Assembly (NCBI GenBank): GCA_029550925.1
Contig: JAKPGL010000010.1
Location: 1-41,262 of the forward strand
DNA from: Planctomycetota bacterium
Lineage (GTDB): Bacteria > Planctomycetota > Planctomycetia > Pirellulales > Thermoguttaceae
Direction of reading: 5' to 3'
DNA: 41,262 bases
Numbering within the stretch: the stretch's first letter is position 1; the number at the start of each line of letters is the position of its first letter. The position numbers and the translations under genes were made by a program. The notes under the pieces were generated by a model, which searched no databases, had not been told where the DNA came from, and saw nothing but the letters and a program-made list of their open reading frames with translations. Below are positions 1 to 41,262 of this stretch, piece after piece.

Positions 1-376
1 GACCGTCGCACGGATCGGTGCAAAAGGCGGCAAACGGCACGGCCCCACCCTGAGCAAACTCCTCAGCCGCCGACGCCAACGCCATGCCCAACTCATAATG
101 CCCTGTGTGAAACCCCAACGCCGTCGGCCGACCGTCGGAGGCCCGAATGCCGCCCAGGTTGCTCAGCATCAAATAATGCGGCCCGGTCAGCCGATCCGCC
201 GGCCAACCCATGCCAGCGCTTTCGGTCATGCCGAAAATCACCCCGCTGGGAGAGTCCAAAAGGATTTGCTCCGTAATCGGCAACCGACCTTCCGGGCCCG
301 GCCCTACCGTCCGGACTTGATACAAGCTAGGATCGCCGCTATCCAAAAGCCGCAACCGCTCAGAGGAAACTCTCAT
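1..376 (-). CDS. YjhG/YagF-type sugar-acid dehydratase, N-terminal part (runs off left edge)
   Basis: Reading the minus strand from the ATG at 376 gives about 125 residues with no stop before the window edge, so the C-terminal ~80% is missing. The start has an AGGGAGAG Shine-Dalgarno sequence. The protein matches, from memory, the N-terminus of E. coli YjhG/YagF (D-xylonate dehydratase branch of the IlvD/Edd family): YQVRTVGPGPEGRLP, then SGVIFGMTESAGMGW, LGGIRASDGRP, GHYELGMA and a terminal CTDPCDG that in the family precedes Fe-S/Mg ligands. These enzymes dehydrate sugar acids such as xylonate to 2-keto-3-deoxy acids in the cytoplasm. It lies 148 bp downstream of the fumarase gene in the same direction and may share its transcript. 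Family assignment is fairly sure; substrate is not. Confidence 0.8.
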   Translation of the reverse strand, partial: MRVSSERLRLLDSGDPSLYQVRTVGPGPEGRLPITEQILLDSPSGVIFGMTESAGMGWPADRLTGPHYLMLSNLGGIRASDGRPTALGFHTGHYELGMALASAAEEFAQGGAVPFAAFCTDPCDG

Positions 377-524
377 CCGTTTGCTCTCCCTGGCAGTATC
401 GTAAGAGAATCGCATTGGAGGCGTTTCACTCCATAAGGAGGTTGACACATAGTCCGCCTCCGCCGATCCAACACCGGCAAAACAGTCGAACAGACGATGC
501 TCGAACACCTTTTGCCAGAAGACG

Positions 525-1955
525 TTACGTTGGTTCGGCCGGGCCGCACATCCGGCGGGGGTCCAGCACCTGCCGAAGCTCCTCTTCCGATAGCACGCCT
601 CGTTCCTGGCACAGTTGCCGAATGGTTTTTCCGGTGCGGAAGGCTTCCTTGGCCAACTCGGCGGCCCGCTCGTAGCCAATGTGCGGAACCAACGCCGTCA
701 CCAAAGCCAGGCTCTTTTCCACCGCAGCCTCACACTGACTTCTGTTGGCCTCCATGCCGGTCAGATACCGCTGGGCCAAAAGCCGGGCCGACCGGGCCAG
801 CAACCGCACGCTCTCCAGCACCGCATCGGCCATCACCGGCATCATGACGTGCAACTGGAACTGCCCGCCAGCCGACCCACAAAAAACAACCGTCTGGTCG
901 TTGCCCAGGACCCGGGCTGCCGCCTGCATGACCGCCTCGCAAACCACCGGATTCACCTTGCCCGGCATGATGGAACTGCCCGGCTGAAGCTCCGGCAGAA
1001 TAATTTCATACAGCCCGCAGCGCGGCCCGGACGCCAAAAGCCGAAGATTGTTCCCTATATTGAAAAGGCTCACCGCCGCGGTGCGCAATTGTCCGTGGCA
1101 TTCGACCAGGGCGTCCCGCTGCGATTGGGCCTCAAAGTGGTTGGCCGCCTCCACAAACGGCACGCCGGTCTGCCGGGCCAACAGTTGCGCTACCCGTCGG
1201 CCGAACTCCGGATGGGTATTGATCCCCGTGCCGACCGCTGTGCCGCCGATGGGCAGCTCCCACAAGGCTTGCTCGGCCCGACTCGCCCGATCCAGGGCCA
1301 ACTCCATCTGTCGAGCCCATCCGCCGGCCTCTTGCCCCAGCCGGATCGGCGTGGCGTCGGCCAAATGCGTCCGACCGATTTTGATAATCTCCTGCCAGGC
1401 AGCCGCTTTGGCCAACAACGCCTGATGACACTCCCGCAGCGCCGGCAGAAGCTCCTCACGGATCGCCCGCGCAGCCGCCACATGAATGGTCGTCGGAAAC
1501 ACATCGTTGGAGCTTTGCCCAAGGTTCACATGATCGTTCGGATGGATCGCCTTTTCCGGACTGAACCGATCCAGGCCGGCCAGTTCCATGGCCCGATGGG
1601 CGATCACCTCATTGGCGTTCATGTTGCTCGAGGTGCCCGAACCGGTCTGATACACATCCACCGGAAACTGATGGTCCCATTTTCCCTCGGCCACTTCCCG
1701 GGCGGCGGCGATCAGGGCTTCCATCTGCGGCGCAGAAAGCGGGCGGGGACCGGTCTGCAATCGGCCCAACTCTCGGTTCACCACAGCGGCCGCCCATTTC
1801 ACCAGCCCCAAGGCGTGGATCAGTTCGGTCGGAAGCCCCCGGCCCGAAATCGGAAAGTTCTCCACCGCCCGTTGCGTCTGGGCGCCCCAATACGCCTCGG
1901 CAGGCACACGCACCTCGCCCATCGTATCCCGTTCCAAACGAAACTCCGCCATCAT
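525..1955 (-). CDS. fumC: Class II fumarate hydratase
   Basis: This 476-residue protein has the normal length and motifs of the iron-independent fumarase that interconverts fumarate and malate in the TCA cycle. Visible motifs are TGSGTSSNMNANEV near residue 104, GQSSNDVFPT near 146, GRTHLADATP near 194 (catalytic-base His 197) and the superfamily signature GSSIMPGKVNP at 326-336, whose serine loop closes on the substrate. The related aspartase and argininosuccinate lyase share the last signature, but the overall sequence reads as FumC. The ATG at 1955 has AAAGGA 5-10 bases upstream; a second ATG follows at once. It sits 66 bp downstream of the oxoamine synthase gene in the same orientation. 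Confidence 0.95.
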   Translation of the reverse strand: MMAEFRLERDTMGEVRVPAEAYWGAQTQRAVENFPISGRGLPTELIHALGLVKWAAAVVNRELGRLQTGPRPLSAPQMEALIAAAREVAEGKWDHQFPVDVYQTGSGTSSNMNANEVIAHRAMELAGLDRFSPEKAIHPNDHVNLGQSSNDVFPTTIHVAAARAIREELLPALRECHQALLAKAAAWQEIIKIGRTHLADATPIRLGQEAGGWARQMELALDRASRAEQALWELPIGGTAVGTGINTHPEFGRRVAQLLARQTGVPFVEAANHFEAQSQRDALVECHGQLRTAAVSLFNIGNNLRLLASGPRCGLYEIILPELQPGSSIMPGKVNPVVCEAVMQAAARVLGNDQTVVFCGSAGGQFQLHVMMPVMADAVLESVRLLARSARLLAQRYLTGMEANRSQCEAAVEKSLALVTALVPHIGYERAAELAKEAFRTGKTIRQLCQERGVLSEEELRQVLDPRRMCGPAEPT

Positions 1956-2021
1956 GCGATCCTTTGGAAAAACGCCTTTTGCTTCCCAAACCTTTCATCC
2001 TATCCAGAGCGGAACTCCCGA

Positions 2022-3197
2022 TCAACTTAGGAACCTTTTGGCCAGGACGGCCAGGGCTTCCAAAAGGGCGTCGATCATCCCCGAGCTATGGCTGGCGCAA
2101 AGACTGATCCGCAAACAGGACTCGCCTTCCGGCACGGCAGGCGGTCGGATCGGCGGCACAAAGAGGCCCCGCTCGGCCAATGCGGCGGAAAACTCCAGGG
2201 CCGTTTCCGGCCGGCCCACTAGGACGGGAATAATCTGACTCATGCTGGGGCCCAACCTCCACCCCTGCCGACGCAATTCGGCCCGGACATAATCGGCCGA
2301 TTCCAAAAGGCGGCGTCGGCGGATCGGTTCGGTTTGCACGATCTCCAAAGCGGCCATTGCTGCGGCCGCCATCGGCGCCGGCGGCGCCGTGGAAAATAGA
2401 TACGACCTGGCCCGCTGCACCAGCCAATCGATCAAGATGCGGCTGCCCACCACAAATCCGCCCACCGAACCCAGCGCTTTGCTCAACGTGCCGATCTGCA
2501 CCGGAATCTCTTTTTCCACGCCCAGATGCTCAGCCGTCCCTCGCCCACCTGCACCGAAGACCCCCGTCGCATGGGCTTCATCGACCAAGAGCATGGCCTC
2601 GTACCGATGGGCCAGTTCGACCAACTCGCCAAGCGGCGCTAAATCGCCGTCCATGCTGAAAAGGCCATCCGTTACGATCAGCCGACGCCGATACTGCCCC
2701 CCACGCTCCAAAAGCCGCTCCAGCTGCCGATACTCCCCATGCCCATAGACCCGCACATCCGCCCGGCTCAGCCGGGCGCCATCCCAAAGACTCGCATGGT
2801 TCTTGGCGTCCATATACACCGCATCGCCCGGCCCCACCAGAGCGGCAATGGTTCCCATATTGGCGGCAAACCCACTGCCAAACACCACCGCCGACTCTCT
2901 ACCCTCGAACTCCGCAAGCCGACTCTCCAATCTCTGATGCAGCACGCTATAACCGCTCACCAAAGGACTGGCCCCCGCACCCCACCCCTCCTGGACCGCG
3001 GCAACAGCGGCAGCTTTCACCCGTTCGTCGGACGCCAACCCCAGATAATCGTTCGACCCAAAATTCACCAGCTCCCGTCCATCCAGAACCACCACCGCTC
3101 CCTGCGGCCCTTGCCGAACTCGCCGACGCCGCCGTAACCCGGCCTGATCCAATTGCTCCAACTCGGCCTCTATCCAACTCAACGGGTCTTTCCGCAT
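2022..3197 (-). CDS. Alpha-oxoamine synthase (8-amino-7-oxononanoate synthase or glycine C-acetyltransferase type)
   Basis: A 391-residue fold-type I PLP enzyme that condenses an amino acid with an acyl-CoA. Visible features are FGSNDYLGL near residue 46, SGYSVLHQRLE (81-91), FGSGFAAN, the cofactor-contact motif DEAHATG (206-212) and the PLP lysine in TLSKALGS (Lys 240). Length and motifs fit BioF (biotin synthesis, alanine plus pimeloyl-ACP/CoA) and KBL (threonine breakdown) equally well. No biotin or threonine gene is next to it, so the substrate stays open. The longest frame begins at a TTG at 3227; I chose the ATG at 3197 because GGGAGG lies 9 bases before it. It is transcribed toward fumC and diverges from the sigma factor gene. 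Confidence 0.88.
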   Translation of the reverse strand: MRKDPLSWIEAELEQLDQAGLRRRRRVRQGPQGAVVVLDGRELVNFGSNDYLGLASDERVKAAAVAAVQEGWGAGASPLVSGYSVLHQRLESRLAEFEGRESAVVFGSGFAANMGTIAALVGPGDAVYMDAKNHASLWDGARLSRADVRVYGHGEYRQLERLLERGGQYRRRLIVTDGLFSMDGDLAPLGELVELAHRYEAMLLVDEAHATGVFGAGGRGTAEHLGVEKEIPVQIGTLSKALGSVGGFVVGSRILIDWLVQRARSYLFSTAPPAPMAAAAMAALEIVQTEPIRRRRLLESADYVRAELRRQGWRLGPSMSQIIPVLVGRPETALEFSAALAERGLFVPPIRPPAVPEGESCLRISLCASHSSGMIDALLEALAVLAKRFLS

Positions 3198-3377
3198 AAA
3201 CCATCGCCTCCCAACAATTTCCAACAAAACTTCCTATGGAGAGAGTGTAAAATGAAAGAGGATTCCCAGGAAAGTCCCCTCGATAGATGCATTTTGAATA
3301 ACTCTAAAGTGGCATTTTTAAGATCGCCGTAACAGGCATCCCTCTCCCGGCAACTTTTTTATAGAGGACCCTTCGGC
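3198..3377. promoter_or_regulatory. Divergent intergenic region between oxoamine synthase and sigma factor genes
   Basis: These 180 bases must hold the promoters of both divergent genes. They are clearly more AT-rich than the flanking coding DNA, especially around 3285-3365. I cannot assign -35 and -10 boxes with confidence. The sigma gene has AGAGGA 9-10 bases before its ATG. Confidence 0.4.
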
Positions 3378-3956
3378 ATGGCTTCGTCGAGCAGCGGCCC
3401 GCCTTCCCCATCGACGACCGAAGCCCCGGCGCTGAATTGGTCCCGGCTGCTCCGGGAGCACGAGCGTTGGCTTCGGACGGTCGTCTATGCGCGGTTGGGG
3501 GAACCGCAGGCGGTCGAAGAGGTCATGCAGGAGGTGGCGTTGGCCGCCGTGGAACAAAAAGCCCCTTTGGCAGACCCGACAAAAGCGGCCCCTTGGCTTT
3601 ATCGGTTGGCGGTTCGGCAGGCCCTGCTCTACCGCCGCCGACAAGGCCGACACCGGAAATTGGTGGATCGGTATGCCCAACGGGTGTCTGACCCGGCTGC
3701 CCAATCGGTCCGAGGGGATCCGCTTCAATGGCTTCTGGCCGCCGAACGCCGGGAGTTGCTCCGGCGGGCCTTGGACCGGTTGCCCAAACGGGACGCCGAA
3801 ATCCTCCTCCTAAAATACACCGAAGACTGGAGTTATCGCCAAATCGCCGAACATTTGGGAACCACCGAAGGCGCAATCCAAGCCCGGCTCCATCGGGCGC
3901 GCTGCAGACTGCGTGAGCAACTCGCCTCCTTGGTCGAAGGAGATGGTCAGTTATGA
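3378..3956 (+). CDS. ECF-type RNA polymerase sigma factor
   Basis: A 192-residue protein with the two-domain layout of extracytoplasmic-function sigma factors. The sigma-2 region runs over about residues 20-85, with LLREHERWLRTVVYARLG and a DPTKAAPWLYRLAVRQAL stretch typical of region 2.3-2.4. The sigma-4 region covers about 120-185: LPKRDAEILLLKYTEDWSYRQIAEHLGTT is cut by the expected helix-turn-helix, then EGAIQARLHRARCRLRE. It would direct RNA polymerase to a small stress or envelope regulon. Its stop overlaps the start of the next gene (ATGA at 3953-3956), a translational-coupling arrangement typical of a sigma/anti-sigma pair. The first ~20 residues are low-complexity Ser/Pro. Exact ECF group is not determined. 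Confidence 0.92.
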   Translation: MASSSSGPPSPSTTEAPALNWSRLLREHERWLRTVVYARLGEPQAVEEVMQEVALAAVEQKAPLADPTKAAPWLYRLAVRQALLYRRRQGRHRKLVDRYAQRVSDPAAQSVRGDPLQWLLAAERRELLRRALDRLPKRDAEILLLKYTEDWSYRQIAEHLGTTEGAIQARLHRARCRLREQLASLVEGDGQL

Positions 3957-4825
3957 ACGCTCATTTTCCTTCTCAAGAGGGGTCTGATAAGTTGGCCAAG
4001 GCCCAAACCGGCCCTGGCGGCACTCCCCCTGCGGACAGCATGAAAGCCGACTTCCCTCAAAATCCACCCGGCAAAGAGGAGCAGCACACCCTGGATGAGG
4101 GGCAGTTGGATCGGCTCGTCGATGGGGAACTTTCGGAAGCCCAGCGGCGGGAAGTGCTCCAGCAGGTAGCGGTCCATCCGGAAGGCTGGCGGCGGTTGGC
4201 CCTGGCCTTTTTGGAAGCCCAAACATGGCGGCAGGAAATGCCCTGTTTGGTGCAAACTCCTATCGCCCCAAAACCGCAGCCGGTGGTTCGGCCTGCATCC
4301 ACCCGCCCAATCCGTAGTCCGGCATGGCAAATCCTCGCATTGGCAGGAGGTGTCCTGGTTGCCTTTTTAGGGGGGTATTGGATGCGAGACATTTGGCCCG
4401 GCCTCCCAACCAGTTCCCAAGAAGGACTCATAGTCCAAAGCACTCCTCTTCCCAAACAGGCCAACCAGGAAACACAGGAACGAAAGACGCCATCGGAAGA
4501 AGATTGGTTGAAGGAAGGCCCGGAATCCTCGGGGAGACCATCTTCTTCTGGGTGGGAATATGTAACTCTGACGGCCGGCAGGGGGCCGGATGGCGTGCCG
4601 GAGGTAGTCCGGGTTCCGGTCAGCCCGGCAGTGCCGGAGAGAGGTTTGGCTCCGTCCCGGCCTCCTATTCCTGAAGAACTGCTCGAGTTACTTCGTCGGT
4701 GGGGGGCCGAAGTTTCCCATTCTCGTGGGTTTGTGCCGCTTCGGATCGAAGATGGCCGCCAAGTCGTGGTACCTGTGGAACAGGTGGAACTATACCGCCG
4801 TCCCCAGGGGGAGCGGTATCAATAG
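3953..4825 (+). CDS. Membrane-anchored anti-sigma-factor-like protein
   Basis: This 290-residue protein overlaps the sigma gene by four bases and has AAGGAG before its ATG. The cytoplasmic N-terminal part contains LDRLVDGELSEAQRREVLQQ (about residues 52-71) and a second helix around 79-95, the shape of the sigma-binding domain of planctomycete anti-sigma factors. The Cys/His ligands of a zinc-binding anti-sigma domain are not visible there. One transmembrane segment runs from about 124 to 143, followed by a ~145-residue exported domain rich in Pro and Ser. The exported domain ends in a compact part (about 190-285) that I do not recognise. Position and topology argue that it holds the adjacent sigma factor at the membrane; this is inference. 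Confidence 0.75.
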   Translation: MNAHFPSQEGSDKLAKAQTGPGGTPPADSMKADFPQNPPGKEEQHTLDEGQLDRLVDGELSEAQRREVLQQVAVHPEGWRRLALAFLEAQTWRQEMPCLVQTPIAPKPQPVVRPASTRPIRSPAWQILALAGGVLVAFLGGYWMRDIWPGLPTSSQEGLIVQSTPLPKQANQETQERKTPSEEDWLKEGPESSGRPSSSGWEYVTLTAGRGPDGVPEVVRVPVSPAVPERGLAPSRPPIPEELLELLRRWGAEVSHSRGFVPLRIEDGRQVVVPVEQVELYRRPQGERYQ

Positions 4826-4838
4826 GTTTCCTCGGGTT

Positions 4839-4905
4839 GTGCCGACCCGCCCCATAAGAGGATTGCTTTCGCCTCTTTGGAGGGGCCCGCTGTCGAGATC
4901 GGCAC
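4839..4905. other. Nested intergenic hairpin between anti-sigma and PDZ genes
   Basis: Outer arms GTGCCGA (4839-4845) and TCGGCAC (4899-4905) pair perfectly. Between them CCCC/GGGG and AAGAGG (4856-4861)/CCTCTT (4872-4877) also pair, giving a three-tier stem-loop. No U-run follows, so a simple terminator is unlikely; an mRNA processing or attenuating structure is possible. Confidence 0.5.
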
Positions 4906-4912
4906 ACCTTCT

Positions 4913-4940
4913 GTAACAAAACCTTTCCTTCGGTAACAAA
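4913..4940 (+). promoter_or_regulatory. Direct repeat GTAACAAA x2, possible operator or promoter element
   Basis: GTAACAAA occurs at 4913-4920 and again at 4933-4940, exactly 20 bp (about two helical turns) apart, 79 bases before the PDZ gene ATG. Such spacing puts both sites on one face of the DNA. No protein is known to bind it; a site for the upstream sigma factor or another regulator is speculative. Confidence 0.35.
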
Positions 4941-5018
4941 TGAAAACGGAGAGGAAGCAAAACGTTGATGGTGTGGGTTGGTCAGGTTGTTAGGCTTTTT
5001 TTCAAAAGGAGGTTGGCG

Positions 5019-6119
5019 ATGTACAAGGTAGGATGGTGGATGGTACTGGGTGTTTTGGTGGGGTTACCGATCTGGGCAACGGCAGCAGAACACGGCGCGG
5101 TTCCGCCGCACTCCATGCAGATTCAGGTTCACTCGATCCCCGGCGGGGCGGTTGGCGTGGCTCATGGGGGAGGCTTTTCGGACTCTTTGCCCAAACCCAG
5201 CGAGTACTGGCTGGGCGTAGAGTGTACGCCGGTGGATCCGACGCTCCGGTCGCATTTGCAACTGCCCGAAGGCCAGGGTCTGGTGGTTCGCTCGGTAGTA
5301 CCGGACAGCCCGGCCGCCAAAGCAGGACTCCGGGAACACGACATTCTCCTGCAAGCCGGGGACAAAAAGCTCAACCGGATCAACGATCTCGTCGAGGCAG
5401 TGGAGTCGGCCAAGGAGCAGAAGCTTTCGTTGGAGATCGTGCGGGAGGGCAAGCGGCAGAAGATCGACGTAACCCCGGCCAAGCGTCCGCCGGAACAAAT
5501 GACGCCAGGCTTCGGCTGGGGCATGCCGATCCCCGCACCGGGCAATCCCGATTTCGAGGCCTTCCGCAAGTGGTTTGAGAAGATGCAGCCGGGCCAACCG
5601 CTCCGGTTCCGATTCTTCCAGCCGGGGTTTGTAGCGCCGCCGGGGTTTAGGTGGCAGTTCGGCGGGCAGACCGTCTTGCCGGAAGGCTTGAGCATCGCCG
5701 TGACGAAGACCGGCAACGAGCCGGCCCGGATCAGCGTGAAAAAGGACGGTCAGACCTGGGAAGTTACCGAAAAGGAGCTGGACAAATTACCGCCGGATAT
5801 ACGGCCTCATGTGGAACGGATGCTGGGCGGGACCGGTCCGATCGACATTGAATCCTTGGAGACGCCCAGCCCCTGGTTCGGCGGCGAACCGAAAGAACCC
5901 CGTTTGCCGGGTCGCATCCGCCCGGACCTGCAAAAACAACTTGAAAAACAACAGCAGCAATTGGAAAAACTCCAGAAACAACTCGAGGAGTTGAAGAAGT
6001 CGTTGGAACAGATCGGCCCGGCGGCGCCGGAGCAGGGCGTTCCGGAATCGCCGCGGAAGGGACTGAAAAAATCCGCCCCCAAGCCGCCGGTAAAAGAACC
6101 GGTAAAAGAAAAGGTCTGA
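5019..6119 (+). CDS. Exported PDZ-domain protein with C-terminal coiled coil
   Basis: The ATG at 5019 is preferred over one at 4965 because AAAGGAGG lies 6 bases upstream and the product then starts with a signal peptide (MYKVGWW..., hydrophobic to about residue 20, cleavage near ATA-A). The 366-residue product has a PDZ domain over about 64-153, with the carboxylate-binding-type loop YWLGVE and GLVVRSVVPDSPAAKAGLREHDILLQ broken by the usual turn, as in HtrA/DegP. No protease domain is present. A Gln/Lys/Leu coiled coil follows at about 303-332, then a Lys/Pro-rich tail. It lies downstream of a sigma/anti-sigma pair and may sense or bind peptides in the envelope for that module (inference). 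A strong terminator lies 145 bp beyond its stop. Confidence 0.82.
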   Translation: MYKVGWWMVLGVLVGLPIWATAAEHGAVPPHSMQIQVHSIPGGAVGVAHGGGFSDSLPKPSEYWLGVECTPVDPTLRSHLQLPEGQGLVVRSVVPDSPAAKAGLREHDILLQAGDKKLNRINDLVEAVESAKEQKLSLEIVREGKRQKIDVTPAKRPPEQMTPGFGWGMPIPAPGNPDFEAFRKWFEKMQPGQPLRFRFFQPGFVAPPGFRWQFGGQTVLPEGLSIAVTKTGNEPARISVKKDGQTWEVTEKELDKLPPDIRPHVERMLGGTGPIDIESLETPSPWFGGEPKEPRLPGRIRPDLQKQLEKQQQQLEKLQKQLEELKKSLEQIGPAAPEQGVPESPRKGLKKSAPKPPVKEPVKEKV

Positions 6120-6419
6120 TGCCGTCGGCTTTCGGACGGATTGGGACGCCCTCGGGGGTCGAAAGAAACGCTGGAACACCGATCGGCGTCCTACGGATAA
6201 AGGAAAATGCCCTCTGCGTCCAGAAATCAGATAGACCTTGGACGGCAAGGTCGGATAGAATAGAGGGGTACGGCGTTGGCCGCACCCCTTTTTTATTTGG
6301 ACGCTCCTGGCCGCTGAATGGAGGAACCTGCTCTCCGGCGCCATGCCGGCGCAAATGGTGGTAAGACGGAGAGTGGGAAGGCTGGCAAGGCCCCAGCGGC
6401 GGGGGCGGAGAGGTTCCGC
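6120..6419 (+). other. 300-bp intergenic region with tandem hairpins
   Basis: No gene is visible. The region holds a perfect 7-bp hairpin (GACCTTG/CAAGGTC, 6234-6252) followed 11 bases later by the rho-independent terminator at 6264. After that comes the leader of the nicotinamidase gene, which contains another palindrome (CGCCATGCCGGCG, near 6340-6352). Confidence 0.5.
6264..6294 (+). terminator. Rho-independent terminator of the sigma/PDZ group
   Basis: AGGGGT and CGGC pair with GCCG and ACCCCT around a GTTG loop with one A-C mismatch, and the 3' arm runs directly into TTTTTT. This is the cleanest terminator in the window. Confidence 0.85.
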
Positions 6420-7049
6420 ATGAACTGTCTGGTGATTGTGGATGTGCAGAACGATTTTTGTCCGGGCGGGGCGTTGCCGGTGCAGGAGGGGGACCGGGTG
6501 GTACCGGTGATCAATCGGCTACTGGATCGGTTTGATCGGGTGGTGGCCACGCAGGATTGGCATCCGCCGGGGCATTTGAGTTTTGCGGCGAACCATCCGG
6601 GCCGAACGCCGGGAGAGGTGATCCAATTGGCCGGGCTGGAGCAGGTGCTTTGGCCGGTGCATTGCGTGCAGGACACGCCGGGGGCGGAGTTTCATCCGGA
6701 TTTGGACCTTTCCAGGATCCAGGCGGTGTTTCGCAAAGGAGTGGACCCGGAGGTGGACAGTTACAGCGGATTTTTCGATAACGGGCGTCGTCGGAGCACC
6801 GGATTGGAGGAGTATCTTCGTCGGGAGGGGGTGGAAGAGGTATATATTGGCGGATTAGCGACGGATTATTGCGTGCGGTGGACCGCGCTGGATGCAGTGC
6901 GTCTAGGGTTCCGCACCTGGGTGATCGAAGACGCCTGCCGGGGCGTGGAACTTCGGCCTGGCGATACAGCAGCCGCTTTGGCAGAGATGGCGCAGACAGG
7001 TGTGCAAATTATCCACAGCAACGACCTCTGTCGAGATCCCTGTTTTTAG
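6420..7049 (+). CDS. pncA: Nicotinamidase / pyrazinamidase
   Basis: A 209-residue isochorismatase-fold hydrolase that deamidates nicotinamide to nicotinate for NAD salvage. The catalytic triad is visible as Asp 8 (IVDVQNDF), Lys 106 (FRKGVD) and Cys 151 (GGLATDYCV). Metal ligands are suggested by Asp 47 and His 49 (TQDWHPPGH). CPGGALPV and WPVHCVQDTPGAEFH are family-typical. The longest frame starts at 6318, but its first 34 residues do not resemble the family; the ATG at 6420 has GGAGAGG upstream and begins exactly where PncA proteins begin. It follows the terminator at 6264 and is probably transcribed on its own. Confidence 0.93.
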   Translation: MNCLVIVDVQNDFCPGGALPVQEGDRVVPVINRLLDRFDRVVATQDWHPPGHLSFAANHPGRTPGEVIQLAGLEQVLWPVHCVQDTPGAEFHPDLDLSRIQAVFRKGVDPEVDSYSGFFDNGRRRSTGLEEYLRREGVEEVYIGGLATDYCVRWTALDAVRLGFRTWVIEDACRGVELRPGDTAAALAEMAQTGVQIIHSNDLCRDPCF

Positions 7050-7268
7050 AACCTCGGAACCATTCAGCCGAAGGAGACGGCCGTCGGGTACGCAGATTCC
7101 TGCGAAAGCAACAGTTCAGGTTTGCTTGTACAAGAACGAAAACCTAGACTCCTTTAGGAAATAGGAAAAAAAGGATCTCGCTTTCGCGGCGGCGTTATAG
7201 GGCCTTCTTTGTTAAGGACCAATCTTACTCGGCTAAAATGTACCCCCTTTTTTCATTTAGGAAGAGCT

Positions 7269-8309
7269 ATGCCTGATTTACGGAAAGATCCGATTGTGGG
7301 CCGATGGGTCATTGTGGCCAAGAGTCGGGCCAAACGGCCCCATGATTTTGAATTTTCCGTTCGGCGTCGGCGGGGAGGGTTTTGCCCTTTCTGTCCGGGC
7401 CATGAAGATAAAACCCCCGGCGAAATCCTGGCCTATCGAAACCCCGGCGCCCCGCCGAACCGGGAAGGCTGGCGGGTCCGGGTGGTGCCGAATAAGTTTC
7501 CCGCCCTGGAAATCGAAGGCGATCTGCACAAACGCGGCGAAGGCATCTACGACATGATGCGGGGCGTGGGCGCCCACGAAGTGATCATCGAGACGCCCAA
7601 ACACCTCTGGAGCATCTCCCAACTTTCCGAGCCGGAAATCCAGGAGGTGCTTTGGGTGTATCGGGATCGCCTGGTGGATTTGAAGAAGGACCCCCGGCTT
7701 GTGTATGGGATGATCTTCAAGAATGTCGGACCGGCTGCCGGGGCCACCCTGGAACACACCCACAGCCAACTGATCGTTACGCCCATCGTGCCGATTAACG
7801 TCTGGGAAGAGATGACCGGTTCCTTGGAGTTTTATCATTATCGCGGCCGGTGCGTTTATTGCGACATGATCCAACAGGAACTAGCGACAGAAAAGCGGAT
7901 TGTAGTGGATACGCCGTCGTTTACGGCGTTTTGTCCGTTTGCCAGCCGATTTCCGTTCGAGACGTGGATTTTGCCGAAAGGCCATTCCAGCCATTACGAA
8001 AATATCCAAAAAAACGGAATTGACGAATTATCCGGGGTGTTGAAACAAACGATTGCGAAAATTGAATCGGCCCTGGACCAGCCAGCGTATAATTACATCA
8101 TCCACACGGCCCCCTTTGACGTACAGGAACTGGCGCATTATCACTGGCATATAGAGATTATGCCGAGTATAACGCGTCCGGCCGGGTTTGAGTGGGGTAC
8201 CGGATTTTACATCAATCCGGTCCCGCCCGAGGAGGCGGCGGCGTTTCTGCGGGAAGTAGAACTGGAGTTGCCGGAAACGGAAGAGATTTCTTCTAAACAA
8301 ACCGGTTAA
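7269..8309 (+). CDS. Galactose-1-phosphate uridylyltransferase family protein (GalT or ADP-glucose phosphorylase type)
   Basis: A 346-residue HIT-superfamily nucleotidyltransferase. It opens with [21 protein letters not shown], then zinc ligands CPFC (Cys 39, Cys 42). The active-site motif is HTHSQ at 163-167, with His 165 as the predicted nucleophile that carries the nucleotide. A second zinc-type pair, CVYC, follows and the C-terminal half has [11 protein letters not shown]. coli GalT has HPH at the active site. The Thr and the flanking [10 protein letters not shown] resemble the GalT-like ADP-glucose phosphorylases, so the substrate may be an ADP-sugar rather than UDP-sugar. The ATG at 7269 has AGGAAG upstream and starts the conserved region; an upstream frame from 7209 lacks support. 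It lies just before a GH57 gene on the same strand. Confidence 0.85.
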
Positions 8310-8511
8310 AATGGATAATCCATGTATTTTGGGAAGTTTTCTTGTATGGAGCAAGAATTTCCCATTAGGGAAATTGGACAAACTAGGGCGAAATTACCGA
8401 TAAAGTAAAAGCATCCCGTTGCTTTTCCTCGACGGAAAAGCACCTATCCGGGAAGACGCATTCTTGGAATGGTTTTTTAATAGTCCATCTTCAAGCCGCT
8501 GATTAGCCGCC
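8310..8511 (+). promoter_or_regulatory. Structured intergenic leader with three inverted-repeat elements
   Basis: Three inverted-repeat elements lie between galT-like and GH57 genes: ATGGAT-A-ATCCAT (8311-8323), AATTTCCC-ATTA-GGGAAATT (8356-8375, perfect 8-bp stem), and a set of three segments. In that set AAAAGC (8407-8412) can pair with GCTTTT (8421-8426), or GCTTTTCC (8421-8428) can pair with GGAAAAGC (8434-8441). The last two pairings exclude each other, as in an attenuator or riboswitch expression platform. Whether RNA switching occurs is untested. Confidence 0.45.
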
Positions 8512-10683
8512 ATGCCACACACCATCCGTTTAGCCCTGGTTTTGCACAATCATCAGCCCGTCGGCAATTTCGATCATGTCTTCGAGCAGGCGTATCAGGA
8601 AAGTTACCGACCGTTTTTGGAGGTCTTTTCTCGGTACCCGTCCATTCGGATCAGTTTGCACCTGAGCGGGCCTTTGGCCGAGTGGCTCCAGACGCATCAC
8701 CCGGAGTACCTGGATCGCATTGCCGAGCTGGTCGGCCAAGGCCGGATCGAAATCCTCGGCGGTCCGTTCTATGAACCCATCCTGACGATGATCCCCGCCG
8801 AAGACCGGATTGGCCAAATCCGGGCCTACAGCCGTTGGCTTTCGCAGCGATTGGGCGCTACGGTGCGCGGCATGTGGACGCCGGAACGGGTCTGGGAACA
8901 GTCGCTTACGCGGGACCTGGTTGACGCCGGCATCGAATACACGGTGTTGGACGATTTCCATTTCAAAATCGCCGGGCTGCGCGACGAACAACTGACCGGT
9001 TATTACATGAGCGAAGACGAAGGCCGACTGTTGGCCATCTTCCCCGGCAGTGAAAAGCTTCGATATACCATCCCCTTTGCCGACCCGAAGGAGACGATCC
9101 AGTATTTGCAAGAGATCGCCAACCGGACGCCCGACGCGGTGATCACCTTCGGCGACGATGGGGAGAAGTTCGGCACATGGCCGGAAACCTACAAGCATGT
9201 TTATACCGATCGGTGGTTGGAGCGATTTTTCGAGGCCCTCCAGGCCAACGCAACTTGGCTGCAACTGACCACCCTTGCCGAAGCGCGGGACCAACTACCG
9301 CCGGCGGGCAATATCTATCTCCCGGAGGCAAGCTACCGGGAGATGACCGAGTGGGCCTTGCCGACCCAGTTGCAACTCGAATACGACGAGCTGGTCCATC
9401 AAATGCATGGGGACCCTCGATGGCCGGCCATTCGGCGGTTCATCCGGGGCGGGTATTGGCGAAACTTCAAGGTCAAATACCCGGAAGCCAACGAAATGTA
9501 CGCTCGGATGTTGGGCCTAAGCCAGCAGATACGGCAGGTCCAGCAATCCGGCCTTACCGGTCCGGCCATTCAGCAGGCCCAACGGGAACTTTACCGCGCC
9601 CAGTGCAATTGTGCGTATTGGCACGGGGCGTTTGGCGGTCTGTATCTGCCGCACTTGCGAAACGCCGTCTATGAACATCTGATCGCCGCCGAGCAACTGC
9701 TCCATCAGGCGGAAGGTCGGCCCGCCGCCTGGGTCCAGGATAGCCATGGCGATTACAATTTCGACGGTCGGCCGGAGGTCTGCCTGGCCAACGACAAGTT
9801 GGCCCTCTGGTTTGCCCCGGCTCGCGGCGGAATGCTCTATGAACTGGATGTTCGGCAGGCTAGGGTGAATCTGTTGGCCACGCTGGCCCGTCGGCCGGAA
9901 GCCTACCATCAAAAGGTCCGGCAAGGGGCCGCTCAGCGCCAGGAGCAGGTGGCCAGCATCCATGACCGGATCGTCTTCAAGCAGCCGGGGCTGGATCGCC
10001 GACTCCAGTATGACGACCATCCGCGAAAAAGTCTGCTGGAACACTTCTTGGAGCCTGAGGTCAGTTTGGCCCAGATCGAATCGGGCCAGGCTCGCCAACT
10101 GGGCGATTTTCTCATGGCGCCCTATGCGGCCCGTGTGCGGCGGAATCCGGGACGGATCCAACTGCAAATGATCCGGGATGGCCGAGTCGGGCAGGTTTCG
10201 TTCCGGCTGACCAAGGGGGTAACCCTGGAGGCCGGTTCCGACCGGATCGAGGTGGCTTATCTGCTAGAGAACTTGCCGCCGGATGCTCGGCTCTGTTTTG
10301 CCGTGGAGTTCAACTGGGCGGCCATGCCCGCCGGCGCAGACGACCGCTTCTTTGCCACGTTGGATGGCCAACGTCTGGGCCATTTAGGGAGCCGACTGGA
10401 GCTTGCGGACGTGGAAGGATTGCGACTGGCCGATCAGTGGCGGGGGTTGGAAGTCAGTTTCCAGGCCTCCCGGCCCACCGGTGTGTGGACCTTCCCGATC
10501 GAGACGGTCAGCCAGTCGGAAGGCGGCTTTGAACTGGTACATCAGTCGGTGGTGGTACTGCCGCATTGGCAGGTACAGGCCGACGCCGAGGGCCGCTGGA
10601 GCGTAGTCCTGCAATGGACCATCCACACCTCCGCCGCCGAAAATGCTTCGGAAACTCAGGCCGCCGTGGCTGCCTCGGTGTAG
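8512..10683 (+). CDS. Glycoside hydrolase family 57, 4-alpha-glucanotransferase/alpha-amylase type
   Basis: A 723-residue cytoplasmic enzyme without signal peptide. Conserved GH57 regions are seen in order: HNHQP at 12-16, GGPFYEPI near 83, GMWTPERVW (120-128) with predicted nucleophile Glu 125, and TFGDDGEKFG (212-221) with predicted acid Asp 215 or 216. The C-terminal half, from about residue 400 (DSHGDYNFDGRPEV onward), matches the beta-rich DUF1925/DUF1926-type domains of Thermococcus litoralis 4-alpha-glucanotransferase. It would transfer or hydrolyse alpha-1,4-glucan chains in glycogen or maltodextrin metabolism. The preceding GalT-like gene supports a sugar-nucleotide/glycogen context. 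A compact hairpin follows the stop. Amylase versus transferase activity cannot be settled by reading. Confidence 0.9.
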   Translation: MPHTIRLALVLHNHQPVGNFDHVFEQAYQESYRPFLEVFSRYPSIRISLHLSGPLAEWLQTHHPEYLDRIAELVGQGRIEILGGPFYEPILTMIPAEDRIGQIRAYSRWLSQRLGATVRGMWTPERVWEQSLTRDLVDAGIEYTVLDDFHFKIAGLRDEQLTGYYMSEDEGRLLAIFPGSEKLRYTIPFADPKETIQYLQEIANRTPDAVITFGDDGEKFGTWPETYKHVYTDRWLERFFEALQANATWLQLTTLAEARDQLPPAGNIYLPEASYREMTEWALPTQLQLEYDELVHQMHGDPRWPAIRRFIRGGYWRNFKVKYPEANEMYARMLGLSQQIRQVQQSGLTGPAIQQAQRELYRAQCNCAYWHGAFGGLYLPHLRNAVYEHLIAAEQLLHQAEGRPAAWVQDSHGDYNFDGRPEVCLANDKLALWFAPARGGMLYELDVRQARVNLLATLARRPEAYHQKVRQGAAQRQEQVASIHDRIVFKQPGLDRRLQYDDHPRKSLLEHFLEPEVSLAQIESGQARQLGDFLMAPYAARVRRNPGRIQLQMIRDGRVGQVSFRLTKGVTLEAGSDRIEVAYLLENLPPDARLCFAVEFNWAAMPAGADDRFFATLDGQRLGHLGSRLELADVEGLRLADQWRGLEVSFQASRPTGVWTFPIETVSQSEGGFELVHQSVVVLPHWQVQADAEGRWSVVLQWTIHTSAAENASETQAAVAASV

Positions 10684-10693
10684 GCAACCCTCC

Positions 10694-10718
10694 TAGAGGC
10701 ATCCTCTAATTCTTTCCT
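10694..10718. terminator. Compact hairpin between convergent GH57 and ClC genes
   Basis: TAGAGG-CAT-CCTCTA (10694-10708) is a perfect 6-bp stem with a 3-base loop, followed on the plus strand by ATTCTTTCC. Located in the 89-bp gap between convergent genes, it could terminate transcription from both sides. The U-run is weak. Confidence 0.45.
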
Positions 10719-10772
10719 ACCGAGCGCCCGTTCTTTTTCAGGGTTTCTACGGGGCCGGGGAATAGAAAGCGT

Positions 10773-12683
10773 TCAACGTGCCGCCCAGCGGGGCAGCCGT
10801 TGCAGATAGGCCCGGATGATTTCTGAACGGTGGATGATCCCGAGAAATCGGCGGGAAAGAAGGTTTTCGACTACCGGCAAAGCGCCCAGATCGCTGGCCA
10901 CCAGGCGTTCTAAAGCCACATCGAGGGTATCCTCCGGAATAAGCGGCTGGATATCAGTTCGCATCAGGTCTTCCGCCACGACCAGAGGTCGGAGTGCCGG
11001 CGTCTGGGCCGCCAGCACTACCTCCTCCAGCGCCACTACTCCCACCAGCCGATCTTCAGCCTCCAGCACAGGCAAAATGGGCGTGGGTTTACGGTGTACA
11101 TGTTGGAGGATCATCTCCAAGGGCTCTTGAGGCCGAATCGCAATCGGTCGGCGTGCAGGCCGAAAACAACTTCCCACCCGGACTTCGGCCAAGATTTCCT
11201 GCAAGAGTTCTCCTTGATGGGCGGGCGAACGGGCGCGGCTTTCCACCTGCGAGGCATAAAGCGACTTTCGCCCCGAAAGCACATAAGAAATCGTACAGAC
11301 CCACAAGGCAGGCAGAAGGAGTCTATAGCCGCCGGTCATTTCGCTGACAATAATCAGGGTGGAAAAGGGCGTTTTGGCCGCCGCCGAGAAAAACCCGGCC
11401 ATGCCCACCACCACGAAACTGGCCGGATGGGGTACCAGGTCCGGCCAAAGCTGATGGAACCAGATGCCTAGCGCCCCGCCGGCACAGCCGCCGATGACCA
11501 TGGAAGGGCCAAACACCCCGCCGGAGCCGCCGCTGCCAATGGTGAGCGAGGTGGTCAGGATTTTGCCCAGGGCGATGGCCAAAAGCACCGTTGCCCCCGC
11601 GCCGCCGTCGTGCAGCAACGCATCTTGAACGGCCGAGTAGCCGAACCCCAAGACAGCCAAAGTCTGTTCTGGGCAGGCATATCCAAACGCCTGAGCTATC
11701 TTGAACAAGCCCACCGCCACCAGACCGGTCAGCAGCGCCCCCATCGCAGGCCGAAACGCCCGCGGAACCCGCTGCATCGAGTCGAAAAATCGTTCGCATC
11801 CGTAAAAGGTCCGCACATACAGGCTAGCCAGGGCGGCCGTGAAAAGGGCCAGAATCAAATACGGCCCCAATTGCCAGGGATTAGAAAAACTCAGTTCCGG
11901 AATGGTAAACAGCGGGCGCCAGCCCAGCACGCTCGAAAACGTACAATACGACACCACACTGGCAATACCGGCCGGGATGATCACTTCGGGTTCAAATTCC
12001 GGGGCTTGATACAGCACTTCGGCGGCAAAGAGGGTGCCGGCCAACGGCGCCCGGAATACCGCTCCGATGCCAGCGCCCATGCCGGCAGCCATCAGGATGC
12101 GGCGTTCTCTTGTCCGGAGTCGAAGCATCTGGGCCAATACGGAACCAAACCCCGCCCCGATTTGAGCGATCGGTCCTTCCCGGCCGCCGGAGCCGCCAGT
12201 ACCCAAGGTGATCGTGCTGGCTGCCATTTTGACCAGCGGAACCCGGGGCCGAATCTCTCCGCCCCGAGAATGGTAGGCGGCAATGGCGGCATCCGTCCCA
12301 TGCCCCTTGGCCTCCGGCGCCAACCAAAACACCAAGGCCCCGCTGACCAAGCCGCCTAACGTGGGAACCAACAAAAGCCAAGATAGGTGCAGAGGAGTCC
12401 GTGGCCCTTCTAACCACGAAAGTCCGCCTTCGCCGCCTGGTCGGGGTTCCGGCCAATAACCGGCTACCACTCCTAAGGCATAGTGTTCCATGATCCGGGT
12501 GGCCAGATAAAAGGCGATTCCTCCCACGCCAGCCACCACCCCGACCAGCATGGCCAGGGCCAAAAGCCGAGCCGGTTGCCGCACCCGGCCGCCTATCCGA
12601 AACACCTCCGGGACTAGTTTTGCCCAGCCCCACCCTGGCGAGCTAACCAACTCCTTAGCCATCTGTTTTGAAGAAGATTCCAT
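10773..12683 (-). CDS. ClC-family chloride channel/transporter with C-terminal CBS pair
   Basis: An integral membrane protein of about 636 residues with ~10 hydrophobic helices followed by a cytoplasmic tail. ClC selectivity motifs are present: GTGGSGGREGPIAQIG, whose Glu corresponds to the gating glutamate of H+/Cl- exchangers, and IGSGGSGGVFGPSMVIGG. The last ~135 residues form two CBS domains (one around IAIRPQEPLEMILQ, one around IQPLIPEDTLDVALE) that in this family bind nucleotides and set activity. The longest frame starts at a TTG at 12761. I chose the ATG at 12683, but its AAAGGA is only one base away, so the ATG at 12662 is also possible. It is convergent with the GH57 gene. Confidence 0.9.
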   Translation of the reverse strand: MESSSKQMAKELVSSPGWGWAKLVPEVFRIGGRVRQPARLLALAMLVGVVAGVGGIAFYLATRIMEHYALGVVAGYWPEPRPGGEGGLSWLEGPRTPLHLSWLLLVPTLGGLVSGALVFWLAPEAKGHGTDAAIAAYHSRGGEIRPRVPLVKMAASTITLGTGGSGGREGPIAQIGAGFGSVLAQMLRLRTRERRILMAAGMGAGIGAVFRAPLAGTLFAAEVLYQAPEFEPEVIIPAGIASVVSYCTFSSVLGWRPLFTIPELSFSNPWQLGPYLILALFTAALASLYVRTFYGCERFFDSMQRVPRAFRPAMGALLTGLVAVGLFKIAQAFGYACPEQTLAVLGFGYSAVQDALLHDGGAGATVLLAIALGKILTTSLTIGSGGSGGVFGPSMVIGGCAGGALGIWFHQLWPDLVPHPASFVVVGMAGFFSAAAKTPFSTLIIVSEMTGGYRLLLPALWVCTISYVLSGRKSLYASQVESRARSPAHQGELLQEILAEVRVGSCFRPARRPIAIRPQEPLEMILQHVHRKPTPILPVLEAEDRLVGVVALEEVVLAAQTPALRPLVVAEDLMRTDIQPLIPEDTLDVALERLVASDLGALPVVENLLSRRFLGIIHRSEIIRAYLQRLPRWAAR

Positions 12684-12941
12684 GTCCTTTTGAATGCCAG
12701 AATTGCTTTGGGAAACGCCTCCAAGGCGTCTAGCCGACGAAGAAAAACGCCGCCAAGCCAAACCGTTGGCCCGAAAAATATGGGCGGACCAGACGCCTGC
12801 TCCAGAATCCCTCCTGAGGGGCCCTCCAAAAAGATTTTATTTTACCTCGTGCGTCGCCTAAACGGCAGGGGCGGAACAGATTTTCGATCGCCCCTTCAGG
12901 GGCCTAAACAGCTTGAAGCCCCGGGCGTCTCCACGTTGCTG
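12684..12941. other. Intergenic region with GAGGGGCCCTC and GCCCCT/AGGGGC hairpins
   Basis: No gene is seen in these 258 bases. Two small perfect palindromes, GAGGGGCCCTC (12816-12826) and GCCCCT-TC-AGGGGC (about 12890-12903), lie beyond the stop of the minus-strand hypothetical gene. They may end its transcript, though no clear U-run follows on the minus strand. Confidence 0.35.
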
Positions 12942-14375
12942 TCAATAATCCAGTCGGAATGGATCAACCTTGATCCATCGTTCGGCGCCTTCCAGCTCGT
13001 TAGCTCGGCGGACCACATCGTCGGCCCAACGCAGGTCCAGGTGGCCGACTTTCCCGGTATCCTGATCCAGCACGGCTTGCAGCCCTCGATTCACCTCCGA
13101 CCATGCCTTCCACACTCGGTCGGAAACTTGCTGCTGGTACTGGTAGGATTGCTGCTGGATGTCAAAGGCCTCCTGCTGGGTTTGCAGGGCCTTGGCCAGC
13201 CGAGATTGATGCACCTTATCACTCACCTTCCAAGAACCCCAGATTTCCAGAAGTGTTTTGAGGTTTTGGCGAAACTTGGCTGCCGGGGCAGAGACAAACG
13301 AATTGTAATACATCCAGGACTGAGGACTGACCGGCGCCATATTGACATAGGCCAACGATTCGACAGGCAACCATTGGCCGGCCTGTTCTTTTTCCCATGT
13401 AAAATGCACGATGGCAGCTTGTCCGCCCAGGGTGGCCGGGGCAGGTTCCGAATGGATCACCCGGCCCCATCGCATGGCCGGCAGTCCTTTCGCTTGGTTT
13501 ATGCGAGCCACAATCTGAAACACGTCTGCCGTGGCCCGTTCAGGATTGGAGTACGCGGCCACGGGGAAGGTATCCGGCAGGGGCATCAGCGACATGGCTG
13601 CCGCCTCCGGCGTCAACACCTGAGTGGCATATCCCAGTTCGATACCACCCTGGGGGCCTTCGGCGCTAATGCAACCTTGTTGGGGAGTGTTGACGCTGGT
13701 GATCCGCCAGCCTTCGGGAAGCCGAATCGATCCGGTCCCGTCCGGCAGGGGCACGTTTTGCCAACGAACCGGCGCAGGCGGCGGGGTCCTCCCGCCGGAA
13801 GGTGTTTTTTCAGCCCGCGCAGTTTGAGTCAAAAGAGCGACCAAGTCCTGGCCTGGCGGCGCCCAGGCGGCACTGGCATACGTCCCATCCTCGGCCACCG
13901 AGACCCGAAGCAGACCCCGAATCGGCTGGCCCCGCTCCTGCCCTTCGAACATCATGAGAAACTGTCGATCCTCTGCGTCTGCGACGGCGGAGCTACCGAA
14001 AGGTTTTACCCGCCCGCCCAAGTGAGCAGATATTTGTCGGAGGGCCTGCGACGCCGCTTGCCGAGCAGAACGAACCTCGGCGTACTGCTGCCGCCAGACC
14101 TTCCCCCTCCCCGTTTCCGTCCCACGCTGCCCTGAAGTATTCTGCACCGGGATCGCTCCCGTATCAGCCTGTATCGGCGTCCCTAGGGAACCCTGCCCAG
14201 GCGTCTGCAAGGTGTTATTGAACGTCGCCGCTGCCGCCGGATGAGAAAGCTGATTCTTTTCGTCTTCTTCCCCTTCCTCGGCCAAAACCGCCAACAGAAT
14301 CAGTAAGCCCAGCAAGCCCGCGCCGATGGCGAACAGCGTTCGCTTCTTCCCCTCGTCGATTCCGGAAGGATTCAT
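12942..14375 (-). CDS. Membrane-anchored protein of unknown function
   Basis: I do not recognise this 477-residue protein. It has a short charged N-terminus, one transmembrane segment at about residues 13-31, an acidic stretch (EEGEEDEK), a ~60-residue low-complexity Gln/Thr/Gly linker, and then a large domain predicted to lie outside the membrane. That domain includes VPLPDGTGSIRLPEGWRI, a phrase common in proteins that test secreted-domain stability or lipoproteins of unknown role. The last ~110 residues are Gln-rich and helical (QTQQEAFDIQQQSYQYQQQ), probably a coiled coil. The longest frame starts at 14510; the ATG at 14375 has a GGGGGA sequence upstream and puts the hydrophobic segment at the normal place. 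It may share regulation with the transporter gene 258 bp downstream. Confidence 0.7.
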   Translation of the reverse strand: MNPSGIDEGKKRTLFAIGAGLLGLLILLAVLAEEGEEDEKNQLSHPAAAATFNNTLQTPGQGSLGTPIQADTGAIPVQNTSGQRGTETGRGKVWRQQYAEVRSARQAASQALRQISAHLGGRVKPFGSSAVADAEDRQFLMMFEGQERGQPIRGLLRVSVAEDGTYASAAWAPPGQDLVALLTQTARAEKTPSGGRTPPPAPVRWQNVPLPDGTGSIRLPEGWRITSVNTPQQGCISAEGPQGGIELGYATQVLTPEAAAMSLMPLPDTFPVAAYSNPERATADVFQIVARINQAKGLPAMRWGRVIHSEPAPATLGGQAAIVHFTWEKEQAGQWLPVESLAYVNMAPVSPQSWMYYNSFVSAPAAKFRQNLKTLLEIWGSWKVSDKVHQSRLAKALQTQQEAFDIQQQSYQYQQQVSDRVWKAWSEVNRGLQAVLDQDTGKVGHLDLRWADDVVRRANELEGAERWIKVDPFRLDY

Positions 14376-14742
14376 GGCTTTCCCCCTTTGGAAAAAAAGA
14401 AAGATGGTTTCCGCCAGCACCAATCCCCCTATTGGTCCAGGGGACGAAAAGGCGTCGGCCCTCGTCAGATGACGATACTCAAGCCTACGTTGCGATCGGG
14501 GACAAGCCAAACAACTCTTTAGAGGGGGCCTCTAAAAACTTCCGGTTTTTCGAGAAACGGGAAGCTATCCACTGCCGCTTCAAAAAGGACTAGATTCCTC
14601 GTATGAAGCAGCGTCTATCAGACGGTCTGTTGCCTGGACATTCAAGGCCAGGCTGACAAGACTGGAACCCAGTCGCTCTCTGCGCAAAAAGGACAGGGGA
14701 AGACGGTACAGAAACGGTAGGGCGTGGTGGGGGTTGTCTAGG
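14376..14742. other. 367-bp intergenic region with a tight inverted repeat
   Basis: It holds one striking element, TTTAGAGG-GGG-CCTCTAAA (14518-14536), an 8-bp perfect stem with a 3-base loop, similar to the hairpin at 10694. It lies between the stop of the giant gene and the start of the next minus-strand gene, so it could end the giant transcript. I see nothing else definite. Confidence 0.4.
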
Positions 14743-17700
14743 TCAACCAGAAGCGGCTCTCCGGCGGCGCGAATACCTATAGCCCAACAAGCCCGCCGCT
14801 CCTAGCAGAAGCAGCACCAGTGTGCTCGGCTCCGGAATGCTGGGCGGATTGTCGAAGCTAATGAAGGCGAAGACGAACTGGGTGTCTTCCAACACTAGAC
14901 CGGGTAGGTCAAACGAGTAGATTAGGAAATCGTCGCCCAGTGCCTGGTAGGCCAGGATGTTGTCATCCGCAGCGCCGGTGTCGGACCAGATTTTCGCCGC
15001 GGTCAGAAGCAACATGCCGGTCTCCGGCGACTCGTCGGTAATATCCAGCAGATACTGTCCGGTACCCAGCTTGGTTACCGAGAAGAGCTCTTCGCCGGCC
15101 CCTTGGACCACATTGCCCTGTTCGTCGATCAGGCCGCCGATCAGCCCCTTGGTGAAGTAGGGGATATACAGGACGCTGAAGTCGTCCTGGACGTAGCTAG
15201 TGATATTTTGATCATTGCCACGCACGGCCAATAGCCAGCCGTTGTGATCCGGCAGGATGCCGGCACTAACCACCCGATTGGAGTTGGAGCCGCCGATGGC
15301 AAACAGCATCCCATCGGCCAAGGAATCGACGCCTGGAATCTGAAGTTGGTATCGGCCCGTGCCGACCTGGGTGAACATACTTTGGCTGATTCCCTGGGAG
15401 GCCCAAACCTGACCGCTGGCATTGACATGGGCGCCCCACCAGGAGCCGCTGAAGGGGAACCAAGCCGCCGCCAGGTCGATGTTCAATTCGCTATTATCCG
15501 AGCCGGCCACCGCGGTGGCTAACCAAGCATTAGCCGGTTGCTCGGCCGACACCTCCACCGAAGCATACCGGACCCCATATCCATCTTGGTTATCCCGGCC
15601 CAGATTCCGAACCGTAGCCATTAAAATCCCCTGGTTGAGATTCACCGGGGCACCGTCCCTGGCCATATAGAAATCTCCTGTATTGGCCTGCCAGAGATAG
15701 AAGCCCGGTGTGGCCTGCGGCGTGGTTACCGTAATCGAAGCGGCCGTATTCCCGGTATCCTTTTGCACCACACGCAGATTGGCTGCCGCCACGCTCTTGG
15801 GATCTACTAACCGAAGCTGCGGCTCGCTGGGCGGATTGTCAAACGGAATAAAGGTGACCCAAAACCGGGTGTCCTGCAAACTGGGTTCCGCATTGCCCAG
15901 GTCGTAGCCCCGGATGACAAACTCATCGCCCTCAGCCGTGTAGGTCAGAATGTTGTCCTGGTTGGCGGTGTTATAGGTGGATACCGGCGTCAGCAGCAGG
16001 ACGCCATCCGATGGACTATAGCCGGGCACCCGGAGCCGATACACGCCCGTGCCGGTTCGGAAGCCATAGAGCTTGCCGGTGGAATTGTCCATGTAGCCCT
16101 GCTCGTTGATTTCGGCGGCGATCAGGTTCCGAGTGCCATAGGGGACAAAGACAAAGGAGAAGTCGTCGTTTTCGAAGTTTTGGTTGAAGTTGACCACGTT
16201 GACGGTCCAGCCGGAGCCGTCCGATTTGGCCGCCACACTGGCGGCATTGTTTTCGTTTTCGCCGGCCGTGGCCAGCAACATGCCGCTTCGGCGGGTGTCG
16301 CCCGAGCCGGGCAGATACACATCATATTGGCCGGTGGTGCTGGGCGAATCGATCACATGGGTGCCGATGACTAGGCCCGGGGCACCGATGATCTGTTGCA
16401 TGGGGCCGTCGGCGGTCCCGTCGTTACCGGTTACATAGCCGCCCAACCACCCCTGAGCAAACGGGAAGAAGGCGACGGTGGTATTGACGTTCATTTCATT
16501 GCCGTTGTAATTGTTACCCGCCCGATGGGTAGCCAGACCTGGCGCCTGCACGCCGCCGAAATCCACTTTGTAATTGACGGCCACCATGCCGATTCCACCG
16601 GCAGGTTCGCCCGTGTCGCTCCGGGCGTCTTCGCACACGCTGGCCAGCAAGGCCCCCTTGGTTAGATCAATGACCTGGCCGTTTTGCCGAAGCTGATAGT
16701 CGCCTCGGTTCCAGAAGGGGGCGGTAACGTAGCCGCTGCCTTCCACATCCACATGGACGGCGTCCGGGTTGCCGCCGGTATTGTTCTGGATGACGGTAAG
16801 TTTGCTGGCGGTTACCTGGGCGGTCGGATCGAACAGACGTTGCCCCGGAGCCGTGGGCGGATTGTCGAACGGGATAAAGGCAAATGAGAAGACCGGAAAA
16901 TTGAAGACATCCTCCAACACGGGAGGATTATTGGGCAAATCTCGAACCTGGATGATCCAGTCGTTGCCGTCGGCCTGGTAGGTAACAATGTTATCCCGGG
17001 TGCCGCCTGTCTGGACATCGCCGGTAACCAGCAGGGCGCCGGTGGTGGGATTTTGCCCGGGGATCGTGAGCCGATAGGTGCCCACATCGATCCGGCGGAG
17101 CGTGAAATTGCCCGATTTATTGAACAGGCCGCCTTCGCCTGAAACCCGCCCCATGACCACTCCCGGCGTATCAAACGGGATATAGGCAAAAGCGATGGGG
17201 TCTTGTTCTAATCCAGAACCATCCACGCCATTGTCATGGACCATCAGGATAAACTGGCTTCCGTCGGTGGCCGGGCCGGCCATGGCGTAGTTGCCCTCGT
17301 TTTTGCCATGATTGACAAAGACCAGCCCGTCGCGCAAGGCGTTCACGCCGGGAAGCCGGAGATAAAATTGGCCGTTTTGGTTATCGATAAACTCTTCGCC
17401 CAGGTCGATGCCTGGCGTGGCAACCAAACTGGTAATAGGCCCGCCATTGGTGGAAACCATGGCATGCCCGGCCTGCCAACCGCCGGAAAACGGGAAATAG
17501 ACGGCCGCCACGTCGATGTTGTGTTCCGTGGTAGCATAACCACCGGCGCTAACCCGGTAGGTATTCACATAATAGGTGCTGCCATCCCGGACGGTAACGC
17601 TTTGGGCGAACCAATTGCCCTGGCCATCGCCGTTGTCTCGGCCGTTTTGCCGAACGCTACTGATGACCACCCCGCCGTCGGCACTGACCGGAACTCCGTC

Positions 17701-20700
17701 GATCGAAAGCCAATAGGTACCCCGATTCGCATTGGACACGGTAAAGGCTTCGGTGGATTGTTCGGTAAAGGCCGACACGGAGGTGCCCGTATCGCCGGTA
17801 TCATGCTGGATGACCCGGATATTGCCGGCGGCCAAGGCGTTCGGGTTGAGCGTGCGAAGCTGCGGATTGCGCGGCGGATTGTCGAAACCGATAAAGGCGA
17901 AGTAGAAATCGGTATCCTGCGGCCCATGGGTGTTATCGCCCTGCATGTCCCAGCCCTGGATCAGGAAATCATTGCCGTCTGGCTTGTAACAAAGGGCATT
18001 ATCGCTGCTGGAGTTAGCGTGGGTGGCCGTCAGCAGGAGCATTCCGGTTTGTGGGCTTTGGCCGGGGATGCTGAGCCGATACAGCCCAGTGCCTTCCCGC
18101 ACCAGGCTGAATTGGCCGGTCTTGTTTTGTACATATCCATACCAGTTGACCTGCCCGGCTATCAGATTTTCCGTACCGTAGGGCAAAAAGACGTAATTGA
18201 ACGGATCGTTGCCTTCGATCCCAGAGCTATTATCCATCAGGCGCACGGTCCAGCCCATGCCGTCGGAAAGCGGATTGACCGTAGCCACATTGTCATCGGT
18301 GCCGGTGCCGGGCGTATGTCCGGCGGCCGTAGCCAGCAGCACGCCGCTTCGGCGGGTATCGCCTGAGCCGGAGATGGTCAAGGTAGTGGTTCCATCGGAG
18401 CCGACCACCGCCGTACCACCCTGAAACCCTAGGGCAAACGGGAAGTAGGCCACCGCCACGTCGATATTGTGCGACTGCTGATTGACCGGATCAGCCGCCG
18501 CCGTATAGACCTTGTACGCTCCGCCGCTCAGATAGACGTTGACCACGCCGTAATCGCTTTTGCCGCCGGTGCCGGAATTATCCCGCCGGTGATCCCGCAC
18601 CGTGGCCAAGAGCACGCCCAGATTGGGATCCAACGGCACGCCGTTTTGATACAGGGCCATATCGCCCCGGGTAAAGGTGGGCGTAGTGAGATACCCCGTG
18701 CCTTCAGTAACCATCACTTGGTTTTCGCCTACTCCGGTGCCGGGGCTGATTTCGGTAACCTGGATATTGGCCGCAGCCACCTGGCTGGCCGGGTCAAAAT
18801 TCCGCACACCCGGATTTGTCGGCGGATTCTGCAGCGGAACAAACGCGAAACTGAAGGCCGGGTTGTTGCCCGCATCCCATAATGTCGGAACCGTATTGGA
18901 GCTCCAATCCCGCACTTCAATCACAAAATCGTTGCCATCGGCCTGGTAGGAAATAGCCTTATCCGAGGCAGCCGAAAGGGCATCGACGGTCAACAGCAAC
19001 ATGCCGGTCTCGGGCGTTTGGCCGGGAATGCTCAGCCGATAGGTGCCTGTTCCAGTCCGCCGGAGGGTAAATTGGCCGCTTTTGTTATACAAGCCGCCGA
19101 CGCCGGAGACCCGGCCCATCGGCACCCCCGGAGTATCATACGGGATATAGACGAAACTGATCGGATCGTTTTCGTTGCCGCCGCTGTCGGAATCATGAGG
19201 TTCCAGCACAAAATAGGTTCCATCGGCCGACGGCCCTGCCGCACCGAAATTGTTCTCATCTTTGCCGCCGTTGGCAAAGATCAGGCCGTCCTTGAAGGCG
19301 TTGACCGGATCAACGCCGGCGTTTTTCTTCAGCCATAATTGATATTCACCGGCCGGACTTGCCACGTCGATCAGATTGGTTCCGAGCTGGATATCCGAAC
19401 TGCCGATGAAGGTAGTCATTTCGCCGTTGTTTTCGGAGTTGAGCAGCAGTCCGCCTTGCCAACCGGCCGCATAGGGGAAATAGGCTACCGCCACATTGAC
19501 GTTCCATTCGCCGGGCCAAGTGGGATACCCGGCCCAGTGGGTGGAAACCTGCCAGGTGCCGGCGCCGGTAGGATTAGTATGGTTGGTAGCAATGATGGCA
19601 TATCGGGTATCCGAGGCGCTGGGCGGATTCAGTCGGCCGTTTTCCCGGACGCTGGCCATTAGTACGCCGGCTGTAGCCGGAATCGGCGCTCCGTTCTGAT
19701 AGATCTGATAATCCCCCTTGGTCCAGACCGGAGTGGTCAGATATCCGCTGCCTTCGGTAACTTCCACATGCAGGTTTTCGCCCGCATCGCCGGAACCGTA
19801 TTCAATGACCTGGATATTGGCGGCGGCTACCTGGCTGTTCGGATTAAACACCCTGCCGCCCGGCACGACCGGCGGATTGGCAAACGGAATAAAGGCAAAG
19901 GAAAAGGCCGGCACCCCGCCCACATCTTGCAAGTTCGGCGGCTCATTATTGTTGATGTCCCGGGATTGGATGATAAAGTCGTTGCCGTCGGCCTGGTAGG
20001 AAATAATATTGTCGTTGGCAATCGAGGTGGCATCCGAGGTCAACAGCAACATGCCGGTCTCGGGCGTTTGGCCGGGAATGCTGAGCCGATAGGTGCCGAC
20101 GCCTTCCCGCCGGATGGTAAACTGGCCTGCTCGGTTGTAGATGCCGCCCAGGCCGGAAATCCGGCCCATGACCACATTGGCCGTGTCGTAGGGCAGATAG
20201 AGCAGCGAAAGCGGTCCGTCTTCCTGGCCGCTCGACCAGTTGTCCCGGAGTTGGATTTCAAATTGGCTCCCATCCGCCAGAGCGCCGGCGGCGGCGAAAT
20301 TGTTGCTATTGGAGCCGCCGTTGGCAAAGACCAGACCGTCGGTTCGGGTATCCACGCCGGGCAAACTGAGCCGCCAAGTGCCGGTGCCGGTCCGGGTCAA
20401 ATTCGAAGAAGAGATATTCACCGAACTGGCTCGGATCACCGGCGTGCCGGAAACCACATCCCCATGCGCCCCGGTCCAATCGCCGGCAAACGGAAACCAG
20501 GCCGCCGCCAGGTCGATGTTCAGCTCATCACCGTATCGGTTGTCGTTCCCGGCCGGATTGGTGGCTAGCCAAGCATTCCGGCCCCACGGAGTAGCGTCGC
20601 AGGCGGTCTCGACCGTGGCGTATCGGATTCCGGCCCCATCGTTATTATCCCGTCCATTGTTCCGAACCGTCGCCAGGAGAACGCCGTTGTTTAGATCGAC

Positions 20701-21855
20701 CCGTTGGCTATTGACTGCAATATAATAGTCGCCGGTGTTCCAATCGGGAACCGAAAAGCCCGGAGTACCTTGAGGGACAGTAACCGTAGCCGAAGTTTTG
20801 TCGCCCCACTGGTTGGGATGTTCTGGGTCATCCGGATTATTCTGGAGCCAGTTCTGGACGATCCGGATATTGCCCGCTTCGACCCGGTAGGGCGGGTCGC
20901 CGAATCGGGCCTGGAAATCCATCGAGAGGGTAAACTGGCTGGCCGGATCGGTCTTATAGCGGGGATCGGGATTGAGCGGCACACCAGGGGTATAGGTTTG
21001 CACACGGATTTCACTGGCCGCCTCGTCGATCTGGATGATCCGCAGCCAGCCGTCCCCGCCGTTGGGATAATTCTGATAGTCGGCCAGCAGTTGGAAAACC
21101 GGCTGGCCAGCCGTATTATTGGAGATTAATCGCGCCTCCCCGTGATAATGGCCCGAAAGCACCATGAACACCTGAGAATAGGGATAGACCAACTGTTGGA
21201 AGATGGTTTCGGGTGAATTGCCGCCGGTGGCCGCACTGGTCGAGCGCACCCCCGCCGTGGTAATAAAATCATGGGTGGAAATGATCGTCGGCGTATTGGG
21301 GTTGGCGTTCAGGATGCTTTTGGCCCAGTCGATCGACGAGGTGCGGGCGTCGTATTCCAGGGCGATATGCAGGTACTTTCGGCCATTGGCATAGAAGATT
21401 TGATAATGGTTCAGTTGATCCGGGGAGGAACCGCCGTACCACGTTCGGCCAGCATACCGAGCCGATCCAAAATAGTTCACATAATTGGTGGCACCGCCCT
21501 GGATGTTGCCCGGCGTGTCGTAGTCGTGATTGCCCGGCGGCATGGCATACGGCAGCCAGGGGAGCGTATCGAGAACATCCACGGCCTGATCGGCCCGGTT
21601 CCATAGAGTGGTATTGCCGCCGTGGTTGACAATATCGCCCAGGCCGGAAACTAAACGTATGTTCCTAGATATAGCATTGTTCACAATCCAGGTGGTCTGC
21701 GCGGTAAAGCCGCCCAGCAGCGCATCGCTATCGCAATAGTTCTGCGTGTCTGGAAGGGCGATGATCGTAAACGGGGCGGCAAACGTATAGACTTGCCCCA
21801 CGAGAAACGCCGCCAATGTGCCCCAAACCGCCAAGCGAGGCCGCCGATGGAACAT
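14743..21855 (-). CDS. Giant secreted metallophosphoesterase with 18 repeat modules and PEP-CTERM anchor
   Basis: A 2370-residue protein. The ATG at 21855 has GGGAGGAC upstream and starts a signal peptide (hydrophobic about 8-26, cleavage near FAA-P); the longest frame from 21918 is not supported. Residues ~29-300 form a calcineurin-like phosphoesterase domain with metal motifs Asp 36-x-Gln 38, GD at 73-74, GNHD at 107-110, His 194 and GHYH at 234-237. Residues ~325-2337 are six tandem units of ~310-350 residues, each made of three related modules that start G-[VLM]-[LFV] and end in F-x-[FY]-[IL]-P-[FY]. The C-terminus is a PEP-CTERM signal: IPEP at 2340-2343, a hydrophobic helix and RRRR. 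The substrate is unknown; the likely place is the cell surface. Repeats may act as a stalk or as binding modules (inference). Confidence 0.9.
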   Translation of the reverse strand: MFHRRPRLAVWGTLAAFLVGQVYTFAAPFTIIALPDTQNYCDSDALLGGFTAQTTWIVNNAISRNIRLVSGLGDIVNHGGNTTLWNRADQAVDVLDTLPWLPYAMPPGNHDYDTPGNIQGGATNYVNYFGSARYAGRTWYGGSSPDQLNHYQIFYANGRKYLHIALEYDARTSSIDWAKSILNANPNTPTIISTHDFITTAGVRSTSAATGGNSPETIFQQLVYPYSQVFMVLSGHYHGEARLISNNTAGQPVFQLLADYQNYPNGGDGWLRIIQIDEAASEIRVQTYTPGVPLNPDPRYKTDPASQFTLSMDFQARFGDPPYRVEAGNIRIVQNWLQNNPDDPEHPNQWGDKTSATVTVPQGTPGFSVPDWNTGDYYIAVNSQRVDLNNGVLLATVRNNGRDNNDGAGIRYATVETACDATPWGRNAWLATNPAGNDNRYGDELNIDLAAAWFPFAGDWTGAHGDVVSGTPVIRASSVNISSSNLTRTGTGTWRLSLPGVDTRTDGLVFANGGSNSNNFAAAGALADGSQFEIQLRDNWSSGQEDGPLSLLYLPYDTANVVMGRISGLGGIYNRAGQFTIRREGVGTYRLSIPGQTPETGMLLLTSDATSIANDNIISYQADGNDFIIQSRDINNNEPPNLQDVGGVPAFSFAFIPFANPPVVPGGRVFNPNSQVAAANIQVIEYGSGDAGENLHVEVTEGSGYLTTPVWTKGDYQIYQNGAPIPATAGVLMASVRENGRLNPPSASDTRYAIIATNHTNPTGAGTWQVSTHWAGYPTWPGEWNVNVAVAYFPYAAGWQGGLLLNSENNGEMTTFIGSSDIQLGTNLIDVASPAGEYQLWLKKNAGVDPVNAFKDGLIFANGGKDENNFGAAGPSADGTYFVLEPHDSDSGGNENDPISFVYIPYDTPGVPMGRVSGVGGLYNKSGQFTLRRTGTGTYRLSIPGQTPETGMLLLTVDALSAASDKAISYQADGNDFVIEVRDWSSNTVPTLWDAGNNPAFSFAFVPLQNPPTNPGVRNFDPASQVAAANIQVTEISPGTGVGENQVMVTEGTGYLTTPTFTRGDMALYQNGVPLDPNLGVLLATVRDHRRDNSGTGGKSDYGVVNVYLSGGAYKVYTAAADPVNQQSHNIDVAVAYFPFALGFQGGTAVVGSDGTTTLTISGSGDTRRSGVLLATAAGHTPGTGTDDNVATVNPLSDGMGWTVRLMDNSSGIEGNDPFNYVFLPYGTENLIAGQVNWYGYVQNKTGQFSLVREGTGLYRLSIPGQSPQTGMLLLTATHANSSSDNALCYKPDGNDFLIQGWDMQGDNTHGPQDTDFYFAFIGFDNPPRNPQLRTLNPNALAAGNIRVIQHDTGDTGTSVSAFTEQSTEAFTVSNANRGTYWLSIDGVPVSADGGVVISSVRQNGRDNGDGQGNWFAQSVTVRDGSTYYVNTYRVSAGGYATTEHNIDVAAVYFPFSGGWQAGHAMVSTNGGPITSLVATPGIDLGEEFIDNQNGQFYLRLPGVNALRDGLVFVNHGKNEGNYAMAGPATDGSQFILMVHDNGVDGSGLEQDPIAFAYIPFDTPGVVMGRVSGEGGLFNKSGNFTLRRIDVGTYRLTIPGQNPTTGALLVTGDVQTGGTRDNIVTYQADGNDWIIQVRDLPNNPPVLEDVFNFPVFSFAFIPFDNPPTAPGQRLFDPTAQVTASKLTVIQNNTGGNPDAVHVDVEGSGYVTAPFWNRGDYQLRQNGQVIDLTKGALLASVCEDARSDTGEPAGGIGMVAVNYKVDFGGVQAPGLATHRAGNNYNGNEMNVNTTVAFFPFAQGWLGGYVTGNDGTADGPMQQIIGAPGLVIGTHVIDSPSTTGQYDVYLPGSGDTRRSGMLLATAGENENNAASVAAKSDGSGWTVNVVNFNQNFENDDFSFVFVPYGTRNLIAAEINEQGYMDNSTGKLYGFRTGTGVYRLRVPGYSPSDGVLLLTPVSTYNTANQDNILTYTAEGDEFVIRGYDLGNAEPSLQDTRFWVTFIPFDNPPSEPQLRLVDPKSVAAANLRVVQKDTGNTAASITVTTPQATPGFYLWQANTGDFYMARDGAPVNLNQGILMATVRNLGRDNQDGYGVRYASVEVSAEQPANAWLATAVAGSDNSELNIDLAAAWFPFSGSWWGAHVNASGQVWASQGISQSMFTQVGTGRYQLQIPGVDSLADGMLFAIGGSNSNRVVSAGILPDHNGWLLAVRGNDQNITSYVQDDFSVLYIPYFTKGLIGGLIDEQGNVVQGAGEELFSVTKLGTGQYLLDITDESPETGMLLLTAAKIWSDTGAADDNILAYQALGDDFLIYSFDLPGLVLEDTQFVFAFISFDNPPSIPEPSTLVLLLLGAAGLLGYRYSRRRRAASG
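18991..19032 (-). repeat. 42-nt tract identical to 20041-20082
   Basis: Encodes the SIPGQTPETGMLLL part of unit 2 and is identical base for base to the same part of unit 1, 1050 bp away. Flanking sequence is diverged, which suggests local gene conversion or recent unit duplication. Confidence 0.85.
20041..20082 (-). repeat. 42-nt tract identical to 18991-19032
   Basis: Partner of the tract at 18991, in unit 1 of the giant gene. Similarity continues beyond one mismatch for about 14 more bases and then falls off. Confidence 0.85.
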
Positions 21856-22512
21856 GCTTAGGTCCTCCCCCAAAATCGATAGGTCCAGGTGATAGACGTT
21901 GCGGCGGGAACCCGACACTTTACCGAGGCTTTCCCCCGTCTCGGAAAGGTGGGAAACATACAGTTCTTACCATAATTTCGCGCCGTGGGGATGTCAACCA
22001 TTTTGTCGGCCTTTTCTAAATTTCCAAGCCTACCACTGTGGGGGGGAGGTCCCATACTGCCTTTTGAAAAAAACCGCTCTCCTCCACCCCCACGCTGGGC
22101 CGGTTAGAATCAGCCAGCACTCCCACCACCTCATTCCTGGTCCTACAAACCAGGTCTGCAGCGGCCTAGGTCTGGGGCGGAAGATTTCCGAGGCCAGCCG
22201 AACCGGCCCAAACTCTCAGAGAGATTCTACTCGGCGTGTGTTTGCCCCAGATAAGAAGTTTGTAAATTTTCTGCAAACCCGGAGGGAAACCTCAGAAGAC
22301 CAAAGATACTAACACCTCACCTCGTTCGAGGAGCCTCTTTGTGCTCTGGGGTTGCTTGCAGTCGGTCGGGAAAGGCGGTATGTTAAAAAGCAGCAATGTC
22401 TCTCCGGAGTGGTTCTGGAGAAAACACACAAAAGCCCGACTCGCCAACGGGGTTTTGTCACGACAGTTCCCACGAGACGGTTTCGTTTAGTTTTTCAAAA
22501 GGAGGTCTCAGA
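21856..22512. promoter_or_regulatory. 657-bp divergent intergenic region
   Basis: This long gap separates the giant gene from the Tat-exported oxidoreductase and should carry both promoters. It contains a G-rich/C-rich imperfect inverted repeat (GTGGGGGGGAGG, 22038-22049, against CCTCCACCCCCAC, 22081-22093). Others are a GAGG-AG-CCTC hairpin (22328-22337) and the CAAAAGCCC/GGGGTTTTG element at 22429. Short open frames across it show no family resemblance or Shine-Dalgarno support. Promoter boxes could not be assigned. Confidence 0.45.
22429..22457 (+). repeat. Planctomycete-like dispersed repeat (CAAAAGCCC...GGGGTTTTG)
   Basis: CAAAAGCCC (22429-22437) and GGGGTTTTG (22449-22457) form an imperfect hairpin around an 11-base loop. 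In one frame it reads KSPTRQRGF, a phrase I recall recurring as spurious short proteins in planctomycete genomes, so it is likely a dispersed intergenic repeat. Only one copy is seen in this window. Confidence 0.45.
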
Positions 22513-23892
22513 ATGCCCAGAGCAACGCGACGCGATTTCTTGAAAACCACCGCGGCTAGCGGGATCGGCTTTTGGGTCGCCGGTGGAATCGCCCCACGCG
22601 AAAGCAAGGCGGCCAATGAGCAATTGGCTTTTGCCGCCGTCGGAATCGGCGGCAAAGGGGATAGCGACTCTCGAGACGCCGCCAATGCGGGCCGGATGGT
22701 CGCTATTTGCGATGTGGACAAGAGCCGGTTGGCCCAGGCCGCCACTCGCTTCCCCGGCGCCAAAACCTACACTGACTTCCGCAAAATGCTCGAAGAAGTC
22801 GGCGAAAAAATCGACGCCGTTACCGTCAGCACCCCAGACCATGCCCATGCGGTAGCCAGCTTGATGGCCATGCGGATGGGCAAACACTGCTTCTGCCAAA
22901 AACCATTGACGCAAACGATCTACGAAGCCCGGCTGATGGGCGAGGTGGCCCGCGAAAAGAAGGTGATCACCCAGATGGGCAACCAGGGGACGGCGTTAGA
23001 AGGCCTGCGCAGAGCAGCCGCCTTGCTCAAAGCAGGCGTTTTGGGAAAGGTTACAGAAGTTCATGTCTGGACCAACCGCCCCATCTGGCCCCAAGGCAAC
23101 AAACGGGCCGAACCCCAGCCGGTCCCGAAAGAACTGGATTGGGATTGCTGGATCAGCCGGGCGCCCATGCGGCCCTATGCGCCGGGGTATCATCCGTTCG
23201 CTTGGCGCGGCTGGTGGGATTTCGGCAGCGGGGCGTTGGGCGACATGGCCTGCCACACGATGAATATGCCCTTCATGGGCCTGGATCTACGGGACCCCAT
23301 CTCCGTGAAAGCCGAGGTCGCCCAGCAGGACGAAAGCACCGGCTTGCACGACAGTTTTCCCAAGTGGTCGATCATCGAGTATGAGTTCGGTCCTCGGGGC
23401 GATCGGCCCGCCTTGAAACTCATTTGGTACGACGGCGGCAAACTGCCCGAACTGAGCCTGCTGGAAGGAAGCAAGTTCCTCGAAGAACGTCGTAATCGCC
23501 GTGAAAAGGACAAAAAGACCGCCCTGATGCCCGGCAGCGGCGTGGTGATTGTCGGCGATAAAGGCAAAATGTTCTCCCCGGACGATTATGGGGCGCATTT
23601 CGAGATTTACGCCGGCGCCGAAGAAAAACAGGTTGAATATCCTCGGCCTCCGGCCGGCGGACACTTCCAGGAATGGATCGACGGCATTAAGACCGGCAAA
23701 CAAGCCACCTCCAACTTCCCCGATTATGCCGGGCCGCTTACCGAGATGGTGCTAGTGGGCAACTTGGCCGTCTGGGCGCCAGGCCAAAAAATCCTCTGGG
23801 ACGCCAAAAATATGAAGGCTACTCCAGAAAAACCGGTCGAAGGCCTGGAACGGCTCATCCGCCCCGAACCCAGGGCCGGCTATACTCTGTAA
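22513..23892 (+). CDS. Tat-exported Gfo/Idh/MocA-family oxidoreductase
   Basis: A 459-residue protein. The ATG at 22513 has AAAGGAGG upstream and opens a twin-arginine signal: RRDFLK at residues 6-11, a hydrophobic stretch, then APRESKAA. The longest frame from 22396 places 39 unsupported residues in front. A Rossmann fold follows (AAVGIGGKGDSDSRDAANAG, with ICDVDKSR), then VSTPDHAHAV and the family catalytic-lysine motif GKHCFCQKPL. The C-terminal half includes HPFAWRGWWDFGSGALGDMACHTMNMP, typical of secreted planctomycete members. Such enzymes oxidise or reduce sugars with a tightly bound NAD(P). The sugar is unknown. A strong terminator follows. Confidence 0.92.
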   Translation: MPRATRRDFLKTTAASGIGFWVAGGIAPRESKAANEQLAFAAVGIGGKGDSDSRDAANAGRMVAICDVDKSRLAQAATRFPGAKTYTDFRKMLEEVGEKIDAVTVSTPDHAHAVASLMAMRMGKHCFCQKPLTQTIYEARLMGEVAREKKVITQMGNQGTALEGLRRAAALLKAGVLGKVTEVHVWTNRPIWPQGNKRAEPQPVPKELDWDCWISRAPMRPYAPGYHPFAWRGWWDFGSGALGDMACHTMNMPFMGLDLRDPISVKAEVAQQDESTGLHDSFPKWSIIEYEFGPRGDRPALKLIWYDGGKLPELSLLEGSKFLEERRNRREKDKKTALMPGSGVVIVGDKGKMFSPDDYGAHFEIYAGAEEKQVEYPRPPAGGHFQEWIDGIKTGKQATSNFPDYAGPLTEMVLVGNLAVWAPGQKILWDAKNMKATPEKPVEGLERLIRPEPRAGYTL

Positions 23893-23967
23893 CGCCCTCG
23901 GCAAACCGCAATTAGAGAAGGAACCGCACCCGTTTCGGGTTGGGTAAAAAGGAGTGGGCAAAAATTC

Positions 23968-24016
23968 ACGAGGGGGATTGGGCCGTTGGCGACTGGTCCC
24001 CCTCGTTCCTCTTTTT
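23968..24016 (+). terminator. Rho-independent terminator after the Tat oxidoreductase
   Basis: ACGAGGGGGA (23968-23977) and TCCCCCTCGT (23997-24006) form a perfect 10-bp stem with a 19-base loop, followed by TCCTCTTTTT. It separates the oxidoreductase from the glycosyltransferase gene and overlaps only the unsupported TTG extension of the latter. Confidence 0.8.
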
Positions 24017-24042
24017 CTGTTCTCCTAGTCAAAACGGGTCCG

Positions 24043-25131
24043 ATGGACGCCGATTTTCCAAACCGTCGTGAAAGGCAATCGCCCACAGGGCCGGATCGGA
24101 CGCCGCTGAGGGTGCTGCTAGTTCGGCTCAGTGCGATCGGCGATGTCATCCACGGGCTGCCGGTGCTCAATGCCCTGCGGGAGGCCAAGCCAGACGCCTT
24201 TTTGGCCTGGGTGGTGGAACGTCGGGCAGCGGCCATTCTCGAAGGTCATCCTGCTTTGGACGCACTCGTGGTGGCCGAGCGAGGCTGGTTGTGGCGCCCT
24301 CGGCAGGTCTGGCAACTGCGAAGGCAACTCCGGCAATTACGGCCCGAGGCGGCGATTGATCTACAGGGCCTGGCCCGCAGTGCGATTGCCGCCTGGCTTT
24401 CCGGCGCACGGCGCAGGATCGGTTTTGGCTGCGAAAAGGGCCGGGAACTTAGTCCCTGGCTCAATAATGAACTGGTGCGTTCGACCCGGCGGCATATCAT
24501 CGACTGCAACCTCGAGCTATTGCGGCCGTTGGGGATCGAAAATCCGCCGGTTCGGTTCAACCTGCCGGAAAGGACGGTCGATAGGGTCTGGGCGGACGGC
24601 TGGCTGAACGCGGAGGGACTTCAGCCGGGCGGTTTTGCCCTGATCAATCCGGGGGCTGGTTGGCCGTCGAAGCGATGGCCGCCAGATCGGTATGCGGCGG
24701 TTGCCTCCGGGTTGGGCCAACGGTTCAGTCTGCCCAGTGTGGTTTTGTGGGCTGGCCAGGAAGAGCGTCAGTGGGCCGAGCAGATCGTTGCCGGCGGCGA
24801 AGGGCATGCTCGGTTGGCTCCGCCGAGCAGTTTGTTTCAGTTGGCTGCCCTGTGTCGAAGGGCGCGAATGTTTATTGGTTCAGATACCGGGCCGCTGCAC
24901 CTGGCTGCCGCCGTGGGCACACCGTGTGTGGGACTGTACGGACCGATGCCGGCGGAACGGAACGGCCCCTACGGCCTGCAGCATATTGCCATCCAAAAGG
25001 CCCATTTTATCGGCACAAGCCGACAGCGCCGCCGTGCCCCGCCAGACTTGATGCTGGCCATCCAGGTGGAAGACGTTCTGGCTGCCTGCGCGGAGATCCT
25101 CCGCCGCCCCCGGCCCCCAGAGAGCGTCTAG
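24043..25131 (+). CDS. Glycosyltransferase family 9 (heptosyltransferase-like)
   Basis: A GT-B enzyme of about 362 residues. The N-terminal domain starts with LRVLLVRLSAIGDVIHGLPVLNALR, the hallmark of LPS heptosyltransferases (WaaC/WaaF), and includes DLQGLARSA. The C-terminal nucleotide-sugar domain shows INPGAGWPSKRWP and the donor-binding motif FIGSDTGPLHLAAAVGTPCVGLYGP. It would add a sugar to lipid A core or another surface glycan on the inner face of the cytoplasmic membrane. The longest frame begins at a TTG inside the terminator; the ATG at 24043 is chosen although its Shine-Dalgarno sequence is poor, and a later start just before LRVLLVRL is possible. No other LPS gene is adjacent. 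Confidence 0.88.
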   Translation: MDADFPNRRERQSPTGPDRTPLRVLLVRLSAIGDVIHGLPVLNALREAKPDAFLAWVVERRAAAILEGHPALDALVVAERGWLWRPRQVWQLRRQLRQLRPEAAIDLQGLARSAIAAWLSGARRRIGFGCEKGRELSPWLNNELVRSTRRHIIDCNLELLRPLGIENPPVRFNLPERTVDRVWADGWLNAEGLQPGGFALINPGAGWPSKRWPPDRYAAVASGLGQRFSLPSVVLWAGQEERQWAEQIVAGGEGHARLAPPSSLFQLAALCRRARMFIGSDTGPLHLAAAVGTPCVGLYGPMPAERNGPYGLQHIAIQKAHFIGTSRQRRRAPPDLMLAIQVEDVLAACAEILRRPRPPESV

Positions 25132-25272
25132 CCCCCCTGCTCCCCGCCCCCCATATTTCTCCAAAAAATTGGACAAAAACTGGCATTCCCCCACCCGGGA
25201 GGGTATCATAAGAGTTGGGGGGCCGTCCAATTGGGTAGGTTATTCCATCTCCGTTTAATGGGAGGAGTTGCC

Positions 25273-26085
25273 ATGCATCGGTACGTGTTCTTGGCAGTGG
25301 CTGGTTTGATGCTGGGGCTTGTTCCGGGCCAGGCTTGGGCAGTAGTCATTTTCAGCGAAACGTTCGACGGGCCAAATTTGCCCACTACACTCACTTATAC
25401 CGCCCCTGGGGGCTATAGCCAATGGTTGCTTGATAACGGCCGACTTTTTTGCGACTATCCGGGCAGTGTGAATGTAACGGACACAGCACTAACGACCGTA
25501 GGATTTATCGCCCCAGGGGATCTCAAGACCATCTATTCCCTGGATGTGGGAATCCCAACCGGCGCTTCGATAGGAAGCTATAATGTGGGAATTGCTTTTG
25601 GCGGGTATCAGGCGGTGTTTCATCCGGGATATACGCAGGTGCCGGGGGCTTTCCGGATCGAGGGAGGATACATCACATCCAACATGAGTATGGGTTTTGT
25701 TCCGAAGATGGGGGTGATGCACCACATGGAGGTGATGACCCAATTTGTGCCGGCCGGGTTGGCGGTAACTATCACCGTAACCGGATTAGGAACTGATGAC
25801 CAGATGCACACTTTTACGTATTCCTTCCTGGATACCACACCTAATCTTAATACAGGTGTTTTCGGCGCCCGGCGTAGCGGTGGTACAAGTGCCAACGCCC
25901 TGAGCGACGCCTGGTTCGACAATTTCCAGGTGGAATATGTGCCGGAGCCTGCCACAAGTACTTTACTGCTGCTGGGAGGGTTAGGCGCCGGAGTGCTGGT
26001 TTGCGGAACCCGCCGCCGGAGAGCCGGCCCACTGCCGGAGGCATTTTCCTCGCCAAGAGCAGAAAGTGCGGGGAGTCCTTTCTAA
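25273..26085 (+). CDS. Small secreted PEP-CTERM protein
   Basis: A 270-residue exported protein of unknown function. The ATG at 25273 has GGGAGGAG before it and starts a signal peptide (MHRYVFLAVAGLMLGLV, cleavage near AWA-V). The body is beta-rich with FSETFDG at the mature N-terminus and DAWFDNFQVEYV near the end, the layout of LamG/concanavalin-like PEP-CTERM proteins in planctomycetes and other bacteria. The sorting signal VPEPATS, a Leu/Gly-rich helix and CGTRRRR follows, but an unusual ~22-residue tail comes after the basic cluster. It would be anchored and later released by an exosortase system encoded elsewhere. Confidence 0.8.
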   Translation: MHRYVFLAVAGLMLGLVPGQAWAVVIFSETFDGPNLPTTLTYTAPGGYSQWLLDNGRLFCDYPGSVNVTDTALTTVGFIAPGDLKTIYSLDVGIPTGASIGSYNVGIAFGGYQAVFHPGYTQVPGAFRIEGGYITSNMSMGFVPKMGVMHHMEVMTQFVPAGLAVTITVTGLGTDDQMHTFTYSFLDTTPNLNTGVFGARRSGGTSANALSDAWFDNFQVEYVPEPATSTLLLLGGLGAGVLVCGTRRRRAGPLPEAFSSPRAESAGSPF

Positions 26086-26109
26086 GGAAGTGGGAATAAT
26101 ATAAAAATG

Positions 26110-26137
26110 CTGGATTCCCGCTTGCGCGGGAAGGACA
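26110..26137. repeat. REP-like palindromic repeat, copy 1
   Basis: CTGGA followed by TTCCCGC-TTGC-GCGGGAA (26115-26132), a perfect 7-bp stem with 4-base loop, then GGACA. It resembles the widespread intergenic family of the form GGATTCCCGC...GCGGGAATGAC. Confidence 0.7.
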
Positions 26138-26164
26138 TGGGGGGCTGGGGGAGGTTTAGGGAGC

Positions 26165-26192
26165 CTGGATTTCCGCTTGCGCGGGAAGGACA
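26165..26192. repeat. REP-like palindromic repeat, copy 2
   Basis: Same 28-base element as at 26110 with one C-to-T change in the left arm, in the same orientation and 55 bp away. Both follow the stop of the PEP-CTERM gene. Confidence 0.7.
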
Positions 26193-26302
26193 ATAGAGGA
26201 GGCGCTACGTAGTAATCAAGGCCCCCTCATCCGGCTTTCGGCGCAGGCAGAGCCTATGCCCTACGGGACTGTCCCGCCGGGGGAGATGGTGGTAGGCCCA
26301 TC

Positions 26303-26368
26303 GCGAAAATCTTATTGCTCCCTCAGCAGTTTGACGCGGAAGTCTTATTGCGTCCCTAGGAGTTTGAC
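26303..26368 (-). repeat. 33-bp tandem duplication at the 3' end of the ATP-grasp/GNAT gene
   Basis: Two adjacent 33-base units on the minus strand (26368-26336 and 26335-26303) match at 26 of 33 positions. The first encodes VKLLGTQ and the TAA stop plus DFR; the second, in the same frame, encodes VKLLREQ, a TAA and DFR. The stop codon itself is duplicated. Confidence 0.8.
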
Positions 26369-28018
26369 GTAGATCAGTTTATCGTCGCCGGGGGCGTAGA
26401 AGTCTTTTAAGCGGGCTTCGCACTGGTAGCCGCAACGTTGGTAGAATTGCCTGGTGGGTTCATATTGCGCCCGGCCGGAAGTTTCGATATAGATGCGTTG
26501 GCCGCCTGCCTGCTGGATGCGGCGTTCGCACTCTTGCAAGATGGCCCGGCCGAGGCCCCGGCCTTGCCGCTGCCGATGAACAGCAATCCAGTATAGGTCG
26601 AAACTGCCCGCAGTGGCTGCGATCGGGCCGTAGCAGCCGTAGCCGATCACTTGGCCCTGGTGCTCCAAAAACAGAAAATAGTATCCGCTGGCCGGCCCGG
26701 CCTGAAGGCGCTCCCGAACCAGTTCGTCGGCCACCTCGATTTCCGCCGGATTGAAAAAGCCGGTCGAACGCACGATCTCCCGGACCGCCTGCCGATCTTC
26801 CGGCCTGGGCTGATCCCGAAATTGATAGCCTGGCGGCAGGAGGGAAGTTTCACGATCTGGGGCAGGAGCTTGGCTACCCGCTGCATCGGATGGGGTTGGT
26901 TGCATTTTCCGATGGCGGTGTAGGGCGTCCTGGACGATCCGGTCGATGGCCTGGGCATAAGTAAGCCCGGCCTCGGCCACGGCAGCGGCAAACCCGGCGT
27001 CCGGCGCTAGACAGGGGTTGGTATTGATTTCCAGTATCCACGGCTGTCCCGCCGGATCGACCCGGAAATCCACCCGGGCATATCCGCCTAAATGGAATAG
27101 TTCCCAACAGGCCAGGGCCAATTGTTTCAGACGCTCTAAAAGCGGAGCGTCCGACGGGGGAAAATCGAACCGTCGCGGCGTATGGTGGTATTCAAAGCTG
27201 CCTTCTTCCCATTTGGCCGCATAGCCGACAATCCGCACCTTCTCCGGCGGAAAGGCGGAAAAGTCGATCTCGGCCGGCGGCAGGACCTCGGGTCCGTTCG
27301 GCCCGGCCAAAACGGAAAGATTGAACTCTCGGCCTTCGACGAATCGCTCGGCAAAGACAGGTCGGCCAAGCCGGTGGGCCGCCTCCGACAGGGCCGATTG
27401 CAACTGGGCCGCACTCTGCACCTGCACCACCGCTCCGTCGTCCAGCCCGATCGACGCATGTTCTCGAACCATTTTGATCAAAAAGAGGCCTTCGGAGGGT
27501 GTGGTTTCTGAGCGGCCTGCTTGGTGGGGCAAAACCGATTCCCTCTCCGTTGTCCAGACCGTGGTAGGATGAAGGAACGATCCCCCTTCAGCCGGGGTGC
27601 GTCCCAGGGTGTCTTCTCCTCCCGAGAAGAGCTGGCCGGAGGTAGGCACGATCCAATCGGGCGTGGGCAACCCCGCCAACCGGAGCAGCCGTTTGGTCAA
27701 CAGTTTATCATTGGAAATCATCAGGGCTTCGGACCGACTGCCGGTGTAGGGGATTTGGAGCACATCGAAAAGCCCCGCAGCCGCATGGGCCAGCCAATCC
27801 GAACCGCCCAACGATTCCACCAGGTTAAAGACCACCTCGGGCCGGAGACTCGACAATCGGTCTTTCAGTTCGTCCAGCCGAAGAGTGCATTCCAAGGAGA
27901 TCGGCTCATGGCCCAGTTGGCGCAAAGCGGCTTCGACGGCTTCGGCCTGCACCAGCACATCCCGATCCGCCTCATTGGCCGCCGCAGACACCTGATTGTA
28001 CAGCACGACCACTCGCAT
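26345..28018 (-). CDS. Ddl-like ATP-grasp ligase fused to a GNAT acetyltransferase
   Basis: A 557-residue two-domain protein. Residues ~1-365 resemble D-alanine-D-alanine ligases: MRVVVLYNQ, PEVVFNLVESLGG, IPYTGS, the nucleotide-binding LFLIKMVREHASIG, and the metal/ATP motif ARVDFRVD...ILEINTNPCLAPDAGF. A Ser/Thr/Gly-rich insertion of about 40 residues interrupts the central domain. Residues ~405-557 form a GNAT domain with IAVHRQRQGRGLGRAIL, the acetyl-CoA loop. It could ligate two amino acids and acetylate the product, by analogy with N-acetylglutaminylglutamine synthetase, which also joins these domains (in the other order). It follows a second ATP-grasp gene after 43 bp, so the two are probably co-transcribed. 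The product is unknown. Confidence 0.85.
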   Translation of the reverse strand: MRVVVLYNQVSAAANEADRDVLVQAEAVEAALRQLGHEPISLECTLRLDELKDRLSSLRPEVVFNLVESLGGSDWLAHAAAGLFDVLQIPYTGSRSEALMISNDKLLTKRLLRLAGLPTPDWIVPTSGQLFSGGEDTLGRTPAEGGSFLHPTTVWTTERESVLPHQAGRSETTPSEGLFLIKMVREHASIGLDDGAVVQVQSAAQLQSALSEAAHRLGRPVFAERFVEGREFNLSVLAGPNGPEVLPPAEIDFSAFPPEKVRIVGYAAKWEEGSFEYHHTPRRFDFPPSDAPLLERLKQLALACWELFHLGGYARVDFRVDPAGQPWILEINTNPCLAPDAGFAAAVAEAGLTYAQAIDRIVQDALHRHRKMQPTPSDAAGSQAPAPDRETSLLPPGYQFRDQPRPEDRQAVREIVRSTGFFNPAEIEVADELVRERLQAGPASGYYFLFLEHQGQVIGYGCYGPIAATAGSFDLYWIAVHRQRQGRGLGRAILQECERRIQQAGGQRIYIETSGRAQYEPTRQFYQRCGYQCEARLKDFYAPGDDKLIYVKLLGTQ

Positions 28019-28061
28019 CGGCTCGACCCTTTTTCGGAGGAAAAAGCCATGAGGCGTCTGG

Positions 28062-29081
28062 TTAGACTGCTCCGGCAGGCTGGCGGATGGGCTGGGTGGG
28101 CTGGATGCGTTTGGCCGCCGATTCGATAATCCAGCCGATCAGCCGCTGGTAGGGGATGCCGCGGGCCGTGCAGATCATCGGCAAATCGGAATGGGTCGGA
28201 TGCAGTCCGGCCAAGGGATTAGCCTCCAGAAATTGGGGGCGTCCCTGGGCGTCGCACCGCAGATCAAGCCGACCGGCATCCCGGCACCCCAGCACCTGCC
28301 AGGCAGCCAGGGCAATCTGTTCCGCCTGGGCTACCACAGGATCCTCCTCCGGCCGAACGAACACATAATCGACCCGCTCTTCGCAGTATTCCTTGTTCTG
28401 GTAGGAATAGACGTTTGGCTCGGCGGTGGGACGCAGGCAGATTTCCAAAGTCCCCAGCACACGGGCTTCTGGCCCGGTGCCGACCAGCCCCACCGTAAAC
28501 TCCCGACCCGGCAGATACGACTCCACCAGGACCGGCTGGTGAAATCGGCTTAGCAACTCTTCACAGCGGGCCAGTAGGCTGGACTGATCGTGGACAATCG
28601 AGGCAGGGCTAACCCCTTTGCCGGTTCCCTCGGCCACCGGTTTGACAAACAGGGGAAACTCCAGCCGAAGCTGTTCCACCTGCTCCGCTCGCTCGACCAC
28701 GGCAAAATCGGGCGTGGGCAAACCGGCCTGCCGAACCACCAACTTAGCCAACCCTTTATCCAAACAGACGGCCATCACCAACGGATCCGAAAAGGTATAA
28801 GGAATCCCGAATACGTCCAAGATGCAGGGGACTTGAGATTCCCGGGCCTGGCCGTGGATTCCCTCGGCAAAATTGAAGACCAAGTCCCAGCGGTCGCCGG
28901 CGGCCAAGCGCTGGACCAAGCGCCGGGCCGACCCGATCCGATCCACCCGATGGCCCAAGGCGGCAATCGCCTCGGCCAGAGCGTCGATCGTTTCAGGCCG
29001 ATCCAGTTCGGCGGTCTCCTCCTCGGAATAGCCAGCCGCCAGATACTCGTTTCGCAAATCGTAGGCCAATCCGATCCGCAT
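28062..29081 (-). CDS. Ddl-like ATP-grasp ligase
   Basis: A 339-residue homologue of D-alanine-D-alanine ligase and of its downstream neighbour. Features are MRIGLAYDLRNEYL, DLVFNFAEG (like the VVFNLVE of the partner), IPYTFSDPLVMAVCLDK, the ATP-binding FVKPVAEGTGKGVS, SYLPGREFTVG and the metal motif LDLRCD...FLEANPLAGLHPTHSDLP. The C-terminal GLxPxxSDLP part is close to true Ddl (NTxPGxTxxS), but EAN replaces EIN. No murein gene is nearby, so a role in a dipeptide-like metabolite is as likely as in cell-wall synthesis. The ATG has AGGAGAGG just upstream. It is the first gene of a probable two-gene operon and is divergent from the CAP gene. Confidence 0.85.
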   Translation of the reverse strand: MRIGLAYDLRNEYLAAGYSEEETAELDRPETIDALAEAIAALGHRVDRIGSARRLVQRLAAGDRWDLVFNFAEGIHGQARESQVPCILDVFGIPYTFSDPLVMAVCLDKGLAKLVVRQAGLPTPDFAVVERAEQVEQLRLEFPLFVKPVAEGTGKGVSPASIVHDQSSLLARCEELLSRFHQPVLVESYLPGREFTVGLVGTGPEARVLGTLEICLRPTAEPNVYSYQNKEYCEERVDYVFVRPEEDPVVAQAEQIALAAWQVLGCRDAGRLDLRCDAQGRPQFLEANPLAGLHPTHSDLPMICTARGIPYQRLIGWIIESAAKRIQPTQPIRQPAGAV

Positions 29082-29512
29082 ATCCTCTCCTAGAATCTTC
29101 AGAATCAGAAATTGTCGTTGCTCGATGGGCCGATCCTAAAACTCCGCATGGCAAATGTTCCGCCGTCTGAAAGGGACATCTAATTTTATATCATCTTTCC
29201 TATCCTCCAAGAGGCCCGATTTCGTTATTCCCGCACCAGCAGAATGCAGAATGGTTGCCGCTGCCCCCGGAGCGGGAAAGACCTGGTGAGATACCGTCTT
29301 GCCAGAGGGTGTTCCGGCGGCGCCGAGTTGTGTAGATACCTGTGTCTTTCGTAGCAGGGAAAGGCTCCCCCCCTGTTTTAGCTAGAATGGGAAGAAATCT
29401 CCGTAGGGGGGTTGTCAAGGAAAAAAGGCGGATTATTGTAGAATCTATTATGAAATCTCCCCAACGAGCATAAAACAACCCAGGTGAGGCTCTGTTTTAC
29501 AAAGGAGAAGAG
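29082..29512. promoter_or_regulatory. 431-bp divergent intergenic region
   Basis: It lies between the ATP-grasp pair and the CAP-domain gene and must hold both promoters; no box pair is convincing. Seen in it are CCTC-CAA-GAGG (29204-29214) and widely spaced arms TTCCCGC (29228-29234)/GCGGGAA (29272-29278). The stretch from about 29425 is AT-rich, a likely promoter zone for the CAP gene. Confidence 0.35.
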
Positions 29513-30091
29513 ATGCTATTCAGATTCATCGCAGCAGGGGTGCTTCTGGCGATTTCGGCAGATGGGTTTTGTTCCGAATCGGCCGCCCCCGCCACGCCCG
29601 CCCAAGACGCCTCTTTGGAACAGGTCCTGGAGAATTCTCCCGATCAAAAGGCGTCTCCGGAACAGTCCGCCGATGTTCCTCCGGCGGAGACAGGCGATCC
29701 AGCAGCAAAAAGCGACCGTGAGGCGTCAGAGAACGAGTCCGGCTCGGCCAAGGTGGAACTGATCGCCATTGAAAAAAATATCATCGACTATACGAACCAG
29801 GAGCGGGCCCGCTATGGATTACCGCCCCTGGAAGTCTGCCCGAAGCTGATGGAGTCGGCCCGTCGGCACGCCGCCTGGATGACCATCCACCGAAGCCTTC
29901 GGCACACCTCGGACCCGGTGGCCGAGAATATCGCCCTGGGCCAGCGCAGTAGTCAGGAGGTGGTGCGGGACTGGATGCGATCCAGCGGCCACCGGGCCAA
30001 CATCCTCAATCCACGCCATCGCTGGATCGGAGTAGCCGCCTACCAAACCCCTGAGGGCAGTATCTACTGGTGCCAGCAATTCCGGCCGTAA
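29513..30091 (+). CDS. Secreted CAP-domain (SCP/PR1-like) protein
   Basis: A 192-residue exported protein. AAAGGAG precedes the ATG, and the first ~18 residues are a signal peptide. A Pro/Glu/Ser-rich linker of about 60 residues leads to a CAP domain at about 82-192. That domain has NIIDYTNQERARYGLPPLEV, SARRHAAWM, SLRHTSDPVAENIALG, SSGHRANILNPRHRWIGVA and YWCQQF, which together match the bacterial YkwD-type CAP signature including the two active-site-cavity histidines. Function in bacteria is poorly known; surface or wall roles are suggested. A weak hairpin (GACC-AGAA-GGTC, 30106-30117) with a T/C-rich tail follows and may terminate it. Confidence 0.88.
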   Translation: MLFRFIAAGVLLAISADGFCSESAAPATPAQDASLEQVLENSPDQKASPEQSADVPPAETGDPAAKSDREASENESGSAKVELIAIEKNIIDYTNQERARYGLPPLEVCPKLMESARRHAAWMTIHRSLRHTSDPVAENIALGQRSSQEVVRDWMRSSGHRANILNPRHRWIGVAAYQTPEGSIYWCQQFRP

Positions 30092-30559
30092 AAGTACACG
30101 AACTGGACCAGAAGGTCTCTTCTCTTTTCGGTAACATTTTAGCCGAATGCAGTACCTTGTCACTGCCGCGCAAGCGCCCCATCTAGGCTTCTTGTAGCCT
30201 CTACTTGGGAGGAATAACAACGGAGCCGGCCTCATAGGACCCTGGATGGAGAGCTTGTGCGGGAATGACAATTCCGGGCCGGTTCATCCTAAAATAAACC
30301 TCCTCTGCATTCGGCTGAAATGTTACAACAATCGAAACGAGCCTTCTTGGAGTACGGTGGGAGTCCTGCAGAGGATCGCCCGTTCGTCTCCTTAAGAGGA
30401 GGTTCTTCTGTTCATCCGGGAGGTCGGCAGGTACAAGCCATGCATTTCCCTTTAACCCAGAGGCGCTTGGCAGTCAAGTTAGGGCTTACGAAGGCAAACC
30501 GTGGGAGAGACCTCTGACAAACCATCCCTTGGGCCCTGCCGATAGGGTTTAACCCCGTT
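30092..30559. other. 468-bp intergenic region between convergent genes
   Basis: It contains the weak hairpin at 30106 and a degraded REP-like copy (30242-30270), whose right arm (GCGGGAATGACA) is kept and left arm is lost. A 65-codon frame at 30320-30517 has no Shine-Dalgarno sequence or recognisable product. I see no RNA gene. Confidence 0.35.
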
Positions 30560-31012
30560 TCAGGAGGCGGCCAGTTTCCCCTGCCGGGCGGATTCGTGGA
30601 GTTTTTGGGCCGTTTGGCGGTCGGCCTCGGCTTTTTCGGTTTCGCCCAGTTTGGCGTAGGCGACCGCCCGGTTCGCGTAGGCGTCGGCGTAGTCGGGCCG
30701 AAGGCGAATCGCTTCGGTGTAGTCGGCAATGGCCTTTTCGAATTGCCCCAACGTGCGATAGACCACCCCTCGGTTATTCAAGGCCCTTGGGTATTCCGGC
30801 TCTAAACGGAGGGCCTCGTCGAGATCGGACAGGGCCGCTTCGTATTCGCCTCGTTCGTAGTGCAGAGTGCCCCGGTTGCACCAGGCGCGGGCGTAAGCCG
30901 GTTCGAGTTGGATGGCCTCGTCGAAGGCGGCCAGCGCCTTGTCCAACTGCCCCTTGATCCAGAATGCGTTGCCTCGACCGCACGCTCGGACTGCCTCTTC
31001 CCTCTCTTCCAT
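30560..31012 (-). CDS. Tetratricopeptide-repeat protein
   Basis: A 150-residue protein made almost wholly of four TPR units with the 34-residue spacing: GNAFWIKGQLDKALAAFDEAIQLEP, then CNRGTLHYERGEYEAALSDLDEALRLEP, NNRGVVYRTLGQFEKAIADYTEAIRLRP and ANRAVAYAKLGETEKAEADR (each quoted in part). No signal peptide is visible, so it is likely a cytoplasmic interaction adapter. The longest frame starts at a TTG at 31033; the ATG at 31012 has GGAGG 8 bases upstream. It is 381 bp downstream of glutamate dehydrogenase on the same strand, with no obvious functional tie. Confidence 0.85.
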   Translation of the reverse strand: MEEREEAVRACGRGNAFWIKGQLDKALAAFDEAIQLEPAYARAWCNRGTLHYERGEYEAALSDLDEALRLEPEYPRALNNRGVVYRTLGQFEKAIADYTEAIRLRPDYADAYANRAVAYAKLGETEKAEADRQTAQKLHESARQGKLAAS

Positions 31013-31393
31013 CGAGGCGCCCTCCGCTTGCAAAAACCCTGGAAAAGCTCTTCACAGGAAAAGTACGCTGCGGCCTCCTTCTTCTATCATGCTCCAAACC
31101 GAACCATTTGGCAAGCATAAAGAAACGAAAAATCGGAACATTTCCACTAAGGCCCCCAGCCCCGGCATAACCAGAAACCGACTTGCTGCTACTGGCCCCA
31201 GGGATTGATGGAAAAGCCCCCCAGTCTATAGATCCCCAGGCGCTGTCCCATGACTACCCGCCATTTCGCGGGGGCAATGAGTCCTGATTTCTGTCTCTGC
31301 GGACTTCTGCCATCTCTGGCGGTGAGAAAAGGAAAGCGTTTCGCCGCACAGAGAGCGTTGAAAAGGCAAGAAGAAAACGTCTCTCCCAAAAAC
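31013..31393. other. 381-bp intergenic region
   Basis: Between the TPR and glutamate dehydrogenase genes, both on the minus strand. Only small hairpins are seen, for example CCCGC-CATTTC-GCGGG (31257-31272). It should contain the TPR promoter and the end of the dehydrogenase transcript. No gene is supported. Confidence 0.35.
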
Positions 31394-32656
31394 TTATTGG
31401 ACGCCGCGTTCCAAAGCGGCCTGGACGACCCGTTCGATGGCCGTCTCGTAGGCCGCCCGCCGAAGGGTGATCTTATGGTCCCTTGCCCGTTCGGAAACTT
31501 GCCGATAGGCTTGAACGAGTTTGTCGGCCATTCGGCTCAAGACCTCTTCTTTTGTCCAGTAGTATTCTTGGCGGTTCTGCACCCATTCGAAGTAGCTCAC
31601 GGTTACGCCGCCGGCGTTGGCCACAATGTCCGGCACGAGCCGAATGCCTCGCTCTTCTAAGATTTCCCCGGCCCGTTGGGTGGTCGGTCCGTTGGCCCCT
31701 TCGACTACCATCCGGGCCTGGATTTTTTTGGCCAGTTCCTCGTCAATGGCGTCTTCCAAGGCGGCCGGTATCAGAAAATCGCATGGGGCGCACAAGACGG
31801 CTTCGTGAGAAACCGTTTGGGCCTTCGGGAATCCCACTACCGAACCGGTGCGCCGGGCGTATTCCAAAAGGGCCGGGATGTCCAGACCGTCGGAGTTCCA
31901 GACGCCGCCGCCAATGTCGGAAACCGCTACCACTTTGGCCCCTCGACGCACCAGTTCCAAGGCGGCGTGCGAACCTACATTGCCAAACCCCTGAACCGCC
32001 GCCGTGGCCCCGGCCAAGTCGATTCCCATTTCCCGGGCGGCCTCGGCCAGCACCACCACCACGCCGATGCCGGTGGCTTCCCGTCGGCCCTGGCTGCCGC
32101 CTAAGTCCACAGGTTTCCCGGTAACGGTCCCTCGGGCGTACTGGCCGCTGATCATCCGCCAGGTATGGACCATCCAGGCCATCTCGCGTTCCCCGGTGTT
32201 CACATCCGGGGCGGGCATATCGGTATCCGGCCCCACATCTTTGGCCAATACAACGGCAAACTTTTTGGTCAGCCGCTCCTTCTCCGCCAGCGACAGGGCC
32301 TTGTAATCCACAGCCACACCGCCCTTGGCCCCGCCAAACGGAATGTTCACCACAGCCGTCTTCAAGTACATCCAGAAGGCCAGAGCGGTAATTTCGTCCA
32401 GGTTCACCTTGGGATGGAATCGCAAACCGCCTTTGTACGGCCCCAGGTCGTCGTTAAACTGCACCCGATAGGCCGGATAGACGGTAATCGTACCGTCGTC
32501 TTTCTGCAAGGTTACTCGATAGATGATCGACTTGTCCGGCGTGGTGAGTCGATCCAGCAGGGCCAACCCCGGATACCGCTCCTCCAAGTGCAGCGGAGCG
32601 GCGTACTGCAAAAACATCCCCTTGGCCCGCTCAAAAAGCGACGGTCCGGATTCCAT
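31394..32656 (-). CDS. gdhA: Glutamate dehydrogenase (Glu/Leu/Phe/Val dehydrogenase family)
   Basis: A 420-residue enzyme that interconverts glutamate and 2-oxoglutarate plus ammonia. The dimerisation/catalytic domain has YRVQFNDDLGPYKGGLRFHP and the catalytic lysine motif FGGAKGGV (Lys 111), then KDVGPDTDMPAPDVNT. The NAD(P) domain has VQGFGNVGSHAALEL near residue 215 and ends with VANAGGVTVSYFEWVQN. Length matches the short hexameric type. Two ATGs are close together; the one at 32656 is preferred because AAAGGA lies 8 bases before it, whereas the ATG at 32665 overlaps that sequence. Coenzyme preference is not decided. Confidence 0.93.
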   Translation of the reverse strand: MESGPSLFERAKGMFLQYAAPLHLEERYPGLALLDRLTTPDKSIIYRVTLQKDDGTITVYPAYRVQFNDDLGPYKGGLRFHPKVNLDEITALAFWMYLKTAVVNIPFGGAKGGVAVDYKALSLAEKERLTKKFAVVLAKDVGPDTDMPAPDVNTGEREMAWMVHTWRMISGQYARGTVTGKPVDLGGSQGRREATGIGVVVVLAEAAREMGIDLAGATAAVQGFGNVGSHAALELVRRGAKVVAVSDIGGGVWNSDGLDIPALLEYARRTGSVVGFPKAQTVSHEAVLCAPCDFLIPAALEDAIDEELAKKIQARMVVEGANGPTTQRAGEILEERGIRLVPDIVANAGGVTVSYFEWVQNRQEYYWTKEEVLSRMADKLVQAYRQVSERARDHKITLRRAAYETAIERVVQAALERGVQ

Positions 32657-32741
32657 GGCAAGCATCCTTTGATAATTTCTGCATTCTAAAGAACCGGAGA
32701 ATTCCAGAAAAACATTCTGGGGCCTTCCTCCGAAACGCCCC

Positions 32742-32763
32742 GTAACGCCGACTGTTAGTCGGC
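32742..32763. repeat. 22-bp direct repeat, copy 1, with hairpin
   Basis: GTAAC followed by GCCGAC-TGTTA-GTCGGC, a perfect 6-bp stem. A second copy lies 69 bp away at 32811. It resembles small dispersed repeats I associate with planctomycete genomes. Confidence 0.75.
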
Positions 32764-32810
32764 GCTTGGCTCAGGCTGGACAGCCTAAGCTACGTAACGC
32801 CCCCCTGTCC

Positions 32811-32832
32811 GTAACGCCGCCTGTTAGTCGGC
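32811..32832. repeat. 22-bp direct repeat, copy 2
   Basis: Identical to the copy at 32742 except for one base, which breaks one pair of the stem. Confidence 0.75.
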
Positions 32833-32946
32833 AAGTGTTAATCCGCCGTGGATCCCAAGCCAGTCTAACCGACCGGGCTACGCCGCCGCGGCCCTCTGCG
32901 CCGCAGAAACAACTTCCCACGAGTCTTGTTGCCGGAAGCAAGGGGA

Positions 32947-34215
32947 TCACGCCGATTTCCACTGCACGTGGGGCGTCGGCTCATAAAGGATTTGCACCCA
33001 TCGGCCGTCCGCGCCGATGGACATCCGAGCCGCTTCGGTAACCAGTTCGTTAATGAAGCTATTGGCCGGGGTGGCCAAAATGCCTCGTTGGTCAATCTCT
33101 TGGAGGACCATTTGGCGGGCCTCCAAAGCGGCTTGGCCTTCCAGGCCTTCGGCGGCGGCATTCACCCGTCGGGCCGCCTCTACAATCGCCTCGATCGAAT
33201 CATATCCATACCCGATCGGCCGCAACCCATCGCCCTCCCACGGCACAAGCCGCATGTAATCCGGACTGACGTACCGAAACATCGCCCCGGATTTGTTGTC
33301 GATATAGCCGTGGCTTACGCCGCGATATTGGTCGTCGTGGTGGATGATGGCCCCGCAGTCGGGTCCTTCACAGTACATGGTCAGCCCTTGGTCGCACGTG
33401 CCGGGGCCGGCGTCGGGATAGCCCAGGCCGTTCAGCAGGGTCATGGTCGCCCCGTTTTCCCAGATCACCGTCCCGGCCGACCACAACCAGCCGATATTGC
33501 CGTTGGGAAATCGGCCTTCCACGCCGCGCACGGAAACCTCGACCGGCCGTAAGCCTGTAATGAAATACACTAAATCTATGTAATGGCAGCCCACATAGGT
33601 AAATGGGTCGCTGTTTTCTTTGGTAAACCAGTTCTGGAAGTTGGAATGACGGTAGTAATAAGGTTCCAAGAGCCGGGCCTCGCCAAGACGAAATTGGCCG
33701 AAACGCCCTTTTCGATATTGCCCTCGGGCTTCTAGCGAACGGCGGTCGAACCGCTTATGGTATTCGACGGCCACAAGCAGCCCCTTCTGCCGGGCAATCT
33801 GCTCGATCTCGGCCGCCTGCCGATAGGTGGGCACTAATGGCTTCACACACAGCACATGCTGGTCCCGCTCCAGGGCAGCCCGCATCACTTGGTCGTGCAG
33901 GTGGTCCGGCACCGCCGCAACGACCAAATTTCTGGCCGGCAATTGGGCGATCACTTCCCGGAAAAGATCGGGAAACATACGATCCGGCGGCTCGGCTAAG
34001 GAAGGAAACGGCTCAAAAGTATGCCGGGGAAACGCCTCGCCGAGCCGCTCCGAACGGGCCAGGGCCGTCAGCGGCGCTGAATTGAGCGCACAAATCTTTA
34101 TCCCACCGATCCGCCCCAGCCGCTGCAGATGATACAACGAAGGAAGAATCTGGTCGTGGGTGATCATCCCGCCGCCGACTACCACCACTTCGAGTTTTCC
34201 GCCGTCGGAATTCAT
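32947..34215 (-). CDS. Gfo/Idh/MocA-family oxidoreductase (cytoplasmic)
   Basis: A 422-residue protein that starts directly with a Rossmann strand, VEVVVVGGGMITHDQILPS (quoted approximately), and has no Tat signal, unlike the homologue at 22513. AAAGGAGGAG precedes the ATG. It contains LVVAAVPDHLHDQVM, the catalytic-lysine motif HVLCVKPLVPTY, and VAVEYHKRFD. The C-terminal domain has YVGCHYIDLVYFITGLRP, typical of sugar dehydrogenases of this family. The substrate is unknown. The aminotransferase gene ends 91 bp upstream on the same strand, so the pair may form an operon acting on one keto or amino sugar (inference). Confidence 0.9.
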   Translation of the reverse strand: MNSDGGKLEVVVVGGGMITHDQILPSLYHLQRLGRIGGIKICALNSAPLTALARSERLGEAFPRHTFEPFPSLAEPPDRMFPDLFREVIAQLPARNLVVAAVPDHLHDQVMRAALERDQHVLCVKPLVPTYRQAAEIEQIARQKGLLVAVEYHKRFDRRSLEARGQYRKGRFGQFRLGEARLLEPYYYRHSNFQNWFTKENSDPFTYVGCHYIDLVYFITGLRPVEVSVRGVEGRFPNGNIGWLWSAGTVIWENGATMTLLNGLGYPDAGPGTCDQGLTMYCEGPDCGAIIHHDDQYRGVSHGYIDNKSGAMFRYVSPDYMRLVPWEGDGLRPIGYGYDSIEAIVEAARRVNAAAEGLEGQAALEARQMVLQEIDQRGILATPANSFINELVTEAARMSIGADGRWVQILYEPTPHVQWKSA

Positions 34216-34306
34216 GAAATATCTCCTCCTTTCTAAAAGAAATCGCTCACTACATCATTTCCGGTGAATTTCGCCGTCCTATTTCCCCGGCTGATGGGTT
34301 CCGTAA

Positions 34307-35680
34307 TTACGAGATTTCTCGCACCACTTCTTCGATGGCTTCTTCCACCACCGCGATGCCTTCGCGCAGGGCGTCTTCGGAGATCACCAGCGGCGGGGCC
34401 AATTTGACCGACGCCCCTTGGTAGCCCACCGGCGCAAAGAGCATCAACCCCTTTTCCACGCACCGGATGACCACCCGGCTGGCCAACTGCGGCCACGGCT
34501 CGATCGTTCCCGGCTTTACCATGTGCAACGAGGCGACCAAGCCCCGACCGTGTACCATGCCGATATGCTCGAAAAACCGAAGCCGAATCCGTCGCAATTC
34601 CGGCTGGAGGATGTCGCCCAGCGTGCGGGCGCGATCTACCAATTTCTCCTCTTCGATCACCTGCAAATTGGCCAATACGGCGGCGCAACAGACCGGGTTG
34701 CCCGTATGGGTCGAGGTCATCGAACCGGGCGGATAGAGGTCCATGATCTCCGGCCGACCGATCACCGCCGAAATCGGCAGCCCGCTGGAAATGCCTTTGC
34801 CGCAACAGATGAGGTCCGGCGTAACGCCATAGTGTTCAAACCCCCAGTAAGTGCCGGTCCGGCCAAACCCGGCCTGCACCTCGTCCATGACCAGAAGCGC
34901 CTGATGCTCGGTGCACCAAGCGCGAAGTTTTTGGATATATTCGGCCGGGGCGAAGCTGGCGTTGCCGCCCTGGTAGGTTTCGGTAATGACGCCGGCGACC
35001 CGGTCGGCGCTGTAGCCCTGGGCTTCCAGGGCTTTCAAAAAGCCGTCGAAACTGGTATCCACGCCTCGGAAGCCGTCGGGGAAGGGAACCTGGATCATAT
35101 CGGGATCGAGATTGACGATCCAGTTTTTCAGGGCCGGGATGCCGCCGATCATCTGAGCGCCCAGCGTGCGGCCGTGGAAGGCGTTGTGGAAGGAGACGAT
35201 GCCGATCTTCTTTTTGCCGCCCACTTTCTGGCCCCAGGTTCGGCAGAGTTTAATGGCGCATTCGAGGGTTTCCGCTCCGGTGGTCAGGAGAAAGACTTTG
35301 TTCAATCCTGACGGGGCAACCCGGGCCAACGCCTCCACACACCGGGCACGTATCGCCGACGGAAAACAATAGTTATGAACCAAGCCGTGCTGCACCTGCT
35401 CCAGGATCGCCTTTTGGATTTTCGGATGATTATGCCCGGCGTTGGCAACCAGTACGCCCGACGACCAATCCAACCATTGGTTGCCCCACCGGTCATAGAC
35501 ATAGACCCCCTCGGCCCGATCCCAGACGATGGGCGGCTGGCCGCTCATCGACTGGGGTTCGTTCCGCCGTAATTGCTCCAGGATGGGAATAGACTCTGGC
35601 ACGGGGATCGGGGTTATGATCCGACGATGCGGAGTTTCGATTCGTGGAACCTGCCGAGGAATCAATTCTTGTGCTTCCAT
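34307..35680 (-). CDS. Class III aminotransferase
   Basis: A 457-residue PLP-dependent enzyme of the ornithine/4-aminobutyrate aminotransferase family. It shows WDRAEGVYVYDRWGNQWLDWSSG cut by the usual loop, TTGAETLECAIKL (phosphate-binding), FHNAFHGRT, the cofactor-ring motif MDEVQAGFGRTG (about 265-276) and the PLP lysine in CCGKGISSG (Lys 295). Its long N-terminal arm (about 45 residues before the domain) is unusual. Substrate cannot be read off; GABA, acetylornithine and amino-sugar-type ketones are all possible. The longest frame begins at a TTG at 35707; the ATG at 35680 is preferred, with AGAGGGA upstream. It precedes the Gfo/Idh/MocA gene. Confidence 0.9.
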   Translation of the reverse strand: MEAQELIPRQVPRIETPHRRIITPIPVPESIPILEQLRRNEPQSMSGQPPIVWDRAEGVYVYDRWGNQWLDWSSGVLVANAGHNHPKIQKAILEQVQHGLVHNYCFPSAIRARCVEALARVAPSGLNKVFLLTTGAETLECAIKLCRTWGQKVGGKKKIGIVSFHNAFHGRTLGAQMIGGIPALKNWIVNLDPDMIQVPFPDGFRGVDTSFDGFLKALEAQGYSADRVAGVITETYQGGNASFAPAEYIQKLRAWCTEHQALLVMDEVQAGFGRTGTYWGFEHYGVTPDLICCGKGISSGLPISAVIGRPEIMDLYPPGSMTSTHTGNPVCCAAVLANLQVIEEEKLVDRARTLGDILQPELRRIRLRFFEHIGMVHGRGLVASLHMVKPGTIEPWPQLASRVVIRCVEKGLMLFAPVGYQGASVKLAPPLVISEDALREGIAVVEEAIEEVVREIS

Positions 35681-35824
35681 CGTTCTTTTTCCCTCTCGAA
35701 AGATCAATCGAAGAAACCTAACTCAGTTCAACCTCTGATGGTCTCTGGGGTTGGCCAAAGGGACGCCCTGGGGCGCGAAGGCCGACTGACTCCCCAAAGG
35801 CCGTTGAAAGACCATAAATAAAAA

Positions 35825-35879
35825 CACTCCGCCCCAGACCGGGCCCGGTATTTCAGGCCAATCGGTCCAAGACGGAGTG
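35825..35879 (-). terminator. Long hairpin, probable terminator of the upstream minus-strand gene
   Basis: CACTCCG (35825-35831) pairs with CGGAGTG (35873-35879), and AGACCG/CGGTC pairs inside. On the minus strand the stem runs into GTTTTTATTTAT, a good U-run; on the plus strand TCTTTT follows, so it could work both ways. Confidence 0.6.
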
Positions 35880-35956
35880 CTCTTTTCGAAGCTGACAGTG
35901 CCGCTACGGATGCCAGCGAGCTACCAAATTGTCAAACAAAACCCAGCGTCCCGCTC

Positions 35957-36005
35957 GGGGGAGAAAAACTTTCCTCGGGTATCTCCCGAGGGCGATTTCT
36001 CCCCC
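35957..36005. other. Stacked inverted repeat
   Basis: GGGGGAGAAA (35957-35966) pairs perfectly with TTTCTCCCCC (35996-36005). Inside, CCTCGGG (35973-35979) pairs with CCCGAGG (35985-35991) around a TATCT loop. Seventeen base pairs with one internal loop and no U-run point to a stable RNA element rather than a terminator. Confidence 0.6.
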
Positions 36006-36176
36006 GACTTCTACATCTAGTGTTGTATTGTAATTCCTCTTCCCGTTCTGGCAAGAGGGAGAATCGAAAAAATGACTTTATCCCATAACGCCTTGATTTA
36101 TAAGAAGTTGGGATTTTCCCATCGTTCCTCCCCACCCGTGGGATTCGGCGGGGGGAGAGAGAAAAGACATTAATTT

Positions 36177-36476
36177 TTATCGTTTCCCCTGTATCCTGGG
36201 CCAGAATAGGGCCAACAGAAGCACCAGCGGCACGATCAGCAATAGCCATTTGGCCGTCCGACTGAAAAGCACCAGCAAGACCAACAGCGGCACACCCACC
36301 AGATTGAGGAGCCGAATACGCTGAAGGGCGTCGTAGGCGAGCCAAACGGCCGCCAAAACCGCCCCCGTCCGTACCAACGCCCCTGCAAGGGCCTCATTGG
36401 TAAAGCTGCTCCATTGAAACACTGCGGCCCCCGCCAACAGAGCCAACGCACTCAGTCCCACTGCTGTCCGCCGCAT
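36177..36476 (-). CDS. Small integral membrane protein of unknown function
   Basis: A 99-residue very hydrophobic protein with about three membrane helices: residues ~5-22, ~30-50 and ~56-92 (the last long enough for two short passes, with a charged FSRTAK break near 71-76). It ends in PRIQGKR. I recognise no family. AGGA lies about ten bases before the ATG. It is 175 bp downstream of the AddB-like gene on the same strand and may be co-transcribed, but nothing in the sequence ties it to recombination. Confidence 0.6.
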   Translation of the reverse strand: MRRTAVGLSALALLAGAAVFQWSSFTNEALAGALVRTGAVLAAVWLAYDALQRIRLLNLVGVPLLVLLVLFSRTAKWLLLIVPLVLLLALFWPRIQGKR

Positions 36477-36651
36477 GATAGGGAGTCCTGTTCCGATGAT
36501 CTTCCTCTGGTTGGTTTATCTGGAGCGTAGTCGCCGCAATCGGTTAAGCAGCCCGGAAAACGTTTCCTCTCTCGTATATGCACAGTATATGCGGCGGTTC
36601 GACCCGACGGCTAGTCAACCCCTATCTAGGGAACCGCATGGATGCCGTCCA

Positions 36652-39600
36652 CTATGGGGACCAGCTTTTTCCTAACGCCCGGATTTGTCGGATTCGGCAG
36701 GCGGTCTTCCAGGGACAGTTTCGAGTACACTCCTTTTCTGAACTATACACGGGAAACTGCCCGCTCCGGATGGCCCGCACCAGACGAAAAACCGTCTGAA
36801 CCACGATCTGTTGATTGCTTGCCCACTCCTCTTTCTGCGCCAAGTTTCCCCTCTCTATTTTAGACGCCGTAAAACCGCTCACTGGCGTCGTAGCGCCCGG
36901 ATCTTTGATGTTCCAATACCCGGCAAACCAAGGCAGGGCCTGCTGGTCGGCCAAGATGATCCGCTCCGCAGCCAGTAGGTATAAAGGCAATTGGAGCAGG
37001 ACGACTGTTTCCTGTTTCCGTTGTAATTTCGTCGCTCTGGTGGGCCAAGTGGTCTTACTGGTCTTGTAATCCAGAATGTTGAACACGACTTTTCCGACCG
37101 CCTGGCCCAGGTCGATCCGGTCGATTCGGCCAGAGATGCGTACTGTTTTTAGATCGTCTTCTACGGGCTGGGGCGAGGACAATTCCAAGGGGCCATAGGG
37201 TGTGGGTGGGTTGGATTGGCCAAAGGCAATCTCAAAATACGCCGGTCGAGGGCGTTGGGCGAAATCCGTCCATTTTTTATCTTTTTCATAATTTTGGTGG
37301 TGTTGTCGGTACTCGGCCAGTCGTTGGCAAATCCACCGGCGGTGGATTTCCTGCATGGCGGCCCGAACCGGATCGGCCGGTTTATCGGCAAACGTTTCCT
37401 CGATCACCTCCTGGAGCAACGTTTCCCAGTCGGTTTCTTCCAGTTCTGTCGGCGAAGCAGGTCGGCCAAACCGATCGTTTAGACGCCGATGCACCTCGGC
37501 TAAAATCCGATGCACCAAAAGTCCCCGTTCCCTCCGATCCTCCTCCAACTCCCACTCTTCCAGCGGCGCCAGCCCTAACACCTTTTCGAGCAAAAACCGA
37601 AACGGACAACTGGCATAGCTTTCCAACGCCGTAGCCGAATAAACATGGTCCAGCGGAAACCGGGCCTGAAGTTCCTTCAACATCGAGCCGCTCTGGAGCA
37701 TCCCCTCGCCAGGCCCGAAGGAGCCCTGTTGGCTTCGGTCGGCCATCAGACGCAGAGCGGCCAAGATGTTCTCTCCCACACCGAACAGTTCTTCGGCGGC
37801 CCAGGGCGGGTTTGGCAATATCGCCCTTGGCGGATCAAACAGAGAGGCTGACGCCGGGGGTTTTCTCTTTTTTCCCCTCCCACCTCCCTGGGCGCCGGAA
37901 GTCCCCGACGCCGCCGAAAAGCCTTCCCCCTCCGATCGCACCAGCCCCGCCAGCAGCGATACATTGCCCTCCATTGCCTCGGCCATGGCGCGGACCCGAA
38001 AATCCCGCCGGCAGAAAAGCTCCCCAGAAGCCGGTACAGGCCGAAGATCGAACAACTCTTTCTTTTCGATCTGCCCAGGGCCGCACACCGCTTCCAATTC
38101 TTCCAGATACGGGCTGGGCGCTAGCTCCTGGGCCGACTCGTCCAAGCCGGGATAGCTTAACACCAGTCGTCGGGCGGCGCGGGTGATGGCCTCGTAGAAA
38201 AGCAACATCTCTTCACAGTTTTGGTCCCGCCGGGCCGCTAGCGGCAGGCCCTGACGGATCAATTCCTGAGTTTCCTGTTCGTTATAGAGGCGGTCGGCCG
38301 GTTCCGGCGGCGGGAAGGCCTTTTCCGATAGCCCCGCCAGAAACACATACGGCGCACGCAGCGATCGAGCAGCCCACACCGAAAGCACCCGCACCCGCCC
38401 CGCCTCCTCCCTCCCCGAAGGCAACGCCGCCCTGCTCAATAGATCGGTCAACACCGCCAAGGCTTCCTCCCGATTCCTTTCCGGCGTCGCTCGGCCCACC
38501 CAACTCCACAACCGATCCGCCGACGCCAATCGCTCCTCCAATTCCTCCCAGGCCGACTCTTCCAGGACGCCCGGCTCTAAGTTTCCCAGCTCAGCGGAAC
38601 CCCTTGAGAAAGATGCCGTTGGCGTCGCCCTGGGGATCGCTCGAAAGACGCCCACCTCCTCCGCCAGTCGTCGCCAAGCCTTTGCCCAGCCGGTAAGGGT
38701 CGCTTGCTGGGGTAAAGCGTCCAACGCCTGGGCCAACCGCTGCAAAAGGGATAGCGTGGTTTGGGCGTCCCGACGGAGTCCGGTTTGCGCCCGATCAGCA
38801 GCTCCCGAATCGTCCTGGGAGGTCTTTTTCCCACCGCCCGCTGCCATATCCTCCTCAACAGGGCAGTCCTCAGCATGGTCGATCAGTCGGCCTAACGCCT
38901 GAAAAACTTTCTCTCGGCCCTGGGACGCCCCAAGCCGACGAATCAGCCGATCGGCCACCAATCCGGCCCGGCCCTGTTGCCACTCCGGCCAATCGGGCTG
39001 GAAATAACTCTGGCTGAGCACGGCCAAAAGCCGACGTAAAGGCCAATCCTCTACCCCCAGCCGAACCAAGTCCACCAAAGCCATCAGCGACCGGGCCGAT
39101 CTTAGCGGCGCCGAACTCTCCAGCACAAAAGGAATCCCATACCGGCCGAAAACCTCCTGCACTAAAACCGATACCGGTTCCAACGAGCGAAACAACACCA
39201 AAATGTCGTCCGGCCGAACCGGCCCACCGCCGTCGCCCGGCTCGCTTTCGGTCAGAAGCTGTTTAATGCGCTTTGCCAGCAGTTCCACCTCGGCCAACTG
39301 GCTGGCGGCGGCCAGGATTTCCATCCGCTCGGCTCTCTGGGGCAACGGCTGATAATGCTTCGGATTGGCAAAGACCCGGCGTTCGATGTGGTCCAAAGCG
39401 GGCCAAGCGGGCGGGCTAGGACGCGCCAACCATTCCACCTCCAGCCCCCCATGCCGACGGCGAAGCTCTCGGAGAGTTTTTTCCGGCTTGGCAAACAGCT
39501 CTTTCCGGTCGGAGTCTTTCTCCAGCGGAAGGGTGATCGCCATTTGATCGGCCCGACGGGCCAAGTGCTCCAATATCTCATGCTGGGTGCGGGTAAAGTC

Positions 39601-40230
39601 GGTAAACCCATCCACCACCACCAGCTCCAGGTTCTGGCGCTGGGCGGGCGGCAACAAAGCCCCTTCGGCCAGCAGGCTCCGGGCCAGCCAAAACCGCCCC
39701 TCCCCATCGTACAAGGAATGTTCGGTGAGAAGATTCTGGTAGGCTTCGTAAATATCCAAGAGTTCTTGGTCTTTATCGGTCGTTTGGCGTGCCTGGCACG
39801 CCTGGCGAAACTGCTCTGGCCAGATTTCCAGACGCTTCATCTCACGGATCCACTCAGCCAGCAGATCGACAAAGCCGGTAGTATCGGCAACTTGGGCAAA
39901 ATAGCGAAACTTTTCTGCCTTCCGCCGCTCCTCCACCAACTGCCAAATCAAATACCGTTGCATCTGCCGGTCGATCAGCCGGGCCTGCTGCCCCGAAAAC
40001 TCCACCACCCCCTCGGCAAACTGGTCAAAGGTCATGACTCCCGGCGCCAGATAGCCCCCTTGACCGCTCAACAGACGACGACGCACCTCCTCCACAGCCC
40101 GCCTGTTCGGCGCAAGCCAAAGGGCGCAGCCCGGCTCCGCCCGGCCAAGAACCTCTCGATAGTTCCTGAGGACTTGGGCGGTTTTTCCTGTGCCGGCAGG
40201 CCCAGCGATGACCACCACCTGGGCTGTCAT
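36652..40230 (-). CDS. AddB-like ATP-dependent nuclease subunit with PD-(D/E)XK and Fe-S motifs
   Basis: A 1192-residue protein with the architecture of AddB, the partner of AddA in double-strand-break resection before RecA loading. A Walker A motif GPAGTGKT is at residues 10-17. Inactivated or partial UvrD-like helicase domains follow, with VVVDGFTDFT and ILVLFRS. From about residue 860 comes a RecB-type nuclease: SATALESYASCPFRF gives the first Fe-S cysteine, GRIDRID...FNILDYKTSK gives the catalytic Asp/Lys, and CTRNCPWKTAC at the C-terminus supplies the three remaining cluster cysteines. A low-complexity Gly/Lys stretch near 790 is a likely linker. AddA is not adjacent. The start at 40230 has AAGGGGAG upstream. 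Confidence 0.88.
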   Translation of the reverse strand: MTAQVVVIAGPAGTGKTAQVLRNYREVLGRAEPGCALWLAPNRRAVEEVRRRLLSGQGGYLAPGVMTFDQFAEGVVEFSGQQARLIDRQMQRYLIWQLVEERRKAEKFRYFAQVADTTGFVDLLAEWIREMKRLEIWPEQFRQACQARQTTDKDQELLDIYEAYQNLLTEHSLYDGEGRFWLARSLLAEGALLPPAQRQNLELVVVDGFTDFTRTQHEILEHLARRADQMAITLPLEKDSDRKELFAKPEKTLRELRRRHGGLEVEWLARPSPPAWPALDHIERRVFANPKHYQPLPQRAERMEILAAASQLAEVELLAKRIKQLLTESEPGDGGGPVRPDDILVLFRSLEPVSVLVQEVFGRYGIPFVLESSAPLRSARSLMALVDLVRLGVEDWPLRRLLAVLSQSYFQPDWPEWQQGRAGLVADRLIRRLGASQGREKVFQALGRLIDHAEDCPVEEDMAAGGGKKTSQDDSGAADRAQTGLRRDAQTTLSLLQRLAQALDALPQQATLTGWAKAWRRLAEEVGVFRAIPRATPTASFSRGSAELGNLEPGVLEESAWEELEERLASADRLWSWVGRATPERNREEALAVLTDLLSRAALPSGREEAGRVRVLSVWAARSLRAPYVFLAGLSEKAFPPPEPADRLYNEQETQELIRQGLPLAARRDQNCEEMLLFYEAITRAARRLVLSYPGLDESAQELAPSPYLEELEAVCGPGQIEKKELFDLRPVPASGELFCRRDFRVRAMAEAMEGNVSLLAGLVRSEGEGFSAASGTSGAQGGGRGKKRKPPASASLFDPPRAILPNPPWAAEELFGVGENILAALRLMADRSQQGSFGPGEGMLQSGSMLKELQARFPLDHVYSATALESYASCPFRFLLEKVLGLAPLEEWELEEDRRERGLLVHRILAEVHRRLNDRFGRPASPTELEETDWETLLQEVIEETFADKPADPVRAAMQEIHRRWICQRLAEYRQHHQNYEKDKKWTDFAQRPRPAYFEIAFGQSNPPTPYGPLELSSPQPVEDDLKTVRISGRIDRIDLGQAVGKVVFNILDYKTSKTTWPTRATKLQRKQETVVLLQLPLYLLAAERIILADQQALPWFAGYWNIKDPGATTPVSGFTASKIERGNLAQKEEWASNQQIVVQTVFRLVRAIRSGQFPVYSSEKECTRNCPWKTACRIRQIRALGKSWSP

Positions 40231-40583
40231 GGATACTTGACTCCCCTTGGCTGAATAAACCCGGTCCCTTCCCTACCCCCTAATGAGGGCAACCGCTTCT
40301 GGTAAGGGGTACCTTTTCCGAAGATTGTACTGCTCAGAAGCGGAATTGCCACCTTTCCCCACAAAGAGGTGGTGCAGCCCCATTCTTTATAGGGACATTT
40401 TAGGAGGCCGCCTCTTTTTGGCGATTTCGGGAAAAGATTTTTGCCAAAGAATCCCCAAAATTTTCCAACCAACGATTTGACCTCATAGGAAAAACCGACT
40501 AAAATCGAAATAAGTTCTGGGAGGGGTGGTCCCGCCCGGTTGCCTCATTTTTTGTCATCCTTATTGTTTAAGGAGGTGTTGTC
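40231..40583. promoter_or_regulatory. 353-bp divergent intergenic region upstream of the pilin gene
   Basis: It separates the AddB-like gene from the pseudopilin. GAGG-CCG-CCTC followed by TTTTT (40404-40419) looks like a short terminator on the plus strand or an attenuator in the pilin leader. The zone at about 40480-40515 is AT-rich and is the best place for the pilin promoter. No gene is supported. Confidence 0.4.
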
Positions 40584-41262
40584 ATGAGGAGTTTTTTGAG
40601 AAAACGAGGGTTTACCCTCGTGGAGCTGTTGGTGGTTATTGCCATCATTGGGCTGCTGATTGCCCTGCTGTTGCCGGCCATTCAAGCAGCCCGTGAAGCG
40701 GCCCGCCGAGCCACCTGCGTGAACAACCTCAAACAGCTCGGCCTGGCCTTCCACAACTTCCACGACGCCTTTAAGCGGTTCCCCCCGGCGAGCGACGTGG
40801 AACGAAACACCACCACGGGCCGGATCCATTTCGTCCGCGGCTGGAGCTTCCTAGTACACTTGCTCCCCTATATGGAGCAGGCTTCGTTGTCTGAGAAGCT
40901 GAACCTGAAGACCGGCTTCCCGGATATCTCGCTGGACTGGACCTCTACGCAACCCCAAAAAGAGGCGGCCCAATTAGCGCGGGATACCCAGTTGGGTGAA
41001 CTGGTTTGTCCCAGCAACCCAAACCCCACCTACTACGATCCGCAAGCAAAAGTAGGCGCCTTGACCAACTACAAGGCGCTTGGGGCCACCCATATTGAAA
41101 GCCTCTCTTATGCATGGGATGATGGTTACCAGCGCACTCCCAGGTATCCTTCGGGAGCTTCTGATAACCAATTGCGGACCATCCATCCGGACGGCGCCTT
41201 GTATCCTGGAGCTCGGATCACCTTGGCCGCCTTCGGAAAAGATGGTACCGCCCATACCTTGC
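40584..41262 (+). CDS. DUF1559-family type II pseudopilin-like protein (runs off right edge)
   Basis: The ATG at 40584 follows AAGGAGG, and 226 codons are open to the window edge, so the C-terminus is missing. The N-terminus is a type IV pilin/pseudopilin signal: basic leader MRSFLRKRG, cleavage before [14 protein letters not shown] and a ~20-residue hydrophobic helix. Next comes [33 protein letters not shown] (quoted in two parts in the family), the diagnostic start of the DUF1559 domain that planctomycetes carry in dozens of copies. It is probably processed by a prepilin peptidase and placed in the envelope; its role is unknown. LLPYMEQ and LVCPSNP are family-typical too. Confidence 0.93.

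Follow-up and report, generated by a model that had tools for sequence, protein, structure and literature searches.

The window analyzed here, the whole 41,262-nucleotide stretch of DNA from a member of the Planctomycetota, encodes a giant protein that begins with a signal peptide, followed by a calcineurin-like metallophosphoesterase (MPE) domain and then by six units of approximately 340 residues, and that ends with a PEP-CTERM tail. Each unit consists of three related modules, a, b and c, and related proteins also carry these modules in threes; the domain order, the homology of the modules and this rule of three can be read directly from the sequences. The fold and packing of the unit are predicted, and we consider it quite probable that each unit is a natural covalent pseudo-trimer. 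That the protein as a whole is an exported MPE with six tandem pseudo-trimer knobs, likely binding extracellular ligands, and a PEP-CTERM tail seems to us an even chance. This outline, from the secreted MPE through six units with three related modules each to the PEP-CTERM tail, had already been proposed in a preliminary description of the DNA, and Pfam, NCBIfam and sequence comparisons support it.

The gene and its surroundings

The protein is encoded by a single open frame on the − strand (21918..14743), of 2391 amino acids if counted from a GTG. Residues are numbered throughout in this 2391-residue frame, in which the likely start, an ATG, is Met22. Because GGGGAGGACC lies immediately 5' of the ATG at 21855 and a signal-peptide-like stretch begins at this codon, it is the likelier start, as the preliminary description had assumed. 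The features are as follows.

14743..21855, − strand: coding sequence from the likely ATG (Met22) to the stop codon (open frame; GGGGAGGACC upstream of the ATG)
21775..21855, − strand: signal peptide, residues 22 to about 48 (judged by eye from the sequence, end estimated)
20914..21774, − strand: calcineurin-like MPE domain, residues about 49-335 (PF00149, E 2e-5; motifs; fold matches with Z up to 20.8)
19834..20886, − strand: unit 1, residues 345-695; a 346-477, b 479-577, c 579-689 (BLASTP and module profiles; modeled with the MPE domain)
18787..19833, − strand: unit 2, residues 696-1044; a 696-816, b 818-927, c 929-1040 (BLASTP and module profiles; AlphaFold2 model)
17836..18786, − strand: unit 3, residues 1045-1361; a 1046-1161, b 1174-1247 (start shortened), c 1249-1355 (BLASTP and module profiles)
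16819..17835, − strand: unit 4, residues 1362-1700; a 1363-1477, b 1479-1581, c 1584-1695 (BLASTP and module profiles)
15796..16818, − strand: unit 5, residues 1701-2041; a 1701-1820, b 1821-1927, c 1929-2037 (BLASTP and module profiles)
14848..15795, − strand: unit 6, residues 2042-2357; a 2042-2156, b 2158-2254, c 2256 to about 2357 (BLASTP and module profiles)
14758..14841, − strand: PEP-CTERM sorting signal, residues 2360-2387 (PF07589, 26.3 bits against a cut-off of 20.7; TIGR02595, 19.6 bits against a cut-off of 16)

We infer from this tail that the protein may be displayed on the surface through exosortase processing. The genome has an exosortase gene on another contig (C173; PF09721, E 2.5e-56), located approximately 0.7 kb from a Poly_export gene, which agrees with the link between PEP-CTERM sorting and exopolysaccharide described in an extract of PMC1569441. 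Pfam matches were obtained for 15 of the 18 neighboring frames scanned. Most are to families of metabolism or the envelope, and no common pathway emerges from them. Two adjacent genes at 26345-29081 (−) encode D-Ala-D-Ala-ligase-like ATP-grasp domains, in one case in fusion with a GNAT acetyltransferase domain. Directly 3' of the giant gene and on the same strand (12942-14510, −) lies a frame of 522 aa that has no Pfam match and whose N-terminal stretch is hydrophobic.

The metallophosphoesterase domain

When residues 41-345 were scanned alone, PF00149 was matched with E 2e-5 and a score of 25.5 bits, above the cut-off of 21.5; in the Pfam scan of the whole protein, Metallophos gave no match at E <= 1. 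The metal motifs of MPE domains are D-x-H, GD, GNH[DE], H and GHxH. The corresponding residues in the window protein are D57/Q59, D95, N130/H131, H216 and H257/H259, so that the earlier statement that all metal motifs are present was nearly right: GD, GNHD, H and GHxH are all there, but the first motif is D-x-Q in place of D-x-H. This substitution is shared by the relatives. Among 49 MPE sequences, taken only from domains longer than 230 residues in the loci fetched by then, the positions D, GD, GNH, H and GH are invariant and the first motif is D-x-Q in 48, in contrast to the D-x-H of calcineurin-like metallophosphoesterases. The second histidine of GHxH (H257/H259, about 21144-21136, −) is found in the window protein alone among the 49 relatives listed; elsewhere this position is occupied by L, G, S, T, C or another residue.

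The modeled domain matches the fold of Lmo2642 (Z 20.8), GpdQ (19.9), SMPDL3A (19.6), Rv0805 (19.0) and a purple acid phosphatase (18.7), in agreement with the match to PF00149. All of the 50 fold matches listed appear, by entry title, to be of the metallophosphoesterase type, with Z from 15.9 to 20.8 and 206-275 residues aligned. We would therefore expect the domain to be active as a phosphoesterase, its first metal site being somewhat unusual. Its identity to the named phosphoesterase entries is 13-16%, which is too low for a substrate to be carried over from them.

Eighteen modules and six units

All 15 pairs of the six units matched by BLASTP, with 31-46% identity (weakest E 8e-37); module b of unit 3 lacks about 30 residues at its start. 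In a profile comparison based on 97 units, the homology of the modules had a probability of 99.1% for b and c, 96.6% for a and b, and 90.9% for a and c, with scores of 97.6, 53.4 and 37.9, respectively; the highest score among 60 column shuffles of each pair was 14.7. The value for a and c changed with the size of the profiles (49% with six units, 28% with twenty and 91% with 97). The module c profile alone also matched module b in several unit proteins, at weaker E-values. The 18 repeats that had been described are therefore real, being six mutually matching units whose modules are homologous beyond shuffles, and the profile comparison speaks against the alternative, raised at the same time, that a, b and c are unrelated folds. 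With the units 31-46% identical and the homology of the modules far beyond shuffles, an artefact of assembly or of chance was ruled out. The literal motifs given for the modules hold in part: the start motif is present in 8 of the 18 modules and absent from ten, including all six c modules, and the end motif is present in 15 and absent from three. Over residues 341-2340, the start motif was counted 8 times (mean 1.7 and maximum 6 in 1000 shuffles) and the end motif 15 times (mean 2.0 and maximum 7).

A tree built from 42 units did not place the six of the window protein together (4 changes), and 0% of 200 bootstrap trees had them as a single group. A recent expansion within the window protein gains no support from this tree, in which 16 of the 39 inner branches are open and the starred branches are compatible with a single origin.

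The rule of three

For a census of modules, open frames of the fetched loci were scanned with module profiles rebuilt from 97 units, which came from the very proteins counted, and modules were counted down to E 0.5. A module at E < 1e-5 was present in 141 frames, of which 80 were left after dropping frames whose module region sits inside a longer one; 11 of these are cut by a contig or fetch end and were set aside. In 64 of the 69 uncut proteins the number of modules is divisible by three, and in 63 the order is strictly abc; since the proteins share kinship, these are not 64 independent events, and the loci were gathered mostly with whole-unit profiles, which biases the sample toward whole units. 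The architectures of the 64 are abc (16), MPE-abc (17), abc-MPE (8) and abcabc (17) and, more rarely, abc three times (2), four times (1) or six times (1), MPE followed by abc six times (1, the window protein) and abcacc (1, L159). The proteins that break the rule are L064, L053, L063 (bcabc), L103 (bcac) and L074 (bc). A hidden upstream module a has a probability of 70% in L074 and of 1-15% in the other four. By eye, an a-like pattern can be seen upstream in L064, L053 and L063, which is a reading rather than a test. An initial count, based on profiles of 20 units, had returned less regular module strings for the distant proteins L051-L054, L062-L065 and L071.

The preliminary description had asked whether the number of repeats varies between strains; among related proteins it does vary, from one to six units. 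The five copy numbers observed in the uncut proteins (1, 2, 3, 4 and 6) differ from each other by entire units. A search for lone modules with the c profile covered 147 genomes; matches were obtained in 19 of them, and all those listed lie in frames of at least 401 aa. Because 64 of the 69 uncut proteins hold multiples of three, we regard the three-module unit as the building block, in place of the 18 modules that were previously taken as the basic blocks; the same census rules out 18 equal modules as independent blocks. An MPE domain is present in 26 of the 69 uncut proteins, before the unit in 18 and after it in 8, and is missing from the other 43, so that the unit is portable. A simple pattern for a PEP-CTERM-like tail was found in 40 of the 69.

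Predicted structure of the unit

The AlphaFold2 model of unit 2, made with 20 sequences, is a single compact body (pLDDT 88.2, pTM 0.90) in which three beta modules are firmly placed relative to one another. It has 23 strands of at least three residues, seven to eight per module; the C1q/TNF domain fold is a ten-strand jelly-roll, and entries of this fold appeared solely in rows spanning the whole unit, at Z 6.9-8.2. The MPE domain and unit 1 modeled together (27 sequences) gave pLDDT 81.8 and pTM 0.68, and because the latter is below the 0.90 of the unit alone, no fixed pose of the two is predicted.

A Foldseek search of the PDB with the unit model gave no match at E <= 0.001; the first two rows were both 4zch, a single-chain APRIL-BAFF-BAFF (E 0.08, TM 0.28). 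In the VIA comparison, the rows that cover the whole unit were 5kca (Z 8.2), 5hzf (7.4), 5hkj (7.3), 4zch (7.2) and 4dou (6.9), with 236-258 residues aligned, rmsd 4.6-5.5 and 7-9% identity; a Z under 8 may reflect merely a common arrangement. Among the 50 PDB matches listed, nine have at least 150 aligned residues, and all nine are one-chain molecules of three related parts. The four besides those named are three PCSK9 entries (Z 3.6-3.9), the matched domain of which we take to be quasi-threefold, and the dUTPase of Epstein-Barr virus (EBV; Z 2.7). As for 5kca, the title, length and aligned range suggest that the chain holds a linked trimer. The argument for a pseudo-trimer thus rests on the coverage, on which entries rank at the top and on the rule of three, which the census gives independently and which is expected for a trimer-like unit.

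Module c of the model resembles the phiAB6 tailspike (Z 7.8, 2.8 Å, 90 residues, 18% identity). The matched range is presumably the C-terminal domain, with a numbering offset relative to PMC5314372. According to an excerpt of that paper, three beta-sandwiches of this domain make a dome in the trimer. Against viral models, the first match of the unit was the Syn5 tail fiber (E 3.5e-8), with a poor overall superposition (rmsd 24.6).

Searches for known relatives

By sequence, the repeats belong to no named domain that we could find. In the whole protein they gave nothing significant in Pfam or NCBIfam, and when 20 units were scanned singly the best values, each in one member, were 0.0062 in Pfam, 0.026 in PHROGs and 0.0046 in NCBIfam. 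No C1q or TNF family was matched by the whole protein (Pfam, NCBIfam) or by the 20 single units, and no tail-fiber family by the unit (Pfam, PHROGs, NCBIfam). The unit profile compared with PDB sequences had its best E, 0.42, with an unrelated chain, and the c modules gave nothing below E 0.079 in PHROGs. The match of the module c profile to the phage tail protein gp13 (9occ) was not significant (E 0.18; best stretch, i-Evalue 1.9). No unit match was found in phage records at E <= 1, and none of 38 pattern matches in viral contigs is a relative of the unit. The earlier claim that no named domain accounts for the repeat was thereby upheld for Pfam, NCBIfam, PHROGs and PDB sequences. Such a protein was not recognized in the open-licence PMC literature, as far as titles and the beginnings of abstracts tell, and it may be in print elsewhere. 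What appears to be new is an unnamed bacterial family of predicted one-chain trimers that recur in tandem and in fusion with a phosphoesterase.

Searches of genomes with the unit gave matches in 13 of 119 genomes of the family, at least 44 of 296 of the order sample and at least 4 of 392 of the phylum sample, the genome of the window being counted in each; the last two are lower bounds, up to seven candidates per genome having been scored in the order search and up to five in the phylum search. In a named collection, matches came from 11 loci, the titles of which all refer to members of Planctomycetota or Verrucomicrobiota. Thus, the unit recurs in these two phyla, often beside an MPE domain and on either flank of it. 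Both genomes of the same genus that were searched are without the unit, and the only matches in the genome of the window are the present six. A locus titled as Pirellulales (L031) and one from the family of the window (L044, genome G029) have 731-aa frames with identical domain coordinates and scores.

In a Pfam scan of ten unit proteins, some had Ig-like, passenger-associated, RTX, RHS, choice-of-anchor or lamin-tail domains. A second protein with six units, of different make-up from the window protein, is encoded at L142:4752-15380 (G702); it has 3543 aa, with six complete units and Ig-like, cadherin-like and lamin-tail domains, and an MPE domain was not detected in it. At two loci of Verrucomicrobiota (L034:5255-13150 and L036:4167-11794), the gene for a unit-only protein of about 1400 aa directly precedes, on the same strand, that for a unit-MPE protein; these neighbors are possibly a conserved gene pair. 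In both L039:9914-15475 and L040:9863-15403, an insertion of about 60-110 residues interrupts module c of the first unit. L040 is titled Akkermansia muciniphila, yet it resembles L039 from another bin, and a binning error may explain the label.

Comparison with known trimers

According to the model, the unit resembles the engineered single-chain trimers of the C1q/TNF fold, namely the C1q head (5hkj, 5hzf), adiponectin (4dou), APRIL-BAFF-BAFF (4zch) and Cbln1 (5kca), in having three related beta-sandwich domains in one chain. In the engineered C1q head, as an extract of PMC4774423 describes it, three monomers are linked in tandem and binding is kept. Such trimers are designs from animal proteins, whereas the unit is natural and bacterial and occurs up to six times in one chain; there is no detectable sequence relation, the identity in the alignments being 7-9%. 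The likeness of module c to the phiAB6 tailspike cap differs in another way, since in the phage three chains contribute one domain each, whereas the unit has three diverged domains in one chain. The molluscan proteins CfC1qDC-2 and HcC1qDC5 have three C1q domains each (extract of PMC10672478), but they are animal proteins and, unlike the unit, are C1q by sequence. In the monomeric dUTPases of herpesviruses, one chain replaces a jelly-roll homotrimer, although the chain is about twofold larger than the subunit and is not a threefold repeat (both from part of PMC8961515). The EBV dUTPase resembles the unit weakly in structure, and it is an enzyme of another family. The engineered C1q heads, the mollusc chains and these dUTPases make a one-chain stand-in for a trimer a known idea.

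Interpretation

One possible explanation, to which as a whole we give slightly less than an even chance, is that the units are a family of natural single-chain trimers of Planctomycetota and Verrucomicrobiota, fused and diverged from protomers like those of tailspike caps or C1q and then put to use as a portable recognition knob. A protein would carry one to six such knobs, with a phosphoesterase placed before or after them where there is one; the window protein would be a surface receptor with an enzyme and six heads, resembling in form the six-headed C1q. In our main reading, an old triplication would have led to a covalent pseudo-trimer, with modules a, b and c in the subunit places of a C1q/TNF-like or tailspike-cap-like trimer; in one chain, the three faces of such a trimer can diverge. 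The chain would be exported and then sorted through its PEP-CTERM tail, displaying the enzyme and six knobs. The knobs would grip repeating extracellular polymers (exopolysaccharide, matrix or particle glycans) with avidity and, when bound, would keep the MPE domain close to a phosphate-containing substrate. Both C1q heads and the tips of phage tails serve in recognition, and by this analogy polymers are the most likely ligands. The idea that the repeats bind a polymer, already present in the preliminary description, is therefore the one that we favor; provided that the units are pseudo-trimers, binding is somewhat more probable than mere spacing.

The preliminary description had put first a long beta-rich stalk that keeps the enzyme away from the cell. 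On this reading the units would be mechanical spacers with no ligand of their own. The six tandem units between the enzyme and the C-terminal sorting tail would suit this function, as would the Ig-like and cadherin-like domains of some relatives. However, 41 of the 69 uncut proteins have a single unit and 43 have no MPE domain to be held, and in 8 of the 69 the unit precedes the MPE domain and so is not located between it and the C-terminus; compact pseudo-trimers would also be unusual as spacers. We thus consider the stalk rather unlikely. If each unit is a pseudo-trimer, the protein is an enzyme with six knobs and not a uniform stalk, and the stalk yields to this reading on the compact model of the unit and the alignments with single-chain trimers.

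The same alignments could also arise if the modules were beta-sandwiches packed side by side without trimer geometry, the likeness being a common arrangement. The weak Foldseek scores (E 0.08, TM 0.28) and Z values mostly below 8 are in line with such packing, but all nine of the matches with at least 150 aligned residues, among the 50 listed, are one-chain three-part molecules, and the rule of three, seen independently, is what a trimer predicts; side-by-side packing is accordingly improbable in our judgment. Still less probable is that the knobs act on the enzyme, by packing on the MPE domain and shaping its active site, or on each other in larger arrays. An MPE domain does stand beside the unit in both orders (before it in 18 and after it in 8 of the 69 uncut proteins), but the joint model (pTM 0.68 against 0.90) predicts no fixed pose, and several MPE homologues are in open frames of about 314-331 aa, which are too short for a unit.

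If the units are single-chain trimers with a binding function, the puzzle of 18 repeats becomes a testable claim on one domain of 340 residues. This unnamed domain would be a natural version of the tandem-linked C1q or TNF trimers of engineers, and it would supply a set of naturally diverged single-chain trimers. A likely recognition module would be named for surface proteins that are sparsely annotated, and the family would show a homotrimer turning into one chain with three freely evolving faces.
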